From: Tepidisphaeraceae bacterium
GTDB taxonomy: Bacteria; Planctomycetota; Phycisphaerae; Tepidisphaerales; Tepidisphaeraceae
DNA: 64,000 nt
Direction: 5' to 3'
Assembly: GCA_035998445.1 (NCBI GenBank)
Contig: DASYHQ010000052.1
Span: forward strand, 186,001-250,000
Both the position numbers and the translations under genes were made by a program. Positions 1 through 64,000 of the stretch are shown here, in pieces (within the stretch, counting starts at the first letter, position 1; the number at the start of each line of letters is the position of its first letter). The notes under the pieces are model-generated. The model saw only the letters and a program-made list of their open reading frames with translations, searched no databases and had not been told where the DNA came from.

Positions 1-650
1 TGTCGCCCGGCGTGGTGCTGGACGGCAGCAAGGGGCCGGTGATTCTAGGCGACGGCGTCTCGATCGGCGCCAACGCCGTGCTGCAGGGGCCGTGCTTTAT
101 CGGGGCGCATTCGATCGTGTCGCCACTGGCGAACATTCGGGCGGGCACGAGCATCGGGCCGATGTGCAAGGTGGGCGGCGAGATCTCCAACAGCATCTTC
201 ATCGGCCGCAGCAACAAGTCTCACGAGGGCTTCGTGGGCGACAGCTACATCGGCGAATGGGTGAACCTGGGCGCCGGCACGAACACGAGCAACCTGAAGA
301 ACACGTACGACGTCGTCAGCCTGCCGCTGCTGGGCACCGAGACGCCGAGTGGCCGGCGATTCCTGGGCAGCGTGATCGGCGACCACACCAAGATCGCGAT
401 CGGCACGCGGTTGAACACGGGCTCGTACATCGGTTACGGCAGCATGATCGCCGCCAGTTCTATCACGCCGCGCTACGTGCCGAGCTACACGTTCCTGACC
501 GATCGCGGGATGCAGCCGTACCGCATGGATAAGTCGATCGAGGTGATGACGCAGGTGATGTCGCGCCGCGGACTGATGTTTGGATCGCTTGAAGAGGAAA
601 TGGCCCAGTACGCGGCGCGGGTTGCGAAAGAGATCGAGAAGCCGGTCTGA
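1..650 (+). CDS. GlmU-like sugar nucleotidyltransferase, C-terminal hexapeptide domain (5' partial)
   Basis: The frame is open from the left edge (first full codon at base 3) to TGA at 648-650, so the true start lies outside the window. The visible 216 or so residues form a left-handed beta-helix: repeated hexapeptides such as VILGDG, VSIGAN, SIFIGR, SYIGEW and GSYIGY, with the GTNTSNLKNTY segment that I associate with the GlmU-like putative sugar nucleotidyltransferase family. Members of that family carry an N-terminal nucleotidyltransferase domain, expected here to the left of the window. The likely role is synthesis of an activated sugar for the envelope. The tail (RRGLMFGSLEEEMAQYAARVAKEIEKPV region) is helical. 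It is convergent with the GT4 gene at 861-2024. The family call is fairly sure; the substrate is unknown. Confidence 0.8.
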   Translation, partial: SPGVVLDGSKGPVILGDGVSIGANAVLQGPCFIGAHSIVSPLANIRAGTSIGPMCKVGGEISNSIFIGRSNKSHEGFVGDSYIGEWVNLGAGTNTSNLKNTYDVVSLPLLGTETPSGRRFLGSVIGDHTKIAIGTRLNTGSYIGYGSMIAASSITPRYVPSYTFLTDRGMQPYRMDKSIEVMTQVMSRRGLMFGSLEEEMAQYAARVAKEIEKPV

Positions 651-670
651 ATGACGGGCCGGCACGGAAC

Positions 671-824
671 GTGCCTTACCGTGGCATGGGCGTCTCGCCC
701 ATGCTTGTGTTAGCGGCGGAAGATTTCATTCTGAGCTGTTGCGCGGCGGGCGCGGTCTGGCACCAATCAAATCGTTATTTCAATCAACACGCATGGGCGA
801 GACGCCCATGCCACGGTAAGGCAT
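671..824. repeat. Palindromic repeat, family A (copy 1)
   Basis: Two arms of about 34 bp form an inverted repeat: 671-704 (core GTGGCATGGGCGTCTCGCC) and 791-824 (its complement), around an 86-bp spacer. Each arm also holds the small palindrome GGGCGTCTCGCCC. Related copies occur at 6268-6407, 33546-33687, 44100-44240 and 45250-45449. It lies between two convergent genes. Confidence 0.85.
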
Positions 825-847
825 GGCCGACGCGGCGCGCTTCCCAA

Positions 848-899
848 ACACCAATCACCCTCACCCAACTTCTCCCGGAGTACCGGAAGCGGGGCCGGA
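848..899. repeat. Half copy of palindromic repeat family B
   Basis: A single arm reading AATCACCCTCACCCAACTTC, then a CTCCCGGAGTACCGG-like block and GGGGCCGG. It matches the right arm of the family B repeats found at 27796-27918 and elsewhere; no left arm is seen. The stop codon and last codons of the GT4 gene at 861-2024 lie inside it. Confidence 0.75.
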
Positions 900-2024
900 G
901 AGAGCCTTTGCCGCCAGTCGCGATTCGTAGATCGCCAGCAACGCGGCCAAGTGGGCCTCGTACGCCAACTGCGGGCGCAGCGTCAGGCAGGCGGCGGCCA
1001 TGTGTTGGCGTGAGTCGTTGTCCAGTACCACTTCGATCGCACGAACCAACGCAGCGACATCACCGGGATCGGAGAGAACGCAGCCGTGCGTGCCGTTCAT
1101 GATCTCGGTGGCGCCGTTGGACGTGGTGCTGATGACCGGCAGGCCCATCGCCAGCGCTTCGAGCACCACGAGGCTGCATGGGTCGTGCCGTGTCGGTAGG
1201 ACGAAGAAGTCGGCGGCTTGATAGAACGCGTAGGCGTCGTCGGTGCGGCCGGTGAACGTGACGCGGTCGGCGACGCCGAGCTTGCTGGCCAGCCGTGCAT
1301 ATCGGCGGACGGCACCGTCGCCCACAACGAGCAGCCGCAATCGCTTGTCCGCCGTCGCAGCGACGGCCTCGATCGCCTGTCGTACGCCTTTTCGGGCGAA
1401 GTCCTGGGCGATGATGAGCGCGACGACGTCACCCTCTGCTATCGCGTACTTCTGGCGAATCGCCGCGCCGGCGTCGGGTCGAATCGCGGGATCGAACTTC
1501 TGCAGATCGACGGCGTTGAACAGCGTCGCGGTCGATGCGTTGGGGTAGTAATGCTTCAGGTGCCGCTCGACGTACTGGGACAGACACAGCACCGTCGGCG
1601 GCACGTCACCATCGTCCAGCAGTTCCTCCTCCACCTCCGCCATCGCCTTGCGGCGGGGGTTGAAGATCGCGTTGGCCTTGCGTCCCACTTGCGTCGCCAC
1701 GCCTGCGTGCGGATGGTACAGGTCGGCCCGGCGGATGGGCAGCATGGCGTGGACGATGTCGTACGGCGTTGCCAGCAGGTGCGCGTCGACCGAGTCGATG
1801 AACCGCCGATACCGCCGCGTGCGCGTCAGGCCACCGCCGCGCAGCTTCACTTGCGCGAAGGGCTGGCTGGTGGTGTCGGTGGTCTCTTCCTTGGGTGATA
1901 AGGCCGCCGAGATCAGCGTGGTGTCGTGACCGGCGCCGGCGAGCGCGTGGGCGAGGTCGACGGTGTAGCGTTCGGCGCCGCCGCGTGCTTTGTCGGAATC
2001 GAGGATGACGAGCGCGATCTTCAT
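861..2024 (-). CDS. Glycosyltransferase family 4 (WaaG/RfaG-like)
   Basis: 387 aa from ATG at 2024. The N-terminus MKIALVILDSDKARGGAERY is the typical GT-B opening with the glycine-rich acceptor loop (residues about 15-17). The C-terminal half carries the sugar-nucleotide domain: RLLVVGDGA, VTFTGRTDD, and the donor-site segment HDPCSLVVLEALAMGLPVI, where the usual E-x7-E reads D-x7-E, as it does in some WaaG-type enzymes. It probably transfers a hexose onto lipopolysaccharide core or another envelope glycan. The gene lies 5 bp downstream of the Kdo-kinase-like gene and so forms an operon purU - kinase - glycosyltransferase, all on the minus strand. The last residues (SGTPGEVG) and the TGA stop come from a family B repeat arm, so the original C-terminus has probably been replaced. 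Confidence 0.85.
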   Translation of the reverse strand: MKIALVILDSDKARGGAERYTVDLAHALAGAGHDTTLISAALSPKEETTDTTSQPFAQVKLRGGGLTRTRRYRRFIDSVDAHLLATPYDIVHAMLPIRRADLYHPHAGVATQVGRKANAIFNPRRKAMAEVEEELLDDGDVPPTVLCLSQYVERHLKHYYPNASTATLFNAVDLQKFDPAIRPDAGAAIRQKYAIAEGDVVALIIAQDFARKGVRQAIEAVAATADKRLRLLVVGDGAVRRYARLASKLGVADRVTFTGRTDDAYAFYQAADFFVLPTRHDPCSLVVLEALAMGLPVISTTSNGATEIMNGTHGCVLSDPGDVAALVRAIEVVLDNDSRQHMAAACLTLRPQLAYEAHLAALLAIYESRLAAKALSGPASGTPGEVG

Positions 2025-2029
2025 GGCGG

Positions 2030-2845
2030 TCAGTGGTTCAACGAGACGTTGCGCTTGGGTTGGGCGGCGTTCAGCTTGGCGTCGTGGCGCGCGATCCAGT
2101 TCGATTTACGCACGACCTGTTTCTTCGTTCGCGCGAAGTCATCGTCGGCCTGCTCGCAGTAGCGCGCCAGCCACGCGTCGCGCTGCGCGTCGGTGATCGG
2201 CAGCTTCGTCGTGCTGTACCAGAACTGCGCTAGATCCTTCACGATCCACCGCCGGGCGAAGAACCGCGGCAACGGTGAGACGCGGGCGGCGTCGATCAGG
2301 CGGATGTCGGTCGTCGGGTCGTTCGTGTTCAGGAAGAAGTGGCACAGGTACAAATCGCGATGCCGCAGCTTCGCGCGATGCAGCTTGGCGGCGAGGTCGG
2401 CCATCGCATCGCGGACGGTGTCGAAGGCGATCTGCTTGCGCTCGATCAGTTTCTCGGCATCGTCGTAGCCCATCGCCAGCAGGTCTTCGGTGATGATGAA
2501 ACCTCGGCCGTCATGAAGTAGACCGGCTGCAGCGAAGGGGACGCTGAGAATGCCTGCTCTTTTAAGGAGTATTACGCCGACTTGTTCAGCATTCGGTCCG
2601 AACAGGCGCAACGCTTCAGGCCGCTTCCATCGCTTTATGTGAAGCCGAATCGAGCGTCCGTCCTTTAGCTTCGCATCCAGCGTACAGTTCTCGCGATCTG
2701 GAAGAATCCGCCACGCTTTGATGTCGGGATGTTCGTATACGCTCTCGCCGTCCACGAGGCCCACGTCACGCAACAGGCTCGCGTACGCCGACTCGGCACG
2801 ATAGAACGCACCATCGTCTTCTACAACGCGGCTTGTGGTGCTCAC
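2030..2845 (-). CDS. Kdo/WaaP-type lipopolysaccharide kinase family protein
   Basis: 271 aa from GTG at 2845, whose GTGA overlaps the purU stop at 2842-2844, so translation is probably coupled. It has a protein-kinase-like fold of the lipopolysaccharide kinase (Kdo/WaaP) family: nucleotide-binding lysine in RLHIKRWKRP (K71), catalytic loop HRDLYLCHF (162-170; the usual loop Asn is a Cys/His here), and the metal-binding IDAARV (184-189, DFG equivalent). The likely role is phosphorylation of lipopolysaccharide core sugar (Kdo or heptose), fitting the GT4 gene 5 bp downstream. An open frame runs further upstream but lies over purU, so the coupled GTG start is preferred. The kinase fold is confident; the substrate is inferred. 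Confidence 0.8.
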   Translation of the reverse strand: MSTTSRVVEDDGAFYRAESAYASLLRDVGLVDGESVYEHPDIKAWRILPDRENCTLDAKLKDGRSIRLHIKRWKRPEALRLFGPNAEQVGVILLKRAGILSVPFAAAGLLHDGRGFIITEDLLAMGYDDAEKLIERKQIAFDTVRDAMADLAAKLHRAKLRHRDLYLCHFFLNTNDPTTDIRLIDAARVSPLPRFFARRWIVKDLAQFWYSTTKLPITDAQRDAWLARYCEQADDDFARTKKQVVRKSNWIARHDAKLNAAQPKRNVSLNH

Positions 2846-3735
2846 GCGTCGTTCCCCGCGTTCATGAACCGGCTGATGCCCGGTTTGAAGATCACCTTGC
2901 CGTCCACCACAACCAGTTCCTCGTCCAGGAACAACTGCACCGACTTGCTCAGCACATGCGCTTCCAGTTCGAGGCCCTTGCGCTTCACGTCGTCCAGCGA
3001 ATCCTGGCCGACGTTGATGTGGAAGACGTCCTGCAGGATGACCGGGCCTTCGTCGAGCTGTTCGGTGACGAAGTGGGCCGTGCAGCCGTGCACGCGCACG
3101 CCGCTCTCGTAGGCCTGCTTGTATGGGGCTGCCCCGGGGAAGTAGGGGAGCAGCGAGGGGTGAATATTGATGATCTTGTGGCGGTACTTCTGTACCAGCG
3201 TCGGGGGCAGGATGCGCATGTAACGCGCCAGCACGACGAGGTCGGCCGCGTACTGCTGCAACTGGTCGGCGAGCCACTTGAAGTGCGCCTCAAGGTCGCT
3301 GGCCGACTGCCACGCGAACGGCACACCGGCGGCCTTGGCGATCGGTTCGAGATCGGGATGGTTCCCGAGGATCACCGCGACCTCACCATGTAGTTTGCCG
3401 TGGTGGGCATCTTCCAGCAGTTGTTCGAGGCAGTGCGCTTCCTTACTCACCAAAAGCGCAACCTTGCGTTTGCGCGCTTGCGAGTGCAGGTGGACGCGCA
3501 CCTCCATGTCGATCTTCTGCCCGAGGCTGAGCAACCCGGTGATCAGGCCGCCCAGGTCGGTGGTGACCTCCTTCAGGTCGACGAGCATGTCCATGACGAA
3601 GAACCCGCGCACGACGCGCTGTTCGATGTCCTCGATGTTCACGCCGCGCTCGGCGAGGTACGTCGCGAATTGCGCGACGACGCCTTTCTGGTCCTTCCCC
3701 AAGACGCTGACGACGGCTAACACGTTGGCGGGCAA
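2842..3735 (-). CDS. purU: Formyltetrahydrofolate deformylase PurU
   Basis: 297 aa. It hydrolyses 10-formyltetrahydrofolate to tetrahydrofolate and formate in the cytoplasm. An N-terminal ACT domain (about 5-85, ERGVNIEDIEQRVV) precedes a formyltransferase-fold domain with ILGNHPDL (122-129), the catalytic N-x-H of IINIHPSLLPYFPGA (N190, H192), VHGCTAHFV and the catalytic aspartate in QLDEGPVILQD (D229). Length is close to the bacterial norm of about 280-290. The start is TTG, supported by AAGGAG at 3744-3749 eight bases upstream. It is the first gene of the run with the Kdo-kinase-like and GT4 genes, an odd metabolic partnership. Confidence 0.93.
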   Translation of the reverse strand: MPANVLAVVSVLGKDQKGVVAQFATYLAERGVNIEDIEQRVVRGFFVMDMLVDLKEVTTDLGGLITGLLSLGQKIDMEVRVHLHSQARKRKVALLVSKEAHCLEQLLEDAHHGKLHGEVAVILGNHPDLEPIAKAAGVPFAWQSASDLEAHFKWLADQLQQYAADLVVLARYMRILPPTLVQKYRHKIINIHPSLLPYFPGAAPYKQAYESGVRVHGCTAHFVTEQLDEGPVILQDVFHINVGQDSLDDVKRKGLELEAHVLSKSVQLFLDEELVVVDGKVIFKPGISRFMNAGNDA

Positions 3736-3743
3736 AGTTGGAA

Positions 3744-3749
3744 CTCCTT
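3744..3749 (-). promoter_or_regulatory. Shine-Dalgarno site of purU (decides a TTG start)
   Basis: On the minus strand AAGGAG lies 8 nt before TTG at 3735. There is no in-frame ATG or GTG nearby, so this site supports TTG as the start. Confidence 0.6.
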
Positions 3750-3866
3750 CGCGGTCAATAACAGGAATAAGCAGGCATCCATCACTTCTTCGACGTTACC
3801 AGTGTAACCCGGCAACGCATCGCCGGTAAGCGGTCGGGTGGCGATTGGGGCGCGGTGCGAGTAAGA

Positions 3867-3891
3867 GCCGCTACCAGCACATCGTAGCGGC
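3867..3891. other. Stem-loop in the purU/amidohydrolase gap
   Basis: GCCGCTA (3867-3873) pairs with TAGCGGC (3885-3891) around an 11-base loop; CTTTT follows on the plus strand and a weak TCTTACT on the minus strand. It could end transcription coming from the amidohydrolase gene. The T-run on that strand is poor, so this is tentative. Confidence 0.3.
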
Positions 3892-3898
3892 AGCTTTT

Positions 3899-3963
3899 CG
3901 TGGCACGGGTTTTCAACCCGTGATTTTCTCGAGGGGGAACACGGGTTGAAAACCCGTGCCACG
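3899..3963. repeat. Perfect inverted repeat, family G
   Basis: Two 24-bp arms, 3899-3922 and 3940-3963, are perfect complements. Each arm is itself a hairpin (CACGGGTT-TTC-AACCCGTG), so the structure can fold as one long stem or two short ones. It is one copy only in this window. Confidence 0.85.
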
Positions 3964-4107
3964 CTGCGATCAACTGATAGCCGCTGTAGACCGGGCGTGC
4001 TGCGGCGGGAACGACGTGCGATCCGCAGGGGCGTGGCTACGCCCCACGGCAGCCGGCGAGCCGCTTGCGTTATCGGACAACCCTAGAGGGTCATTCGACG
4101 TCTGCGA

Positions 4108-4275
4108 GGTCATTTCACATGCATGTGAAGTCGTTTGACATGCATGCCAGGTCGTTTGACATGCATGCCAAGTCGCTTGACATGCATGTCAGGTCGTTTG
4201 ACATGCATGTCAGGTCGTTTGACATGCATGTCAAATCGTTTGACATGCATGTCAAATGGCTTCACATGCATGTCG
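4108..4275. repeat. Tandem array of eight 21-bp units centred on the palindrome TGACATGCATGTCA
   Basis: Eight direct units of exactly 21 bp begin at 4108, 4129, 4150, 4171, 4192, 4213, 4234 and 4255. A typical unit reads GGTCGTTTGACATGCATGTCA. Units 4-7 carry the perfect 14-bp dyad TGACATGCATGTCA; unit 1 carries TCACATGCATGTGA, changed on both sides so that symmetry is kept; units 2, 3 and 8 are imperfect. The period equals two turns of B-DNA, so all dyads face the same side. There are no unique spacers, which excludes CRISPR. Because 21 is seven codons and the unit lacks stops, several frames on both strands are open across it; these are not taken as genes. The function is unknown; a cooperative protein-binding array is the most natural reading. 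Confidence 0.9.
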
Positions 4276-4392
4276 AATGGCGTGCTGTCACGCGTCAGTG
4301 TGCCGGAAAGGATTTTTGTGGCCCTATTATTGGCCGTCGGCGATTGGGGTGGGCTGGGCACCGTATGACGGATCACGCGCTGGCGAAACCCA

Positions 4393-4496
4393 TGTCATCC
4401 CGAAGGGAGCCTTTGCGACCTGAGGGATCTCCCAAGGCCCGCACCGTCAGTCGGTCGAGATCCCTCAGGTCGCCTTAGGCTCCCTTCGGGATGACA
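4393..4496. repeat. Palindromic repeat, family C (copy 1)
   Basis: Inverted repeat with arms of about 44 bp opening TGTCATCCCGAAGGGAGCC and closing with the complement GGCTCCCTTCGGGATGACA. The arms also share CGACCTGAGGGATCTC / GAGATCCCTCAGGTCG. Other copies: 47229-47331, 48957-49061, 63252-63355. Confidence 0.85.
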
Positions 4497-4560
4497 ACCC
4501 TGCGTGTGGGCACTCACTTGATCCGGCAGGCAGTGCCTGACGAGACATCGGCGGGCGGGG

Positions 4561-5604
4561 TCACTCGCCGCTGAACCGTGCGCCCAGCAGGGCCATGAAG
4601 CGGGTCGTGTTGTCGTGGTAGATCTTCTGCAGCACCTCGTCCGGTAGCGCCAGGCCGCGCAGGGTGGGCTGGGCGTCGGGGGGCAGGTCGGGGTCGGTGA
4701 TCGGGCTTTCACCGACGTAAGCCGTCTCCCAGAGCTTGCGGTGGCACCAGAATCGGCTGGCATAAAAATCGAAGTCGCGATCGTCGCCGCTCACCTGGTC
4801 GGAACCGAACAGGATGCGGTCCTGATTGCGGATCATAAAATCACGAGCGGCGTCGCGGCGGGCGCTGATCTCGCGCACCATCCAGCGCGTCGCGCTGCAG
4901 TCGAGCCATAGATCAGGGAACTTGTCCAGCAGCCGTTGCAGGCGTGGCAGGTTCTCTGGATTGCCACCCAGATGCGCGCCCAGCCAGGGGTGACCGCGAT
5001 AGGCTTCGAGGGTGTCTTCCCAGAGCTTGTAGTGTTCCTCGCGCTGGCCGTACCGGCCGCAGTCGGTGTACTTGGAACAGTACCAGGTGTCGGGGTCGCC
5101 CACGTGGGTCATGATCGCCATCTTGCGGGCGACCAGCTCGTCCATCACCCGGCGAATGGCGGGGCTGTCGAGGCGAAGTTTAGAAGCCTCCATGGTCGCC
5201 GGCGCCATGTGGAACTTGGCGATGCGGCTGCCCAGGTTGTAGAAGGCCTCGATCTTCAACAGCCAGTCGTCCAGGAAGTTGGGCGACGGGTCGCGCCACT
5301 TCGGAATCGCGATGAAGTGCAACCGGCCGGGCCAATCGCGCGCGAGCGTGAGGGCCTCTTCGATCGGCGTCATCGTGATGAAGGTGTTAATGCCGTAATG
5401 GTCGGCCGCTTCGAACCACGGCTTGGCGTGCTTGGCGGCGAACAGGTGACAGTGGGCGTCGATGACGGTGCCGCGCACCTTCGGCCGGGGCATGGGGGCG
5501 CGAAAGTCGATGTGCGTGCGGTTGTAGTCGGCAGGCACCGCCGGCGCGAACGCCGGTGGGGGCGGCGGGGCTTCAACCAGGGTGGGTGCGGCGACGGTGG
5601 TCAT
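4561..5604 (-). CDS. Amidohydrolase family protein (Amidohydro_2 type)
   Basis: 347 aa from ATG at 5604 (an alternative GTG at 5655 would add 17 residues; neither has a convincing ribosome site). A metal-dependent hydrolase TIM barrel: the N-terminal HxH motif in IDAHCHLFAAK, histidines in MAIMTHVGDPD and LGAHLGGNPE, and the C-terminal metal aspartate in RILFGSDQVSG. This pattern fits the Amidohydro_2 family (ACMSD-like decarboxylases and hydrolases). About 45 N-terminal residues are proline/alanine rich and not part of the barrel. The substrate cannot be told from the sequence. It is followed on its strand by the repeat-filled gap 3736-4560 and preceded by the Rieske-like gene 76 bp away. 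Confidence 0.8.
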   Translation of the reverse strand: MTTVAAPTLVEAPPPPPAFAPAVPADYNRTHIDFRAPMPRPKVRGTVIDAHCHLFAAKHAKPWFEAADHYGINTFITMTPIEEALTLARDWPGRLHFIAIPKWRDPSPNFLDDWLLKIEAFYNLGSRIAKFHMAPATMEASKLRLDSPAIRRVMDELVARKMAIMTHVGDPDTWYCSKYTDCGRYGQREEHYKLWEDTLEAYRGHPWLGAHLGGNPENLPRLQRLLDKFPDLWLDCSATRWMVREISARRDAARDFMIRNQDRILFGSDQVSGDDRDFDFYASRFWCHRKLWETAYVGESPITDPDLPPDAQPTLRGLALPDEVLQKIYHDNTTRFMALLGARFSGE

Positions 5605-5680
5605 CTTGCTGGCGAATGGTAGCGGTGGACTGGCGGGCGAGACAAGCCACGGCACGCGTTATGAACCGCCGTCGGCGATG

Positions 5681-6154
5681 TTATAGCGCAACTTTCACAG
5701 ATGCGTCGGGCTTATCCCATTCGTCCTGCTCGAACTGGCGCGTCAGATCGACGATGACGTGCTTGCGGTCGTCCAGCTTCACCGCGTACCGCGGCAACGG
5801 CTTGTACGCCGGCCCGCGCAACGGCACGCCCTCGGGCGTGAACTTGCACCGGTGACACGTGCAGCTGTACCCCGCGCCGGTCCTGCGGACGACGCATCGC
5901 TCCTTCGTGCAGAAGCTGCTGGAGACGAACAGCCGATCCTTCGTCCGCACGACGAAGAAGTTCGGGTAACTGTTGGCGAACGTGTCGGCGATCCCCTCGC
6001 CAAAGTCGGATAGCGGGCCGGCATCGTACGACTCTTCCTTCGACGCCGCGGCGAAGATTTCAGCCGCCCGCGCCATGCCACCGAACGCCGCGAGGCAGAG
6101 CGTTGCGCCACTTGCGATGAGGAACTGTCGGCGGGTGGGGTACTCGTACATCAC
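5681..6154 (-). CDS. Exported Rieske-like protein with an altered cluster site
   Basis: 157 aa from ATG at 6154. The N-terminus is a twin-arginine-type signal: TRRQFLIASG (residues 7-16), a hydrophobic stretch and a likely cut after GMARA. The C-terminal half resembles a Rieske [2Fe-2S] domain: C82-T-K-E-R-C87 then C98-T-C-H-R-C103. In classic Rieske proteins the first box is C-x-H; here the histidine ligand is K84. The second box keeps its Cys and His, and the disulfide cysteines C87 and C100 are present, with an extra C103. It may bind a non-standard cluster or another cofactor, or be a degenerate domain. Both neighbours are on the same strand; no obvious redox partner is adjacent. Confidence 0.75.
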   Translation of the reverse strand: MMYEYPTRRQFLIASGATLCLAAFGGMARAAEIFAAASKEESYDAGPLSDFGEGIADTFANSYPNFFVVRTKDRLFVSSSFCTKERCVVRRTGAGYSCTCHRCKFTPEGVPLRGPAYKPLPRYAVKLDDRKHVIVDLTRQFEQDEWDKPDASVKVAL

Positions 6155-6267
6155 GTTGAGGAATGATAGGCGCTGGTCCGTCTGCGAAACCGCTAGCGGG
6201 ACCCGAAATTCAATATCCTTCCAGAAGGCTCGTCAGGGGTTGTGATACAACACGATTACGCGCTCCG

Positions 6268-6407
6268 ACCGTGGCATGGGCGTCTCGCCCATGCGTGTGG
6301 TAAGGCCAACGGTCTGGATTTGGATCAGCGGCTTGGCCAGCGCAGCAGCCAGCAAATCGCATTTCCCATTCCATTCCACAGGCATGGGCGAGACGCCCAT
6401 GCCACGG
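6268..6407. repeat. Palindromic repeat, family A (copy 2)
   Basis: Arms 6268-6294 and 6380-6407, the latter the complement of ACCGTGGCATGGGCGTCTCG and what follows. Just to the right, GCGGCATTATCCTTCAACAC then CCCTCTGAGGATG resembles the tail that follows the family A copies near 44.25 and 45.46 kb. The rest of the 315-bp gap 6155-6469 shows nothing else. Confidence 0.85.
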
Positions 6408-6469
6408 CCAGAGCGGACGCGGCATTATCCTTCAACACCCCTCTGAGGATGCCACTCTAATCAGAGGGT

Positions 6470-7333
6470 CTAAAACGCCAACGTCATCTGTTCCCCCACC
6501 GCGGGCACGCGGGCAGCGGGGGCGAGCCATGGCGTGGGCGAAAAAGGCTCGGCCAACGTCAGCCGTGGGGCGATGCGCGCATCGGATGCGAAGTAATCGC
6601 GCAACAGCACCGGACAATTGCAATCGCGGCTGCGATGCAGCAGCACCACGTGGGCCGGCAGCGGGGTTAGCGTGGCGTCGCAGCGGGCGAAGATCGCCTT
6701 TACCGCCGCCAGTGCCTGGCTGTTGGACAGGTGACCGCGGCCACCGGTGATGCGATGCTGCAGGAACATCGGTCGGCCAGACAGCCGCTGCATCTGCGGG
6801 TCGTAGTTGCTTTCGATCGCGAGGATGTCGACGCCGGTGAACCGCTCGATGAGGTAAGGCGGCACCCGACCGAGGTCGGTCGCGAAGCCGATGCGCACGC
6901 CGTCGCTGGTGATTACGTACCCGTGCGAGCCGTGCTCGTCGTGCGCCAGTGAGATCGGCGAGACGTTCACGCCAGGCAGCGGTTCAAAATCGCCATCGAA
7001 CGGCACGACGAGCCTTTGGAACGCATCGAAACCGGAGCATTCCTGGGCCTTGTACAGCAGTTGTTTCGCCCGGCTGAAGTGCACGTAGACCCGCACTCCG
7101 TTGGCGGCGAGCGTGTTGACCCAATTGCAGGAGAAGTGGTCGCTGTCGAGGTGCGTCAGCACGAGCGCCCGCACGTCGGCGACGGTGACACCCGTGTTCT
7201 GCAGACGCTTCAGGATCGCGCGCGGCCCGATGCCCGCATCGATCATCAGCACGCCGCCCGGCGTTCGCAGGACCGACGCGTTGCCGCTCGACCCGCTGCC
7301 CAGGATGGAAAGTTCGACCGACGTCCGTGTCAT
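6470..7333 (-). CDS. Metallo-beta-lactamase fold hydrolase (YycJ/WalJ-like)
   Basis: 287 aa from ATG at 7333. The opening SILGSGSSGNASVL and the metal motif at 60-66 are those of the YycJ/WalJ branch of the metallo-beta-lactamase superfamily, cytoplasmic hydrolases or nucleases. The canonical TH-x-H-x-D-H is THLDSDH here, so the second histidine is D63. Later features are IGFATDLG, ILAIESNYD and GHLSN, all typical of the branch. A C-terminal segment contains RSRDCNCPVLL, unusual for the family. The role is probably phosphodiester hydrolysis, but the metal-site change makes this uncertain. It is divergent from the transketolase gene. Confidence 0.8.
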   Translation of the reverse strand: MTRTSVELSILGSGSSGNASVLRTPGGVLMIDAGIGPRAILKRLQNTGVTVADVRALVLTHLDSDHFSCNWVNTLAANGVRVYVHFSRAKQLLYKAQECSGFDAFQRLVVPFDGDFEPLPGVNVSPISLAHDEHGSHGYVITSDGVRIGFATDLGRVPPYLIERFTGVDILAIESNYDPQMQRLSGRPMFLQHRITGGRGHLSNSQALAAVKAIFARCDATLTPLPAHVVLLHRSRDCNCPVLLRDYFASDARIAPRLTLAEPFSPTPWLAPAARVPAVGEQMTLAF

Positions 7334-7432
7334 CGTTAGGGGATTGTGGGGATGCCGTTTTCGTTATGCAAGCGCGGCCGTGGGAAAGAGACGGTTCAAT
7401 CTCTTTCACAATCGAGCCTAGGCATTCGTACC

Positions 7433-7460
7433 TTGCCACGCGGGTTCGCCCCTGTAAGAT
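7433..7460 (+). promoter_or_regulatory. Predicted sigma-70-type promoter of the transketolase gene
   Basis: TTGCCA at 7433-7438 and TAAGAT at 7455-7460 are separated by 16 bp. A start of transcription near 7467 would leave only about 4 nt before ATG at 7471, so the mRNA would be leaderless or nearly so, in keeping with the absence of a ribosome site. Confidence 0.45.
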
Positions 7461-7470
7461 TCGGCCAACC

Positions 7471-9384
7471 ATGGCAAACGAAACCTTCCCCATCGATCTC
7501 AAAGCCCTCAAGCCCCTCAAGCTCGACCCCAAAGTAAACACGCTGACGGACGAGCAGGCCGCGACGCTGCAGTTCAACATCGATCTGTGCCGCGACGCGA
7601 TCGTCTTCTTCACGGCGCTCGCCGGGGCCAAGGGGCTGAGTGGGCACACCGGTGGGGCGTACGACACCGTGCCCGAGGCGTTGATCGTCCGCGCGTTCAT
7701 CGATGGTGGGGCGCCGATCGTGCCGCAGCTGTACGACGAGGCCGGCCACCGCGTGGCTACGGTTTACCTCAACAGCGTGCTCGACGGGCACATGCCGGCC
7801 GAGAAGTTGCTGCATTACCGTGAGTTCAACGAGGGCCTGCCCGGTCACCCGGAAAAGCTGCTGACGCCCGGCGTCGAGTTCAGCTCCGGCCGGCTTGGGC
7901 ACATGTGGGCCCACTGCAACGGCATCGCGATGGCCAACCCGGGCAAGGCCGTCGTCGTGCTGGGGTCGGACGGCAGCCAGATGGAAGGGGACAACGCCGA
8001 GGCCGCCCGCTTGGCGGTCGGCAAGAAGCTGAACGTGAAGATGCTGATCGACGACAACAACGTCACGATCGGCGGGCACCCGCAGCAGTACATGCAAGGC
8101 TACGACCTATCGCGCACGCTCGCGGGCTACGGGTTGCAGATCGAGACCGTGCTGGGTGAGGATTACAGCTCGCTGTACGCCGGCCTGGCCCGCACGTTCT
8201 CGGACGACCAGCCGCGTGCCCTGATCATCATGCGCAAGATGGCGCCCGGCATCGAAGGGGCCGAGGGTCACCCCCACGCCCACGAGGTGCTGAAGGTCGA
8301 CATCGCGGCCAAGTACCTCGAGAAGCGCGGCCACACGAAGGCCATCGAGATGCTCAAGAGCGCGCCGAAGATGGACAAGAGCCCCATCACCTACAAGGGT
8401 TCCAGCGGCGCCGGCAAGAACCGCGATGACTTCGGCAAGGTGATCAACGAGATCATCGGCGCGATGTCTCAGGAAGAACGGCTGGCGACGGTGCGCGTGT
8501 TCGACAACGACCTGGAAGGCTCGTGCGGTCTGCACCACATTCACAAGAAGTTCCCCGAGATCTTCGTGCAAGCCGGCATCATGGAGCGCGGCAACTACGC
8601 CGCGGCGGCGGGCTTCGGTAGCGTGGAGGGCAAGCAGGGCATCTACGGCACGTTCAGCGCGTTCCTGGAGATGTGCGTCAGCGAGATCACGATGGCGCGC
8701 CTGAACTTCTCGAACGTGCTGGCCCACTTCAGCCACAGCGGCGTCGACGACATGGCCGACAACACGTGCCACTTCGGCATCAACAGCTTCTTCGCCGACG
8801 GTGGCGTGCGGCCCGGCCACGGTGAGGACACGACGCGCCTTTACTTCCCCGCCGACCAGCACCAGTTCGCGGCGTGTATCAAGCGCATCTTCAATGACAA
8901 GGGCCTGCGCTTCCTCTTCAGCACCCGCGCCCCGGTGCCCGATTTGCTCGACGACGCCGGCAAGCCGCTGTACCAGGGCAAGGACTTCGAGCCCGGCAAG
9001 GACTACGTCGTTCGCGACGGTGGCGACAAGGCCGGCTATGTGATCGCGGTCGGCGAGACGGTCTACCGTTCGCTGGACGCAGTCATCGGCTTGAAGGAGC
9101 AGGGGACGAACGTCACGCTGGTGAACAAGCCGTCGCTGAACGTCTACGACGAAGCGATGATGAAGAAGTACGCCGCCGCGCCTTGGGTGATGGTGGTGGA
9201 AGGCTACAACGTCAAGACCGGCCTCGGCAGCCGCTTCGGCACGCAGTTGCTGAAGCGCGGCTTCAAGGGCAAGTACAACAACATCGGCGTCCACCTCGAA
9301 GGCCCCGGCGGCCTGTGGCAACAAATGGGCTTCCAAGGGCTTGACCCCACGGGGATTGCGAAGGGGATCAAGGAACTGGCGTAG
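7471..9384 (+). CDS. tkt: Transketolase
   Basis: 637 aa from ATG at 7471; an upstream extension of the frame lacks any support. It moves two-carbon units between sugar phosphates in the pentose phosphate pathway using thiamine diphosphate. Seen in order: substrate-site LSGHTGGAY (57-64), the thiamine diphosphate motif GSDGS at 165-169 ending with NN at 196-197, then a pyrimidine-binding domain (VRVFDNDLEGSCGLH; GIMERGNYAAAAGFG) and a C-terminal transketolase domain (VTLVNKPSLNVYD). Length fits (family about 630-670). The 3' end overlaps the convergent propeller gene by 17 bp. Confidence 0.93.
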   Translation: MANETFPIDLKALKPLKLDPKVNTLTDEQAATLQFNIDLCRDAIVFFTALAGAKGLSGHTGGAYDTVPEALIVRAFIDGGAPIVPQLYDEAGHRVATVYLNSVLDGHMPAEKLLHYREFNEGLPGHPEKLLTPGVEFSSGRLGHMWAHCNGIAMANPGKAVVVLGSDGSQMEGDNAEAARLAVGKKLNVKMLIDDNNVTIGGHPQQYMQGYDLSRTLAGYGLQIETVLGEDYSSLYAGLARTFSDDQPRALIIMRKMAPGIEGAEGHPHAHEVLKVDIAAKYLEKRGHTKAIEMLKSAPKMDKSPITYKGSSGAGKNRDDFGKVINEIIGAMSQEERLATVRVFDNDLEGSCGLHHIHKKFPEIFVQAGIMERGNYAAAAGFGSVEGKQGIYGTFSAFLEMCVSEITMARLNFSNVLAHFSHSGVDDMADNTCHFGINSFFADGGVRPGHGEDTTRLYFPADQHQFAACIKRIFNDKGLRFLFSTRAPVPDLLDDAGKPLYQGKDFEPGKDYVVRDGGDKAGYVIAVGETVYRSLDAVIGLKEQGTNVTLVNKPSLNVYDEAMMKKYAAAPWVMVVEGYNVKTGLGSRFGTQLLKRGFKGKYNNIGVHLEGPGGLWQQMGFQGLDPTGIAKGIKELA

Positions 9385-12337
9385 AGGCCGGCGTCAACGT
9401 GGGCGTGAGCCGGCCAATACGTGTGTCGGCGCCGCGCATCCAGATGCCGCCAGCGGCATCGGCCCAAACTGTTGCGGTGGGATCGGTCAGCGAGCTGAAC
9501 GGCGTCGCCCAGGTCATCATCGGCTCGTTCGTCAGCGAAGCGCCATCGGCCGAAAGCTTCACGCGTGACACGCCGGTCACGCCCACGGCCCACAGGGTGC
9601 CCGCCTCCGCCTCTAAGAGGCGGGTCGAGCGGTCTAGATCCTGGATTTGCGTCGACGCCGTTCGGCCCGTGGCGTCGATGACCCGCAGCGTCGTGCCGTC
9701 GCGTAGCCACAACCGCCCGGCGCGGTCGGTCGCGAAACCCTGACCGGCCACGTTGACCGGCATTAGTTTGCCCGCGGCGTAGCGATAGGTCCTGAATATC
9801 CCGTCCGAACCGGCTACCGAGAACCATCCGGCTTGGCCGTTCACGTCAACGAGCGTCGGCACACCCTCGATTGTCTCGCCGCCGGGTAACGGTGTTCGGA
9901 TCATCCGTCCGGCCTCATATTTTAGGCCCCATAGGCAGCGCCTCCCGTAGTCGTGAATCACTACCGTCTGCCCGTCGTCCAAGCTGCCCAGTATTGTGTA
10001 GAAATCCGATATCGGCGGCTTCAGTTGCGGCGGGACATCCCGCTTCGATGTGGGCTGACCAGTTTCGGGCGGCGCAAAGCGTTCGGCCATCACGGTGGCA
10101 TAGTCGCTGGCGAACGGCGACCACGCGTCGTGCCAGTCCTTGCCGTCGAAGTACTCAAGGACGCTCGTTCGCTCGATGAGGTGTAGGGTCTCGGTCTTGT
10201 TGGCGATGAAGGCCGCCGTTTCCCCAAGAAACCACAGCCCACGGCCGCGGTCGGACCCAATGCGGAACGTGGATTGCCGGTTGCCCATGTTGTGCTGTGG
10301 GATGAAGTCCCGCGGCGCGTGTCGTGCGAACGCCGTGGCGTGCGCGTTGATCAGCGCGCGGCTCGACTTGAATGGCCCCAGCCATCGCCCGTCGACATAC
10401 AGGAAGCAGTCGGAGGAGCCATAGTCCTGCCGGATGACACGCGGGCGCAGCCAAACAATGGCGGCCTTGTCATCTAGGGGCCATAACATTTCGGCGATCG
10501 TGTCGGCGGGACCGGGAATGTTTATTGGGGTGGCCGTGCCATCGGCGCGAAGTTCGTACAGCTGACGCATCGCCGTCCATGCGGTCGAGGCGCCGGCGCG
10601 CGTGCGGTACAGCGCAGAGGCGCCATCGAGGTACGCCAGTGGGTAATCGTTCGCCGCATCCGGAATGGCCAGGTTGCAGACGTAGGTGCCGCCGTCGGCG
10701 CCTTCGTAGAAGATGCGGCCACCGTTGACGTCGTCGCCGATCATCACGCGCTTCAGCTCGATCCCGAACGGCTTGTTCGACCGGGACAAAACCTGCGATC
10801 CCACGGAAAACGATTTGTTGCCGATGAACAGTGCTTCGCCGGTGTCGACGTACATTTCAGCAATCGACGAATCTTTGTAGTGGAACGTGCCTTTGTCGAC
10901 GAGCGGGGTGAACGACCACTGACCCGCAGGCGTGACGGTCAGGATGCCGTCCCCGAGCAACCGGCCCGTCAGCTTGTCCGCACATTCCTCGACGTAGAAG
11001 CGGGTCTGTCCATCAGCCCTATGTGACAGGAAGAGCGGCCAGCGGACCTTGAATCGGCCACCTAGCAATGGCACGGACGGCGCGTCGGCAGTGGGTGATA
11101 GAAGGGTAGCCAACTCGCGCTTGGCGAACCCCAGGAGCACGCGAGCCTGCCCCGGGTGCGCCGACTCGTCCGCCAGCGCAGCGTCTACCTCCACCGCGCC
11201 CGCGGGGCCGAGCCGCATCAATGCGGCCAACGCATCCATCATCGGCACGGCGTCCGTTTCGCTTAGCCGCTCGATCAACCTGCGCGCGGCGACTCGGTTG
11301 GGGTTGTCCTCGGCCATCGGACCGCTAGCGGTGGGCCATGCCAACTCGACGGCGTCGTGTTCCGTGTACGTCAAGATTGACCCATCGGGCAACGCGACCA
11401 CGCGGGAGAGTGTGCGCCCGGGGCGGGCCGTGGGGCGGTAGGATGACCAGCCCAGCCCGTCCCATAGGAGCACCGCAGGTGGCGGAAGCGCAGGTAGGTC
11501 GCCGGAACCGGCCGAACGGGCATAATGCTGGACGATCCGCCGGCTCGCGATACCGCCCGAGGTCAGTGGGACTATCGCAACTTGCCCACCCGCTATCCTG
11601 ATAAGCTTGACGTCACGACTCACGACCGTACCCGGCGGGTAGGGGATCGTGCTCCAGTTCCCGACCTTGTCGACGCGGTGCAGGCCCGCGGGGCGGTCGT
11701 CGCCGAGCTCGGCCGTCGTAGCGAAGTAGACGTCTCCCGTCTCCGGCATCTCCAATGCTGAACGGACGTACGTCATCCCGTTGCCACGCGACGCCCGCCG
11801 GGTCGTCGGTTGGTCCGCCTTGGCGGTGCTGATGGGCGCTGGTAGTGGGTGTGGTGGAAGCCAGTTTTTCCCGTCGTGCGCGACGATGTCGCGCATCGCG
11901 CTATTGCCTACGCCCCAGTGGCGCCCGACCGAGTCAACCAGCAACAGCGAGCCGTTGCCACGGATCGTCTTCGACCGCCCGGCGGCGAACTCGGCGAACG
12001 ACCCCTTGAACGCCTCGGCGCTTCCCGCCGCCATCTTGAAGTAAGTTGTCCCGTCGGCGCTCGACGCGACCGAGGCGCCGCGCAGTGGCAACTTCACCCA
12101 CCGTTGACGGGTCGACAACGCGGCCATCAACTCGGAGTCCTCACGGGCGAACACGTGCAACTCGTCCGGCGTGGGCGCGCGGTCCTGCAGGCGGTCGACG
12201 GTGGGCATCCCCTGTTCGGGCGCTTGTAGAAACTGGTACACCGCGTGTCCCGCGAACCCAACCGCTACTACGGCGGCGACGCCGGCAGCTATTTTTTTGA
12301 CGATCGTGCTCAAGCTATTCTCTCCCGACTGGGACAT
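9368..12337 (-). CDS. Large membrane-anchored beta-propeller-like protein, function unknown
   Basis: 989 aa from ATG at 12337 (MSQSGENSLSTIVKK). One transmembrane helix near residues 17-35 (IAAGVAAVVAVGFAGHAVY) is followed by a very long periplasmic part. Motifs such as GDVYFATTAE, LWDGLGWSSYRP, LWFLGETAAF, LEYFDGKDWHDAW, RAGRLWLRDG and GTLWAVGVTG recur about every 40-60 residues, resembling the blades of the Reg_prop-type two-component propellers. No kinase, cyclase or other output domain is present. The C-terminus ends in a Thr/Pro/Ala tail. It could be a sensor, a scaffold or a surface protein. Divergent from the Gfo/Idh/MocA gene and 17 bp overlapped with tkt. Confidence 0.65.
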   Translation of the reverse strand: MSQSGENSLSTIVKKIAAGVAAVVAVGFAGHAVYQFLQAPEQGMPTVDRLQDRAPTPDELHVFAREDSELMAALSTRQRWVKLPLRGASVASSADGTTYFKMAAGSAEAFKGSFAEFAAGRSKTIRGNGSLLLVDSVGRHWGVGNSAMRDIVAHDGKNWLPPHPLPAPISTAKADQPTTRRASRGNGMTYVRSALEMPETGDVYFATTAELGDDRPAGLHRVDKVGNWSTIPYPPGTVVSRDVKLIRIAGGQVAIVPLTSGGIASRRIVQHYARSAGSGDLPALPPPAVLLWDGLGWSSYRPTARPGRTLSRVVALPDGSILTYTEHDAVELAWPTASGPMAEDNPNRVAARRLIERLSETDAVPMMDALAALMRLGPAGAVEVDAALADESAHPGQARVLLGFAKRELATLLSPTADAPSVPLLGGRFKVRWPLFLSHRADGQTRFYVEECADKLTGRLLGDGILTVTPAGQWSFTPLVDKGTFHYKDSSIAEMYVDTGEALFIGNKSFSVGSQVLSRSNKPFGIELKRVMIGDDVNGGRIFYEGADGGTYVCNLAIPDAANDYPLAYLDGASALYRTRAGASTAWTAMRQLYELRADGTATPINIPGPADTIAEMLWPLDDKAAIVWLRPRVIRQDYGSSDCFLYVDGRWLGPFKSSRALINAHATAFARHAPRDFIPQHNMGNRQSTFRIGSDRGRGLWFLGETAAFIANKTETLHLIERTSVLEYFDGKDWHDAWSPFASDYATVMAERFAPPETGQPTSKRDVPPQLKPPISDFYTILGSLDDGQTVVIHDYGRRCLWGLKYEAGRMIRTPLPGGETIEGVPTLVDVNGQAGWFSVAGSDGIFRTYRYAAGKLMPVNVAGQGFATDRAGRLWLRDGTTLRVIDATGRTASTQIQDLDRSTRLLEAEAGTLWAVGVTGVSRVKLSADGASLTNEPMMTWATPFSSLTDPTATVWADAAGGIWMRGADTRIGRLTPTLTPASTPVP

Positions 12338-12481
12338 GGACCCGCGGACTCGCGTGGCCGTCCGGGCGATCGAAATGACGACATTCGATCTCAGATCGCT
12401 CTTGAAGACCTTTTCGTGCCTTTTCGTCTGCCGATAGAAGTCGAACCCAATACAGCATATCAACTGTTCCCGTCCAACGCG

Positions 12482-12561
12482 TCCACGTGTCGCTTCGTTT
12501 CGTTCGCTTGCATAACGCGACGTAAGTGTTTTTCGAGATAGGCTTTATCCATGTGTCGCTT
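12482..12561. promoter_or_regulatory. Pair of 14-bp direct repeats in a divergent promoter gap
   Basis: TCCACGTGTCGCTT at 12482-12495 and TCCATGTGTCGCTT at 12548-12561 differ at one base and are 66 bp apart. The second runs into ACACGTGT (12567-12574), a perfect 8-bp palindrome. They lie in the 328-bp gap between the propeller gene and the Gfo/Idh/MocA gene and could be operators. Confidence 0.4.
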
Positions 12562-12602
12562 GGCGCACACGTGTCTCGATATATGCTGGCTCGAAAACGT
12601 GC

Positions 12603-12608
12603 TATAAT
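12603..12608 (+). promoter_or_regulatory. Candidate -10 box of the Gfo/Idh/MocA gene
   Basis: A perfect TATAAT lies 57 bp before ATG at 12666, in an AT-richer stretch. No good -35 box is seen 16-18 bp upstream, so an activator may be needed. Confidence 0.4.
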
Positions 12609-12665
12609 TCGTTTCGAACTGGCCGTACGTTTTACGGCTGGGTTGACGGGTCCCGGGAACCACCC

Positions 12666-13868
12666 ATGAATCAAAAACATCGCGTCGGTGTCATCGGCTT
12701 CGGGCGGATGGGCAGGGGCTTTGTGTCGGCGATGCAGGCGTCGGACGATTGGGAAATCGTCGCGATCTGCGACGTGCATGGGCCGACGCGCGAGCTGGCG
12801 GCCAAGACGGTGCCGACCGCCCGCATCGCCAGCGACCCCGAGGAGGTACTCAACGACCCGACGATCAGCGTCGTCGGCATCTATACCTTGGCCGACGTGC
12901 GGCCGGCGCTCATCCGCAAGGCGCTGGCCAACAAGCTGCACATCCTGGCGGAAAAGCCGCTCGGTGCCGACGTCGCCGACGAGTGGAAGCTCGTCGAGGA
13001 GATCGAGGCCAGCAAGCAGTTGGTGGCGGTGAACCTGTTCAACCGCAACGCGTGGTACCACCGCGAGATTCAGGCGTTCATTGCGGAAGGGGAGATCGGC
13101 AAGCTGGCGATCATCCGCGTCTGCCACATGACGCCCGGCCACATGCCAGGTGAAGGGCACGACCCCGAAGGCCCGCCGTTCCACGACTGCGGCATGCACT
13201 ACGTCGACGTCGCCCGCTGGTACGCCAAGAGCGAGTTCGCCACCTGGCATGCCCAGGGCATGCGCATGTGGAACCATAAGGACCCCTGGTGGGTGCAGTG
13301 CCACGGCACGTTCGAGAACGGCGTCGCGTTCGACATCACGCAGGGCTTCGTCTACGGCCACCTGGCCAAGGATAAGACGCACAACTGCTACGTCGACGTC
13401 ATCGGCACCAAGGGCATCGCCCGCATGACCCACGACTTCAAGAACGCCACGATTCACTGTCACGGCGTCAACCACACGCAGACCAAGACCGCGCTGTTCA
13501 ACGACAAGAAGCTCGACGTGATGTGCGAACTGTTCGCCCGCAGCGTGCGTGCGGGCAAGAACCTCGGCTTCCCCACGGCGCGCGACAGCGTGATCGCGTC
13601 GGAAGTGTCGTGGGCCATGCTGAACGATGCCGTCGCCAACGTGCCACCGGCCGTCGGCACCCAGCGTGAGATGCAGGAGATTCTGAAGCATCGCCGCACC
13701 CTGCGCAACGGGTTCGGCCTGCCCGTGCGCCCGCAATCGTGCCCGGCCGAGCCGGTGCCCGTCGGCCAACCGGAGATCGCCTGCGGCGAAGACCTGTGCG
13801 GCTTAAGCGAGGCCCAGCAGGCGTCGCCGACGACTGCGTCTAGTATGGATGAGGCGGCGCTGCAGTAG
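12666..13868 (+). CDS. Gfo/Idh/MocA family oxidoreductase
   Basis: 400 aa from ATG at 12666. The Rossmann opening VGVIGFGRMGRGFV (residues 7-20) binds NAD(P). The family EKP motif is in HILAEKPLGADV (about 97-108), and the catalytic-region GMHYVDVARW (GGH-x-D-x type) lies near 172-181. Such enzymes oxidise or reduce sugars, inositols or their derivatives; planctomycetes have many. The substrate is not evident. The last 50 or so residues after the barrel are an unusual Pro/Ala-rich tail with cysteines (SCPAEP, ACGEDLC). The gene stands alone with its own promoter region and is followed by moeA after 87 bp. Confidence 0.88.
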   Translation: MNQKHRVGVIGFGRMGRGFVSAMQASDDWEIVAICDVHGPTRELAAKTVPTARIASDPEEVLNDPTISVVGIYTLADVRPALIRKALANKLHILAEKPLGADVADEWKLVEEIEASKQLVAVNLFNRNAWYHREIQAFIAEGEIGKLAIIRVCHMTPGHMPGEGHDPEGPPFHDCGMHYVDVARWYAKSEFATWHAQGMRMWNHKDPWWVQCHGTFENGVAFDITQGFVYGHLAKDKTHNCYVDVIGTKGIARMTHDFKNATIHCHGVNHTQTKTALFNDKKLDVMCELFARSVRAGKNLGFPTARDSVIASEVSWAMLNDAVANVPPAVGTQREMQEILKHRRTLRNGFGLPVRPQSCPAEPVPVGQPEIACGEDLCGLSEAQQASPTTASSMDEAALQ

Positions 13869-13955
13869 ACGCGCAGCAGGCAGGCGACGCATAGATGTCC
13901 AAGAAGGTACGCGCGCCTTGCAGCGCGACGCGCTCCGCGTTGCAATGGTCGCAGC

Positions 13956-15173
13956 ATGACCGAGCCTGACGTCTCCGATCTTCTCACTGTCGAGCAGGCG
14001 ATCGCGATCATCGATGCGGAGCCTGTACATCCGCGACCAATCGCGCTGCCGTTGGCGGAAGCGATGGGCCTGCGGCTCGCCGAGCCGATCGCGGCTGATC
14101 GCGACTACCCGCCGTTCGACAAAAGCCTGATGGACGGCTACGCCGTCCGCGCCGCCGATCTGAAGGACGACGTGACCGTGCTGAACCTCGTCGGCGAGAT
14201 CGCCGCCGGCGCGTGGCCCCAGCGCGGTGTGTTGTCGGGTGAAGCGATGGGCATTATGACCGGCGCCCCGATGCCTCCGGGGGCGGATGGCGTGGTGCCC
14301 GTCGAGTTCGTTGATCGATCGCATCCCACGTCCGCGAACCAAGTCGCGCTGCAACGCGTCGATCGACCGTCACGGTTCATCGCCAAGCAAGGGGACGATG
14401 CGAGGAACGGGCAACCACTGTTGCCGGCCGGCATGCGATTGGGCCCGGCGCAACTGGCCGTCGCGGGCAGCGTCGGCGCCGCGACTGTGCGCGTCTTCGC
14501 GCGGCCGCGGGTGGCGATCATCGGCAGTGGTGACGAGGTCGTGCCGATCTACGCCACGCCGGCCGCGGGGCAGATCCGCAATGCGAACAACCTGATGCTC
14601 GCGGGCCTGCTAAAGCGCCTCGGCTGCGACGTGACCGATTTAGGCGTGGTTCGCGACGAACCGGCCGATGTGCGCAATGTGCTGGAGCGTGCCCGAGCGT
14701 TCGACGCGATGTTCATCACCGGCGGCATGAGCATGGGCCAGTACGACTACGTGCCGCGCGTGCTGCGCGAGATGGGCGCTGCGCTGAAGGTGACGAAACT
14801 GCGCATCAAGCCGGGCAAACCTTTCGTCTTTGCGACGATCGGCGACACGTTCGCCTTTGGTCTGCCCGGCAACCCGGTCAGCGCCTTCGTCTGCACCCTG
14901 CGCCTCGCGGCCCGGCTCATCAGCCGGTTGAGCGGTGGCCTGGCCGAGCCCGCCTGGCGGGTGGGGGCGCTTGCCACCGGCCTGCCCGCCAATGGCCCGC
15001 GCGAGTTCTATCAACCCGCGATGTTCGACGGTGAAACGGTCCATCCCTTGAAATGGCGCGGCTCGGCCGACGTCTATACCTTGGCGGCGGCCAATGCGCT
15101 GATCGTCCACCCCGAAAATGCCCCGGCGTTAGCCGCCGGTGACCGGGTGCGACTGTTGGAGATCCCCCAATGA
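13956..15173 (+). CDS. moeA: Molybdopterin molybdotransferase MoeA
   Basis: 405 aa from ATG at 13956. It inserts molybdate into adenylylated molybdopterin, the last step of molybdenum cofactor synthesis. Seen in order: the N-terminal TVEQAIAIID, DYPPFDKSLMDGYAVRAAD (about 50-67, family signature), IMTGAPMPPGADGVV, then the MoCF-binding domain with SGDEVVPIY, GQIRNANNLML, FITGGMSMGQYDYV and the KPGKPFVFA / FGLPGNPVSAF segment. Length is normal. No other molybdenum cofactor gene lies in the window. Its TGA overlaps the ATG of a tiny downstream frame (ATGA). Confidence 0.93.
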   Translation: MTEPDVSDLLTVEQAIAIIDAEPVHPRPIALPLAEAMGLRLAEPIAADRDYPPFDKSLMDGYAVRAADLKDDVTVLNLVGEIAAGAWPQRGVLSGEAMGIMTGAPMPPGADGVVPVEFVDRSHPTSANQVALQRVDRPSRFIAKQGDDARNGQPLLPAGMRLGPAQLAVAGSVGAATVRVFARPRVAIIGSGDEVVPIYATPAAGQIRNANNLMLAGLLKRLGCDVTDLGVVRDEPADVRNVLERARAFDAMFITGGMSMGQYDYVPRVLREMGAALKVTKLRIKPGKPFVFATIGDTFAFGLPGNPVSAFVCTLRLAARLISRLSGGLAEPAWRVGALATGLPANGPREFYQPAMFDGETVHPLKWRGSADVYTLAAANALIVHPENAPALAAGDRVRLLEIPQ

Positions 15174-15292
15174 ACTTCCGAACCCTTACCCTGCTCGTGA
15201 TCGTCGCCGCCTTCAGCTTTGGTGGCTCGTTCCAGTGCCGTAGTGGCGATGATGACGACCACGACGGTGACGTGGTGGTGACCACGCCTTGA
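15170..15292 (+). CDS. Small exported acidic peptide, hypothetical
   Basis: 40 aa, ATG at 15170 overlapping the moeA stop as ATGA. The sequence starts with a signal-like hydrophobic segment (residues 4-18, RTLTLLVIVAAFSFG), then one cysteine (C23, not a clean lipobox) and an acidic run DDDDHDGD, ending VVVTTP. Translational coupling with moeA and the signal-like layout suggest a real small protein, but it is short and no family is recognised. Confidence 0.4.
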   Translation: MNFRTLTLLVIVAAFSFGGSFQCRSGDDDDHDGDVVVTTP

Positions 15293-15300
15293 GGAACTGC

Positions 15301-15306
15301 TACAAT
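15301..15306 (+). promoter_or_regulatory. Candidate -10 box and ribosome site of the VapBC-like pair
   Basis: TACAAT at 15301-15306, with no clear -35, lies 21 bp before the antitoxin ATG at 15327. GGAGG at 15318-15322 is its ribosome site. Confidence 0.35.
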
Positions 15307-15326
15307 CGGGCCGATCCGGAGGCCAA

Positions 15327-15554
15327 ATGGTAGCCATCAAAACCAAATTCAACGGCGAGTCGATTGAGGTGCCGGCCGAGCTACGTGGCGCTAAGCCCAC
15401 GGAAGTCGTAGTCGTGTTCGAAGAGCCGGCGACGGTTCAGGGCAAGGGCGGGCATTCGATCTGGGATGTGGTTGCCCGCTCTACCGGCACTCGAACCGCA
15501 GAAGACATTGACGCGCAGGTCCGTGCCGAGCGCGCCGAATGGGGCGATCGTTGA
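15327..15554 (+). CDS. Putative VapB-like antitoxin
   Basis: 75 aa from ATG at 15327, preceded by GGAGG. The N-terminal half (AIKTKFNGESIEVPAELRG) is beta-rich and resembles the short DNA-binding antitoxins paired with PIN toxins; the C-terminal half is helical and charged (AEDIDAQVRAERAEWGDR), suited to wrapping the toxin. The call rests mainly on position: its stop TGA overlaps the start of the PIN gene. It would neutralise that RNase and autoregulate the pair. Confidence 0.7.
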   Translation: MVAIKTKFNGESIEVPAELRGAKPTEVVVVFEEPATVQGKGGHSIWDVVARSTGTRTAEDIDAQVRAERAEWGDR

Positions 15555-15931
15555 TCTACCTCGACGCGAACGTCGTTATTAGATTGATAAAAGGCTCGCC
15601 TGCGGTTCGCGCTGCACCTCATTCACGACTGGTAGGCACCAGGGTATGCATGTCACAACTAACCCGGCTCGAGTGCCGCACGAAGCCAATGGCTGACGGC
15701 AACAGCATGGTTCTAGGGGAGTTCGACGCGTTCTTCGACGGTAACGAGCTATTGATCGGTGACGTGACGACGGACGTGATCGATCTTGCAACGCGCCTTC
15801 GCGCTAAATACCGGCTACGCACCCCGGACGTCTTGCACGTCGCATCCGCGGTAAGTTTGAACGCCAACACATTCCTCACCGGCGATAGGCAACTCTCGCG
15901 CGTCACCGAAATTCCCGTCGAAGTGATCTAA
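15551..15931 (+). CDS. PIN-domain ribonuclease, VapC-like toxin
   Basis: 126 aa if started at TTG 15551, giving (M)IYLDANVVI, the standard VapC opening; its TTGA overlaps the antitoxin stop. An ATG at 15539 would add four residues (MGRS). The four acidic residues of a PIN domain are visible: D in YLDANVV, E in LTRLECR, D in RTPDVLHVA and D in FLTGDRQL. PIN toxins cut tRNA or rRNA when freed from the antitoxin. The end of the gene overlaps the convergent trmB by 4 bp. Confidence 0.82.
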   Translation: MIYLDANVVIRLIKGSPAVRAAPHSRLVGTRVCMSQLTRLECRTKPMADGNSMVLGEFDAFFDGNELLIGDVTTDVIDLATRLRAKYRLRTPDVLHVASAVSLNANTFLTGDRQLSRVTEIPVEVI

Positions 15932-16557
15932 CCTTCCTTCACCGCCGCCAGCGCGTAAAACGGTCGCCCCTCGCGGCGGTACTTGCGTTCGAAGTTCGTG
16001 CCGACGAATTCCCCCTCGTTGGCCGATCCGGGGCGGTTGTAATCCACCACCGTAAATCCCGCAGCGGCGCGCAGCGTGGGTTCGATGTTCTCGTCCCAGT
16101 ATCCCTTGTGATCGGTCACGATCTGCACGCGGCCGCCCGGCACCAGCACGCGGTGCAGCAGGGGCATGAACTTCGGCTGGACCAGACGCCGCTTGTGATG
16201 GCGGGCCTTGGGCCAGGGGTCAGGAAAGTAGATGTGGACGACCGACAAGCTCGCTGGCGGCACGAACTCGGTCAGGAAAAAGCTCGCCTCGGCGCGCACG
16301 GTGCGGGCGTTGGCGCAGTTGTGCCGCCGCATGCGATCGCTGGCGTAGCGCCAGAACCAGCGGGCCCATTCGATGCCGAAGAAGTTCGTGTCCAAGCGGC
16401 TGCGGGCCTGTTCGCACAGGAACGTGCCCTTGCCCATGCCGACCTCCAGTTCCACCTTATTGGCGTTGCCGTACAGTTCCGACCAGATCAACGGCTTGGG
16501 TAACGCGTCGGGATCGAGGCCGACGGGTTCGACGATTAACTCATGAGACGATTGCAT
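15928..16557 (-). CDS. trmB: tRNA (guanine-N7-)-methyltransferase TrmB
   Basis: 209 aa from ATG at 16557. It methylates G46 of tRNA using S-adenosylmethionine. The SAM-binding opening VELEVGMGKGTFL (about 35-47), FFGIEWARW and the signature IYFPDPWPKARHHKRR with QPKFM are diagnostic. C-terminal GTNFERKYRREGRP completes the family pattern. Length is normal. It is divergent from araB with a 72-bp gap and probably starts at or near its own transcription start (see 16565-16576). Confidence 0.94.
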   Translation of the reverse strand: MQSSHELIVEPVGLDPDALPKPLIWSELYGNANKVELEVGMGKGTFLCEQARSRLDTNFFGIEWARWFWRYASDRMRRHNCANARTVRAEASFFLTEFVPPASLSVVHIYFPDPWPKARHHKRRLVQPKFMPLLHRVLVPGGRVQIVTDHKGYWDENIEPTLRAAAGFTVVDYNRPGSANEGEFVGTNFERKYRREGRPFYALAAVKEG

Positions 16558-16564
16558 GGGGCAA

Positions 16565-16576
16565 CGAGTATACTCG
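16565..16576. promoter_or_regulatory. Symmetric -10 element serving trmB and araB
   Basis: CGAGTATACTCG is a perfect 12-bp palindrome, so TATACT reads on both strands in the 72-bp trmB/araB gap. On the plus strand transcription would start near 16581, giving araB a leader of about 50 nt. On the minus strand it would start near 16560, leaving trmB (ATG at 16557) almost leaderless. No good -35 box was found for either. Confidence 0.45.
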
Positions 16577-16629
16577 CGGACCCGCCCGATGTGGTGTCGT
16601 CGGGCCGGCGTGAACGGGAGCTAGCAAAC

Positions 16630-18270
16630 ATGTCGCAATATTCAGTGGGTTTCGACTTTGGTACCGAGAGCGTCCGCGTGGTGATCGTCGATGTGTCGAA
16701 TGGTCGTGTCGCGGGCCAGGCATCACGTTCGTATGCGCACGGCGTCATTGATGACGTGCTGCCCGACGCCGAGGTAAAGCTGCCGCCCGATTATGCGCTG
16801 CAGCACCCGCAGGACTGGCTAACCGACGCCGCAGCGGCGTGCAAGGACGCGCTGACCAAGAGCGGCGCGAGCGCGGCCGACGTGGTGGGCATTGGCGTCG
16901 ACTTCACCAGCTGCACGATGATGCCGGCCTTCGCCGACGGCACGCCCGTCTGCCTGTTCGAGCGCTTCGGCCGGGTGCCGCTGGCGTACCCCAAGCTCTG
17001 GAAGCACCACGCCGCCAAGGCCGAGACGGACCGCATCAACGAGGTCGCCCGGCAGCGCAACGAGCCCTGGCTAAGCCGCTACGGCGGCACGATCGGCCTT
17101 GAATGGTTCTTTCCCAAGGTGCTGGAAACGCTCAACCACGAGCCCGGCGTCTACGACATTGCCGACGTCTGGCTGGAGGCGGGCGACTGGTTCGTCTGGC
17201 AGCTGGTCGATGGACCGTTCCCGAAGTGTTCGACGAAGAACCTGTCACGCTCGACCTGCCAGGCCGGCTACAAGGCGATGTGGAACGGCGAGACGGGCTT
17301 TCCGTCACCCGACTATTTCGAGGCCGTAAACCCGAAGATGCGCGACGTGGTCGCCGAGAAGATGCCCGGCGAGATGGTCGCCCCTGGCGCCCGCGCCGGC
17401 ACGCTGACCGAGGCAGCCGCAGCGCTGTTCGGGTTGCGCGCTGGCACGCCGGTGTCGGCGGCGATCATCGATGCCCACGCCGGCGTGCCTGGCGCGGGCG
17501 TAGCGGATGCGTCGACCATGGTCCTCGTCATGGGCACCAGCTCGTGCCACATGATGAACGCGCTCGGCGATGCGCCCATCCCCGGCGTCGCGGGCGTGGT
17601 GCAGGATGGGATTCTGCCGGGCTTCTACGGCGTTGAAACCGGTCAAGCGAGCGTGGGTGACGCGTTTGCGTGGCTCGTGGAAACGTTCGGCCTGTCGCAC
17701 GAAAAACTCAGCCGTGAGGCGGCCGATCTCGGGCCGGGATCGGGCGGGGTGCTGGCGCTGGACTGGTTGAATGGCTGCCGTACGCCGCTGATGGACGGGC
17801 GACTGTCCGGCGCGTTCCTCGGCGTCACGCTCGGCACCCGACCCGCGCAAATGTACCGCGCGCTGATGGAAGCCACGGCCATGGGCGTGCGGTGGATCGT
17901 CGAAACAATCCAGAACGCCGACGTGCCGGTCGAACGCTTCGTCGCCAGTGGCGGGCTGCCGGCCAAGTCACCGTTGCTCATGCAGATCTACGCCGACGTG
18001 CTGGGCAAGGAGATCCGCCTGGCCGAGAGCGACCAATCCGTCGCGCTCGGCGCCGCGATCCTCGGTGTGTTGGCCAGTAGCGAAGCGGGTTCCGGCAGCG
18101 ACGCCGCCAAAACGGTCATTGGCCGCATGGCGCGCCAACGGCAGGACCTGGTCTATCGCCCGAATGCCGCTGCGGTCGCGAAGTACAACGATTTGTACGC
18201 GATGTACCGCACGATCGCCGACCCGGCAGGGCCAGTCGCGACGACGATGCGAAAGCTGCGGGAGATCTAG
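16630..18270 (+). CDS. araB: Ribulokinase (FGGY family, AraB type)
   Basis: 546 aa from ATG at 16630, with GGGAG 9 nt upstream; an earlier in-frame start would run over the trmB promoter. It phosphorylates L-ribulose to L-ribulose-5-phosphate. N-terminal FGGY domain: VGFDFGTESVRVVIVD (4-19), VGIGVDFTSCT. Second domain: IDAHAGVPGAG, MGTSSCHMM, FYGVETGQASVGDAFAW, LDWLNGCRTPLMD, and the nucleotide-site GLPAKSPLLMQIYADVLG and SVALGAAILG. The layout follows E. coli AraB closely. No araA or araD is nearby, so arabinose breakdown genes would be dispersed. Confidence 0.9.
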   Translation: MSQYSVGFDFGTESVRVVIVDVSNGRVAGQASRSYAHGVIDDVLPDAEVKLPPDYALQHPQDWLTDAAAACKDALTKSGASAADVVGIGVDFTSCTMMPAFADGTPVCLFERFGRVPLAYPKLWKHHAAKAETDRINEVARQRNEPWLSRYGGTIGLEWFFPKVLETLNHEPGVYDIADVWLEAGDWFVWQLVDGPFPKCSTKNLSRSTCQAGYKAMWNGETGFPSPDYFEAVNPKMRDVVAEKMPGEMVAPGARAGTLTEAAAALFGLRAGTPVSAAIIDAHAGVPGAGVADASTMVLVMGTSSCHMMNALGDAPIPGVAGVVQDGILPGFYGVETGQASVGDAFAWLVETFGLSHEKLSREAADLGPGSGGVLALDWLNGCRTPLMDGRLSGAFLGVTLGTRPAQMYRALMEATAMGVRWIVETIQNADVPVERFVASGGLPAKSPLLMQIYADVLGKEIRLAESDQSVALGAAILGVLASSEAGSGSDAAKTVIGRMARQRQDLVYRPNAAAVAKYNDLYAMYRTIADPAGPVATTMRKLREI

Positions 18271-18293
18271 CGCGGTCAGATGTCGCATCGAGC

Positions 18294-18418
18294 GGTCCGG
18301 CTCCCTCTCCCGCGTACTCGCGGGGGAGGGCTGGGGTGGGGTCTTCAATTCTCTTCAAAATTTGAGAGGCTCTGCCTCCTCCCTAACCCTCCCCCGGCGT
18401 ACCGGGAGAGGGGACCAG
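18294..18418. repeat. Palindromic repeat, family B
   Basis: Left arm CTCCCTCTCCCGCGTACTCG followed by CGGGGGAGGG; right arm CCCTCCCCCGGCGTACCGGG followed by AGAGGGGACC. Each arm is a small hairpin and the arms pair with each other. The remaining 284-bp gap 18271-18554 shows only the GGAGG ribosome site at 18542-18546. Confidence 0.85.
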
Positions 18419-18554
18419 AGCGAAGCAAGAGAAGCACCGCGCAAAACCTGCGTGCAAATACCTGTTCCGGCCCCATCCATTGCGCATTCCCCCTCACGTT
18501 CCGTGAATGCCGTTACCGATAAAACCGCATCGGAGCATCATGGAGGGTTGGCCG

Positions 18555-18818
18555 ATGGAAGCACGTCATCAATGTCCATTCGTGAACCGTCCCGACGCAC
18601 GCTGCAGCGGGCGGTTGAAGATCGACCGGCTCGATTACGCGTTCGAGTTCTGCTTCGACGCGTACAATACCTGCCCGGTCTACATCGAACGCCTGCTCGA
18701 GCGGCGCACCCGCCGGGCGGCGGTGGAGAGCACCTCACACGGACGGCAGCACGATTATGGGTCGACCCTTGTCCAGCTCGGCACGCCGGCAACCGCTCGG
18801 GCCACCTCAGCTGCGTAG
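18555..18818 (+). CDS. Small four-cysteine protein, function unknown
   Basis: 87 aa from ATG at 18555, supported by GGAGG at 18542-18546. Four cysteines are spaced C7-x9-C17-x15-C33-x6-C40, within QCPFVNRPDARCSG and FEFCFDAYNTCPVY; they could bind zinc or an iron-sulfur cluster. The region after residue 50 is Arg/Ser/His rich. Its last 62 bp overlap the start of xerD in another frame, so the two genes are probably expressed together. I do not recognise a named family, but similar CPxY-type proteins are, from memory, frequent in planctomycetes. Confidence 0.65.
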   Translation: MEARHQCPFVNRPDARCSGRLKIDRLDYAFEFCFDAYNTCPVYIERLLERRTRRAAVESTSHGRQHDYGSTLVQLGTPATARATSAA

Positions 18819-19674
18819 CTTCCTGGTCCACCTCGCCACCGAACGGGGTTTGGCCGACAACACCGTCATCGCCTACCAGCGCGATCTGGAAGACGCCCAC
18901 GCGCACTTCGATCGCGATGGCAAATGCCTGACCAACGCCTCGGCCGACGATTACCGGTTTTACCTGCAGGCGCAGACGCGCAAGGGCCAGTCGACCAAGA
19001 CCGTCTCTCGGCGCCTGGCCGCCATTCGCGTCTTTCTGCGCTACCTGCAAGGCGAGGGGTTTGAGACCGAGACGATCCTGCGGCAACTGGAGCGACCCAA
19101 GCCGGAACAGAGCCTGCCGCACGTGCTGGGTCGCGCGCAGGTGCTTCAACTCATCAACGCGGTCGATCCGCTGTCACCCCTGTTCGCGCGCGACGTGGCG
19201 ATTCTGGAACTGCTGTACGCCAGCGGGCTGCGGGCGTCGGAGATCTGTTCGCTGAAGTTGCGCGATGTGAACCTGTCGGTGTCGGTCGTGCGCGTGCTGG
19301 GCAAAGGCATGAAGGAACGCATCGTCCCCTTCGGCCAGGCCGCCGGCGAGGCGATCACGCGCTACTTGGACGAGTGCCGCCCGAAGCTGTTGAAACAGCC
19401 GCGTGAGGAGATTTTCATCTCCCGCACCGGCAAGAAGCTCGACCGCGTTGCGCTCTGGATGATCGTCAGCAAGTACGGCCAACGCAGCGGCATCCCCAGC
19501 TGGCCGCACATCCTCCGCCACTGCTTCGCCAGCCACCTGCTGGGTGGCGGTGCGGACCTGCGCGTGGTCCAGGAACTGCTGGGCCACAGCGACATCGGCA
19601 CGACGCAGATCTACACGCACGTCGACCAGCAACGACTAAAGTCGATCCACGAAAAATTTCATCCAAGACGGTAG
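18757..19674 (+). CDS. xerD: Tyrosine recombinase XerD/XerC
   Basis: 305 aa from ATG at 18757. Xer recombinases resolve chromosome dimers at dif near the division septum. N-terminal SAM-like core-binding domain about 18-105 (LRSFLVHLATERGLADNTV), catalytic domain about 120-300 with R159 (ASGLRASE), K183 (GKGMKER), H251 and R254 (HILRHCFASH), H277 (LLGHSDI) and nucleophile Y286 (TQIYTHV). All six catalytic residues are present. Length is normal. The upstream gene overlaps it by 62 bp, and the conserved core starts before the overlap ends, so the overlap is real if the small gene is real. No dif site was looked for successfully in the window. Confidence 0.92.
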   Translation: MGRPLSSSARRQPLGPPQLRSFLVHLATERGLADNTVIAYQRDLEDAHAHFDRDGKCLTNASADDYRFYLQAQTRKGQSTKTVSRRLAAIRVFLRYLQGEGFETETILRQLERPKPEQSLPHVLGRAQVLQLINAVDPLSPLFARDVAILELLYASGLRASEICSLKLRDVNLSVSVVRVLGKGMKERIVPFGQAAGEAITRYLDECRPKLLKQPREEIFISRTGKKLDRVALWMIVSKYGQRSGIPSWPHILRHCFASHLLGGGADLRVVQELLGHSDIGTTQIYTHVDQQRLKSIHEKFHPRR

Positions 19675-19700
19675 GCACGCACGCACAACCACTCGCTGGA

Positions 19701-19720
19701 CTGGCCACTTCAATGGCCAG
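19701..19720 (+). terminator. Weak hairpin after xerD
   Basis: CTGGCCA (19701-19707) pairs with TGGCCAG (19714-19720) across a 6-base loop, 26 bp after the xerD stop. No T-run follows, so it would be a factor-dependent or poor terminator. Confidence 0.25.
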
Positions 19721-19765
19721 AATCTTCACGAGTTGCGCGCCTCGCAGCACAACGCACAGCTCGAT

Positions 19766-19984
19766 CTACGCTGCGATCGCCATCGGCGCGTCCGGCAATC
19801 GCTTCGACTGCAGGCAGATCGCCAGGAAAATATGCCGCAGCCGGTCGAGCGGCTGGGTGGCGATGAACTCGGGGGTGAAGTCGACGGGGAAGTTGGCCTG
19901 ATACGTTTCGAAGTAGCGGGCCAGACCTTCGCGGTCGAGCGAGGCGATGAGACAGATGAGCGCTTCGATTTCGTGGGCGGGCAT
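19766..19984 (-). CDS. Small conserved-looking protein, function unknown
   Basis: 72 aa. ATG at 19984 is chosen because GGAGG (plus-strand GCCTCC at 19989-19994) lies 5 nt upstream; an upstream frame extension lacks a site. The sequence MPAHEIEALICLIASLDREG then FETYQANFPVDFTPEF and LRHIFLAICLQSKRLPDAP is well structured and helical. From memory similar short proteins recur in Phycisphaerae. It follows the 20029-20478 gene on the same strand with a 44-bp gap. Confidence 0.6.
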   Translation of the reverse strand: MPAHEIEALICLIASLDREGLARYFETYQANFPVDFTPEFIATQPLDRLRHIFLAICLQSKRLPDAPMAIAA

Positions 19985-20028
19985 AGGGGCCTCCGATACC
20001 TGAACGTACATTATGGGGCCGGTCGGCT

Positions 20029-20478
20029 TCACGAGTAGAAGTCGATCAGCTTCCCCGTACGAACAATATCGGGTGCGGGTGGGGCAACCTTAACGATTTT
20101 GGGGGCGGGCATCGGTTCGTGCCACGGCAACTGCCGCCACGGGGGTTGGATGGCCGGTGGGGTGGTGGCGGCGCACGATACTGTGCCGTCGGCGGTGCGG
20201 CGGTCGATGCGGTCGTTTGCCAGGTCCTGCAGCGCGATGCGCGTCGGGTCGATCGCCGTCGCGATTCGAGCGCCGCTGACCCCGTTGCTACAGGTGGTGG
20301 GGCAGGGGCCGTAGCCCACGGGTGGCAGGACCGCGAACGATCCACCACCCCCGACCGCTGGCTCGTAGCGGTCGGCCGGCCGCTGGGCGTAGACGCCTTG
20401 CGGCGCGACGGTGTTGGCGCTGGCGATGTCGGCGGTGCGAATCGCGCTGCGCAGCAGCTTCACGATGGACAGGTCCAT
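20029..20478 (-). CDS. Proline-rich protein of unknown function
   Basis: 149 aa if started at ATG 20478 (MDLSIVKLLRSAIRTADIAS); the frame stays open to about 20553 and no ribosome site decides the start. The central part is Gly/Pro/Ala rich with two cysteines (YGPCPTTCSNG); ARIATAIDPTRIALQDLAND and RTADGTVSCAA follow; the tail PPWRQLPWHEP ... GKLIDFYS has a conserved look. It faces away from queA and precedes the small gene at 19766-19984. The coding case rests on codon bias and the ordered tail. Confidence 0.5.
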   Translation of the reverse strand: MDLSIVKLLRSAIRTADIASANTVAPQGVYAQRPADRYEPAVGGGGSFAVLPPVGYGPCPTTCSNGVSGARIATAIDPTRIALQDLANDRIDRRTADGTVSCAATTPPAIQPPWRQLPWHEPMPAPKIVKVAPPAPDIVRTGKLIDFYS

Positions 20479-20722
20479 CGTGGCGATGACGAGGCTGGCA
20501 ACGTCGGCGAGCGAGCTCACGCACTTTGCGGAGCAAACCGCGCGCTGGCGCAAAGCGACTTTAGATCATTTCTCGAAAGTCCCAGAAAAAGGGCACCAAA
20601 TAATGTTGGCTGTGTTTTATCGGACGCTGGCAACGTGTGCCGATTCCACCGGATGATGCGTCGCGGCAACATGGCCAAGGCGCGCGTCGCGTCGGGGCAA
20701 CGTCTCGGCTAACTTGGCGTTC

Positions 20723-21766
20723 ATGCGCAGCGACGAGCTAGACTTCCACTTGCCCCCCGAACTGATCGCGCAGGAACCCGCCGGCGAGCGAACCGCGTCG
20801 CGGCTGCTACACTATCGCAGGCCCGATCGCAGCATCGCCCACCGCACGTTCTCGGACTTGCCGTCCCTGCTGCGCGCCGGCGATTTGCTGGTCTTCAACG
20901 ATGCCCGCGTCATCCCCGCCCGCTTCACGTTGCGAAAAAGCACCGGCGGGCGCATTGAAGGTCTGTTTGTCTCCGAAGACACACCCGGCCAATGGCAGGT
21001 GATGCTGCGCAACCTGGGTCCGATAACCGATCCCGTGCCGCTCACGTTCGCTGATGAGCCTACGTTGACGGCCCAAGCAGTAGGGCGGATGGTGGATGGA
21101 AACTACGTGTTGCGCGTAGATACGACCGATCGCGCAACGGATGTATTGGACCGCCTGGGCCGCATGCCGTTGCCACCCTACATTCGTCGCGACAAGGACC
21201 ACGACGCCCGCGACGCCGCCGACCGCGAGCGATATCAGACCGTTTTCGCCAACCGCGCCACCGCCGTCGCCGCCCCGACCGCCGCGCTGCACTTCACGCC
21301 CGAGTTATTGGCTGAGTTAGACGCCCGCGGCGTACAGCGGGCGTGCGTCACGCTCGACGTGGGCCTTGGTACGTTCAAGCCGCTATCCAGCGACACGCTC
21401 GAAGCCCACGCGATGCACCGCGAGACGTACGCCATCAGCCCCCAAGCCGCCGTCGCGATCAATCTGGCAAAACAGGAACGTCGCCGGGTTATCGCCGTCG
21501 GCACGACGAGCGCCCGCGTGCTGGAATCGCAACCGTCTGGTCAGCCGATTCAACCCGTTAGTGGTTCGACGGCCATCTTCATCTACCCGCCGTACGAATG
21601 GCGATACGTGGACGCGATGGTGACCAACTTCCACCTGCCGCGCAGCACGCTGATCGCCCTGGTGGCCGCCATGGTGGGTTTAGACGAGCAGCGGCGCATC
21701 TACGCGACCGCGATCGCCGAGCGATATCGATTCTTCAGCTATGGGGATTCAATGTTGGTAGAATGA
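20723..21766 (+). CDS. queA: tRNA preQ1(34) S-adenosylmethionine ribosyltransferase-isomerase QueA
   Basis: 347 aa from ATG at 20723. It transfers the ribosyl part of S-adenosylmethionine to preQ1 in tRNA, giving epoxyqueuosine. Typical segments are LDFHLPPELIAQEPAGERTAS (cut here to note DFHLPPELIAQEPA), LLVFNDARVIPAR, LPPYIRR near 150, YQTVFANRATAVAAPTAALHF, VTLDVGLGTFKPL, and MVTNFHLPRSTLIALVAAM near the end. Length matches the family. queC at 61992-62684 belongs to the same pathway but is far away. Confidence 0.94.
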   Translation: MRSDELDFHLPPELIAQEPAGERTASRLLHYRRPDRSIAHRTFSDLPSLLRAGDLLVFNDARVIPARFTLRKSTGGRIEGLFVSEDTPGQWQVMLRNLGPITDPVPLTFADEPTLTAQAVGRMVDGNYVLRVDTTDRATDVLDRLGRMPLPPYIRRDKDHDARDAADRERYQTVFANRATAVAAPTAALHFTPELLAELDARGVQRACVTLDVGLGTFKPLSSDTLEAHAMHRETYAISPQAAVAINLAKQERRRVIAVGTTSARVLESQPSGQPIQPVSGSTAIFIYPPYEWRYVDAMVTNFHLPRSTLIALVAAMVGLDEQRRIYATAIAERYRFFSYGDSMLVE

Positions 21767-21782
21767 TCGTGACGCTGCCATT

Positions 21783-21847
21783 TAGCCGCCGGCTTGCCGG
21801 TGGTCTTCCATTGTTCGAATAGAAGATCACCGGCAAGCCGGCGGCTA
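21783..21847. repeat. Palindromic repeat, family D (copy 1)
   Basis: TAGCCGCCGGCTTGCCGGTG with GTCTTC pairs with GAAGATCACCGGCAAGCCGG and CGGCTA; arms are about 26 bp. It lies between convergent queA and the penicillin-binding protein gene, where its stem could end transcription from both. A second copy is at 51982-52044. Confidence 0.8.
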
Positions 21848-21871
21848 TATGGCAGATACGGGTGGGCAAGT

Positions 21872-23746
21872 CTATTCCTTCACCGTCGCCACTGTCTTCT
21901 CGTTCTTTTCGGTCTTGGGCTTGGGCTTGGCGTACTGCTTGGGGTTGTAGTTGAACAACACGCTGGCGACGTGGGGCGGCGGCAGGGTGATGTCGGGGCT
22001 GGGGGGGACCTGCAGGTAGGCAAGCGCGCGTTCCAGCGATGCCACGGCGCCGGGGGCGGCGACGGCACCGCCGAAGTAGCTCATGTTGTTCTTCACGGCG
22101 AAGGCGCGGTCGGGTTCGTGGATGATGAACGCGATCACCAGTTCCGGCTTCTCGGCCGGGGCGCCACCGATGAAGCTGCTCGTGTACTTGTCGGCGGCGT
22201 AGCCGGCCAAGCCCTGGCTGATGTGGGCGGTGCCGGTCTTGCCGAACACGTTCCACGTTCGGCTGCGCGCGCCCGAGCCGGTACCGCGGATCATCACGTC
22301 GCACATCACGCGGCGCATCCAGGCGGCGCTGGTGGGGTCGATGACCTCGGGCAGCAGGTTGGCGTTTGGCTTGGTCGGGCGGGCGATGATGTTGCCTTCG
22401 GAGTCCAGCACGCCCTTCACCAGGCGCGGCGTGATCAGGCGCCCGCCGTTGGCGTAGGCGCAGAACGCGCGGGCGAGCTGCATCGGCGTCACCATCACCT
22501 CGTAACCCTGCGCGACCGAGTCGGTGCTGAACTTCGTCCACTTGTTCAGCGGGTGCACGGTCCCGCGATCCTCACCGGGCAGCTCGATGCCGGTGGGGCG
22601 GCCGAAGCCAAAGCTGGTGATGGCCTTGTACAGGCGCGGGTTGCCCATGCGCTCGCTGAGCATGGCCATGCCGATGTTGCTCGACTTCACCAGCACGTCC
22701 CACAGCGCCAGGCGGTCGTAGCCATGCACGTCGGTGATCGTGCGGTTGTACGGCGTGCGCCACGTCTTGCCGCCGGTCGGGAAGACCTCGTTTACCCGCG
22801 TGACGCCCAGCGCCAGCGCCGGGCCAGTGATGAACGGCTTGAAGGTCGAACCGGGCTCGTACGGGTCGGTCAACACGCGGTTGCGGCGGCGGTCGGCGGT
22901 GGAGTCCTCGAGGTTCTGGGGGTTGAACGTCGGCCAGTTGGCCAGCGCCAGCACGTCGCCGGTCGTCGGGTTCATCACGACCGCTTCGCCGCGCTGCGCG
23001 CGGTACTTCGTGCAGGTGTCGGCCAGCTCCTGCTCGACGATCATCTGAATGTTGGCGTCGATCGTCAGCACGACGTGCTTGCCGTGCAGCGGTGGCACAT
23101 AGTCGTCGGCGGCAGTGGCGATCGCGCGGCGGCGGGCGTCCTTCAGCACGCGGATCTGCCCGTCCTTGCCGCTCAGCACCTTGTTGAACTTCAGTTCGAT
23201 GCCTTCCAGCCCGTTCCCGTCCTTGCCGCTGCCGCCCAGCACGTGGGCGGCGATCGAGCCCATCGGGTAGGTGCGCGCGCTCTCGGGCAGCAGGCCCACG
23301 CCCGGCAGGTTCATCTCGTGGATCGCACGGCAGGTGGGTTCATCAAGGTTCTCGGCGACCTTCACGAACCGGCTGGTCGCGCGGTCGCTCAGGAGCTTGC
23401 TGATCTCAAAGGGCTCTTTGTCGATCAGGCGCGCCAGTGCCGCGACGTCGTCGTCCATCTGAACCAGGCTGCGGCCGGCACCCTCGTAAACTTGCTGCAT
23501 GAACTTCGGGTCGACGTAGAGCGTCTGCGTCTGCACGGTGCCCGCCATCAGCATGCTGTTGGCGTCGAAGATGCTGCCACGCCGCGACCGCAGCACCTGG
23601 TTCTGGTGCTGCTGCCGCTCGGCCCGCCCGATGGTCTGCTGACGGCCATACGTCTGCAGGTACGCCACGCGCGTGCCCAGCGCAACGAAGCACGAGCAGA
23701 GGATGATGATCACAAAGGCGGCGCGGGCCGGCGAGAAGGTGCGCAT
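21872..23746 (-). CDS. Class B penicillin-binding protein (FtsI/SpoVD-like transpeptidase)
   Basis: 624 aa from ATG at 23746. A membrane-anchored peptidoglycan transpeptidase: one transmembrane helix at about 8-28, a dimer/pedestal domain (about 45-210, LRSRRGSIFDANSMLMA), and the transpeptidase domain with S300-T-F-K303 (YEPGSTFKPF), S355-S-N357 and K503-T-G505. The catalytic motifs are complete. There is no PASTA domain. The tail is Lys/Pro rich (PKPKTEKNEKTVATVKE). No mra/mur genes are next to it, unlike the usual dcw cluster, so it may be FtsI or a sporulation/elongation-type relative. Family certain, exact role uncertain. Confidence 0.9.
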   Translation of the reverse strand: MRTFSPARAAFVIIILCSCFVALGTRVAYLQTYGRQQTIGRAERQQHQNQVLRSRRGSIFDANSMLMAGTVQTQTLYVDPKFMQQVYEGAGRSLVQMDDDVAALARLIDKEPFEISKLLSDRATSRFVKVAENLDEPTCRAIHEMNLPGVGLLPESARTYPMGSIAAHVLGGSGKDGNGLEGIELKFNKVLSGKDGQIRVLKDARRRAIATAADDYVPPLHGKHVVLTIDANIQMIVEQELADTCTKYRAQRGEAVVMNPTTGDVLALANWPTFNPQNLEDSTADRRRNRVLTDPYEPGSTFKPFITGPALALGVTRVNEVFPTGGKTWRTPYNRTITDVHGYDRLALWDVLVKSSNIGMAMLSERMGNPRLYKAITSFGFGRPTGIELPGEDRGTVHPLNKWTKFSTDSVAQGYEVMVTPMQLARAFCAYANGGRLITPRLVKGVLDSEGNIIARPTKPNANLLPEVIDPTSAAWMRRVMCDVMIRGTGSGARSRTWNVFGKTGTAHISQGLAGYAADKYTSSFIGGAPAEKPELVIAFIIHEPDRAFAVKNNMSYFGGAVAAPGAVASLERALAYLQVPPSPDITLPPPHVASVLFNYNPKQYAKPKPKTEKNEKTVATVKE

Positions 23747-23937
23747 ATTTCGGGTCCTGTCGGGCTAAGCGTCCGATAATTCATCGGAAGAATGAAGTGA
23801 ACAGGTGGAGGGAAAATGGGATGGGGAAGTGCCGGGGGCGGTGGAAGGCAAGGATTAGAAAGCGATGGTGGCGGGATTGAACCGTTCAATCGCCAAAATC
23901 GGCTGCTAAGGGTGGCTAGCCGAACGGCGGTAGCTTT

Positions 23938-24171
23938 TCCGGTCCCTCTCCCGGTACACCGGGAGAGGTCAGGTGAGGGTGATTTTGCACTGAAGACGGC
24001 CCACAAATGGGCACGAATGAACACGACGCGGAAGACGTCACATCGAATCACTAAATTCGTGTTCCTTCGTGCCCATCCGTGGGCAACTCTTCAATTGCGA
24101 ATCGCCAGCAACTCGAAATCACCCTCACCTAACCTCTCCCATGAATAGATGGGAGAGGGACCGGAAAATGC
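23938..24171. repeat. Composite repeat: family B arms around an inner inverted repeat
   Basis: Outer arms GGTCCCTCTCCCGGTACACC with GGGAGAGG (about 23941-23967) and the complement ending GGGAGAGGGACCGG (to 24171). Between them GCCCACAAATGGGCACGAAT with GAACAC (23999-24024) pairs imperfectly with GTGTTCC... GTGGGC (24059-24084). The remaining bases of the 430-bp gap 23747-24176 show nothing else. Confidence 0.8.
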
Positions 24172-24176
24172 CACGG

Positions 24177-25562
24177 TTACTCCGCGGTGATCATCGCGGC
24201 GGGGGTGGCGGTGGTCAGCTCGCGGGGGCGGGAGTCGAGCGGGTCGACGCTGGTCATTTCCTTTTCGGTGCGTGCACCCAGTTCGCCCATCTTCCTGGCC
24301 GAGACCAGCACGCGCGTCTCCAGCGAGCCGACGGCGTTGTTGTAATGACCGACGGCAGTGCCGAGGCTGTTGCCGATCTTGGACATGTGCTCGGCCAGCG
24401 TGCGCACGCGCTCGTACAAATCGACGCCCAGCTTGCGGATCTTCTCGGCGTTCTCGGTCATGTCTTCCTGCCGCCAGCCGTACTCGACGGATCGCAGCAG
24501 CGCCAGCAGGGTGGTAGGCGTGGCGATGATCACGCGGCTCTTGAACATGTCCTCGTACAAACCGGGGTCGGATTCGATGGCGGCGCTAAAGAAGGCCTCG
24601 CCGGGCAGGAACATTACGATGAACTCAGGGCTGCGCTTGAACTGCGACCAGTAGGCCTTCATCGACAAATCGCGCGCCCGGCTGCGCACCTGCGCGCTGT
24701 GGCGCGACAAACACTCGCGGCGCGAGTCTTCCGACGTCGCGGCGACGGCGTCCAGGAAACCGTCGAGGACGGCCTTGCAGTCGATCACGATCTCGCGCCC
24801 ACCGGGTAGGCGCACGACCATGTCGGGGCGTTGCTTGTTGCCGTCATCGGTCGCCTGCGAGGTTTGCTCGAAGAAATCGCAGCGGTTGGTCATGCCGGCC
24901 AGTTCGACCAGTCGGCGAAGCGTTACTTCACCCCATTGGCCGCGCGTGGTCGGGCGACGCAGGGCGGTCACAAGCGCGTTGGTCTGGTGGTTGGCCGTCC
25001 GCTGGACTTCCATCAGCGTGCCGAGCTGCTCGCGCAGCATGCTGTACGATTCGACGCGGTTCTTCTCGATGTCGACCAGGCGGGTCTGGTATTGGCCGAG
25101 CAGTTCCTGCATCGGCTTCAGCATGCCGTCGATCTCGGTCTTGCGCTGGTCGAGCGTACCGGTGGCCTCCTGCGACAGCGTGGCGAAACGCTCCTTTGCA
25201 AGGTCGAGAAAGGCCTGGTTGTTCTTCGCGAGCGCCTCAGTCGAAACGCTGGCAAACGCATCGCGCAGCTTGGCTTGCGCGTCGTCCAGCAGTTTGCGTT
25301 GCTCGGCGATGTTGTCCTCGGCCGCGCGCAGGCTCGCTTCCGCGGTGGCGGTGGACCGCTCGGCGAGCGAGATCCGCTCGCGCAGCTCGTCGACCGTTCG
25401 CCCCTGGTCGGCCAATTGCTGCGTTAGCGACGCCACCCGCGATTCCGCCACCGTCGCCGCCGCGACATGCTGCTGCGCGCGCCCGGTGGCCCGCCGCTCG
25501 GCGATCAACCAACCGACGACGCCGCCGATCAAAATCCCCACGATGACCGCGACAACTTCCAT
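24177..25562 (-). CDS. rmuC: DNA recombination protein RmuC
   Basis: 461 aa from ATG at 25562, with GGAG 8 nt upstream. RmuC limits inversions between short inverted repeats, an apt neighbour in a repeat-rich genome, though that link is speculation. N-terminal transmembrane helix (about 3-20, VVAVIVGILIGGVVGWLIAE), a long coiled coil (about 25-190), then the RmuC nuclease-like domain: GQWGEVTLRRLVELAGM, IVIDCKAVLDGFLDA, YWSQFKRSPEFIVMFLPGEAF, ATPTTLLALLRSVEYGWRQE. The C-terminal tail is Ala/Thr rich. Order and length fit the family. Confidence 0.92.
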   Translation of the reverse strand: MEVVAVIVGILIGGVVGWLIAERRATGRAQQHVAAATVAESRVASLTQQLADQGRTVDELRERISLAERSTATAEASLRAAEDNIAEQRKLLDDAQAKLRDAFASVSTEALAKNNQAFLDLAKERFATLSQEATGTLDQRKTEIDGMLKPMQELLGQYQTRLVDIEKNRVESYSMLREQLGTLMEVQRTANHQTNALVTALRRPTTRGQWGEVTLRRLVELAGMTNRCDFFEQTSQATDDGNKQRPDMVVRLPGGREIVIDCKAVLDGFLDAVAATSEDSRRECLSRHSAQVRSRARDLSMKAYWSQFKRSPEFIVMFLPGEAFFSAAIESDPGLYEDMFKSRVIIATPTTLLALLRSVEYGWRQEDMTENAEKIRKLGVDLYERVRTLAEHMSKIGNSLGTAVGHYNNAVGSLETRVLVSARKMGELGARTEKEMTSVDPLDSRPRELTTATPAAMITAE

Positions 25563-25671
25563 GCAAATCGCTCCGTTCCCAGCCACCCCAACAGTGGCCT
25601 AACGCGTTGTACCGCGGCGGGGAGGGAGGATGCAAATAAAAAGGAAGAGAGCGACGTCAGCGGCGGAGCGC

Positions 25672-25806
25672 TTGTCCCCTCTCCCGGTACTCCGGGGGAG
25701 GGTTAGGGAGGGGGCGACACCCCATGTTCCCGTGTCAAACCATCTATGCGAGTTACGAAGAACCCCCTCCCTAGCCCTCCCCCGGAGTACCGGGAGAGGG
25801 GACCGG
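25672..25806. repeat. Palindromic repeat, family B (overlaps the scpA 3' end)
   Basis: Left arm GTCCCCTCTCCCGGTACTCC with GGGGGAGGGTTAGGGAGGG; right arm CCCTCCCTAGCCCTCCCCCG followed by GAGTACCGGGAGAGGGGACCGG. The right arm encodes the last residues and the TAG stop of scpA (25771-25773). Confidence 0.85.
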
Positions 25807-26637
25807 AATCGGATCAGCGGCTGATTCATCCAGCAAATGCAGCGACGCCCCGGCGTAAGTGCTTTTATGTTCCTCAGGGGCCTCAACGATGTTGGCGTCG
25901 GCTAAGTCGTCGGATTGTTCGACAAGGATCTTTTTCTCGCGGATGAGCTCCAGCAGCGCGAGGAAGACGCCGACCATTTCGCTGCGGCTCTTGCGGCCAA
26001 GCAGCAAGCCACGCAGGGTTTGCGGGCCTTCACGCTTTAGCCGGTCTTCAATGTCGGCGGCGTGCAGATCGATTGGCGTGTCGTCGTACGTCACCTCGTG
26101 GTAACGCGGCTTGCGGACGCCCACTTCCTTCAGCAGCCGTTCGAACGTTGCCAACAGGTCCCAGACCTGCACCTCGTCCAGATCCACCGGCGGGGGCTCG
26201 TCTTCCGTGCCTTCCAGCTTCACCGGTATTCGCGGAAAACGGGCCGCGTGCTCGTGGGCCTTACGGTCAAGCAACGCGGCCGAGTCCTTCAGCTTTTTGT
26301 ACTCCAGCAGCTGTTGAACCAGCTCGTACCGTGGGTCGGCCAGCTCGGCGGCGGCGCTGCGACCGTCGGCAGACTCGGGGGTCTGCTCCTGGCGCGGCAG
26401 CAGCATCGCGCTCTTCACCTCCATCAACGTCGCCGCCATCACCAGAAAGTCGCCGGCGACGTTGATGTCGAGCCCCACCTGGTCCTTCACGCTGCGCAGC
26501 ACCTGCACGTACTGCATGTACGACTGCGTGATGCTCGCGATCGGGATGTCGTAGATGTCCAGCTCGTCCCGCTTGATCAAGAATAACAGCAGGTCGAGCG
26601 GCCCGTTGAAGACATCCAGTTCTACACGATATTCCAA
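25771..26637 (-). CDS. scpA: Segregation and condensation protein A (ScpA kleisin)
   Basis: 288 aa from ATG at 26637. ScpA is the kleisin of the bacterial SMC complex. The opening YRVELDVFNGPLDLLLFLIKRDELDIYDIPIA is the family hallmark (cited here as FNGPLDLLLFLIK and DELDIYDIPIA), followed by DFLVMAATLMEVKSAMLLP. The C-terminal winged helix is around 205-245 (SRSEMVGVFLALLELIREKK). After about residue 270 the sequence becomes PIPVPSPGTPGEG, which is the translation of a family B repeat arm; the natural C-terminus was probably lost when the repeat inserted. No scpB is in the window. Divergent from kdsD. Confidence 0.93.
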   Translation of the reverse strand: MEYRVELDVFNGPLDLLLFLIKRDELDIYDIPIASITQSYMQYVQVLRSVKDQVGLDINVAGDFLVMAATLMEVKSAMLLPRQEQTPESADGRSAAAELADPRYELVQQLLEYKKLKDSAALLDRKAHEHAARFPRIPVKLEGTEDEPPPVDLDEVQVWDLLATFERLLKEVGVRKPRYHEVTYDDTPIDLHAADIEDRLKREGPQTLRGLLLGRKSRSEMVGVFLALLELIREKKILVEQSDDLADANIVEAPEEHKSTYAGASLHLLDESAADPIPVPSPGTPGEG

Positions 26638-26787
26638 GTGACGCGACCTCGGCTGGGGAAGGCCCCATGGTACCGGCGGCCGGGGGACAGCACAAAAGCG
26701 AGAGATCCTGCCACGCGCCGTAGCGATCGCTTTACCTCGCAGCCGTTGGACGCACGCGACGTTCCCGTTTACGCTAAACAGCTCACG

Positions 26788-27783
26788 ATGAACGACGATT
26801 TACGCAACTTTGCCCGCGGGGTAATCGAGACCGAAGCCGCTGCGGTTTCCTCGATGGCGAACGCGATTGACGACGCGTTTGAGCGGGCGGTCGATCTAGT
26901 GCTGTGCTGTGGGGCGAGCGTGCTCACCTGCGGCATCGGCAAGGCCGGGCACGTTGCCCGCAAGCTGGCGGCCACGCTCGCCAGCACCGGCACGCCGGCA
27001 CACTTTCTGTCGCCGGCGGACGCGGCGCATGGGGATTTGGGGTCGGTGCGACAGGGTGACGTCGTCCTCCTGCTGTCGGCCAGTGGGGAAAGCGACGAGA
27101 TCCTGCGCGTCCTCAACATCGTAAAGAAACTGGGTCATCCGGTAATTGGCATCTCGTCGACCGCCACCAGCACGCTCGGACGGCACGCGGACGTGTCGAT
27201 CGTCATCGGGAAGATCGAAGAGGCCTGCCCGCTGCGCCTGGCCCCCAGCGCCAGCACGACCGCGATGATGGCGCTTGGCGACGCCCTTGCGCTCACGGTA
27301 ATGCGGCTGCGCAACTTCACCGCCGACGACTTCGCGGTCTTCCATCCTGCGGGGCAGTTGGGGCGTAAGCTGATCAAGGTGCGCGAGGCGATGAGCTTCA
27401 AACTCGGTGAGAATCTGCCCGTGGCGAGCGACCGCCAAACGGTTGGGCAGGTGCTGCACGAGGTGGCTAAGATCAAGCGTCGCAGCGGCGCGGTCGTGCT
27501 GGTGGACGACACCGGCAAGCTCAGCGGTATCTTCACCGACGGCGACCTCCGCCGACTGATCACCGACGCCGCGGTTGACGGATTGAATCAGCCGATCCAC
27601 AGCGTGATGACGCGCAACCCCAAGCGCATCCACGCCGATGCACTGGCCAGCGAGGCGATCGCCCTGATGCATCCGGGCCGCATCGACGAACTGCCCGTGG
27701 TCAACGACGGCGGTGAACCCATTGGGTTGATCGACGTCCAAGATTTGGTCGTACTGAAGATGTTGGACGTGAAGGAAGATTGA
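26788..27783 (+). CDS. kdsD: Arabinose-5-phosphate isomerase (KdsD/KpsF family)
   Basis: 331 aa from ATG at 26788 (MNDDLRNFARGVIETEAAAV). It converts ribulose-5-phosphate to arabinose-5-phosphate, the first step to Kdo of lipopolysaccharide. A SIS domain (about 30-170: TCGIGKAGHVARKLAATLAS, LLLSASGESDEI) is followed by the family motif ASTTAMMALGDALALTVM, GRKLIKVREAM and two CBS domains (about 205-331: VVLVDDTGKLSGIFTDGDLRR; ELPVVNDGGEPIGLIDVQDLV). Length is normal. The next gene, after a family B repeat, is an LptC/OstA-like protein, supporting a lipopolysaccharide role. Confidence 0.92.
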   Translation: MNDDLRNFARGVIETEAAAVSSMANAIDDAFERAVDLVLCCGASVLTCGIGKAGHVARKLAATLASTGTPAHFLSPADAAHGDLGSVRQGDVVLLLSASGESDEILRVLNIVKKLGHPVIGISSTATSTLGRHADVSIVIGKIEEACPLRLAPSASTTAMMALGDALALTVMRLRNFTADDFAVFHPAGQLGRKLIKVREAMSFKLGENLPVASDRQTVGQVLHEVAKIKRRSGAVVLVDDTGKLSGIFTDGDLRRLITDAAVDGLNQPIHSVMTRNPKRIHADALASEAIALMHPGRIDELPVVNDGGEPIGLIDVQDLVVLKMLDVKED

Positions 27784-27795
27784 AGCTGAAGGAGT

Positions 27796-27918
27796 CCGGT
27801 CCCTCTCCCATGTACTCATGGGAGAGGCTAGGTGAGGGTGATTGGTTCTTCCGAGAGTCGTCAGCAGTTCGAAATCACCCTCACCTAGCCTCTCCCGGAG
27901 TACCGGGAGAGGGACCGG
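27796..27918. repeat. Palindromic repeat, family B
   Basis: Left arm CGGTCCCTCTCCCATGTACT with CATGGGAGAGGCTAGGTGAGG; right arm CCTCACCTAGCCTCTCCCGG followed by AGTACCGGGAGAGGGACCGG. The spacer TTCTTCCGAGAGTCGTCAGC with AGTTCGAAATC is nearly the same in the copies at 55221 and 59831. Confidence 0.85.
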
Positions 27919-27947
27919 AAAAGCTCGCCGGCCTGATGTAATCACCT

Positions 27948-30900
27948 ATGCGTCGTCCCCTCCTCATCATCGGAACGCTGATCGTCCTCGGCGGGCTATT
28001 CGCGCTGTACTGGGTTCTGCAACCGCCGACAATTCGCGTCGTGCCCGTGGGGCAGGAAGCGTTCGCGCCGCGCGAGTGGCAGGAGACCGACACCGGCCGG
28101 GCGCTGGGCCCAGGCGAGGGGCTGTGGATGTCGCAGTACGACGCGCAGATGCGCCTCGTCAGCCAGTTCCGTGCCAGCGACCTGCAACCGCAGCCGGATA
28201 ACACGGTCTATGCATTGTACCCGGAAGCGCGCATCCCGTTGCGCGGCGGCAACATCATTCACCTGCTGGCCGACCGTGGGACGGCGGTCATCAAAGACAT
28301 GCCCGCGGCCCGGAAGTCGCCGCTGGGCGACAACGTGCCACAGATGCCGTCGCGCGGCACGATGCAAAACGTGACGGTGAACGTCGAGACGCCGACCGGC
28401 CAGCGCATCATGTCGGCGAAGGTGAACAACGTCACGTTCGACCTCGACACGTTCCGCATCTACACCGACAAGTACACCGACGACGCCGGCCAAACCGTGC
28501 CCGCCGACCGCGTGAAGGTCGAGGTGCGCGGTGATGACATGGACTTCGACGGCTACGGCCTCACCCTGCGCTGGGACGACCGCAACGGCGTCATCCAACT
28601 GCTCGAGATCGCCCACGGCGAACGGGCGGTCATCAAGAAGACGCCGGACGGCCTGACCGCCAGTGCCGCGGTGGAGCGTGCCGACCTCACGGTGGCGCAA
28701 CAACGATGGCGTGCGGATGACTCGCTGCATCGCGCCGTGCACCGCCCGGCCGAACTCGCATCCACCGATGCGGCTGCGACTGCGGAGGCGATCCCGACAG
28801 CGGGCAAAGCCGAGAAACGGCTGACGCTCTACCGCGCCAAGCTGCACGACGCGGTGCGCATCATGCAGGCCGACCAGACGCTGGGCAGCGGCGACCTACT
28901 GACGATCGACTTCCTCACGCAGTCGACGGTGCGTTCAAGCGAAGCCGAAGCCGCCGATACGACAGTTGCGCCCGCGACGTCTCAACCCGCAGCGGAAGCG
29001 GAAGCCGCCACCGCCGGGCCCGCGGGTCCACCGGCGCCTGCCGCGACCGCACCGGCGGGCCAGCCTGCGACCGCGGACGCCGCCGCGCAGGGTGAGCCGA
29101 TCATCGTCTACTGGACTGGCCCATTGCGCATGACACCGCTTACCGAGCCACCACTGGCGGCGCTGTCGCCGGGCGATGCGGTCGCGGAACTGTCGGGCAG
29201 CAACGTGACGCTGCAGCAGGCCGGCGCGACGGTGAAGGCGGGGGCGGCCCAGTACCGTACGAGCGACGGCAGCGCCACGCTGCGCCCGCCGGCGGGGGAG
29301 TCCGTCGTCACCATCACCGATGCTGATGGCCGCACGATCACCACCGAGCGCGTCGACTACGACGGCGCTGCGAGGGTCGCCATTCTCGGCGGCGCCGGCA
29401 AGATCGACGTACCGGCCGCCACCGTGGTCGCCGATGCCAATGCGCCCGCTAGGCCGGCCGACAACACTGTGAAGAAGGACGCTGCGAAAGGCGAACCCCT
29501 CACCGCGACGTGGAAGAGCCAGGCGATGATTCAGCTGGCCGGGGACGAGCGCGCGACCACGCTGTCGCAGATCGATACCGAGGGCGACGTTCACGTTGAG
29601 CATCCACGGCTATCGCTGACGTCGGACGCGCTTAGCCTGCGCTTCGAGCCTGGCGAGAAGCCCGACCAGCCCGTCCTGCGGCAGATCACCGCGACGGGCG
29701 CTGTAAAGGCGATCACCACAGCTGAGGAAGCGAAGCGCACGATCGAGAGCGACCGCCTGGCGCTGTTCACGAAGACCGACGAGAAGGGCCAGCCGGCGCC
29801 CGACCGCTTCGAGGCCAGCGGCAACGTCCACGCGCACGACGCGCAGCAGCACCTTTACGCCGACACGCTTACCGCCAATCTCGCCGCCAGCGCTGCCAAG
29901 CCCGATGAGATCGAGCTGAAGGACCTGCGGGCCGCCGGCAATGTCAAGCTGACGGACAAGGACGACACGTCGGCCACTGGGGATGACCTGCACGTGATAA
30001 TGGTGGATGGTCAACCTCAGATCGAGCTGTCGGCCGAGAAGTCGGTGCAGGTCGTCAGTCCGCAGGGCACGCTGATCGGCCCGGCCGTCACCATCAACGC
30101 CAAGACCGGCACCGCCACAATCACTGGGGCCGGTTCGATTCGTGCCATGCAAGGCGAGGGCAAGGAACAACGCCCGGTCGACATCGAGTGGGCGAAGGAC
30201 GCGACGCTGAAGTCGAACGAGAACGTGGTCGACATCGTCGGCGATGTGGTCGTGAATTCCACCTCGCCTGCGGGCGTGATGGAGACGGCCAAGAGCGACC
30301 GCGTTCGCATCACGCTCGCTGACGTGGTCGACGACGACGCGGACGCCAAGGCCAACGCGGCGACGCGGACCGCCGCGACGCGGCCGCCCGGCAAGGTGGA
30401 GTCGAAGAAGACGCCGCTGGACGGCATGGCCGTCGGCACCGATGCGTTCGGCGATAAGGAAGCGGTCGCGGTGACCTTGCTGGGCAACGTGTCGGTCAGT
30501 TCAGTCGAATCGCTGGACGGCACGCCGGTGCGCGAGTTTCACTTGTTGTCCGACGAGGTGCGATACGACCTGAAGGCCGAGCGACTGTTGGTGCCGGTGC
30601 CGGGGCGGATCCTGTACGAGGACGTGCGTCCCGCCAGCAGCCCCGACGAGGACGTGCGCGGCCGGGGCGCCGTGGCGATGGCGTGGAAGAACACGCTGAC
30701 GATCGACCGCCGATCGAACAAGGCGATCATCGATGGTGAGGTTGTCGTGAAGCACCAGCCAGCCACCGCCGACGGCGCACCGCTGGACCTGTTCACCACC
30801 ACGATAGAGGCTGACCTTGCGCCGCAGGGTGAAACGGCGAACGAGGGTGACCCCTTGCCCGGCGTGAAGCGCGTGACGGCCAAAGGCCCGATCGCCTTCA

Positions 30901-31106
30901 GCAGCGCCGGCCGTACGTTTGAAGGTACGCATCTGACCTACGACGCGGCCACGCAGATGGTGATCGCCACGGGCACGCGCGAGCAACCGCTGCGCGTTTT
31001 GGATGCCTCCGGCACCCTGACGGGCACGGCCGACGAGGTGCATTACAACATGAAGACCGGTCTCGTCGAACGGATGCAGGGGTTTATGGCCACGGTTCGG
31101 AAGTAG
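27948..31106 (+). CDS. Giant LptC/OstA-like lipopolysaccharide transport protein
   Basis: 1052 aa from ATG at 27948. One N-terminal transmembrane helix (residues 3-22, RPLLIIGTLIVLGGLFALYW) is followed by a periplasmic region of about 1000 residues. The N-terminal part resembles LptC (beta-rich, MQNVTVNVETPTGQRIMSAKV). Later parts resemble OstA/LptA jelly-roll repeats: RFEASGNVHAHDAQQHLYAD, LKDLRAAGNVKLTDKDDTSA, VVDIVGDVVVNS, MVIATGTREQPLRVLDASGT and VHYNMKTGLVERMQGF. Ala/Pro-rich linkers (about 325-380) join the parts. E. coli LptC (191 aa) and LptA (185 aa) are separate. kdsD just upstream supports the role. The exact number of jelly rolls cannot be judged by eye. Confidence 0.75.
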   Translation: MRRPLLIIGTLIVLGGLFALYWVLQPPTIRVVPVGQEAFAPREWQETDTGRALGPGEGLWMSQYDAQMRLVSQFRASDLQPQPDNTVYALYPEARIPLRGGNIIHLLADRGTAVIKDMPAARKSPLGDNVPQMPSRGTMQNVTVNVETPTGQRIMSAKVNNVTFDLDTFRIYTDKYTDDAGQTVPADRVKVEVRGDDMDFDGYGLTLRWDDRNGVIQLLEIAHGERAVIKKTPDGLTASAAVERADLTVAQQRWRADDSLHRAVHRPAELASTDAAATAEAIPTAGKAEKRLTLYRAKLHDAVRIMQADQTLGSGDLLTIDFLTQSTVRSSEAEAADTTVAPATSQPAAEAEAATAGPAGPPAPAATAPAGQPATADAAAQGEPIIVYWTGPLRMTPLTEPPLAALSPGDAVAELSGSNVTLQQAGATVKAGAAQYRTSDGSATLRPPAGESVVTITDADGRTITTERVDYDGAARVAILGGAGKIDVPAATVVADANAPARPADNTVKKDAAKGEPLTATWKSQAMIQLAGDERATTLSQIDTEGDVHVEHPRLSLTSDALSLRFEPGEKPDQPVLRQITATGAVKAITTAEEAKRTIESDRLALFTKTDEKGQPAPDRFEASGNVHAHDAQQHLYADTLTANLAASAAKPDEIELKDLRAAGNVKLTDKDDTSATGDDLHVIMVDGQPQIELSAEKSVQVVSPQGTLIGPAVTINAKTGTATITGAGSIRAMQGEGKEQRPVDIEWAKDATLKSNENVVDIVGDVVVNSTSPAGVMETAKSDRVRITLADVVDDDADAKANAATRTAATRPPGKVESKKTPLDGMAVGTDAFGDKEAVAVTLLGNVSVSSVESLDGTPVREFHLLSDEVRYDLKAERLLVPVPGRILYEDVRPASSPDEDVRGRGAVAMAWKNTLTIDRRSNKAIIDGEVVVKHQPATADGAPLDLFTTTIEADLAPQGETANEGDPLPGVKRVTAKGPIAFSSAGRTFEGTHLTYDAATQMVIATGTREQPLRVLDASGTLTGTADEVHYNMKTGLVERMQGFMATVRK

Positions 31107-31194
31107 CGCGCGGAGTTGCTGTCTGGCGTGTGGTCCCCCCCTCCGCCGGCAGAGGGTTAGACACGATCAGCCGCGCCTAAGCCACGGTCGCACG

Positions 31195-32097
31195 CTACTT
31201 TCCACCGAGCGCGGCGGCCGCATCGGTGTGCGTAGCGGCCCGTGCCATTTCCAATGCGGTGATGCCGCGGCGACCGTCGCGGGCGGTGGTGTCGGCGCCG
31301 GCATCCAGCAGTTGACGCACGATCGCGGTGTGGCCCTCAGTGGCGGCGAAGTGTAGGGGGGAGAACATCGCGTACGACTTCGATCGCACGTTCGGGTCCA
31401 CCTTCGCATCCAGCAGCAGTTGCACGATGGGGCCGTGCCCCTTCCAAGCGGCCACGTGCAGCGCGTTCATCTGCATGGGCAGCGCACCGTAGTTCACGCG
31501 CCACATGCGGTCGGGTTTGGCACCGGCGGCCAGCAGGAGGCGCAGGCACTCGGTCTGACCTTTTTCTGCGCAGACGAAGACCGCGTCGTGGCCGTTGTTG
31601 AAGTCGACGGCGTCCAGCGATGCGCCGGCGTCGAGCAGCAGGCGCAACATCTCGAGGTTGCCAAAGTGGCACGCCGACATCACGGCCGACCAACCGTCAC
31701 CAATGTCCCGCGTGCTCGCCAGCGACCTGTCGGCCGCCAATAGTTCAGTGACGCGGTCGATCTGATTTTCGTGCAGTGCGGTGAGGAAGGCGTTGCGCGA
31801 CTTGTTCACCTCGCGCAGCCACTTGCGGGTGTCGTTCATCGATCCGCCTGGTGGCAGGTCGAGCGGTAGCTGGCCGTTCTCGTCGCGCGCGTAGAAATCC
31901 GCGCCGCTCGCAAGCAGCGCCTCGGCGGCCTTGCGGTCGTCGGCGTTGGCGGCCAAGTGAAGAGGCGATAGGCCTGCGTTGTCCGCCACTGCGACCGAGG
32001 CATGCTTCGTTGTGTCCGTCATTGTTTCCCCTGCCGTCGCGATGACGGCGTGTGTCGCTAGCGAGAGCCCGACAAGTGCGATGTAAGCCGATTTCAT
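31195..32097 (-). CDS. Exported ankyrin-repeat protein
   Basis: 300 aa from ATG at 32097, with AAGGGG just upstream; upstream frame extension is unsupported. A signal peptide is visible (MKSAYIALVGLSLATHAVIA, cut near TAGE). Then come about six ankyrin repeats: AGLSPLHLAANADDRKAAEA, GWSAVMSACHFGNLEMLRLL, GHDAVFVCAEKGQTECLRLL, MNALHVAAWKGHGPIVQLLL, FSPLHFAATEGHTAIVRQLL and RRGITALEMARAATHTD. Ankyrin repeats bind proteins; a periplasmic or secreted one is less usual. Partners unknown. Divergent from the MFS gene. Confidence 0.85.
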   Translation of the reverse strand: MKSAYIALVGLSLATHAVIATAGETMTDTTKHASVAVADNAGLSPLHLAANADDRKAAEALLASGADFYARDENGQLPLDLPPGGSMNDTRKWLREVNKSRNAFLTALHENQIDRVTELLAADRSLASTRDIGDGWSAVMSACHFGNLEMLRLLLDAGASLDAVDFNNGHDAVFVCAEKGQTECLRLLLAAGAKPDRMWRVNYGALPMQMNALHVAAWKGHGPIVQLLLDAKVDPNVRSKSYAMFSPLHFAATEGHTAIVRQLLDAGADTTARDGRRGITALEMARAATHTDAAAALGGK

Positions 32098-32253
32098 ACT
32101 GCCCCTTTGCCGCGCGCTGTTGGCGGCCAAGAATGGTGAACCCGTCCCAATATTTTCACCGAACTCAGCCTGTGACGCAAACTTGTGCCACCCCTGTCGA
32201 GTGACGGAACTTGGCGATGTGCCGCCGCGCCTCCTACACTCCCCCCATGCGGA

Positions 32254-33531
32254 ATGGCCCGCGAGCAGGAGCACGCGCTGACCGCGATCGAAACCGACCC
32301 GCAACCCGCGATCCCCTCAACCGCCACGGCACCCATCGCGCCAGAGCTACCGGCCCACACGCTCTACGTGATGGCGGCCGCATGCGGGGCGTCGGCGGCG
32401 AACATCTACTACTGCCAGCCGTTGCTCGGTGACTTCGCCCGGCAGTTCGGCGGCACTGCCCAACAGGCGGGCATGGTCGCGACGGCGGCGCAGGTGGGCT
32501 ACGGGCTTGGGCTGCTGCTGTTCGTACCGCTCGGCGACATCGTCGAACGACGGCGCGTCGTGCTGACCCTCGTCGCGATCTGCGCCGTCCTGCTGCTGGC
32601 GACGGCCGCTGCGCCCACCTTGGCGCTGTTGATCGTCGCGCAACTGCTCGTGGGCATTACCGCCACCAGTTCACAGCTTCTGATTCCGCTCGGCATCGAC
32701 CTCACGCCACCCGAGCGACGGGGTCATACCGTCGGCGTGTTGATGGCCGGCCTGTTGTGCGGGCTGCTGCTTGCGCGCGTGGTGGCGGGGTTCGTCGCCG
32801 ACCACTTCGGTGGATGGCGGACCGTCTTCCTGCTGGCAGCAGGGGTGATGATCGTGCTGGGCCTGGTGTTGCGCGCCGAGCTGCCGCACCGTGCGCCGAC
32901 GTTGAAGATGACCTACGGGAAGTTAATGCGGTCGCTGCTCGGCCTGTCGCTGCACACGCGAAACCTCTGGCCGGCCACGCTGGTCAGCGGGCTGTCGTTC
33001 GGCTCGTTTATCGGGTTCTGGACGGTGCTGTCGTTCTTGATGAGCGACTACTTCGGCCGCGGCGCGAGCGAGGCGGGGCTGTTCGGCATCATCGGGCTCG
33101 CCGGCGCCGCCGCGGCGCCACTGGCGGGGCGGGTGTCCGACCGCCGCGGGCCGGGGTTCACGCTGCTGTTGGCGCTGCTGCTGTCGATGGCGGCCTTCGC
33201 GCTCATGTGGGGATGGGTGGCGATCGCGTCGCTGGTGATCGGTGTGCTGCTGATGGACCTTGGCGTGCAGTCGATCCAGGTGGCGGCGCAGGCAAAGGTG
33301 ATCGCGCTGGTGCCGGAGGCGCGCAGCCGGATCAACACGATCTACATGGTCGTCCGATTCATCGGCGGCGCCGCCGGCTCGGCGATTGCGGCAAGTGCAT
33401 GGACCTACGCCAAGTGGCCCGGCGTCTGCGCCGCCGCGATGACCGGTTTGGCGCTGGCGACGGCAATCCACTTTATCGGTACGCGCAGGGAGCGGATGGC
33501 CATCAACCAGCCTGTTCCTGTGGCACCATGA
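32254..33531 (+). CDS. MFS transporter (YgaY/Pmr-like)
   Basis: 425 aa from ATG at 32254. After about 35 residues come twelve hydrophobic helices. GASAANIYYCQPLLGDFARQ (first helix) is typical of the YgaY/NepI-like MFS drug or sugar efflux group; the loop motif PLGDIVERRRVVL (after helix 2) and PLAGRVSDRRGPG (after helix 8) are standard MFS signatures. Substrate unknown. Single gene between a divergent ankyrin gene and a convergent kinase operon. Confidence 0.87.
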   Translation: MAREQEHALTAIETDPQPAIPSTATAPIAPELPAHTLYVMAAACGASAANIYYCQPLLGDFARQFGGTAQQAGMVATAAQVGYGLGLLLFVPLGDIVERRRVVLTLVAICAVLLLATAAAPTLALLIVAQLLVGITATSSQLLIPLGIDLTPPERRGHTVGVLMAGLLCGLLLARVVAGFVADHFGGWRTVFLLAAGVMIVLGLVLRAELPHRAPTLKMTYGKLMRSLLGLSLHTRNLWPATLVSGLSFGSFIGFWTVLSFLMSDYFGRGASEAGLFGIIGLAGAAAAPLAGRVSDRRGPGFTLLLALLLSMAAFALMWGWVAIASLVIGVLLMDLGVQSIQVAAQAKVIALVPEARSRINTIYMVVRFIGGAAGSAIAASAWTYAKWPGVCAAAMTGLALATAIHFIGTRRERMAINQPVPVAP

Positions 33532-33545
33532 CGGAACTCGCCTTG

Positions 33546-33687
33546 ACCGTGGCATGGGCGTCTCGCCCATGCTCGTAATAAGTCCAGAGAGCGAATTTCA
33601 TTGCTGCGGCTTGATCCGCGCGGTACCCGAAGAATTGGACTTCCTATTCCAGTCCACACGCATGGGAGAGACGCCCATGCCACGGTC
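33546..33687. repeat. Palindromic repeat, family A (copy 3)
   Basis: Arms 33546-33572 and 33660-33687 around an 87-bp spacer ending TTCCAGTCCACACGCATGGG, close to the matching parts of copies 1 and 2. It separates the convergent MFS and hybrid kinase genes. Confidence 0.85.
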
Positions 33688-33726
33688 GGCGGGCATGCTG
33701 TAGATCGGTCAACTTCCGGTTGTGGG

Positions 33727-35262
33727 TCACTCGCTGGCGATCGCGCGTTTCACGGCGGCTTCGAGTTGCTGGAGGTTTACGGGCTTCACCAAATGCTCGG
33801 CGAACCCGGCCTCCTTCGATAGCCGCAAGTCCTCTTCCATGCCGAAACCGCTGAGGGCGATGCCCTTCACCGGCCGGCGAGTCAGGAGTTGGCGGATCAG
33901 GTCGAAGCCGCTGCCGTCGGGCAGGCCGATGTCGGAGATGATGACGTCAAACCCCTTGGCGTCGGCCACCTGAAGCGCCCCGGCGACCGTGTCGGCGATC
34001 TGCACGTTGCAGCCCCACATCTTCAGAATGCGGCCCATCGCGCGGGCGGTATCGGGATGATCTTCGACCAGCAGCACGCTGCAATCGGCAAGCGAGCTGC
34101 TGCCCGGTACGCGGCTGGTGCTGGACTGCGCGACGTCGCTCTGTACCGTCGCGGGCAGCGTCAGCGAGAACGTCGCGCCGCGACCGGCGCCTTCGCTGGC
34201 GGCCGTCAGGGTGCCGCCGTGCTGTTCGGCGATCGCGCGGCTGATGGCCAGGCCGAGGCCCAATCCACCAAACTGTCGGGTGACGTGTTTACCGCCTTGC
34301 TCGAAGGCGTCGAAGATGCGCGACACCTTATCCAGTTCGATGCCGACACCGCTGTCCGTCACGCTCACCTCGACGCGCCCGCCGGGCACGTTGGCGGTGC
34401 GGATGACGACGCTGCCCCCGGCATCGGTGAACTTCACGGCATTCTTCACCACGTTCCACAAAATCTGCTGCAACCGCGCCGAGTCGGCCTGCACGCGGTG
34501 ATGGCGGGCCTCGAGGTGCGTGGCGACGGTGAGGCGCTTGGCGCGAAGGTCGGCGTCGCAGATCGCCAGCACCTGCCGCACCTTCTCGTGCAGATCGGTC
34601 GGCTGCAGGTGCAGTTCGAGCTTACCGCGGCTGACGCGCGTGAGGTCCAGCAGATCGTCGATCAGCTTTACCTCCAGTTCCACGTTCCGGCGGATCATCT
34701 GGATCTGCTCGCGCCAATGATCGGGCACCGATGAGTCGGTCTCCATCATCTGCACGGCGGTCATGACCGGCGTGAGCGGGGTGCGCAGCTCGTGCGACAG
34801 CACGGCGAGGAAGTGATCCTTCGCACGGTTGGCGGCCTCGGCGACGTCGCGGGCCTTGCGGACCTCTTCCTCAGCCTGCCGGCGGGCCAGCCGGTCGGCG
34901 GCCTCGCGCAGCGCCCGGCGAATGGCGCCGCCGAGCCGTTCGAGGTGGTCCTTCAGCACGTAATCAATCGCGCCGGCACGCAAAATGTCCACCGCGGCCT
35001 GCTCGCCCATGGCGCCGGAGACGATGATCACCGGCACCCCGGGCGTCACCTCGGCGGCAACCTCGATCGCGCCCATGCCGCTGAACTGCGGCAGGTTGTA
35101 GTCGGCCAGGATCAGGTCAACCGGTTCGCTCAGCAGCGCCGCCCGCATTGCGGCTTCCGTCTCCACGCGCGACATGCGAACCGTCAGCCCCTGCTGCGCC
35201 AGTTGCGCACGCAGCAGCTTGTGATCGAGCGGGCTGTCTTCGACGTGAAGGATCGACGTCAT
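33727..35262 (-). CDS. Hybrid sensor kinase: receiver - HisKA - HATPase - receiver
   Basis: 511 aa from ATG at 35262, no transmembrane segment. Domains in order: receiver (1-120; D54 in ILADYNLP, K104), HisKA (about 147-210; H157 in LSHELRTPL), HATPase (about 255-370; N box NVVKNAVKFTDAG, G1 DSGVGIE, G2 GGLGLGLAIS), and a C-terminal receiver (about 395-511; D444 in IISDIGLPDG, K493). It is cytoplasmic and would be controlled through its N-terminal receiver. It is the last gene of an operon with the receiver at 35272-35733 (9 bp apart) and the membrane kinase at 35737-37236. Confidence 0.92.
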   Translation of the reverse strand: MTSILHVEDSPLDHKLLRAQLAQQGLTVRMSRVETEAAMRAALLSEPVDLILADYNLPQFSGMGAIEVAAEVTPGVPVIIVSGAMGEQAAVDILRAGAIDYVLKDHLERLGGAIRRALREAADRLARRQAEEEVRKARDVAEAANRAKDHFLAVLSHELRTPLTPVMTAVQMMETDSSVPDHWREQIQMIRRNVELEVKLIDDLLDLTRVSRGKLELHLQPTDLHEKVRQVLAICDADLRAKRLTVATHLEARHHRVQADSARLQQILWNVVKNAVKFTDAGGSVVIRTANVPGGRVEVSVTDSGVGIELDKVSRIFDAFEQGGKHVTRQFGGLGLGLAISRAIAEQHGGTLTAASEGAGRGATFSLTLPATVQSDVAQSSTSRVPGSSSLADCSVLLVEDHPDTARAMGRILKMWGCNVQIADTVAGALQVADAKGFDVIISDIGLPDGSGFDLIRQLLTRRPVKGIALSGFGMEEDLRLSKEAGFAEHLVKPVNLQQLEAAVKRAIASE

Positions 35263-35271
35263 AGGGTCGCT

Positions 35272-35733
35272 TTACGCTTGCGAACGAGCGGTCAGCTGTG
35301 GGGGTGGTTGGTTGACCACGGCCCAGAACAGGCCAACCTCACGGATCGCTTGAAGGAACTCGTCGTGCGTGACGGGCTTCACCACGTACCCGTTCACGCC
35401 GAGGTTGTAGCTCTTGACCATGTCCTGTTCTTCGGCGCTGGACGTGATCATGACGACGGGCAACGTCTTGAACTGGTCGTCCTTGCGGATCTGCGCCAGC
35501 ACGTCGAGGCCGTCCATGCGGGGCATCTTCAGGTCGAGCAGGACGACCGCAGGGCACGTCTCGTCGCCGCGCCCCTCGTGCGGGCCACGGCGGTAGAGAT
35601 AGTCGAGCGCTTCGACGCCGTCGCGCGCCACCACGATCTCGTTGGCCAGACCGGCCGAGCGCAATGCCGCTGTGGTCAGCTTGATGTCGTTGACGCTGTC
35701 CTCAACGAGGAGGATCCGCTTGAGCTTGTTCAA
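35272..35733 (-). CDS. Single-domain response regulator, Rcp1-like
   Basis: 153 aa from TTG at 35733, with GAGG 6 nt upstream, 3 bp after the kinase stop. A receiver with acidic pair E11-D12, phosphoacceptor D67 (VVLLDLKMPRMDG), T97 and K119. The insert RRGPHEGRGDETCP before beta-3 is typical of Rcp1, the partner of cyanobacterial phytochrome kinases. There is no output domain. It probably carries phosphate between the membrane kinase upstream and the hybrid kinase downstream. Confidence 0.9.
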   Translation of the reverse strand: MNKLKRILLVEDSVNDIKLTTAALRSAGLANEIVVARDGVEALDYLYRRGPHEGRGDETCPAVVLLDLKMPRMDGLDVLAQIRKDDQFKTLPVVMITSSAEEQDMVKSYNLGVNGYVVKPVTHDEFLQAIREVGLFWAVVNQPPPQLTARSQA

Positions 35734-35736
35734 AAT

Positions 35737-37236
35737 CTACCTCGTGTCGTCGTCGGTACCGTCGCTGGGCAGCTTCGGAATCGTAAAGGAGAACGTGGCG
35801 CCTTCGCCCAGCTTTGCGTCGGCCCAGACGCGCCCGCCGTGCCGCATGATTATACGTCTTACGTTGGCTAATCCAATCCCCGTGCCTTCAAACTCTTCCG
35901 CGCGGTGGAGGCGCTGGAAAACCCCGAAGAGCTTATTGGCATACTTCATGTCGAACCCGGTGCCGTTGTCGGTCACAAAGTAGACGGTTTCGGGCCCGTC
36001 GGTGCTGGCGCCCACTTGAATCCGGGCCTCCCGCGTCTTGCCGGTATACTTGACGGCGTTGGAGACAAGGTTGTGCAAGACCATGCGCAGCAGGGCCGAG
36101 TCGCCGACCGAAGGGGGCAGGTGGCCGATCGTCCAATCAATCTGGCGGTCGTTCGTCTCGGGCTTCAGGTCGCGAAGCACCTGCGACAGCAGCGCGTCCA
36201 TGTCGACCGGTTCCTTGCGCAGCTGCGCCCGGCCGATGCGGGAGAACGACAGCAGGTCGTCCACCATTCGCCCGGCATTCTTGGCCGTGTCGTAGATCGT
36301 GGTCAGGCTCTCCAGGTCGTCCGGGTCCATCTTTGGGCCGGCGCTCCTGCGGACCAGGTCGGCGAAGCCCGAGATGTGACGCATTGGGGCGCGCAGGTCG
36401 TGCGAGATCGAATAGCCGAACGCCTCGAGCTCCCGGTTGGCCTCCGTCAGCTGGGCCGATCGCTTCTCGAGCAACGCCGTGCGATCGGTGACGCGTTGCT
36501 CAAGCGTGGCGTTGAGTTCCTGCGCCTCGACGAGCGCCTGGCGGTAAGTGTTGCCCAGGGCGAGGAACTGCTTGCGCGCCAACCACGCCAGCACCCCGCC
36601 ACCCAGCAGCGACACCGCGCCCAGCAGCAGCAGCGTGTTGCGTGTCGACTGGTGTGCCGCCGACGACAGCACGTCGCGCCGCGCTTCCTCCAACTTGATG
36701 AACTCGGCAAACTCGACGCGCGACGCATCCATGAAGCCCTTGCCGCGCAGGCTGTTGACGATCGTCATGTAGTCCTGCCCGCCTCGGCGGGCGCTGAGCA
36801 CCTCGTGGGCGAAGGCCAGCCATTGGGCGCGCAGGCCGACGATGCGGTTCAACCGCTCCAACTCTTCCGGCCTGTCGGACAGCAGGTCCCTCAACTGCTG
36901 CGTCTCCGCCTCGATCTGGCTGCGCGCGATGTCGAACGGCGACGTGAACGCCTCATTGCCCGTGAGCAGGTAGCCGCGCACGCCCGTCTCCATGTCGAGC
37001 GTGAGCTTCTCGAGCGCGTTGACCTGCGCAAGGATTCGGTCGCTACGCTCGACGGCGATCGCGGTGTCCATCAACCCCTTGATCTGAAACGCGAGGATGA
37101 CGGCAATGCAGATCATCAGGCCCATCGGCACGAGCAACGCGCTGATGATGAGCTGCTTAAAACTGGCCGCGGTCGGAATGGCAGACATGGACGTGATGAT
37201 AGGGGCGACGATCCCGGCGTCTACGGGCGTTTCCAT
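35737..37236 (-). CDS. Membrane histidine kinase with CHASE3 sensor domain
   Basis: 499 aa from ATG at 37236 (ATG at 37188 would give a start 16 residues later). Two transmembrane helices (about 29-50 and 201-220) flank a CHASE3-like periplasmic domain (about 60-195, DMETGVRGYLLTGNE). Then a coiled linker, HisKA with H279 (FGYSISHDLRAPMRHISGFA), HATPase with NLVSNAVKYTGKT, DNGTGFDMKYANKLFGVFQR and GTGIGLANVRRIIMRHGG. This is the cyanobacterial/bacterial kinase type that pairs with Rcp1-like receivers, and one follows directly. Ligand unknown. Confidence 0.92.
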   Translation of the reverse strand: METPVDAGIVAPIITSMSAIPTAASFKQLIISALLVPMGLMICIAVILAFQIKGLMDTAIAVERSDRILAQVNALEKLTLDMETGVRGYLLTGNEAFTSPFDIARSQIEAETQQLRDLLSDRPEELERLNRIVGLRAQWLAFAHEVLSARRGGQDYMTIVNSLRGKGFMDASRVEFAEFIKLEEARRDVLSSAAHQSTRNTLLLLGAVSLLGGGVLAWLARKQFLALGNTYRQALVEAQELNATLEQRVTDRTALLEKRSAQLTEANRELEAFGYSISHDLRAPMRHISGFADLVRRSAGPKMDPDDLESLTTIYDTAKNAGRMVDDLLSFSRIGRAQLRKEPVDMDALLSQVLRDLKPETNDRQIDWTIGHLPPSVGDSALLRMVLHNLVSNAVKYTGKTREARIQVGASTDGPETVYFVTDNGTGFDMKYANKLFGVFQRLHRAEEFEGTGIGLANVRRIIMRHGGRVWADAKLGEGATFSFTIPKLPSDGTDDDTR

Positions 37237-37304
37237 TGTGTGCCCGTTCGCGCCCGCTCGCCTTCGTGGCTTCCTCCCCTCCGGCAGCCACGGATGAAGG
37301 CTTT

Positions 37305-39260
37305 ATGGATCGGCGGGCGATCGCTACAACTGACTGGCACACGATGTCGCGACGCAAGAAGAATGCCCGTTCCACCGCACCCGCAGCGCCACCGCTGCCA
37401 GGTGATTCCGCCGTGCGCACTCAGCGATCGGTCGCGATGCTGCTGGTGATCCTGCTGACGCTCGTCGCGATGGCCCGGCTGACCGGCGCCGACTTCACCA
37501 GTTGGGATGACTACGACACGATCGCAAGAAACCCCAATTTGAACCCGCCGACGTTTGAAAGCCTCGGCCGGCTGTGGACGACGGAACACATGCACCTGTG
37601 GGTGCCGCTGACCTACATGGTGTGGTGGGCGGTCGCTGGCGGTGCGCAGATCGAGCCGGACGGCGTAACGGGCATCGCGTTGAATCCGACGCTGTTTCAC
37701 GGCGTCAACGTGCTGATCCACATCGGCGTGACGCTGGCCGTCTTCGGCTTGTTACGCGCGTTGCGGTTGCCCCACTGGCCGGCGGCCATCGGGGCGGCGC
37801 TGTTTGGCGTGCACCCGGTGCAGGTGGAAACGGTGGGCTGGACGTCGGGCACGAAGGACCTTCTCTGCGGGCTGTTTTCCGTACTGGCGCTAACGGGCTA
37901 CGTGCGAGCGGCGCAGCGATCGGTCGACGACGACACAACGAAACGGGTCGCGGTGACGGCCAGGCGTGCGCACCTCGTTAAGCCGTACGCGTGGGCAACG
38001 CTCGCGCTAGTCGCGGCGATGCTGAGCAAGCCGACGGCGATGGTCGTGCCGGTGATGGCGTTTGTCGTCGACGCGCTGCTCATCGGGCGGCCGGTGCGAC
38101 GGGCAGCGGTGTGGCTGGCACCGTGGGTGTTGTTGAGCATCGCGTGCGCGATCGCCGCACGGCTGGTGCAACCGATCGGGGACGTCAGTCACGCCGGGCC
38201 GCTGGTCTATCGACCCCTGGTGGCGCTGGACGCCGTCGCGTTCTACATCGGCAAGCTGCTGTGGCCGATGAACCTCGCGGTCGACTACGGCCGCACACCG
38301 CATATGACGATCGCCAGCGGCTCGCCGTTCGTCACGTGGGTCGTGCCGGTCGCCTTGCTGGCAGTGGCGCTGTGGGCGTGGCGCAAGCACGGTCAAGCCG
38401 TGCCTCTGGTCGCGTTGGCGATCTTCGCGATCGGCGTGGGGCCGGTGATCGGGCTGGTATCGTACGATTTTCAGCGCCTGTCGAACGTGGCCGACCATTA
38501 CCTGTACCTGCCGATGATCGGCGTCGCGCTGCTAGTCGCGTTTGCGATGTCGAGGGCAAGTGGTGCGACTGGCGCGGTGCGTCCGATCTGGCGCACGGTG
38601 GCCGCGGTGCTGCTGGTCGTGCTGGCGGTGCGGTCGGCGGTGCAGGCGGGCACGTGGCGCGATACTGCGTCGCTGTTCAACCACGTGCTGCGCGTCAACC
38701 CCACCAGTGGCACGGCCTACAACTCGCTGGCGACGCTGGCGGTCGAACAACGACGGCCGACCGACGCCATCCCGCTCGCCGAGCGCGCGGTGCAGCACGC
38801 ACCGAAGATGACCGAGGCCTGGGTGACGCTGGGGGCCGGTTACGCGATGACCGGCGACATGGCCCGCGCCACCGCCGCGTACCGCAAGGCGGTGGAGGTC
38901 GATCCCAACGAACCCCGCGCGCTCGCCGCCCTGGGTGGCGCCACCGCGATGCTTGGCGACTTCGACGCCGCAACACCGATGCTGCAGAAGGCGATCGCGA
39001 TCGACCCGAGTAATGCCCAGGCGCAGTTGAACCTCGGCACGATCTTCGCGCAACTCGGCCGGTTCAACGACGCCGTTCCGCACCTGCGCGCCGCGACGGA
39101 ACTGAACGGCCACAACCCACAGGCGTGGACGAACCTCGGCATCGCCCTCGCCCGCACCGGCCAGCACGAGGAGGCTGCCCGTTGCTTTCAGACCGCGCTA
39201 CGGATCAACCCGCAGTTCACGCCGGCGCGCAACGAACTGGAGATGCTGGGCGCAAAGTAG
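37305..39260 (+). CDS. Multi-pass membrane protein with C-terminal TPR repeats (TMTC-like)
   Basis: 651 aa if started at ATG 37305, which has GAAGG upstream; ATG at 37344 (MSRRKKNARS) is an alternative without a site. About ten hydrophobic helices are followed by five or six TPRs from about residue 455 (TAYNSLATLAVEQRRPTDAI, AWVTLGAGYAMTGDMARAT, ALAALGGATAMLGDFDAAT, AQLNLGTIFAQLGRFNDAV, AWTNLGIALARTGQHEEAA). The segment FTSWDDYDTIARNPNLNP after helix 1 and GVHPVQVETVGWTSGTKDL are typical of the TMTC/PMT-like membrane glycosyltransferases, so O-linked glycosylation of exported proteins is possible. Divergent from the kinase operon. Confidence 0.8.
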   Translation: MDRRAIATTDWHTMSRRKKNARSTAPAAPPLPGDSAVRTQRSVAMLLVILLTLVAMARLTGADFTSWDDYDTIARNPNLNPPTFESLGRLWTTEHMHLWVPLTYMVWWAVAGGAQIEPDGVTGIALNPTLFHGVNVLIHIGVTLAVFGLLRALRLPHWPAAIGAALFGVHPVQVETVGWTSGTKDLLCGLFSVLALTGYVRAAQRSVDDDTTKRVAVTARRAHLVKPYAWATLALVAAMLSKPTAMVVPVMAFVVDALLIGRPVRRAAVWLAPWVLLSIACAIAARLVQPIGDVSHAGPLVYRPLVALDAVAFYIGKLLWPMNLAVDYGRTPHMTIASGSPFVTWVVPVALLAVALWAWRKHGQAVPLVALAIFAIGVGPVIGLVSYDFQRLSNVADHYLYLPMIGVALLVAFAMSRASGATGAVRPIWRTVAAVLLVVLAVRSAVQAGTWRDTASLFNHVLRVNPTSGTAYNSLATLAVEQRRPTDAIPLAERAVQHAPKMTEAWVTLGAGYAMTGDMARATAAYRKAVEVDPNEPRALAALGGATAMLGDFDAATPMLQKAIAIDPSNAQAQLNLGTIFAQLGRFNDAVPHLRAATELNGHNPQAWTNLGIALARTGQHEEAARCFQTALRINPQFTPARNELEMLGAK

Positions 39261-39358
39261 TTGCCGCATGGCAACAGATGTGGAGCGAACGTATCGATTG
39301 CCGGCCATTGCTTGCCGCCGCTCGCGTTCCTCTGCGGGAATACCCCCGGCACTTTTGG

Positions 39359-39425
39359 TTAGCACTGCGCTAATCCCTGTGGCGCCCCGAATCTTCCGAG
39401 CATTTTCCACTTCAGCCTGTACAAT
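39359..39425 (+). promoter_or_regulatory. Candidate operator and -10 box of the ABC importer operon
   Basis: TTAGC-ACTGC-GCTAA (39359-39373) is a short inverted repeat and TACAAT (39420-39425) a good -10 box 11 bp before ATG at 39437; no clear -35 box. The mRNA leader would be very short. Confidence 0.35.
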
Positions 39426-39436
39426 CGCCGCCCGTC

Positions 39437-40501
39437 ATGACGGAAGTTCGCTTTGAGCACATATCCAAGCAGTTCGGCTCCACGGTCGCGCTGGACGACA
39501 TCGACATCCAGATTAACGCTGGTGAGCTCTTCTTCCTGCTGGGCCCCAGCGGGTGCGGTAAGAGCACACTGTTGCGCTTAATCGCGGGCTTACACGAACC
39601 GACTTCCGGACGAATCTGGTTCAACGGGCGCGACGTAACGCACCTGGGGACCGACAAGCGCAACGCCGTCATGTGCTTTCAAAGTTACGCGCTCTGGCCG
39701 CACATGAGCGTGCGCGAGAACGTGCGGTTCGGCCTTGGCGTGCGCGGCGTGTCGCGCCGCGAGCAAGACGGGCGCATCGACGAGGTGCTGAACCTCGTGC
39801 AGATGGTGCCCTACGCCGACCGCAAGCCCAACCAACTCTCCGGCGGACAACAGCAGCGCGTGGCGCTGGCCCGCGCGCTGGCGGTCAAGCCCGACTGTCT
39901 GCTGTTGGACGAGCCGCTGAGCAATCTGGATGCGAAGCTGCGTCACGAGATGCGCAGCGAGATCCGCCGCATCTGCAAGACCGCCGGCTTCACCACGATT
40001 TACGTCACGCACGACCAGAAGGAAGCCCTCAGCGTCGCCGACCGCATCGCCGTGCTGAAGGCGGGCAAACTGGTGCAGGTGGGCACGCCCGGCGACCTGT
40101 ACCACACGCCCAACAGCGCGTTCGTCGCCGACTTCATCGGCCAGACCAACCTGCTGGCCGGCACGGTCGCGGGTGTCGACGGCAACACGATGACGATCGA
40201 CACCGCGGCGGGGCGCGTTACGGCCGCGAAGCAAAACGGCGCAACACCTGCGGGTAAGGTGACGGTCAGCATTCGGCCCGAACAGATGCGCATCGCCCGC
40301 AACGGCCAGCCCGTCGGCGTCAACCGCATCGCCGGGCAGGCCGTCGAGAGCACGTTTCTTGGCGAGGCCAGCGAGCACGTGCTGCAGATGACCGACGGCA
40401 CGCGCCTGAAGGTGATCGCCGCGCCACCGCTATTCGACGTGCGCGGCGACCTTGCGGTCGAGTTCGACCCGAAGGACGTGGTGGTGCTGGCCGACGAGTG
40501 A
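39437..40501 (+). CDS. ABC importer ATPase (FbpC/PotA type)
   Basis: 354 aa from ATG at 39437. Walker A GPSGCGKST (about 35-43), Q-loop MCFQSYALWPHMSV, signature LSGGQQQR, Walker B LLLDEP, D-loop SNLD and switch THDQKEAL are all present. The C-terminal TOBE-like regulatory domain (about 240-354) contains SIRPEQMRIA. It powers import of ferric iron or a small organic or phosphonate-type ligand together with the next two genes. The ATPase comes first in the operon, 35 bp before the binding protein. Confidence 0.9.
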   Translation: MTEVRFEHISKQFGSTVALDDIDIQINAGELFFLLGPSGCGKSTLLRLIAGLHEPTSGRIWFNGRDVTHLGTDKRNAVMCFQSYALWPHMSVRENVRFGLGVRGVSRREQDGRIDEVLNLVQMVPYADRKPNQLSGGQQQRVALARALAVKPDCLLLDEPLSNLDAKLRHEMRSEIRRICKTAGFTTIYVTHDQKEALSVADRIAVLKAGKLVQVGTPGDLYHTPNSAFVADFIGQTNLLAGTVAGVDGNTMTIDTAAGRVTAAKQNGATPAGKVTVSIRPEQMRIARNGQPVGVNRIAGQAVESTFLGEASEHVLQMTDGTRLKVIAAPPLFDVRGDLAVEFDPKDVVVLADE

Positions 40502-40536
40502 GGAGGGTGCGCCAACTTCCGCTGACTGGAGGGCAC

Positions 40537-42123
40537 ATGCGACGTTACATCTGGATCATCCTCTTCTTCATCGTCCTCGTCGCGCCGTTCGTCGTGCGCC
40601 AGTTGGTTGCCAAGCGGGCGGATGAGTTGCCCGGTGCGAACGGTAGCGACGCGCTAGAGCTGACGATCGTCACGCCGCACAACCAGGACATTCGCCGCGC
40701 GTTCGCCGCGGCGTTTTCCGATTGGCACCAGAAGCACCACGGCCGGCCGGTGCGCATCACCTACCTCACGCCCGGCGGCACGAACGACATCGTGCGCCTG
40801 TTGAACGACAAGTACGACGCGATGCGCAAGGGCGGCAAGCTGCCACCCGAATCTGATTTTGCGGCCGACATCGACATGATGTGGGGTGGTGGTGACTTTC
40901 CGTTCGACGTCGAGCTGAAGCCCAAGGGCCTGCTGAAGCCAGTGAACGTGCCGGCCGACGTGTGGACCGCGGCCTTCCCGGCGCCGGACATCGCGGGCAT
41001 CGCATTATACGAGGCGGCCAGCAAAGATCGGCCCGGGGCGGCGCCGCGCTGGGTCGGCACCGCGCTCAGCTCGTTCGGGTTGATCTACAGCCCACCGCTG
41101 TACGCGACGCTCGGCCTGCCGGCGCCCACGCGGTGGGAGGAACTGGCCAACCCCAAACTCGCGGGCCTCGTCGCGGGGTCCGATCCCGTGCGCAGCGGGT
41201 CGATCGCCGTCGCCTACCTCACGATCCTGCAGCGCGCCATGGTCGATGCGGAAGAAGCGCTCTTCACGGCCCAGCCTGACGTCAAGGCCATGCCGAAGGC
41301 CGAGCGCGAGAAGCTGCCCGAGTACCAGGATGCGATCGCTGCGGGTTGGAAGAAGGGCATGGGCACACTGCAGCTGATGGCGGCCAACGCGCGATACTTC
41401 ACCGACAGTGGCAGCCAACCGTGCAACGACGTCGGCAACGGCGAGGCCGCCGCGGGCGTGGCGATCGACTTCTTCGCGCGCGTGAACGAGGAAGCCCTCG
41501 GCCGCGACCGCATTCGCTACGTCGCGCCCCGTGCCGCCAGCGCGATCAACGCCGACCCCATCGCGATCCTGTACGGCGTCACGGGTGAACGCGAGGCGCT
41601 GGCCAACCGTTTCATCACCTGGCTGCTGATGCCCGAGACGCAGCACCTCTGGGCGCTGCGTGCCGGGGAAAGTCCGCACGTGCCGCGCGCCTTGCGACGG
41701 TTGCCGATCGTGCGGAGCGTTTACGCCGACCGCAGCCGCTGGGCGGATGACGTTGACCCGTTCGTCGAGTCGGGCGGCTTCAACATGCGGCCCGAGTGGA
41801 CGATCATGCTGTTCTCCGAGATGCGCCCCATCTGGTCGGCATCGTGGATCGACGCGCGGTCGACGCTGAAGGAATCGTACAGGACGATCCTGTCCGTCAA
41901 GGACGATGCCCTGCGTGCCCAGCTGGTCGCCGAGCTTGCCGACGTGCCGATGGAGATGAAGGACGTCCTCGATCGGCGCGCGCGTAAGAAGCTGATCACC
42001 AGTGGTGAGGACACGGAAGAGACGGACGTGCGCATCTGGATGGCGAAGATGCGCATCGCGACGGCGGAGAAGTTCCGCGACCACTACCGTGCCGTCGCCG
42101 CCAAGGCGGAGGCGGCGCGGTAG
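40537..42123 (+). CDS. Extracellular solute-binding protein, family 1, membrane-anchored
   Basis: 528 aa from ATG at 40537, with GGAGG 4 nt upstream. The N-terminal hydrophobic segment (RYIWIILFFIVLVAPFVV, 3-20) has no evident signal cleavage or lipobox, so it probably remains as a membrane anchor. The rest fits the iron/2-aminoethylphosphonate-type binding proteins: LTIVTPHNQDIRRAFAAAFS, DIDMMWGGGDFPFDVELKPK, FGLIYSPPLYATLGLPAPTR, EAAAGVAIDFFARVNEEAL and FITWLLMPETQHLWA. About 150 extra C-terminal residues, helical and charged, exceed the usual 330-350 aa. Ligand unknown. Confidence 0.82.
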   Translation: MRRYIWIILFFIVLVAPFVVRQLVAKRADELPGANGSDALELTIVTPHNQDIRRAFAAAFSDWHQKHHGRPVRITYLTPGGTNDIVRLLNDKYDAMRKGGKLPPESDFAADIDMMWGGGDFPFDVELKPKGLLKPVNVPADVWTAAFPAPDIAGIALYEAASKDRPGAAPRWVGTALSSFGLIYSPPLYATLGLPAPTRWEELANPKLAGLVAGSDPVRSGSIAVAYLTILQRAMVDAEEALFTAQPDVKAMPKAEREKLPEYQDAIAAGWKKGMGTLQLMAANARYFTDSGSQPCNDVGNGEAAAGVAIDFFARVNEEALGRDRIRYVAPRAASAINADPIAILYGVTGEREALANRFITWLLMPETQHLWALRAGESPHVPRALRRLPIVRSVYADRSRWADDVDPFVESGGFNMRPEWTIMLFSEMRPIWSASWIDARSTLKESYRTILSVKDDALRAQLVAELADVPMEMKDVLDRRARKKLITSGEDTEETDVRIWMAKMRIATAEKFRDHYRAVAAKAEAAR

Positions 42124-42167
42124 ATCCAGCCGGCGCCGCAAGCGCAACACCCTCGAGACTTTCACCC

Positions 42168-43955
42168 ATGACCACCGCCAACACGCAACCGCTGCTCCCC
42201 GTCATCAAGCCACCGGCGCGGTTTCGTTGGTCGGCGTTGCCGATGGTCGGAAGGGCGTCGCCGTTCCACACGTTCTTGTCGGTATTATTGCTGATTTTCT
42301 TCGCCGTCTTCCTAATCTGGCCTATTTTAAACGTCGTCGCGACGGGGTTCACGGACAAGAACGGCGACTTCACCACCGAGTACCTGCGCCTCGTTTTGAC
42401 CAACCCGGTGCAGCTCCGCGGGCTGATGAACTCGACGATCATCGCCGTCCTCACCACATTGCTGACGCTCGTGATCGCGCTACCGTTGGCGATCCTCAGC
42501 GTGCGCTACGAGTTCCCGGGCCGCGGCATCATGGGTGGGCTGGCGCTGGTGCCGATGATTCTGCCACCGTTCGTGGGCGCCGTCGGCATGCGGCTGGTGC
42601 TGAGCCGGTTCGGGCCACTCACGCAGATCGTGGGAGGCGGGGACGGCACGGGCATCGATTGGTTAGGCAACTTACGTTTGTTCGGCGTGGTGGTCGTGGA
42701 ATCGCTGTCGCTCTACCCGATCATGCTGCTGAACGTGCAGGCGGCACTGGCGAACATCGACCCCGCGATGGAGCAGGCGGCCGCCAACCTCGGCGCGAGC
42801 CGCTGGACGATCTTCCGCCGCATCACGCTACCGCTCATTCGGCCGGGGTTGTTCGCCGGTTGCACGCTCGTGCTGATCTGGAGCTTCACCGAGCTGGGCA
42901 CGCCGCTCATGTTCCAGTTTTACGACGTGACGCCGGTGCAGGTGTTCAACCAGATCACCGAGCTGGATAACCCACTGCCGTATGCCTTGGTGGTGGTGAT
43001 GCTGTTCTGCTCGACGCTGCTGTACCTCATCGGCAAGGTCGTGCTCGGCCGCAGTTTCGATGCTGCCACCACCAAGGCCAGCACGATGTTCACGCCCGTG
43101 AAGCTGCGCGGCTGGCGCGCCGCGGCGGCGCTGGCGCCGTTCGTGATCGTGTTCGGGCTGGCGGTGCTTCCGCACCTGTCGGTCATTCTCACCAGCATCA
43201 GCGAGACGGGCGCGTGGTACCGGTCGGTGCTGCCGCGCGAGATCACGGCGTCGCACTACATGCAGGCGCTGGAGGACGAACTGGCGCTGCCCAGCGTCTG
43301 GAACAGCATCCGGTACGCCGGCACGGCGACGCTGGTCGGTCTGGTCGTTGGCATGGCCGCCGCGGTCGTCATCGTGCGCAGCAAGGTACCGTACCGCGGG
43401 CTGATCGATTCGCTCGCCATGCTGCCACTGGCGGTGCCGGGGCTGGTGCTGGCGTTCGGGTATTTGTCGATCAGCAACTTCTTCAAGCAGAAGCTCGGCA
43501 GCGACGTCCCGAACTGGCTCGACGTGCAGAAGAACCCGGTCGTCCTGCTCATCCTCGCCTACGCCGCTCGGCGCTTGCCGTACATCGTGCGCAGCGCCGC
43601 CGCGGGCTTGCAGCAGACGCCCCAAGATTTGGAACTGGCGGCGGCGAACCTCGGCGCGTCGCGCGTCACCGTGCTGCGGCGGATCGTGGTGCCGCTCATC
43701 CTGGCTAACCTGCTGGCCGGCGCACTCATGGCGTTCGCGTTCGCGATGCTGGAGGTCAGCGATTCGCTGATCCTGGCGCAAACGAGCCGTTTCTACCCGA
43801 TCACCAAAGCCATCTGGGAACTCAGCCAACGCCTCGGCGACGGCCTCTATATCGCCAGCGCCCTCGGCGTGTGGGCGATGGTGCTGCTGACGCTGACGAT
43901 CCTGTCGGCCAGCGCGCTGCTCGGCAAGAAGATGGGCGCGATCTTCCGCGTGTGA
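42168..43955 (+). CDS. ABC importer permease with two fused transmembrane domains (FbpB type)
   Basis: 595 aa from ATG at 42168. Two binding-protein-dependent permease domains in one chain, each with about six helices and an EAA loop: EQAAANLGASRWTIFRRITL (first, about 200-220) and ELAAANLGASRVTVLRRIVV (second, about 490-510). This duplicated form is known from FbpB-type ferric iron permeases. It would form the channel alone with two copies of the ATPase at 39437-40501. It is the last gene of the operon, 44 bp after the binding protein. Confidence 0.9.
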   Translation: MTTANTQPLLPVIKPPARFRWSALPMVGRASPFHTFLSVLLLIFFAVFLIWPILNVVATGFTDKNGDFTTEYLRLVLTNPVQLRGLMNSTIIAVLTTLLTLVIALPLAILSVRYEFPGRGIMGGLALVPMILPPFVGAVGMRLVLSRFGPLTQIVGGGDGTGIDWLGNLRLFGVVVVESLSLYPIMLLNVQAALANIDPAMEQAAANLGASRWTIFRRITLPLIRPGLFAGCTLVLIWSFTELGTPLMFQFYDVTPVQVFNQITELDNPLPYALVVVMLFCSTLLYLIGKVVLGRSFDAATTKASTMFTPVKLRGWRAAAALAPFVIVFGLAVLPHLSVILTSISETGAWYRSVLPREITASHYMQALEDELALPSVWNSIRYAGTATLVGLVVGMAAAVVIVRSKVPYRGLIDSLAMLPLAVPGLVLAFGYLSISNFFKQKLGSDVPNWLDVQKNPVVLLILAYAARRLPYIVRSAAAGLQQTPQDLELAAANLGASRVTVLRRIVVPLILANLLAGALMAFAFAMLEVSDSLILAQTSRFYPITKAIWELSQRLGDGLYIASALGVWAMVLLTLTILSASALLGKKMGAIFRV

Positions 43956-43990
43956 CCGCGCTGCAACCATGGGCGGCATTAGCTCTCAAC

Positions 43991-44286
43991 CGTCATCCTG
44001 AGGTACTCCGAAGGATCTCCATGTATTCGTACTTGGGACGGAAGAGATCCTTCGGAGTACCTCAGAGGGCGTTAAAGAACACGGTGCTGCTCGTTTTTCA
44101 CCGTAGCATGGGCGTCTCGCCCATGACTGTCTTGAGGCCGAGGCTGATTGTCTGTCAGAGCCATTTCAGTCGAATCGGGTTGGCCTGAGTCCCATCGATT
44201 GTCCTGCTGACGGATATGGGCGAGACGCCCATGCTACGGTCGGAGGGGGCGCGGCATTGTTCTTATCACTCTCTCAGGATGACGAG
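43991..44286. repeat. Nested composite palindrome (family C' around family A copy 4)
   Basis: Outer start CGTCATCCTGAGGTACTCCG and, to its right, GGAGTACCTCAGAGG (ends about 44068), which themselves pair. Then a family A element: arms 44100-44125 and 44216-44240. Finally CTCTCTCAGGATGACGAG (about 44269-44286), complementary to the very first bases. So a family A palindrome sits inside a larger one. The same order recurs at 45141-45494. Confidence 0.8.
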
Positions 44287-44334
44287 TTCCTGAACGCTTA
44301 CGGTCTCGCCGATCCGAAGGACGCCCGCGCGCGT

Positions 44335-44375
44335 AAAAAAGCGGCGCGAGCGGCAGTCATCGCCGCTCGCGCCGC
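44335..44375 (-). terminator. Rho-independent terminator of the response regulator gene
   Basis: A perfect 14-bp GC-rich stem (GCGGCGCGAGCGGC at 44341-44354 with its complement at 44362-44375) and a 7-base loop is followed on the minus strand by six T (AAAAAA at 44335-44340 on plus). It lies 56 bp past the stop of the gene at 44432-44815. Confidence 0.85.
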
Positions 44376-44431
44376 ACACACTTGCGACGCGGCCATCCCA
44401 CTGATCCGCGTCGCGCCCAGATCGCCCGTCG

Positions 44432-44815
44432 CTAATGAATCATCGCCTCGACCGGCAGCAGGCGCGTGAAGCGCTCTTCCATCTCGTCGAAGCCGAGCGT
44501 GGCCTTTACCCAGCAGTCGCTGGCGCCCAGGCTGCGCAGGTGGTCGTGGAACGCCGTGTCGGACAGCGACGTGTACATGATGACCGGCAGGTCGGCGGTG
44601 AGCGGGTCGCTGCGGATCTCGCGCAGCACCTGCGTGCCGTCCATGTCGGGCATCATCGCGTCGAGCAACACGAGGTCGGGCTTGGTCAGGCGCACCATGC
44701 CGAGTGCCGTCTCACCCGTGCTCACGCACGCGGCGGCATGACCGGTCTGGTGCATCAGGCGCAGCAGTGGAATACATTGTTCGAGGCAATCGTCAACAAT
44801 CAGAATTCGTCCCAT
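44432..44815 (-). CDS. Single-domain response regulator (CheY-like)
   Basis: 127 aa from ATG at 44815, with strong AAGGAGGG at 44824-44831. Receiver domain only: D8-D9, phosphoacceptor D52 (LVLLDAMMPDMDG), T82 and K104 (SDCWVKATLGFDEM). No output domain; it must act by binding another protein, perhaps a kinase, an Hpt protein (one lies at 62831) or a motor. Stand-alone gene with its own terminator. Confidence 0.9.
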   Translation of the reverse strand: MGRILIVDDCLEQCIPLLRLMHQTGHAAACVSTGETALGMVRLTKPDLVLLDAMMPDMDGTQVLREIRSDPLTADLPVIMYTSLSDTAFHDHLRSLGASDCWVKATLGFDEMEERFTRLLPVEAMIH

Positions 44816-45060
44816 TTCTTCAGCCCTCCTTGGCTAGGTCGAGGGCGGAAGATAGTTCCAAACGCGCTCGAATCAACGCGATACTTTGCGGCGCAAAGCA
44901 GGCGCAGAATCGGCGTGCGATTCAGCCGCGTCAGACCCCTTTTGGGCCGCGTCGCTTTGAAAAGCAGGCGCAAACGCACAGTGAGTGTGGAAGTGATGTG
45001 GACAACTTTAGCCCGCGTTGTGGATGAACGTTGGGCGGGAAGGGCAGGATGGGTAATACA

Positions 45061-45563
45061 GTTCAACGCGGAGGCGCTGAGGGCGCGCGGAGGAAGAGGA
45101 GAGGATCGGAAAAATAGTCCACGTGCACCTACTGCAATATCGTCATCCTGAGGTACTCCAAGGATCTCATTCTTTGGTCAAGCGAATACGGGGGAGCTCC
45201 TTCGGAGTACCTCAGAGGGTTTTAAAGAGCACGCTCGCGACCGGTCTTCACCGTAGCATGGGCGGCTCGCCCATGGCGTCGGTACCCCGACGCGTCGGAT
45301 GGTACGCCATCCGAATCAGCAGTCGCGCCAGCGAAGGATCTGCGAGCACCAATGGAAGAGCAGATCGCTTGCGCTCTTTCACTCGGACCGAGTACGGCCC
45401 GACACCGCGGGGTACCGCGGCTCCATGGGCGGGACGCCCATGCTACGGTCGGAGCCGAAGCGGCACTGTCCTTTGACACCCTCTCAGGATGACGAGCTTT
45501 GCATTCATGCGCGATAAGAAACGCTCGGCGTTCTCCGCGCGCCCGCCGCGCCTCTGCGTTGAA
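45061..45563. repeat. Three-layer nested palindrome filling the 44.8-45.6 kb gap
   Basis: Outermost arms: TTCAACGCGGAGGCGCTGAG (from 45062) and the complement ending CCTCTGCGTTGAA (45533-45562). Second layer: CGTCATCCTGAGGTACTCC (from 45141) with CTCTCAGGATGACG (45481-45494), plus an internal short pair ending near 45210. Innermost: family A copy 5, arms 45250-45275 and 45423-45449. The structure stops 7 bp before the stop codon of the kinase gene. The other part of the gap, 44832-45060, shows nothing clear. Confidence 0.8.
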
Positions 45564-45569
45564 GGCGAC

Positions 45570-47096
45570 TTAGCGCGCGGTCTCATCCGCGACAGCATCA
45601 CGCGTAGGCTCGATAGCGTCCGCCGCGTCGCCATCGGGTGGCGACAGCGCGAGCGGGGCGCGGGGTGCGTAGCCCTGGCACAACGCCAGCGAATCGGCGG
45701 GCGTGTACTGCGGGTGACGCAGCATGCTCTTCAGCAGGCGTTGGATGCCCAGGGCGACCCAGCGGCGCCGGCGGATGCCTTCGATGTCGACCATGATCGC
45801 GTACGGGCCGCCGGGCGCGTCGCGCTGGACGATCCAGTTGCTGTTCTTGGCGTCGAAGTGCGACCAGCCGAACGACTCGATCCGCCTTAACACGCGTCCG
45901 GCCCGGCGGAAGAGTCGGTCGCGGGCATCGGTGTCCAGTGCGTTCAGGTCTGCGCGCGATAGGACTTCGCCGGGCACGCGTTCGAAGACGACGACCGCGT
46001 CGACCACGTACCCGAATCGCCGGCGTTCCATCAACAGCAACGGCCACGCGGTCGGCAGGCCGCGATGCAGCGCACGCCATGCCTTCACCCACGCCCGGCG
46101 CGGGCGGCTGCCGCGGCCGATCTCGTTCAGGTAGCGGTACCAATAGCGCCGCCGTGGGCGCTTCACGATGATCTCGATCGGCCGCCCACCCACGACCAAC
46201 TCGCCTGCGAGCACATCGCCGCTCGGGCTGCGCTTCAGTATCTGAAACTCGTCGGCCTCCATGCGCTTCAGCAGCGTGGGCCAGGCGCGTGCCCAATCGG
46301 TCTGTTCGAACTCCATCGCGCTGGCGGCAGACCATGGCCGCGGCACCGAGCGCTTCACGAACACCCCGCGCCACGTGTCGGTGACGAGCCGGCCGAAGTA
46401 GCGGTTGTCGGTCTTCACGCGTTTGATCATGCCGCGCCACAGGCGCAGGCTGAGGCGATTGGTGGTGGGCATCGGCCCACCGTCGCCGAGCGCGTACCAG
46501 CCGCGCAGCAGGTCGGTGGTGGTCGCGAAGGGCGCGGCGCTGTGGCCCAGCAGCAGCAGGTGGTCACGCCGCATGCCACCGGCCTTCACGGCGTAACCGT
46601 CCATCAGGTACAGCTTGCCACCGGCGATCAGGAAGTTGCCCAGGTGCAGGTCATCGTGACCCAGCCCAGCCTGGTCCAGTTGCTGCACGAGCTGGCGGAC
46701 CTCGCGCGCCAGACGCAGGTGATCGGGCGCGCGCGTGCCGTTCATCTGATGCTGCAGCAGGTAGGCATCCAGCGAGATCGACGGCTCGATCGCTTCCAGT
46801 ACGACGGCGTCGCCCACGCGGTCGGCCAGTCGAAAGTTCACCAGCGTCGCGACGGCCCGCGGCGCGGGGATGTTGGCCTTCTGCAGCAGTTGCAGCCGTG
46901 CGAACTCCGCCAGCGCCGGGCTGCCGCGAAAGAGCCTGCGGAAGTAATCGCGCCAGCCGTGCTTGGGGTAGAACTTGAGGAAGTACGCCTTGCCGCGGTG
47001 CTCGAACCGCCAGATCTCGCGGTATCCCCGATCCTTCACCTGCGTGCCGATGCGGGGCAGGTCGCGCAGCGAATGTTCAAGGTCGGGCGGCAGCAC
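45570..47096 (-). CDS. Double lipopolysaccharide-kinase-like protein (two Kdo/WaaP kinase domains)
   Basis: 508 aa if started at GTG 47096 (MLPPDLEHSLRDLP); the open frame extends to 47270 but that part lies in repeats. First kinase domain: ATP lysine K41 (AYFLKFYPKHGW), catalytic loop GHDDLHLGNFLI (146-157), metal site YLMDGYAVK (about 163-171). Second kinase domain: K312 (EIIVKRPRRRYW), catalytic loop WSHFDAKNSNWIV (411-423), metal site MVDIEGIRRRR (about 435-445). Both fit the Kdo/WaaP lipopolysaccharide kinase family. Normally one domain is present (about 230-270 aa). The protein may phosphorylate two core sugars or use one domain as a regulator. Confidence 0.8.
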   Translation of the reverse strand: MLPPDLEHSLRDLPRIGTQVKDRGYREIWRFEHRGKAYFLKFYPKHGWRDYFRRLFRGSPALAEFARLQLLQKANIPAPRAVATLVNFRLADRVGDAVVLEAIEPSISLDAYLLQHQMNGTRAPDHLRLAREVRQLVQQLDQAGLGHDDLHLGNFLIAGGKLYLMDGYAVKAGGMRRDHLLLLGHSAAPFATTTDLLRGWYALGDGGPMPTTNRLSLRLWRGMIKRVKTDNRYFGRLVTDTWRGVFVKRSVPRPWSAASAMEFEQTDWARAWPTLLKRMEADEFQILKRSPSGDVLAGELVVGGRPIEIIVKRPRRRYWYRYLNEIGRGSRPRRAWVKAWRALHRGLPTAWPLLLMERRRFGYVVDAVVVFERVPGEVLSRADLNALDTDARDRLFRRAGRVLRRIESFGWSHFDAKNSNWIVQRDAPGGPYAIMVDIEGIRRRRWVALGIQRLLKSMLRHPQYTPADSLALCQGYAPRAPLALSPPDGDAADAIEPTRDAVADETAR

Positions 47097-47156
47097 GCGG
47101 GATTTATAGTGGGGATGGAGGGGAATGGCGAATGTGCGGCGATGGAGGGGAGGAAA

Positions 47157-47401
47157 AATCCCAAGCCCCAATGCCAAACAAATGACCAAGTTCCAAATCC
47201 CAAAGGAAGCAGGCCGATTGCACGGGCTGTCATCCCGAGGGGAGCGGTAGCGACGCGAGGGATCTCCCATTGGCGGGCGTCGTTAGATAGACGAGATCCC
47301 CCAGGTCGCTACCGCTCCCATCGGGATGACAGTCTGCGCATGTCGACCGCTTCCATTGGTCATTGGTGCTTGGTCATCTGTTTGGCATTGGGGCTTGGGG
47401 T
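47157..47401. repeat. Nested composite repeat: family H arms around family C copy 2
   Basis: Outer arms AATCCCAAGCCCCAATGCCA with AACAAATGACCAAG (47157-47190) and the near-complement CTTGGTCATCTGTTTGGCAT with TGGGGCTTGGGG (47369-47400). Inside lies a family C repeat, TGTCATCCCGAGGGGAGCGG (47229) to CGGGATGACA (47331). It fills the 313-bp gap before the MFS gene end. Confidence 0.8.
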
Positions 47402-47409
47402 TTCCATCT

Positions 47410-48771
47410 TCAATCCGGCGTGGTCGTCGCGTCCGTCGCGGCGCGCAGACCGGTCGCGATCTCCGGCAGGATGCCCTTGGCGACGTAGATCTTTCGCACC
47501 ATCGGGCGCAGCGACGGCAACTTCATCGCGAACAGCAATGCGCCGGCGAAGCAGATCGTGCCGGCGATGAAGACCGAGCCGGTGACCTCGAACCACTTGG
47601 TGAGCTGGCCCGCCAGCAGGCTGCCGAACGGCGCCATGCCCATGACGGCCATCGTGAAGAAGCTCATCAGTCGGCCGCGCATGTCGTCGTCGACGATCGT
47701 CTGCAGAATCGTGTTCGAGCCCGCCATCGTGGTGATCATCGCGGCGCCGGCGAGCGCCACCAGGGGCAGGGCGGGCAGGAGGTTGGTGGTGAACGAGAAC
47801 ATCACCATCGCCACGCCCAGGAGGCCGGCCGAAACCCAGATGACGCGGCCCAGGCCGACCACGGTCTTGCGCTTCGCCAGGTAAACCGTGGCGCCTAAGG
47901 CGCCAGCGCCCATCGCGGTCAGCAGCGCGCCGTAGGCGTGGGCGGCGTCCCACTGCGATTGCAGCCGCGTCGAGAAGATCGGCAGCAGCGTTTGCATCGA
48001 CATGCTGAGCATGCTGACCATGCTTGCCAACAGCAGCAGCGCCCGCACGGGTGGCGAACCGAACGCGTACCGGAAGCCGTCGCCCAGTTCCTGCAACGGC
48101 CGTTTGCGCTGGCGCGCGATCACCCGCCGTGGGCGGTTGCGCAGCATCAGCAGCGTGGCGACGACGGCGACGTAGCTGACGGCGTCGATGACGAAGCACC
48201 AGCCGGGGTTGGCGCGCGCCAGGATCGCCGCCGCCACCACCGGGCCCAGCAGGCGGGCGCCGTTGAACATGGCGCTGTTGAGCGCGATGGCGTTGGACAG
48301 GTCCTCGCGGCGGTCGACCAGGTCGACGGTCAGCGCCTGCCTCGCCGGCGCGTCGAACGCGTTGATGACGCCTTGAAACACTTGAAGGATGATCACGTGA
48401 GTGACCGTGATGATGCCCGCCAGCGCCAGGGCCGCCAGCACAGCGCTTTGCACGAGCGCCAGCACCTGCGTGATCAGCATCACGCGCATGCGGTCGTGCC
48501 GGTCGACGATCACGCCCGCCACCGGGGCCAGCAGCAGCGTGGGGATGAGCCCGGCGAACGTCACCACCGCCAGCATCCAGGCGGCGTTGGCCTCGGTGGT
48601 GGGTTGGATGAGCTGGTAGACCAACCAACTGGTCGCGACGCGCGTCAGCCACGTGCCGATCAGCGAGATCCCCTGCCCGCCGAAGAACAGGCGGTAATCT
48701 CGCGACCGCAACGCGCGCAACATCGAGTTTGCCCCCTGCGGTAGATCGCTCGGCAAGACGCTTTGTGACAT
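47410..48771 (-). CDS. MFS exporter (EntS/MFS_3 type)
   Basis: 453 aa from ATG at 48771. Twelve hydrophobic helices. The opening MLRALRSRDYRLFFGGQGIS and SLIGTWLTRVATSWLVYQL are typical of the MFS_3/EntS branch, which exports siderophores or drugs. VIVDRHDRMRVML is the loop 2-3 motif; FDAPARQALTVDLVDRREDL and AIALNSAMFNGARLLGP are further family segments. The C-terminal tail is soluble (KIYVAKGILPEIATGL). Substrate unknown; a siderophore role is possible because two metal-type importers lie in the window, but nothing directly links them. Confidence 0.88.
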   Translation of the reverse strand: MSQSVLPSDLPQGANSMLRALRSRDYRLFFGGQGISLIGTWLTRVATSWLVYQLIQPTTEANAAWMLAVVTFAGLIPTLLLAPVAGVIVDRHDRMRVMLITQVLALVQSAVLAALALAGIITVTHVIILQVFQGVINAFDAPARQALTVDLVDRREDLSNAIALNSAMFNGARLLGPVVAAAILARANPGWCFVIDAVSYVAVVATLLMLRNRPRRVIARQRKRPLQELGDGFRYAFGSPPVRALLLLASMVSMLSMSMQTLLPIFSTRLQSQWDAAHAYGALLTAMGAGALGATVYLAKRKTVVGLGRVIWVSAGLLGVAMVMFSFTTNLLPALPLVALAGAAMITTMAGSNTILQTIVDDDMRGRLMSFFTMAVMGMAPFGSLLAGQLTKWFEVTGSVFIAGTICFAGALLFAMKLPSLRPMVRKIYVAKGILPEIATGLRAATDATTTPD

Positions 48772-48888
48772 CGAACGGCGATCCTCGCTTCCCGGTCAGA
48801 CTGTAGGGGGACCGGCAGACCATGACAATCGCGAGAATCGGCGGGGCGGCGTCATAACGACGCAAAGCTGCAGCAGAACGAGTGACCA

Positions 48889-48928
48889 CTCCCTCTCCCG
48901 TCCGGCGAGGGCAGGGGTGAGGGTGCGA
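48889..48928. repeat. Single arm of a family B-like repeat
   Basis: ACTCCCTCTCCCGTCCGGCG followed by AGGGCAGGGGTGAGGGTGCG. The matching arm is absent. Half copies such as this and 848-899 suggest decay. The remaining parts of the 427-bp gap 48772-49198 hold only the family C copy at 48957-49061. Confidence 0.6.
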
Positions 48929-48956
48929 CGATGCAAACGACGCCCAGCTAGACGTG

Positions 48957-49061
48957 TGTCATCCCGAGGGGAGCCGTAGCGACCCGAGGGATCTCGAAAG
49001 ACGGACACGCGTCAGCCGCTGGGAGATCCCTCAGGTCGCTACCGCTCCCTTCGGGATGACA
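48957..49061. repeat. Palindromic repeat, family C (copy 3)
   Basis: TGTCATCCCGAGGGGAGCCG opens and GCTCCCTTCGGGATGACA closes. In the middle, CGACCCGAGGGATCTC faces GAGATCCCTCAGGTCG. Downstream, 49062-49198, similar but broken TCTGGATGACAC sequence is seen. Confidence 0.85.
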
Positions 49062-49198
49062 TGGGTTTCTGTCCGCCAGCCTTTAGCCTCCCATCTGGAT
49101 GACACTTGAGCGCCTGGGGCGCTGACGCATTCGGTCCGTCAGACCGTGCCTAACGCTCGCCCGGTGGGAAGGGGACCGGCGGCACGTTATGGCTGTGC

Positions 49199-50302
49199 CT
49201 ATTTCGACGCCCGCGACGTGGGATTGTTCTGCTTGGCCAGCGCCCGTTCCAGTGCCGTCTCGAAACGATCGGTCGCCTGGTCCCACGTGTAGCGGGTGGC
49301 GGTGGCGTACGCGCGGTCGGCCATGGTGGTCCAGTCGGCGTTGGGCATTTGGGCGATGCGGATGATGGCGTCGGCCATGCTTTCGCAGTGCTCGGGGTGG
49401 ACGAGGATGCCACCCTGCGACGCCAGCAGTTCCGGCGCGGCGCCGGCGGGGGTGGCGATGACGGGCGTACGGCAGGCCATCGCCTCCAGAATCGGCAGAC
49501 CGAACCCCTCGCTGCGACTGGCGAACAGCCACGCGTCGCAGCTGGCGTACGTATCGCGCAACGTCTCCTGCGGCGGTTGATACGCGAACCGTGTCCCGGC
49601 CGGCAGCAGCACGGGGGGACGCGGGGTGGTGTTGCCGAACGCCACGAGGCGCAAACCGCGGACGCGCTCGCGCGCCATCTCGAAGGCGCGCACGCTGATG
49701 TCGCACCCCTTGAACGTCGCCGTCGAGTACATCAGCCCGACCGTCGGCACGTCCTGCTTCTGGCGCGGCGGGGCGTGGAAGAGCGTCGTGTCCACGCTGT
49801 TCGGCACCAGCGACACGTCTCGGTCGCCAAAGCGATGCTTCGCCAGATCGGCCAACCATTGGGCGATCACGATCTTGTGCATCGGCGCGCGCCACGTTGC
49901 CTCGACGCGCTCGATGGGCAGCCCCGCGTGCACCTCGTGGTTCTGCACGAAGTAAACCTTCGCCCCGGCATGCCGTGGCAGTGGCTGAATGAGCTCGGCG
50001 GCCTCCCAGGTGGCGGCGACAATCACGTCGGCGTTCGGCAGATCACGGGCCTCCGGGGGCCGCCGTCCGTCGATCGTGCGGTGGTCGATCTCTGTTCCAT
50101 CCAGGTGCGATGGGCCCGCCAGTGGATCGGTGGGACGGCGGCCCATCCATCGCTGCAGCCGGTCCTTCATCGTGGGTGGATTGAACGAGCGCGAGACGAC
50201 AACCACTTCATGCCCACGCCGCTTCAATCGATCCGCGTAGATCGCGACGACGCGCGTGGCGCCGGAGAGATCGGCCCGGTTGATGAAGAACGTGATACGC
50301 AT
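49199..50302 (-). CDS. Glycosyltransferase family 4
   Basis: 367 aa from ATG at 50302 (MRITFFINRADLSGATRVVA). GT-B fold with glycine/serine loop near residue 14 and the donor domain after about 180: VGLMYSTATFKGCDISVRAF, RFAYQPPQ, and the E-x7-E motif in RSEGFGLPILEAMACRTPVIA (both glutamates present). No transmembrane segment, so it acts at the inner face of the membrane. It likely builds a cell surface polysaccharide. Stand-alone gene between repeats. Confidence 0.88.
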   Translation of the reverse strand: MRITFFINRADLSGATRVVAIYADRLKRRGHEVVVVSRSFNPPTMKDRLQRWMGRRPTDPLAGPSHLDGTEIDHRTIDGRRPPEARDLPNADVIVAATWEAAELIQPLPRHAGAKVYFVQNHEVHAGLPIERVEATWRAPMHKIVIAQWLADLAKHRFGDRDVSLVPNSVDTTLFHAPPRQKQDVPTVGLMYSTATFKGCDISVRAFEMARERVRGLRLVAFGNTTPRPPVLLPAGTRFAYQPPQETLRDTYASCDAWLFASRSEGFGLPILEAMACRTPVIATPAGAAPELLASQGGILVHPEHCESMADAIIRIAQMPNADWTTMADRAYATATRYTWDQATDRFETALERALAKQNNPTSRASK

Positions 50303-50373
50303 GGTTAAAAGGCGGAGGGCGGACGTCTAAAGTTGAGAAGGACCATCGTCCTTTAAAGTTGGAGGATTCGTGC

Positions 50374-50499
50374 TCCGGTCCCTCTCCCGGTACGCCGGAA
50401 GAGGCTAGGTGAGGGTGATTTTGAATTGCTGACGGCTCTCGTCAAAAGCAAATCACCCTCACCTAACCTCTCCCATGAGTACATGGGAGAGGGACCGGA
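50374..50499. repeat. Palindromic repeat, family B
   Basis: Left arm CCGGTCCCTCTCCCGGTACG with CCGGAAGAGGCTAGGTGAGG; right arm CCTCACCTAACCTCTCCCAT followed by GAGTACATGGGAGAGGGACCGG. The spacer is in the opposite orientation to that of the 27796 and 59831 copies. Confidence 0.85.
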
Positions 50500-50517
50500 G
50501 GCCGTCTTCACTTCCCC

Positions 50518-51513
50518 CTACGGCCGCGTCGTCGGAGTCTTCTTGTCGCCCAGCCCGCCCAGCAGGTCGTTGACGGCCCGCGTGGCGGCACCTTTCGCTT
50601 CGCCCTTGGCCGATTCAACGGCGCCGCGGGCGGCGTCCTTGGCGGTGTCGGGGTTCTTCAGCGCGTCCAGCACCTGCGCGCCCTGCGGGCCCAGCTCGTT
50701 TGTCAGCTTCGTCTTCAGCTCATCGGTGACCGCGGCGATGCGTTTGCTCGCCTCGGCCATGCCCTTTTCCTTCAGCATCGCGGTCATGCTCGACAAATCG
50801 CCCGACAGCAGCATTCGCAGTTCCGGCGGCAGGTCCTGCGACTCGCTGGCGCGGCCGGCGAGCGTGGTGATCAGTTGCGTCACGACGTCCTTCACCGCGG
50901 CGCCGTTGGCGTTGCCCTCGCCGGTGCCGATGTCGGCCATCGACAAATCGGGGATGTTCAGCACGTACTCCTGCTTGATCTTGTCGGCCACGCCTTCGCC
51001 CAGGCCACCGGGCAATGCCGCCAGCGCCGTCACGTCCGGGCGAAACAGCACTTTGGCGCCGGTGACGTTCAGCTTGTTGATGATCAGCTTCAGCGGTTCT
51101 TCGTTAGCGGGCGCGTCGTCGGTCTGGGGCAGGTTTTCGATGAACTTCTTAATGTTGAAGTTCTTGCCGTTCATCTCCAGCACGAGCGTGGGGTTGGCGA
51201 TCGCGATCTCGTTGATCGAAACCGGGTCGCTGCGCAGGCCGCCCCAACTCGTGTCGACGTCGAGCGCGCCCAGGGTCAGCATGTGCTCGGCGTTGTACCC
51301 GGTGGGCGAGCCCACCTTGTAGTCCCGCAGCGAGACGTCACCGCCGAGGATGGAGACGGCCGCGCTCTCCAGCGACGCCGGCACCTTCAGGTTGGCGGTC
51401 GACTGCGTCTCGACCGTCCGCCGGACGATCGAGTTCAGGTTGACCAGGACGACGACCACAACCACCACGACAAGCGCCAGGAGACCCAGCGCGATCCACT
51501 TCATCTTTTTCAT
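50518..51513 (-). CDS. AsmA-like envelope protein
   Basis: 331 aa from ATG at 51513, with GGAG about 10 nt upstream. A strong N-terminal anchor (KWIALGLLALVVVVVVVVLV, 5-24) precedes a periplasmic beta-rich region characteristic of AsmA/DUF748 proteins: LKVPASLESAAVSILGGDVS, YKVGSPTGYNAEHMLTLGAL, INEIAIANPTLVLEMNGKNF, LKLIINKLNVTGAKVLFRP. The C-terminal third is helical and Ala/Lys rich, ending GDKKTPTTRP. AsmA-like proteins are thought to help move lipids across the periplasm. Divergent from 51613-51939. Confidence 0.8.
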   Translation of the reverse strand: MKKMKWIALGLLALVVVVVVVVLVNLNSIVRRTVETQSTANLKVPASLESAAVSILGGDVSLRDYKVGSPTGYNAEHMLTLGALDVDTSWGGLRSDPVSINEIAIANPTLVLEMNGKNFNIKKFIENLPQTDDAPANEEPLKLIINKLNVTGAKVLFRPDVTALAALPGGLGEGVADKIKQEYVLNIPDLSMADIGTGEGNANGAAVKDVVTQLITTLAGRASESQDLPPELRMLLSGDLSSMTAMLKEKGMAEASKRIAAVTDELKTKLTNELGPQGAQVLDALKNPDTAKDAARGAVESAKGEAKGAATRAVNDLLGGLGDKKTPTTRP

Positions 51514-51612
51514 TCTGATTTTTCTCCGCTAAGGGCATTCTCTGGTGACCGCTTCCATGATTCAATGCCCCAAACCGTTGGGCCGAGCCCCGACGATCAT
51601 ATGGGAGCAAGA

Positions 51613-51939
51613 ATGCTGTTGACCAAGCACGAAGGGGAAACCTTCACCAATCAAACCGTTTACATCAGCGGACAAGCGTTCGTCCGGTGCAACTTTATCG
51701 GTTGCACGCTCATACTACGTGAGACGGTGTACCACCTGGAGGGCTGCTCGTTCGAACGTTGCAACTGGCACGTCGACTGGGTGCTGATGTGGGGTAGCCC
51801 CGAAAGCGTGCGCGAGATTAAGGCGCTCGTCGGATTGATCGAAGACGCGCAGAAGAAGCAGCTGCCGCAAGAATCGACCAACGGTGACACGCCGTCGAAG
51901 TCTCCATTTAGCGACGGGGAAGCTGCGCGCTCTGTGTAG
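51613..51939 (+). CDS. Small protein with short beta-helix-like segment, function unknown
   Basis: 108 aa. ATG at 51613 is preferred because GGGAG (51603-51607) lies 5 nt upstream; ATG at 51601 would overlap that site. The N-terminal half, FTNQTVYISGQAFVRCNFIG and CTLILRETVYHLEGCSFERC, has the alternating pattern of a short right-handed helix and four cysteines. Then ESVREIKALVGLIEDAQKKQ is helical, and the tail is polar. Not recognised as a named family; from memory such proteins occur in other Phycisphaerae. Confidence 0.65.
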   Translation: MLLTKHEGETFTNQTVYISGQAFVRCNFIGCTLILRETVYHLEGCSFERCNWHVDWVLMWGSPESVREIKALVGLIEDAQKKQLPQESTNGDTPSKSPFSDGEAARSV

Positions 51940-51981
51940 GGAACGCTTCTCGTTCACGCGCGTAAGTTGCATCGACATGTT

Positions 51982-52044
51982 TAGCCACCGGCTTGCCGGT
52001 GGTCTTCTTTTTAATCGAGCGGGACGACCGGCAGGCCGGTGGCT
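51982..52044. repeat. Palindromic repeat, family D (copy 2)
   Basis: TAGCCACCGGCTTGCCGGTG with GTCTTC faces GACCGGCAGGCCGGTGGCT. It has more mismatches than copy 1 at 21783-21847. It ends 22 bp before the next gene. Confidence 0.75.
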
Positions 52045-52066
52045 TCCAAATTAAGTTCGGACCCTC

Positions 52067-53677
52067 ATGCGACGCTTATTGTTCATCCTCGTCATCGCGA
52101 TGCTGTGGCCCGCCAGCGCGGGCGCGCTGACGGCCGACGAGTTGCTGTTGATCGTGAACAAGAACGATCCGAACGGTGTCAAGCTGGCAACGTTCTACGC
52201 CGAGCAGCGCAAGGTGCCCGACGGGCGCATCGTCGAGGTCGACCTGCCGACGTGGAACGAGATCGCGTTCGAGCAGTACCAGTCGAACGTGGTCGCGCCC
52301 GTACGGCAGCAGTTGCGCGAGCGCGGGCTCGAGGGGAAGGTGAAGTGCCTCGTCACGTTCTACGGCATGCCCCTGCGCGTGCACCCGTACACGCCCACGA
52401 AGGACGAGCAGGCGGAACTGCAGTTGGTCACCGAGCGGCTTGCCGAGGTGGGGCCGCAGCTGAACAAGGTGATGCAGGAGATCGAGGCGCTGGCCGTGCG
52501 GATCGCGCCCAGCGCGATCCCGAAGGACCTCCCGGCCGACCCCATTCGCCGGGCCGAGGTGCTGCTGAACCTGTCGGCCCAGGTCGCCGAGCGAACGACC
52601 GATCGGGCCGAGCGTCGCGAATCGCTGGAAACGGTGCTGGACGTGATGGAGGTCTTCAGCGCCGACTTCGGCACGATGATGCGCCGCCGGGTGACCGACG
52701 TCTCGCCCTCCACCCGCCCGGCGGGCGCGAAGGACTCGATCACGCTTGAACTGGAACTGCTGGAAGCCCAGAAGAAGCTGGTGACGCACCTGGACGCGCC
52801 CGGCGACGCCACCGCCCGTGCAGCCGCCCGCGAGACGGCGGCGCGGTTCGGCCTGCCGAGCGAACTGGGCGTGCTGCGCCAGCAGCAGCAATGGCTGACG
52901 CCGTCCAAGACCGCGTCGGCGCTCGATAACGAGTTGTCGCTCATCCTCGCGCGCGGCTACCTGCGCGACGGCTGGGCTCCCAACTTCCTGCATCACGCGG
53001 CGCCGGCGTACAACGGGCCACCGCTGCTCATGGTCAGCCGGATCGACGGCCCGTCGCCGGAGCGCACGCGCGAGATGATTGAGACGTCCATCGCCATCGA
53101 GAAGACCGGCCTAAATGGGGCCGTCGCGATCGACGCGGGGTTCAACAAGGGCAACAAGCCGTTCGACGTCTACAACGATTCGCTGTTGAACTTCGCCCAG
53201 CTGGTGCAGGACAAGACGAAGCTATCGATGGTGCTGGACCGCGAGGGTCCCTTGATGCCGCTGCACCGCGCGAAGAACATCGCGCTCTACTGCGGCTGGT
53301 ACAGCGTGCGCAAGTACGTGCCGACGTCGAAATTTAAGCCGGGCGCCGTCGCGTGGCACATCGCCAGTTTCGAACTGGTGACGCTGCACGACCCCGAAGA
53401 GACCGGCTGGGCCCGGGGGCTGCTGAAGGACGGCGCGGTGGCGACGCTGGGCGCGGTGGCCGAGCCGTATTTGCATTCGTTTCCATTGCCGAACGAGTTC
53501 TTCCCGTTGCTGCTGACGGGGAAGCTGACGATCGCCGAGGTGTATTGGAAGACGTGTCCGCTGGCTAGCTGGATGCAGGCATTGGTGGCTGATCCTCTGT
53601 ACAACCCCTACAAAGTGAACCCGGCGCTGAAGGTGGCCGATTTGCCCGAATCGATGCGTAAGGTAGTTGGGGAGTAG
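52067..53677 (+). CDS. TIGR03790-like exported protein, function unknown
   Basis: 536 aa from ATG at 52067. Signal peptide MRRLLFILVIAMLWPASAGA. Then LTADELLLIVNKNDPNGVKL, ATFYAEQRKVP and CLVTFYGMPLRVHP, which I associate with the TIGR03790 family of planctomycetes, acidobacteria and myxobacteria. A helical insertion (about 120-270) separates these from the second conserved part: PPLLMVSRIDGPSPERTREM, AIALYCGWYSVRKY (as NIALYCGWYS), GAVAWHIASFELVTLHDPEE and LGAVAEPYLHSFPLPNEFFP with GKLTIAEVYWKTC. The protein is probably secreted or periplasmic. Biochemical role unknown. Confidence 0.78.
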   Translation: MRRLLFILVIAMLWPASAGALTADELLLIVNKNDPNGVKLATFYAEQRKVPDGRIVEVDLPTWNEIAFEQYQSNVVAPVRQQLRERGLEGKVKCLVTFYGMPLRVHPYTPTKDEQAELQLVTERLAEVGPQLNKVMQEIEALAVRIAPSAIPKDLPADPIRRAEVLLNLSAQVAERTTDRAERRESLETVLDVMEVFSADFGTMMRRRVTDVSPSTRPAGAKDSITLELELLEAQKKLVTHLDAPGDATARAAARETAARFGLPSELGVLRQQQQWLTPSKTASALDNELSLILARGYLRDGWAPNFLHHAAPAYNGPPLLMVSRIDGPSPERTREMIETSIAIEKTGLNGAVAIDAGFNKGNKPFDVYNDSLLNFAQLVQDKTKLSMVLDREGPLMPLHRAKNIALYCGWYSVRKYVPTSKFKPGAVAWHIASFELVTLHDPEETGWARGLLKDGAVATLGAVAEPYLHSFPLPNEFFPLLLTGKLTIAEVYWKTCPLASWMQALVADPLYNPYKVNPALKVADLPESMRKVVGE

Positions 53678-53682
53678 CACGA

Positions 53683-53789
53683 TGTAGTGGCGACGCCTGC
53701 GTCGCGGTCGATGCGCAGCATCGATTCCATTCGATCTGCAACGGCATACTGCGGCTACGCCGCACCGCGACGCAGGCGTCGCCACTACA
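53683..53789. repeat. Palindromic repeat, family E
   Basis: TGTAGTGGCGACGCCTGCGT with CGCGGT pairs with ACCGCGACGCAGGCGTCGCC and ACTACA; arms of 26 bp. An inner GATGCGCAGCATC hairpin is present. One copy in this window. Confidence 0.85.
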
Positions 53790-53887
53790 TGGGGGGGCCC
53801 CAACGCCGTTTAACTGAAAGCAGAATTGTTGGACCTGATTAAAGCGTGGTCGGGCATCGGTCGATAAGACCCATGGAGAGACCCGAC

Positions 53888-54055
53888 ATGGCCGTTCAAC
53901 TTATCTGCCCCAGCCTGCGTTGCCGAAAGATCCTGTCGGTGCCCGACGAGGTACGCGGCAAGCTGGTGAAGTGCCAGCACTGCCAGTCGATGCTGCGCGT
54001 CCCCGAACTGCGCAAACCGGCACAGGCGGCGCCGGCGTACTCGTTCGAGAAGTAA
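53888..54055 (+). CDS. MJ0042-type zinc-ribbon small protein
   Basis: 55 aa from ATG at 53888, with GGAGAG about 9 nt upstream. Two CxxC-like knuckles: C-PSLR-C (7-12) and C-QHC-Q (about 28-31) in AVQLICPSLRCRKILSVPDE and GKLVKCQHCQSMLRVP. This is the zinc ribbon (MJ0042/zinc_ribbon_5 type) often found at the N-terminus of larger planctomycete proteins; here it stands alone. A clear terminator follows at 54081. Its partner is unknown. Confidence 0.75.
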   Translation: MAVQLICPSLRCRKILSVPDEVRGKLVKCQHCQSMLRVPELRKPAQAAPAYSFEK

Positions 54056-54080
54056 GAACGAATCGAGATTAGAAAACACT

Positions 54081-54123
54081 ACCGGCCTGGTCGCTTCAAG
54101 CGACCAGGCCGGTTTCGTTTTCG
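54081..54123 (+). terminator. Rho-independent terminator after the zinc-ribbon gene
   Basis: ACCGGCCTGGTCGCT (54081-54095) pairs perfectly with AGCGACCAGGCCGGT (54099-54113) across a TCA loop; TTCGTTTTCG follows. It is 25 bp past the stop codon. Confidence 0.85.
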
Positions 54124-54160
54124 CATCTTCGGTTGGCGTTGCTCTAGATGACGCGGAATG

Positions 54161-54279
54161 GCTCCCTCTCCCGCGTACTCGCGGGGGAGGATTGGGGAGG
54201 GGGCCATCTCGGCCGCCATCGCGCTCCGACCTGCGTCGCCCCCTCCCTGGCCCTCCCCCGGTGTACCGGGAGAGGGGAT
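54161..54279. repeat. Palindromic repeat, family B
   Basis: GGCTCCCTCTCCCGCGTACT with CGCGGGGGAGGATTGGGGAGGG faces CCCTCCCTGGCCCTCCCCCG with GTGTACCGGGAGAGGGGA. It lies between convergent genes, after the terminator at 54081. Confidence 0.85.
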
Positions 54280-54300
54280 AAGACGGTACGCGTCTCGCCC

Positions 54301-55065
54301 TTAGCTCAGCCCCAGCGCCTTCAGGTTGCGCAGGCTGATCTCCAGGCTTTCGAACGGGTCGCGGTAACAGGTGTCCTGCTCGACGATGTGCCACTTCACG
54401 CCGGCGGCCTTGCAGGCGTCGATGATCGCGGGCCAGTTCAGGTTGCCCTCGCCGACCTCCATCATGAAGGCCTTGTTCTCGGCGTTCACGCCCATGTCCT
54501 TCAGGTGGATGGCGGGGATGCGGCCCTTGCAGTCGCGGATCCACTTGGCCGGGTCGCCACCGCCGGCGGTGACCCAGTAGGTGTCGATCTCCATCCAGAC
54601 GGAGGGATCAGATTCCTCCAGCACCCGGCGGAGCGCGACCTTGTCGCCGGCCTTGCGGAACTCGTGGTGGTGGTTGTGGTAGCCGATCGATACGCCGCTG
54701 CCGGCGAACTTCCTGGCGATGTCGGAGTACTCGCGGATGAACGTCGACCACGTCTCGGCCGACCATTCGTCCTTGGGCCAGAAGCCACCGATGGCCGTCA
54801 GTTCGCAGCCCCACATCTTGTGCTCGTCGATCACGGCCTGCGTCTGATCGCGCATGCGATCCATACCCGTGTGCGTCGCGGCGACCGCCAGCCCCTCGTT
54901 CTTCAGGATCTTCGCCAGCTCTGCTGGGTCGATCGGCCCCAAGGCCGAAAGCTGCACGGCGTTGTAACCCATCTTCTTCACCCGCGCCAGCGTCGACGCA
55001 ATGTCGGCCGGGGTCTTGGTGAACTCGCGCAACGTGTACATCTGAACGGCTAAGGTGCTGGCCAT
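54301..55065 (-). CDS. Sugar phosphate isomerase/epimerase (TIM barrel, AP endonuclease 2 fold)
   Basis: 254 aa from ATG at 55065. Opening LAVQMYTLREFTKTPADIAS and KKMGYNAVQLSALGPIDPAEL are typical of the xylose-isomerase-like TIM barrel family. Metal-binding residues are likely in GYHNHHHEFRK, WMEIDTYWVTAGG, IPAIHLKDMG and EVGEGNLNWP. Such enzymes isomerise or epimerise sugars or inositol derivatives and often work with Gfo/Idh/MocA oxidoreductases, one of which is at 12666 but far away. The product of this one is unknown. Confidence 0.88.
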   Translation of the reverse strand: MASTLAVQMYTLREFTKTPADIASTLARVKKMGYNAVQLSALGPIDPAELAKILKNEGLAVAATHTGMDRMRDQTQAVIDEHKMWGCELTAIGGFWPKDEWSAETWSTFIREYSDIARKFAGSGVSIGYHNHHHEFRKAGDKVALRRVLEESDPSVWMEIDTYWVTAGGGDPAKWIRDCKGRIPAIHLKDMGVNAENKAFMMEVGEGNLNWPAIIDACKAAGVKWHIVEQDTCYRDPFESLEISLRNLKALGLS

Positions 55066-55162
55066 GATTGGGTTCCTCGGGTGTTACCTGCCGCGACTGC
55101 GCGGCGCATGTAAAAGCGTACTCTAACGTGGTGCGTGCGTTTGGGCACGTGATCGCGAAGTG

Positions 55163-55437
55163 AATGCATTGAACCGCGGAGACGCGGAGAGGGAGGGAGA
55201 TGAGGGTTCGGTGTTTCCTCTGGTCCCTCTCCCATGTACTCGTGGGAGAGGTTAGGTGAGGGTGATTTGTTCTTCCTGAGTTGTCAGCCGTTCGAAATCA
55301 CCCCCACCTAGCCTCCCCCGGAGTACCGGGAGAGGGACCGGAGCCGACCTGTTGGACAGGGGGCACTGATATCGATGGACCGCGCTCGTCCTCTCCCTCC
55401 GTCTCCGTGCTCTCCGCGTCTCCGCGGTTGCATTCCC
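55163..55437. repeat. Nested composite repeat: outer arms around a family B element
   Basis: Outer arms GAATGCATTGAACCGCGGAG with ACGCGGAGAGGGAGGGAG (55163-55200) and the near-complement CTCTCCCTCCGTCTCCGTGC ... CCGCGGTTGCATTC (55391-55437). Inside: family B, 55221-55341 (GGTCCCTCTCCCATGTACTC to GGGAGAGGGACC). It takes up most of the 397-bp gap 55066-55462. Confidence 0.8.
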
Positions 55438-55462
55438 TTCTGCGGACGAGGCGGCAAGCGCC

Positions 55463-56524
55463 CTACGCCTGCAACCACGCCGCCACGAGGTCGATCGCGG
55501 ACTGGAGGTCCTTCTTGTGGATCGACTCGGTCACGGTGTGGATGTAGCGGGTGGGGACGCAGAGGCTCATTGCGCGCACGCCGTTGCGCGTGCGTTGCAT
55601 GGCGCCGGTATCGGTGCCACCGCGGGCGAGGAAGCCAAGTTGGAAGGGGATCTTGTTCTCCTGCGCGACGGCGACAAAGTCGTCGACCAGCGGCCGGTCG
55701 GCGATCGCGGAACCGTCGGCGATCTTGATCACCACGCCCTCGCCTTGCTTGCTGACGCGTTCGTCGTCGGGCACGCCGGGCGTGTCGACGCAGAGCGTGG
55801 TATCGATCGCGATCGCCAAATCGGGCTCGATCGCGAAGGCCGCCGGGCCGGCGCCGCGCAGGCCGACCTCTTCCTGAACGGTGAACGCGACCACGATGTC
55901 GTACTTCGACCGCTTCACCTTGCGCATCGCTTCCAGAATGGCAAACGTGGCGACGCGGTTGTCGAGGCACTTGCCGGTGACGCAATTGCCGATCTCGGCG
56001 AACTCCTGGATCAGTGTGACCGGGTCGCCGATGCGCACCTTTGCCTTCACCTGGTCGGCGGGCAGGCAGAGGTCGATGAAGAAGTCGCCGATCTCGGGGA
56101 CCTTCTTCTTGTCCTCATCCTTGGCGATGTGGATCGGCCGGCCACCAGGATTCATGAGACCGATCAGGTCGCCATCCTTCGCCTGGATGCGCACCCGCCG
56201 CGCCAGCAGGTTGCGCGTATCGAACCCGCCAACGTTGGCGATGCGCACGAAGCCCTTGTCATCAATATGGCGTACGTAGAAGCCGATCTCATCCATGTGG
56301 CACGCGAACAGCACGCGCGGCGCCGCCTTGCCCGCGCCACCCGCCTTGCCCTTGCCACCGCCGTTGGTCTTGCCGCGTTTGGTGCAGATGAGCGAGCCCA
56401 TGGTATCGACGGTGATTTCGTCGAACAGGCCCTTGGCTTCCTTCCGCAGCACCTCACGGACGCGCTCTTCACGGCCCGGCACGCCGGGGGTTTCAGACAG
56501 TTGCTTCAGCAGGGGGATGTTCAT
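55463..56524 (-). CDS. M42 family metallopeptidase (aminopeptidase/endoglucanase-like)
   Basis: 353 aa from ATG at 56524. Two-metal aminopeptidase of the M42 family. Metal and catalytic residues seen: H76 and D78 (FACHMDEIGF), D188 (GKCLDNRVA), E218-E219 (TVQEEVGLRGA), D241 (AIAIDTTLC) and H329 (TRYIHTVTE). A Gly/Lys-rich loop (about 50-68, KTNGGGKGKAGGAGK) is an insertion relative to typical members. It cleaves N-terminal residues from peptides in the cytoplasm. No peptide-uptake gene is adjacent. Confidence 0.9.
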   Translation of the reverse strand: MNIPLLKQLSETPGVPGREERVREVLRKEAKGLFDEITVDTMGSLICTKRGKTNGGGKGKAGGAGKAAPRVLFACHMDEIGFYVRHIDDKGFVRIANVGGFDTRNLLARRVRIQAKDGDLIGLMNPGGRPIHIAKDEDKKKVPEIGDFFIDLCLPADQVKAKVRIGDPVTLIQEFAEIGNCVTGKCLDNRVATFAILEAMRKVKRSKYDIVVAFTVQEEVGLRGAGPAAFAIEPDLAIAIDTTLCVDTPGVPDDERVSKQGEGVVIKIADGSAIADRPLVDDFVAVAQENKIPFQLGFLARGGTDTGAMQRTRNGVRAMSLCVPTRYIHTVTESIHKKDLQSAIDLVAAWLQA

Positions 56525-56591
56525 GGGTGGGAAGCGTACTATCTGGTTGGCAAAAGCGGAATGGCCAGAGCGGCGGGGGAGCGCGGTGATC

Positions 56592-56896
56592 CTCTTCTGT
56601 AGGACAGGCATTCCTGCCTGTCTCTCCCCCGTCAGCCTCTCCCCCCGTATTCACAGAAGAGCTAGACGCGAAGGTCGCGAAGGAGCCGCGAAGGTGGCGA
56701 GAAGAAGAGGTTGAACCACAGAGGGCACAGAGGGCACAGAGGGCACAGAGGGCACAGGGGGCACAGAGGCAGACACAGAGCAGGGAGTCTTTTCGATTGG
56801 GATTTGGAGCTTGGTCATTTGTTTGGCATTGGGGCTTGGGATTTTGTTTTTCCAATACGGGGTGAGACAGGCAGGAATGCCTGTCCTACAGAAGAG
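56592..56896. repeat. Nested composite repeat, family F
   Basis: Outer arms CTCTTCTGTAGGACAGGCAT with TCCTGCCTGTCTC (56592-56624) and complement GAGACAGGCAGGAATGCCTG with TCCTACAGAAGAG (56864-56896). Near the inner edges CCCCCGTATT faces AATACGGGG. Inside lie a 9-bp tandem repeat (56721-56765) and a family H arm, GAGCTTGGTCATTTGTTTGG with CATTGGGGCTTGGG (about 56810-56840). Nothing coding is seen in 56525-56923. Confidence 0.8.
56721..56765. repeat. Five copies of a 9-bp tandem repeat
   Basis: GAGGGCACA occurs four times in a row from 56721, followed by GGGGGCACA. It lies inside the family F composite repeat. Confidence 0.85.
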
Positions 56897-56923
56897 AAAT
56901 CAGCGGCCAGGCGAAGGGAACGG

Positions 56924-57685
56924 CTACTGCGCGTTCATCATCGCGCGATAGCCGAAGTAACCCACCACCGCGACGGCGGCCAGCGCGAGGATCGACAGGC
57001 CGATCGCGATCGAGAGCAACCAGGTGAACCGCGAGCCCTGCTTGTTCATCAGGGCTTGGATCTCGCTGTCCCGCGAGGTGATGTTCTCGCGCATCTGTTC
57101 CAGCACGCGCGTGCTCGCCTCCGACGCACGGCTGACGTGCTGCATCGCCAGGCCCACGCTGCCGAGGTTCTCGCTGATGGCCGCGTCCTGCTCGCGCAAG
57201 CCCTCGACCGTGTCGCGCAAACCGTCGACCGACTTACGACGTTCGTTGTCAGCCTGCACGATGCGCTCGAGAATGTCGCCAAGCTTGTTCTGCTGGCCGT
57301 TCTGCGTCGCCAGTTGCTGGTGGATCGCCTTCAGCGTCTCGCCCTGCATTCGGCCAGCCCCGGGAAGGGCTTGCAGCGCTTCCGGCAGATGCGATAGGTA
57401 CGACAGCAATTCCTGCTGCCGGCGGCCCTGGGCCTCCAGGTTTTCACGGATGCCGTTCATCAGGTCGGCCAATGCGCCGACGCCGTTCTGCAGGTTGTTG
57501 ATCGCCTCGTCGCGCTTGGCCCAGGGGCGCAAAAACGAGCTGGCGCCACCGCTGGAGGTGGTGCGCGGACGGGTGGCGAGCGTGGCGCCGTTCTGGGCGT
57601 CGCTCTCGAGCGGCAGTTCCCGGTCGACCCGATTGCCGGTCTTGAACCAACGGCCGATTCGCGATGTGAAGGTCTCCTGGCTCAT
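56924..57685 (-). CDS. Tail-anchored coiled-coil protein, function unknown
   Basis: 253 aa from ATG at 57685, with GGAG 7 nt upstream. The N-terminal 60 residues are polar; about 60-205 is predicted coiled coil (NGIRENLEAQGRRQQELLSY, QMRENITSRDSEIQALMNKQ); a single C-terminal transmembrane helix (WLLSIAIGLSILALAAVAVV, about 226-245) leaves six to eight residues outside. So it is tail-anchored, with the coil in the cytoplasm. Resembles a bare methyl-accepting or structural scaffold, but no signalling motif is seen. Divergent from the binding-protein gene. Confidence 0.7.
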   Translation of the reverse strand: MSQETFTSRIGRWFKTGNRVDRELPLESDAQNGATLATRPRTTSSGGASSFLRPWAKRDEAINNLQNGVGALADLMNGIRENLEAQGRRQQELLSYLSHLPEALQALPGAGRMQGETLKAIHQQLATQNGQQNKLGDILERIVQADNERRKSVDGLRDTVEGLREQDAAISENLGSVGLAMQHVSRASEASTRVLEQMRENITSRDSEIQALMNKQGSRFTWLLSIAIGLSILALAAVAVVGYFGYRAMMNAQ

Positions 57686-57868
57686 ACGCAAACTCCATTT
57701 TCTCTGGTCCCCACCAGCGGTCGGACGCCGTTTGACAGCGCTAGCGGGCAACTCTACCATCCGCGCGCGATCCTGCAATCGGGTAAACCCGCTCGAATGG
57801 CCCAAATCACCCACGAAAAATCCCGCGGAAGTGCTCCCGTACAACGCCTGCGGCGGTCTGGGGTAACC

Positions 57869-58807
57869 GTGCGGTCTGCTCGCAAGTTTCACGCGATTCG
57901 CACGGGCATCGTCGCGCTCGCGATCGGCCTGTTGTGCGCCTGCGATCGCACGCCCGTTGCGCCGCCGGCCACGCCTGGCGCAACGCAGCCCAGCGTCGTC
58001 ACCGTGGCCTCGCTCGTACCGGCGGCGTCGGAACTGATCTTGGGCATGGGCGCGGGTGATCGGTTGGTCGCGGTCAGCAATTTCGATCTGGCGGACGACC
58101 GCACCGCCGCGCTGCCGCGCGTGGGCGACTACCAGACGATCGACTGGGAAAAGCTCGCTGAGGTTCGGCCGGGCGCGATGGTCGTGCAGTTCGACGCCAA
58201 TCGCATTCCGCCCGGCCTGCAACAGCGCGCCAGCTCGCTGGGCATCGCGATCATCAACATCCGCAACAATCGGCTCGACGAGGTCTTCAAGACGATCGAA
58301 CAGATCGGCGACGGGCTGAACTTCCCCACGCAAAAAGCCAGCGCCACGCTCCGCGGCCAGCTTGATCGCGTCGCGGCGAGCGTTGCGGGCAAGCCACCGG
58401 TGCGCACGTTGATCTTGACCGACGACCGCGCCAAGGGCGCCGCCGGGCCCGAAACGTTCCTGGACGATCTGCTCACGATCGCCGGTGGAATGAACGTGCT
58501 GGCGGACGCGACGACGCCGTATCCACAGGTGGATCGCGAGCAACTGCGGGCGCTGGCGCCTGAGGCGATCATCGCGCTGCGTCCCGCGGCCACGCCGCAG
58601 GAGGTCGAGCAGACGCGCGCGACGCTCGCGATGCTGACCGACCTGCCGGCCGTGCGCAACGGGCGGGTGTACATCCTCACCGAACCGTGGGCGCTGCTGC
58701 CGGGCTGGCGCGTCGGTGAACTGGCTGAGCGGTTCGCCGCGGCGCTGCATCCACCGGCTGCCACCGCGACGCACGCCACGACATCCCCAACCCCGGCGGT
58801 TCGATGA
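57869..58807 (+). CDS. Lipoprotein ABC substrate-binding protein (BtuF/FecB type)
   Basis: 312 aa if started at GTG 57869, which has GGGG 5 nt upstream and gives a normal lipoprotein signal with Cys at residue 25 (IVALAIGLLCACDR); ATG at 57797 would add 24 residues. Mature part: class III binding protein with VVTVASLVPAASELILGMGA, FDLADDRTAALPRVGDYQTI, WEKLAEVRPGAMVV and AGGMNVLADATTPYPQVDRE. It fits cobalamin or ferric siderophore binding proteins. ATGA overlap with the permease gene shows an operon. Confidence 0.87.
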   Translation: MRSARKFHAIRTGIVALAIGLLCACDRTPVAPPATPGATQPSVVTVASLVPAASELILGMGAGDRLVAVSNFDLADDRTAALPRVGDYQTIDWEKLAEVRPGAMVVQFDANRIPPGLQQRASSLGIAIINIRNNRLDEVFKTIEQIGDGLNFPTQKASATLRGQLDRVAASVAGKPPVRTLILTDDRAKGAAGPETFLDDLLTIAGGMNVLADATTPYPQVDREQLRALAPEAIIALRPAATPQEVEQTRATLAMLTDLPAVRNGRVYILTEPWALLPGWRVGELAERFAAALHPPAATATHATTSPTPAVR

Positions 58808-59829
58808 CCGCGGCCGCGCGCTGGAGCGCATCGCGCGTCGCGATCACGCTGCTGCTCTGCACGGCGGGCTGGGCAATCGCGGCGATCCTGTGTTTGTGCG
58901 TCGGGTCGACCGGATCGATCGGCTGGCCGACCGAGTCGCAGTTGCCGTTCCGGCGCGACATGGTGCTGATCGCCTCGTTGATCGGCGCGGCGCTGGCGGC
59001 CAGTGGCGTGGCGTACCAGGCGGTGCTGCGCAATCCGCTGGCCGACCCGTACCTGCTGGGCGTCAGCAGCGGGGCCTCGCTTGCGGCGTACCTGTGGCGA
59101 TTCCCCAGCGTCTACGCAATCATCCAGATTCTGCCCGCAAGCGTGGCCGCGGCCAGCCAGCAGTTGTTCGTGTTCGTCGGAGCACTGCTGTCGGTCGCGA
59201 TCGTCTTCCTGCTCGCCACGCGGCGTGGCAGGTTGGAACCGGTCACGCTGCTGCTCGTCGGCGTCGTCATCAACAGCGTCAACGGCGCAATCTTCATGCT
59301 GTTGAACTTCGTCTTTAAAGACGTCTCCGCCAGCGGTGGGGCGATCTCGTTCCTGGTCGGCGCGATCCAGACGACCATCCTCGACGAACAGCTCTACGCC
59401 GCCACGATCGTCTGCGCGATCGGCTTCGCGATCCTGATGGTGCTCAGCGGCCAGTTGAACGCCGCCGGGCTGGGCACGGGCGAGGCCAAATCGCTCGGCA
59501 TTCGCATTCACCGGTTGCGCTGGATCGTGTTAATCGTCGCATCGCTCACGACGGCGTCTGCGGTGGCGATCAGCGGGCCGATCGGGTTCGTTGGCTTGAT
59601 CTGCCCGCACTTGGCCAGGCTGATCGTCGGTTCCGACCACCGCCGACTGCTGCCGGTGGCGACCGCGATCGGCGCCGCGCTGCTGGCGATCGCCGACGCC
59701 GCGTCGCGAAGGCTAGCCCAAGGCGACGCCGCCGGCACATGGCTGCCCGTGGGCGTGCTGACGGGGTTGCTTGGTGGGCCGTTTTTCCTGTTGATCCTCT
59801 CGCGCAGGCGCAAAGGCGCGATAGACTGA
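58804..59829 (+). CDS. ABC permease (BtuC/FecCD family)
   Basis: 341 aa from ATG at 58804, overlapping the stop of the binding protein gene by 4 bp. About ten helices. Family segments: GVAYQAVLRNPLADPYLLGV and SSGASLAA (about 66-95), GQLNAAGLGTGEAKSLGI (the loop contacting the ATPase, about 220-240), SGPIGFVGLICPHLARLIVG, and SDHRRLLPVATAIGAALLAI. The pair forms the channel for cobalamin or a siderophore. Confidence 0.92.
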   Translation: MTAAARWSASRVAITLLLCTAGWAIAAILCLCVGSTGSIGWPTESQLPFRRDMVLIASLIGAALAASGVAYQAVLRNPLADPYLLGVSSGASLAAYLWRFPSVYAIIQILPASVAAASQQLFVFVGALLSVAIVFLLATRRGRLEPVTLLLVGVVINSVNGAIFMLLNFVFKDVSASGGAISFLVGAIQTTILDEQLYAATIVCAIGFAILMVLSGQLNAAGLGTGEAKSLGIRIHRLRWIVLIVASLTTASAVAISGPIGFVGLICPHLARLIVGSDHRRLLPVATAIGAALLAIADAASRRLAQGDAAGTWLPVGVLTGLLGGPFFLLILSRRRKGAID

Positions 59830-59830
59830 T

Positions 59831-59954
59831 CCGGTCCCCTCTCCCGGTACGCCGGGTTAGGGTTAGGGTGAGGGTGATTTCGTTCTACCAAGAGCCGTCA
59901 GCAGTTCGAAATCACCCTCACCCAACCTCTCCCGGAGTACCGAGAGAGGAGCCA
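59831..59954. repeat. Palindromic repeat, family B, inside the importer operon
   Basis: Left arm CCGGTCCCCTCTCCCGGTAC with GCCGGGTTAGGGTTAGGGTG; right arm CACCCAACCTCTCCCGGAGT with ACCGAGAGAGGAGCC. It fills the 127-bp space between permease and ATPase. The right end carries GAGGAG (59946-59951), which serves as ribosome site of the ATPase (ATG at 59957). Confidence 0.85.
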
Positions 59955-59956
59955 GA

Positions 59957-60742
59957 ATGTCGAATCCGATGTCGCTGCTAACCGCCACCAACCTCACCTT
60001 CGGCTACCGCGACACGCCCGTGTTGCGCGGCGTATCCGTCGCGCTGGCGCCGGGCGAAATCGTCGCGCTGATTGGCCCCAACGGCAGCGGCAAGTCAACG
60101 CTTATCCGCGCGCTGCTCGGCCATGTGATCGCGACGGGGCAGATCGATTGGAACGGTCGCCCGCTGGCTGACTGGCCCAAACGCGAGCTGGCGAGAACGG
60201 TCGCCTACCTGCCGCAATCACCGGTGTACGACGTCGACCAAACCGTGCTCGACGTGCTGCGGCTCGGGCGGTCGCCATACCTGGGCGCCTTTGGCATCGA
60301 ATCGGCCGCGGACGTGCAGGTCGTCCACGAGGTCGCTACACAACTGGGGCTAACCGACCTACTGACGCGCTCTATGGACGAACTGTCCGGCGGGCAACGC
60401 CAACGCGTCTTCGTCGGCCGCTGTCTCGTGCAGCAACCAACCGCGCTGCTGCTGGACGAGCCGAACACATTCCTCGACCTAAAACATCAGGCGGAACTCG
60501 TCTCCCTTGCGCGCACGCTGTCGCGCGAGCGCAACATGGGTGTGCTGATCGCCTCCCACGACCTGAACCTCGCCGCCGCCGTCGCCGATCGACTGGTGCT
60601 GCTGAAGGATGGCGCCGTGGTCGCCACCGGCGTGCCGGATGAGGTGTTGCGCGCCGACGTCCTCTCGGCCGCCTTCGAGACGCCATTGCGCCGCGTCGAC
60701 GGGGCGCGGATTGCGATCATTCCAGAGTTCACGTCAATGTGA
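59957..60742 (+). CDS. ABC ATPase (BtuD/FecE family)
   Basis: 261 aa from ATG at 59957. Walker A GPNGSGKST (about 39-47), Q-loop YLPQSPVYD, signature LSGGQRQR, Walker B LLLDEP, D-loop TFLD and switch SHDLNLA. FecE/BtuD-like length. It drives the importer formed with the two upstream genes; the intervening family B repeat suggests that co-transcription passes through the palindrome. GAGGAG next to or within the repeat sets its translation. Confidence 0.92.
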   Translation: MSNPMSLLTATNLTFGYRDTPVLRGVSVALAPGEIVALIGPNGSGKSTLIRALLGHVIATGQIDWNGRPLADWPKRELARTVAYLPQSPVYDVDQTVLDVLRLGRSPYLGAFGIESAADVQVVHEVATQLGLTDLLTRSMDELSGGQRQRVFVGRCLVQQPTALLLDEPNTFLDLKHQAELVSLARTLSRERNMGVLIASHDLNLAAAVADRLVLLKDGAVVATGVPDEVLRADVLSAAFETPLRRVDGARIAIIPEFTSM

Positions 60743-60799
60743 ATCGCTGGAGGCGATTTCAAGATCACCGAAACGCAAGATCGATTGTGGGAACCGCTT

Positions 60800-61957
60800 C
60801 TACTGTGGCGTCGGCGTCGCTCGGCGTCGTCGTTGTTGCATGAGGCGGGATACGACGAACAACGCGAGCACGCTGCCGATCGCGATGGCGGTGATGTGCC
60901 CGAGTCCGGGGCGCATCACGCGGGCAAGGCGCGCGGCGACGACGGTCGGCCTATCGCGTGGTGAGCCGTGTTCGTCGTAAAAGATGGCGAGGTTCGCATC
61001 GGTGGTCGGGTCTTGCCCGGCACGCAGCAGGGCGTCTTCATGTGCCTGAAAGGCCATCACCCACGCCTCGCCGGCCGCACGTTCGCGATCGATGAGGGCG
61101 TCGTCGTAGCCGCCATCGTGTTCCGTGCGGCCGTGCATGGCGAGCATGTTCGCTTTCATCTGCTCTGGCCGCGGGTGAACATAATCGAACGCGCGGCGAT
61201 AGGCCCGGTACGCCAGATGCGTGTCACCCTTGGCCGCAAGCAGGTCGCCTAGTGCCGCATGCAAATGGGGGCTGGTGCCGGTGCCGAAGCGAATCATGCC
61301 GACGATGCCGGTGATTGCGGGGTCGATGGCGCTGGCGTCCTTCAATCGCCCGAGCCGCACAGAGACGGGCAAACCGATGTTCACGCCGTTGCGAATGCCT
61401 TCGTCGAGTCCCTTCAAAGCCTTCTCATCCAGCAGCAGCGGCAGCACAAAACTACCGCGGTCCAGCAGCTTCGGATCCGCCTGTGCGTCGCGCAGATACT
61501 CGGCCACCATCAGCTGATACTTCTCGCGGCCGAAGTGCGCGTCGGGGTTGATCTCGATCGCCCGTTTGATCTGCTCGATCCCGCGGTCGAGGTCACCCGC
61601 GTGCAGGTAGAACGTGCCGAGGTTGGCCGCGGTGGTGTATTGGCCGGGCAGCAGCGTTTCCTTCCGCTGCATGATCTCGATTGCCTTATCGACCTGTCCC
61701 AACTTCTCGTACGCCACGGCCAGGTTGTCGAGCGCAGCGGCGTTCGTCGGCTCGTTCTCAAGCAGCGCCGTCATTGCGGCCACGCGACGTTCGTAGAAGA
61801 ACTGCGAATGGCGTTCCCATTTGCCCATCAGAATCGCGCTGACCTCCGGCAGGCCGCGCTGTTCGTCGATCAGCGTATCTTCGTCCCACAGGCAGGCGTG
61901 GGACGGCGCGACGAGCGTCAGCAATGCCAACAGGAAGCAAACGGTCGCGATTCGCAT
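60800..61957 (-). CDS. Exported TPR protein with C-terminal membrane anchor
   Basis: 385 aa from ATG at 61957 (MRIATVCFLLALLTLVAPSH). Signal peptide cut near SHA-C. TPR motifs about 75-160: AALDNLAVAYEKLGQVDKAI, TAANLGTFYLHAGDLDRGIE; a further TPR-like stretch LHAALGDLLAAKGDTHLAYR around 255. A C-terminal helix (HITAIAIGSVLALFVVSRLM) followed by Arg residues anchors it. It lies after the signal near CLWDEDTLIDEQRGLPEVSA, a motif I recall in planctomycete TPR proteins. Function unknown; it is 34 bp downstream of queC on the same strand. Confidence 0.78.
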   Translation of the reverse strand: MRIATVCFLLALLTLVAPSHACLWDEDTLIDEQRGLPEVSAILMGKWERHSQFFYERRVAAMTALLENEPTNAAALDNLAVAYEKLGQVDKAIEIMQRKETLLPGQYTTAANLGTFYLHAGDLDRGIEQIKRAIEINPDAHFGREKYQLMVAEYLRDAQADPKLLDRGSFVLPLLLDEKALKGLDEGIRNGVNIGLPVSVRLGRLKDASAIDPAITGIVGMIRFGTGTSPHLHAALGDLLAAKGDTHLAYRAYRRAFDYVHPRPEQMKANMLAMHGRTEHDGGYDDALIDRERAAGEAWVMAFQAHEDALLRAGQDPTTDANLAIFYDEHGSPRDRPTVVAARLARVMRPGLGHITAIAIGSVLALFVVSRLMQQRRRRATPTPQ

Positions 61958-61991
61958 AGGCCCGCCTTTACTGGAACGGTTGAAGACCATT

Positions 61992-62684
61992 CTAACTGTA
62001 TCGCGTCGGGTCCGTTACACCCGCGTCGATAAAACCCTTTCGGCGAAGTTGGCAGCTGTCGCAACGGCCGCAGGCGAGGGTGATGCCATCGCGGGTGATG
62101 GGGTCGTAGCAGCTGTGGGTGGTGGCGTAGTCGACGCCGAGGGCGGCGCCGCGGGTGATGATCTGGGCCTTGGTCAGGTGAACGAGCGGGGCGTGAACGG
62201 TGAAGTTCGTGCGCGTGGTGCCCAGGCGGGCCATCGCTTGAAAGGCGGCCACGAAATCGGGGCGGCAGTCGGGGTAGCCGCTGAAGTCCAAAGCGTTCAC
62301 GCCGATGTAGACGTCGTCCAGGTCCAGCACTTCCGCCCAGGCCAGCGCGTAGCTCAGGAAGATCGTGTTGCGGGCGGGGACGTAGGTGATCGGCACGTCG
62401 GTCGCCATCGCGGCGTCGCTGCGGTCTTTGGGGACGGCAAGGTCGGCGGTCAGGGCACTGTTGCCGAACTGACGCAAATCGATCTGCATCACGCGGTGTT
62501 CGATCACGCGCCAGTCGGTGGCCACACGCTGGGCGGCGTGCAGCTCGTGGCGGTGGCGCTGGCCGTAGTCGAAGGCGAGGGAATAGAGCTCGTCGAATCC
62601 TTCGGCCCGCGCGATGGCCAGACAGGTGGTGCTGTCGAGGCCGCCACTGGTGAGGACGATTGCGCGGGTGCGAAGCGACGCCAT
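61992..62684 (-). CDS. queC: 7-cyano-7-deazaguanine synthase QueC
   Basis: 230 aa from ATG at 62684; the upstream frame extension lacks support. It makes preQ0 from carboxy-deazaguanine with ATP and ammonia. P-loop SGGLDSTTC (13-21), [42 protein letters not shown] (here VYIGVNALD and SGYPDCRP) and the zinc-site cysteines in [21 protein letters not shown]. The family features are complete. Part of the queuosine route with queA (20723-21766). Confidence 0.94.
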
Positions 62685-62830
62685 GGGCGGGAGTGTACAG
62701 GATCGGGATTGGGTCGACACTGGCATCGGCACTGGTTGCTTCAACGACCCGTCCGGCGGGCGCCGGATCAGGGGAAGGCACGTGACGCGGGATGTGCTAA
62801 ATTGGCATACAGCAAAGGAGCGTGCCGACC

Positions 62831-63205
62831 GTGGAAACTGCTGCCAACAATGCGAACGCGCCGATCGACTTCGAGTCGCTCGTCACGCGCTGCTTGGGTG
62901 ATCCGCAGTTCGCCAAGGCAATGCTGCACCTGTTCGCGACCCAGGCGCCGGACATGGTACAGGCGATCGAGCAGGCCCTGGCCGACGGCGACGCGACACG
63001 GGCGGCCCGGGCTGCACATGCGCTGAAGGGGTCGACCGCGAACTTGTCGGCGACCTCGCTGAGCGCGGTGGTGGCGCAGATCGAACAGCACTGTCTGGCC
63101 AACCGATTGGACGATGCGCGACAGGCGATGCCCACGCTGGCCTACGAGCTGGAACGGTGCATGCGTTTCATCGAGGTCAGCATCGCCGCGAAAGCCCCGT
63201 CGTGA
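62831..63205 (+). CDS. Hpt domain protein (histidine phosphotransfer)
   Basis: 124 aa if started at GTG 62831, ten nt after GGAG; GTG at 62822 is too close to that site. A four-helix Hpt domain with the phosphate-accepting histidine in [20 protein letters not shown] and the following [19 protein letters not shown]. It relays phosphate between a hybrid kinase and a receiver; candidates in the window are the hybrid kinase (33727) and single receivers (35272, 44432). It is alone, divergent from queC. Confidence 0.85.
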
Positions 63206-63251
63206 TGCTTACAGGCTGGTTCCGGTTGGCGATCAAATCAATGCCACAACG

Positions 63252-63355
63252 TGTCATCCCGATGGGAGCCTTGGCGACCTGAGGGATCTCCCACGGCCAA
63301 GAACGTCCGTGGTTCGAGATCCCTCAGGTCGCCTTAGGCTCCCATCGGGATGACA
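63252..63355. repeat. Palindromic repeat, family C (copy 4)
   Basis: TGTCATCCCGATGGGAGCCT opens and AGGCTCCCATCGGGATGACA closes; the change of A to T in the arm is matched on the other side, so pairing is kept. It lies between convergent genes. Confidence 0.85.
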
Positions 63356-63476
63356 AGTGGGCGCGAGGCGACACACTTTTGCCCGTCAGCCTTAGGCTTT
63401 GCTCGAGATGACACGTCCTGCTGGCACAAGTCGTCCGCCGCACCCAAGCGTGCAGCGGCCATCCCGACCGCCGGCC

Positions 63477-64000
63477 CTACGCCGCCACTGCCTGCGGTTG
63501 CGTGCCCGCGGGGGTCACGCGCAGGTCGACCAGTTCGTTGCGCCGCAGCACGGTCACCGACTTCGGCTCGCCGATCGTGTCGCCGGTCAGCAGGCGGTGG
63601 AGCGCGTCGATGTGCGGCGTCGGCTTGCCCTCGAACGCGATCACCACGTCGCCCTCGGCCAATCCACCGGCAGTGGCGGGGCCGGTCGGCTCCAGGTTCG
63701 TCACCAGGATGCCGCTCTCGATGTCCAGGTGGTGGAAGCGCACCACGCGTCGGTGCAGCGGCACGTTCTGACCGGCCAGGCCGAGGTAGGCGCGGGTGAT
63801 CCGGCCGTCCTTGATCAGCTTGGCCGCCACCCATTGGGCGGCGTTGGCGGGGGTGGCGAAGCAGATGCCCTGGGCGCTGGCGATGATGGCGGTGTTCACG
63901 CCGATCACCTCGCCCTGGCTGTTCACCAGCGGGCCACCACTGTTGCCGGGGTTCAGCGCGGCGTCTGTCTGGATCACGTCATCGATCAACCGCCCGCTTT
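63477..64000 (-). CDS. Trypsin-like serine protease with PDZ domain, HtrA family (5' partial)
   Basis: The frame is open from the right edge (complement of 64000) to TAG at 63477-63479; about 174 residues are visible. The catalytic serine is in [20 protein letters not shown], preceded by DDVIQTDAA. The PDZ domain follows (about 85-170: [31 protein letters not shown]). His and Asp of the triad lie outside the window. HtrA proteins degrade damaged envelope proteins. The C-terminal tail is short ([11 protein letters not shown]). Confidence 0.88.

Follow-up and report, generated by a model that had tools for sequence, protein, structure and literature searches.

Tandem repeats of 20-21 nt have been described in bacterial genomes by Subirana and Messeguer as satellites that combine a constant size with a variable sequence, with several families in one species (PMC8161180). 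They are mostly non-coding, dispersed and patchily distributed between species, and their units carry a short characteristic signal; either a protein that needs a constant repeat size or small RNAs were proposed to explain them, and their length equals two helical turns (PMC8161180). The satellites have been called enigmatic; published examples include those of the Bacillus simplex group and Paenibacillus. The array studied here, located in a window of 64,000 nucleotides (the whole stretch of DNA that was analysed), belongs to this class. Satellites of the class have at least four tandem units of 20-21 nt, and this array has eight of 21 bp; within the genome 21 bp is the dominant size and the units are unrelated; and the arrays are non-coding, that of the window being intergenic and another, C5, containing stops in all frames. 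The described satellites carry a short signal common to most arrays of a species; here ATGCAT occurs in part of the arrays (at least 11 in the genome), others having GTCGAC or different cores. No such element had been known to the initial annotation in this group, but the class had already been described in bacteria. Symmetry of the units goes unmentioned in PMC8161180, in which 'palindrom' has no occurrence, and is apparently new with respect to that paper; its priority over the authors' earlier, larger survey of 2020 is not certain.

REP and BIME elements (e.g. PMC3733652) likewise consist of many copies of intergenic palindromic DNA, but they are palindromes of 20-40 bp that occur singly or in small clusters and do not form head-to-tail 21-bp arrays. 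Closer to their description than the array itself are two long inverted repeats (window positions 3897-3965 and 4390-4499) within the array's own intergenic space, which look like dispersed REP-type elements and copies of which adjoin other arrays of the genome. Iterons and the centromere arrays of ParB/ParR systems are phased direct repeats under dimeric proteins, present at one or a few sites beside initiator or partition genes. The genome analysed here differs in having many arrays with differing cores and no initiator or partition genes beside those checked.

The array of the window

The eight units of 21 bp reported initially were confirmed by TRF, which placed them in one indel-free array (Table 1). 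The ATGCAT cores start at 4119, 4140, 4161, 4182, 4203, 4224, 4245 and 4266, each step being exactly 21 bp, and together span 4119-4271; 8 of the 12 ATGCAT hexamers of the window fall in the array. It sits in an 825-bp intergenic space between two genes of the minus strand, called with a simple hexamer model. Every unit has a dyad centred on ATGCAT, as the initial annotation had it, but the length of 12-14 bp given there is only a rough average of perfect dyads that measure 8-18 bp. The sequences quoted for units 1 and 4-7 were correct, while units 2 and 3 (TGACATGCATGCCA) and unit 8 (TCACATGCATGTCG), altered on one side only, had been omitted. Because these three are one-sided, the claim that left and right changes match came down to unit 1, and matched pairs in the array numbered 57 as compared with 55.4 in shuffles (p=0.22).

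Table 1 Features of the array and its neighbourhood (window positions)
Feature	Sequence	Positions	Strand	Details	Source
Tandem array	consensus GTCGTTTGACATGCATGTCAA	4109..4274	.	period 21, 7.9 copies	TRF
Unit 1 dyad	TTCACATGCATGTGAA	4114..4129	.	16 bp perfect, ATGCAT at 4119	
Unit 2 dyad	CATGCATG	4139..4146	.	8 bp perfect, A.C mismatch next; one-sided change	
Unit 3 dyad	CATGCATG	4160..4167	.	8 bp perfect, A.C mismatch next; one-sided change	
Unit 4 dyad	TGACATGCATGTCA	4178..4191	.	14 bp perfect	
Unit 5 dyad	TGACATGCATGTCA	4199..4212	.	14 bp perfect	
Unit 6 dyad	TTTGACATGCATGTCAAA	4218..4235	.	18 bp perfect	
Unit 7 dyad	TTTGACATGCATGTCAAA	4239..4256	.	18 bp perfect	
Unit 8 dyad	ACATGCATGT	4264..4273	.	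10 bp perfect, C.C mismatch next; one-sided change	
purU-like gene		2842..3735	-	ACT + formyl transferase domains	Pfam
Amidohydrolase-family gene		4561..5655	-	Amidohydro_2	Pfam

Arrays in the genome, in relatives and in other bacteria

A search of the whole genome, as proposed in the initial annotation, showed the exact unit to be unique to the window locus, yet arrays of the same kind are many. At least ten further ATGCAT arrays are present (C5, C26, C30, C33, two in C61, two in C17, C18 and C9), which in a loose search had only ATGCAT and the 21-bp step in common. A pattern of three ATGCAT hexamers with gaps of 5-35 bases permitted matched the genome 40 times in the forward direction, as against no match for the reversed control, which excludes chance as the origin of the window array. 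In 34 of the 40 triples the spacing was exactly 21+21. The other six all lie inside the C26 array, where one step measures 20 bp and an ATGCATGCAT overlaps. The period proved not to vary; a variable one would, by the initial annotation's own criterion, have told against its reading. Genome-wide, ATGCAT occurs 116 times against a Markov expectation of 103 and is neither avoided nor strongly enriched.

We also surveyed 1.22 Mb, 21% of the 64-contig assembly, without ATGCAT as a query. This unbiased survey yielded about 25 non-coding arrays of 20 or 21 bp, the size of 21 bp dominating all longer tandem repeats alongside some 20-bp repeats and multiples; extrapolated, it corresponds to roughly 100-120 arrays per genome. 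Their sequences are mostly unrelated to each other, with ATGCAT, GTCGAC, a TTCCGTGC-AAGT-GCACGGAA type and a 20-bp CCGGA(A/T)GATATTT type as recurring cores. The two halves of the C30 and C61a arrays are mutually inverted with the 21-bp phase kept. At L039:2601-2852 and L041:9757-9951, one half of the array is inverted relative to the other, from GTCAC to GTGAC spacers and with an intact 21-bp phase. In an ATGCAT array of twenty units (L037:9525-9944) the order of the spacers is partly duplicated, which amounts to a higher-order repeat, while the spacers have otherwise diverged strongly.

According to Pfam, ten ATGCAT arrays have unrelated neighbouring genes (dnaX, polA, glycogen synthase, purU, BacA, phospholipase, ABC transporter and others); these share no function, and no initiator or partition gene adjoins these arrays. 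The search for a cognate protein among the neighbouring genes was dropped for want of a common function. A first gene model hinted at a depletion of arrays between co-oriented genes, but under a stricter model 10 of 20 arrays lie there, near expectation.

ATGCAT arrays were found in 3 of 24 relatives of the same family, and in a sample of the class (298 genomes including the source genome) five genomes have arrays of four cores, with all controls at zero. In a phylum-wide sample, triples outside the class were mostly of mixed spacing, as by chance. Of two relatives of the family sampled at random, one had a single array in 320 kb and the other had none in 200 kb; since such relatives have few or no arrays, the function of the arrays is not essential to the family. 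Between genera, no synteny of ATGCAT arrays was observed in the loci compared. An exact scan of genome contigs for the paired unit returned two loci, one in a spirochaete and one in another planctomycete. In the spirochaete (G298, L161-L165), more than one contig bears 21-bp arrays, several in all, with ATCGAT or ATGCAT cores; some of the ATCGAT-centred units alternate with ATCGAA variants. In the planctomycete, a regulator gene of the GntR family is immediately preceded by two ACATGCATGT dyads (L020:7028-7058) with a spacing of exactly 21 bp. This pair resembles the window array in its dyads and spacing but comprises two sites only, straight upstream of the regulator of which binding is presumed; it may be regarded as the array in a natural form of two units, and is a candidate operator. 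The paired unit was found in no viral contigs, and a link with phages or viruses was rejected.

Dyad symmetry and core conservation

For each array the best whole-unit dyad symmetry was compared with that of column-permuted units, a procedure that keeps composition and homogeneity. The window array is symmetric over the whole unit (p=0.013) and over the spacer alone (p=0.012). For 40 arrays the symmetry sum was 25.1 versus 19.3 under column permutation (z=15.9), with 30 of the 40 individually below 0.05; these tests treat the arrays as independent, and a few share ancestry. Because some arrays had been found through the palindrome, the test was repeated on arrays found by TRF only. Fifteen such arrays of the same genome, all lacking ATGCAT, were symmetric (z=8.7), as were two from the spirochaete (z=3.4); symmetry was absent from the control, which consisted of tandem repeats from this genome with a different period (z=-1.3). 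With the core omitted, the 15-bp spacers of the ATGCAT arrays remained symmetric (z=8.0). Across 16 arrays the flanks of ATGCAT vary in sequence and keep their complementarity, with 50 of 80 pairs complementary versus 26 expected (p=0.0002, the lowest value attainable with 5000 shuffles; C61b and G010a belong to one unit family and lack full independence). Where arrays have diverged, the six-column block with the highest conservation coincides exactly with the palindromic hexamer, ATGCAT in C5 (p=0.0004) and C26 (p=0.0016), GTCGAC in C52:168 (p=0.002) and C18:155 (p=0.024). Arrays C17_241, C18_179 and G011 have little symmetry.

The symmetry resides in the consensus of each array. Within arrays, changes in the two arms are not compensatory, with 1426 complementary cells versus 1415 in shuffles over 29 arrays, and upkeep of the symmetry by such changes was rejected as being at shuffle level (window array, p=0.22). 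One consensus with independently drifting arms fits the half-sites of a dimeric protein better than it fits hairpins or palindrome repair. The initial reading of the locus as a binding array for a symmetric protein is supported in so far as the dyads are phased and symmetric, but not in its view that matched changes or repair maintain them. Symmetry, measured in a spirochaete and in the present planctomycete-like genome (so placed by related loci and gene content), is a second conserved feature of 20-21 nt satellites, for which earlier only size had seemed conserved, and it yields the concrete prediction of a dimeric DNA-binding protein that requires the two-turn phase.

Possible function of the arrays

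We propose, with about an even chance of being right, that the array is a non-coding satellite whose units are double-stranded binding sites for putative homodimeric DNA-binding proteins. Each unit would consist of two half-sites in opposite orientation, about one helical turn each, joined at a palindromic hexamer (here ATGCAT). Homodimers would occupy the successive dyads, which at a distance of two helical turns all point to the same side of the DNA, and neighbouring dimers could touch and cooperate to form a filament or cluster, with a possible role in nucleoid architecture or insulation. Since the neighbouring genes are unrelated, such a role appears more probable than the regulation of a single pathway. 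The proposal draws on the exact phase, the symmetry of whole units, the preferential conservation of the hexamer, the independence of half-site changes, the many dispersed arrays and the dyad pair beside the GntR-family gene. That one genome has several core types implies either a set of related proteins or a single, loosely specific one, and unrelated cores would be awkward for a single sequence-specific protein. Also at odds with dimer binding are the neighbours without a common function, the scarcity of arrays in the two family relatives sampled, the three weakly symmetric arrays named above and the hairpin-like array C18:318594. A broader and rather doubtful proposal is that the 20-21 nt satellites of distant bacteria are generally dyad-symmetric, built of inverted one-turn half-units with a palindromic hexamer of their own for each type, and serve as landing arrays for cooperative homodimers in phased filaments; if true, they would be a bacterial counterpart of satellite-based chromatin.

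The arrays might instead be mutational or selfish products, palindromic 21-bp units made and amplified by template switching and slippage, the symmetry being a relic of the founder and no protein being involved. We consider this somewhat unlikely. It would agree with the patchy occurrence of arrays among relatives and their lack of synteny in the loci compared, with their location amid other dispersed inverted repeats, and with the inverted halves of C30 and C61a, in which the phase was kept as from strand switching at palindromes. It leaves unexplained, however, why the period is 20-21 rather than another size, why repeats of other periods are asymmetric and why the palindromic core is kept where spacers have diverged, and ongoing repair predicts matched changes within units, of which there were none above shuffles. 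Action as RNA, through transcripts that form long hairpins (regulatory RNA, a sponge or double-stranded RNA), strikes us as improbable. Small RNAs have been proposed for satellites (PMC8161180), and the window array folds as one long RNA hairpin (-119.8 kcal/mol, z=-14.5), but self-complementary units will fold well in whatever array they occur, and no fixed period of 21 bp is needed for a hairpin. Unit order is neutral to pairing over the whole array (z=1.7, no array with p<0.05), for which reason a whole-array hairpin was rejected. Compensatory changes, at shuffle level overall, do occur in the arms of C18:318594 (G000:C18:318588-318756) around a four-base loop (p=0.004), and this array may be different from the others. 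A comparison of G.T wobbles with A.C mismatches as a test for RNA gave 165 versus 147 cells, the cells not being independent. No Rfam family reached its gathering score, and the sub-threshold matches to miRNA models were taken as chance hairpin resemblance.

Phased palindromic direct repeats do resemble iterons and ParB/ParR-type arrays, and the initial annotation had suggested a centromere-, iteron- or silencer-like site. A special site through which one locus is replicated, segregated or silenced is nevertheless very improbable, given that 1.22 Mb contain about 25 arrays, where one or a few would be expected, and that these occupy ordinary intergenic spaces next to unrelated and partly housekeeping genes (dnaX, polA, glycogen synthase, purU), the window array itself lying between purU and an amidohydrolase gene, and given ten ATGCAT arrays without an adjoining initiator or partition gene. 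Scarcely credible, finally, is a coding heptad repeat, SFDMHVK, of a small protein. Twenty-one bases equal seven codons and one frame per strand is open across the window array, which we take as chance, but stops interrupt every one of the six frames in the C5 array, the symmetry and core conservation are seen at the level of DNA, and a 20-bp class exists too.

The open reading frames through the array, at 4065-4478 (+) and 4110-4376 (-) of the window, would encode the heptads SFDMHVK and FDMHVKR; no heptad-encoding plasmid was found. Genome annotation may easily list such frames as hypothetical proteins with repeats. Elsewhere in the window, a nine-base tandem repeat, CACAGAGGG, is present in 5.9 copies at 56717-56769.
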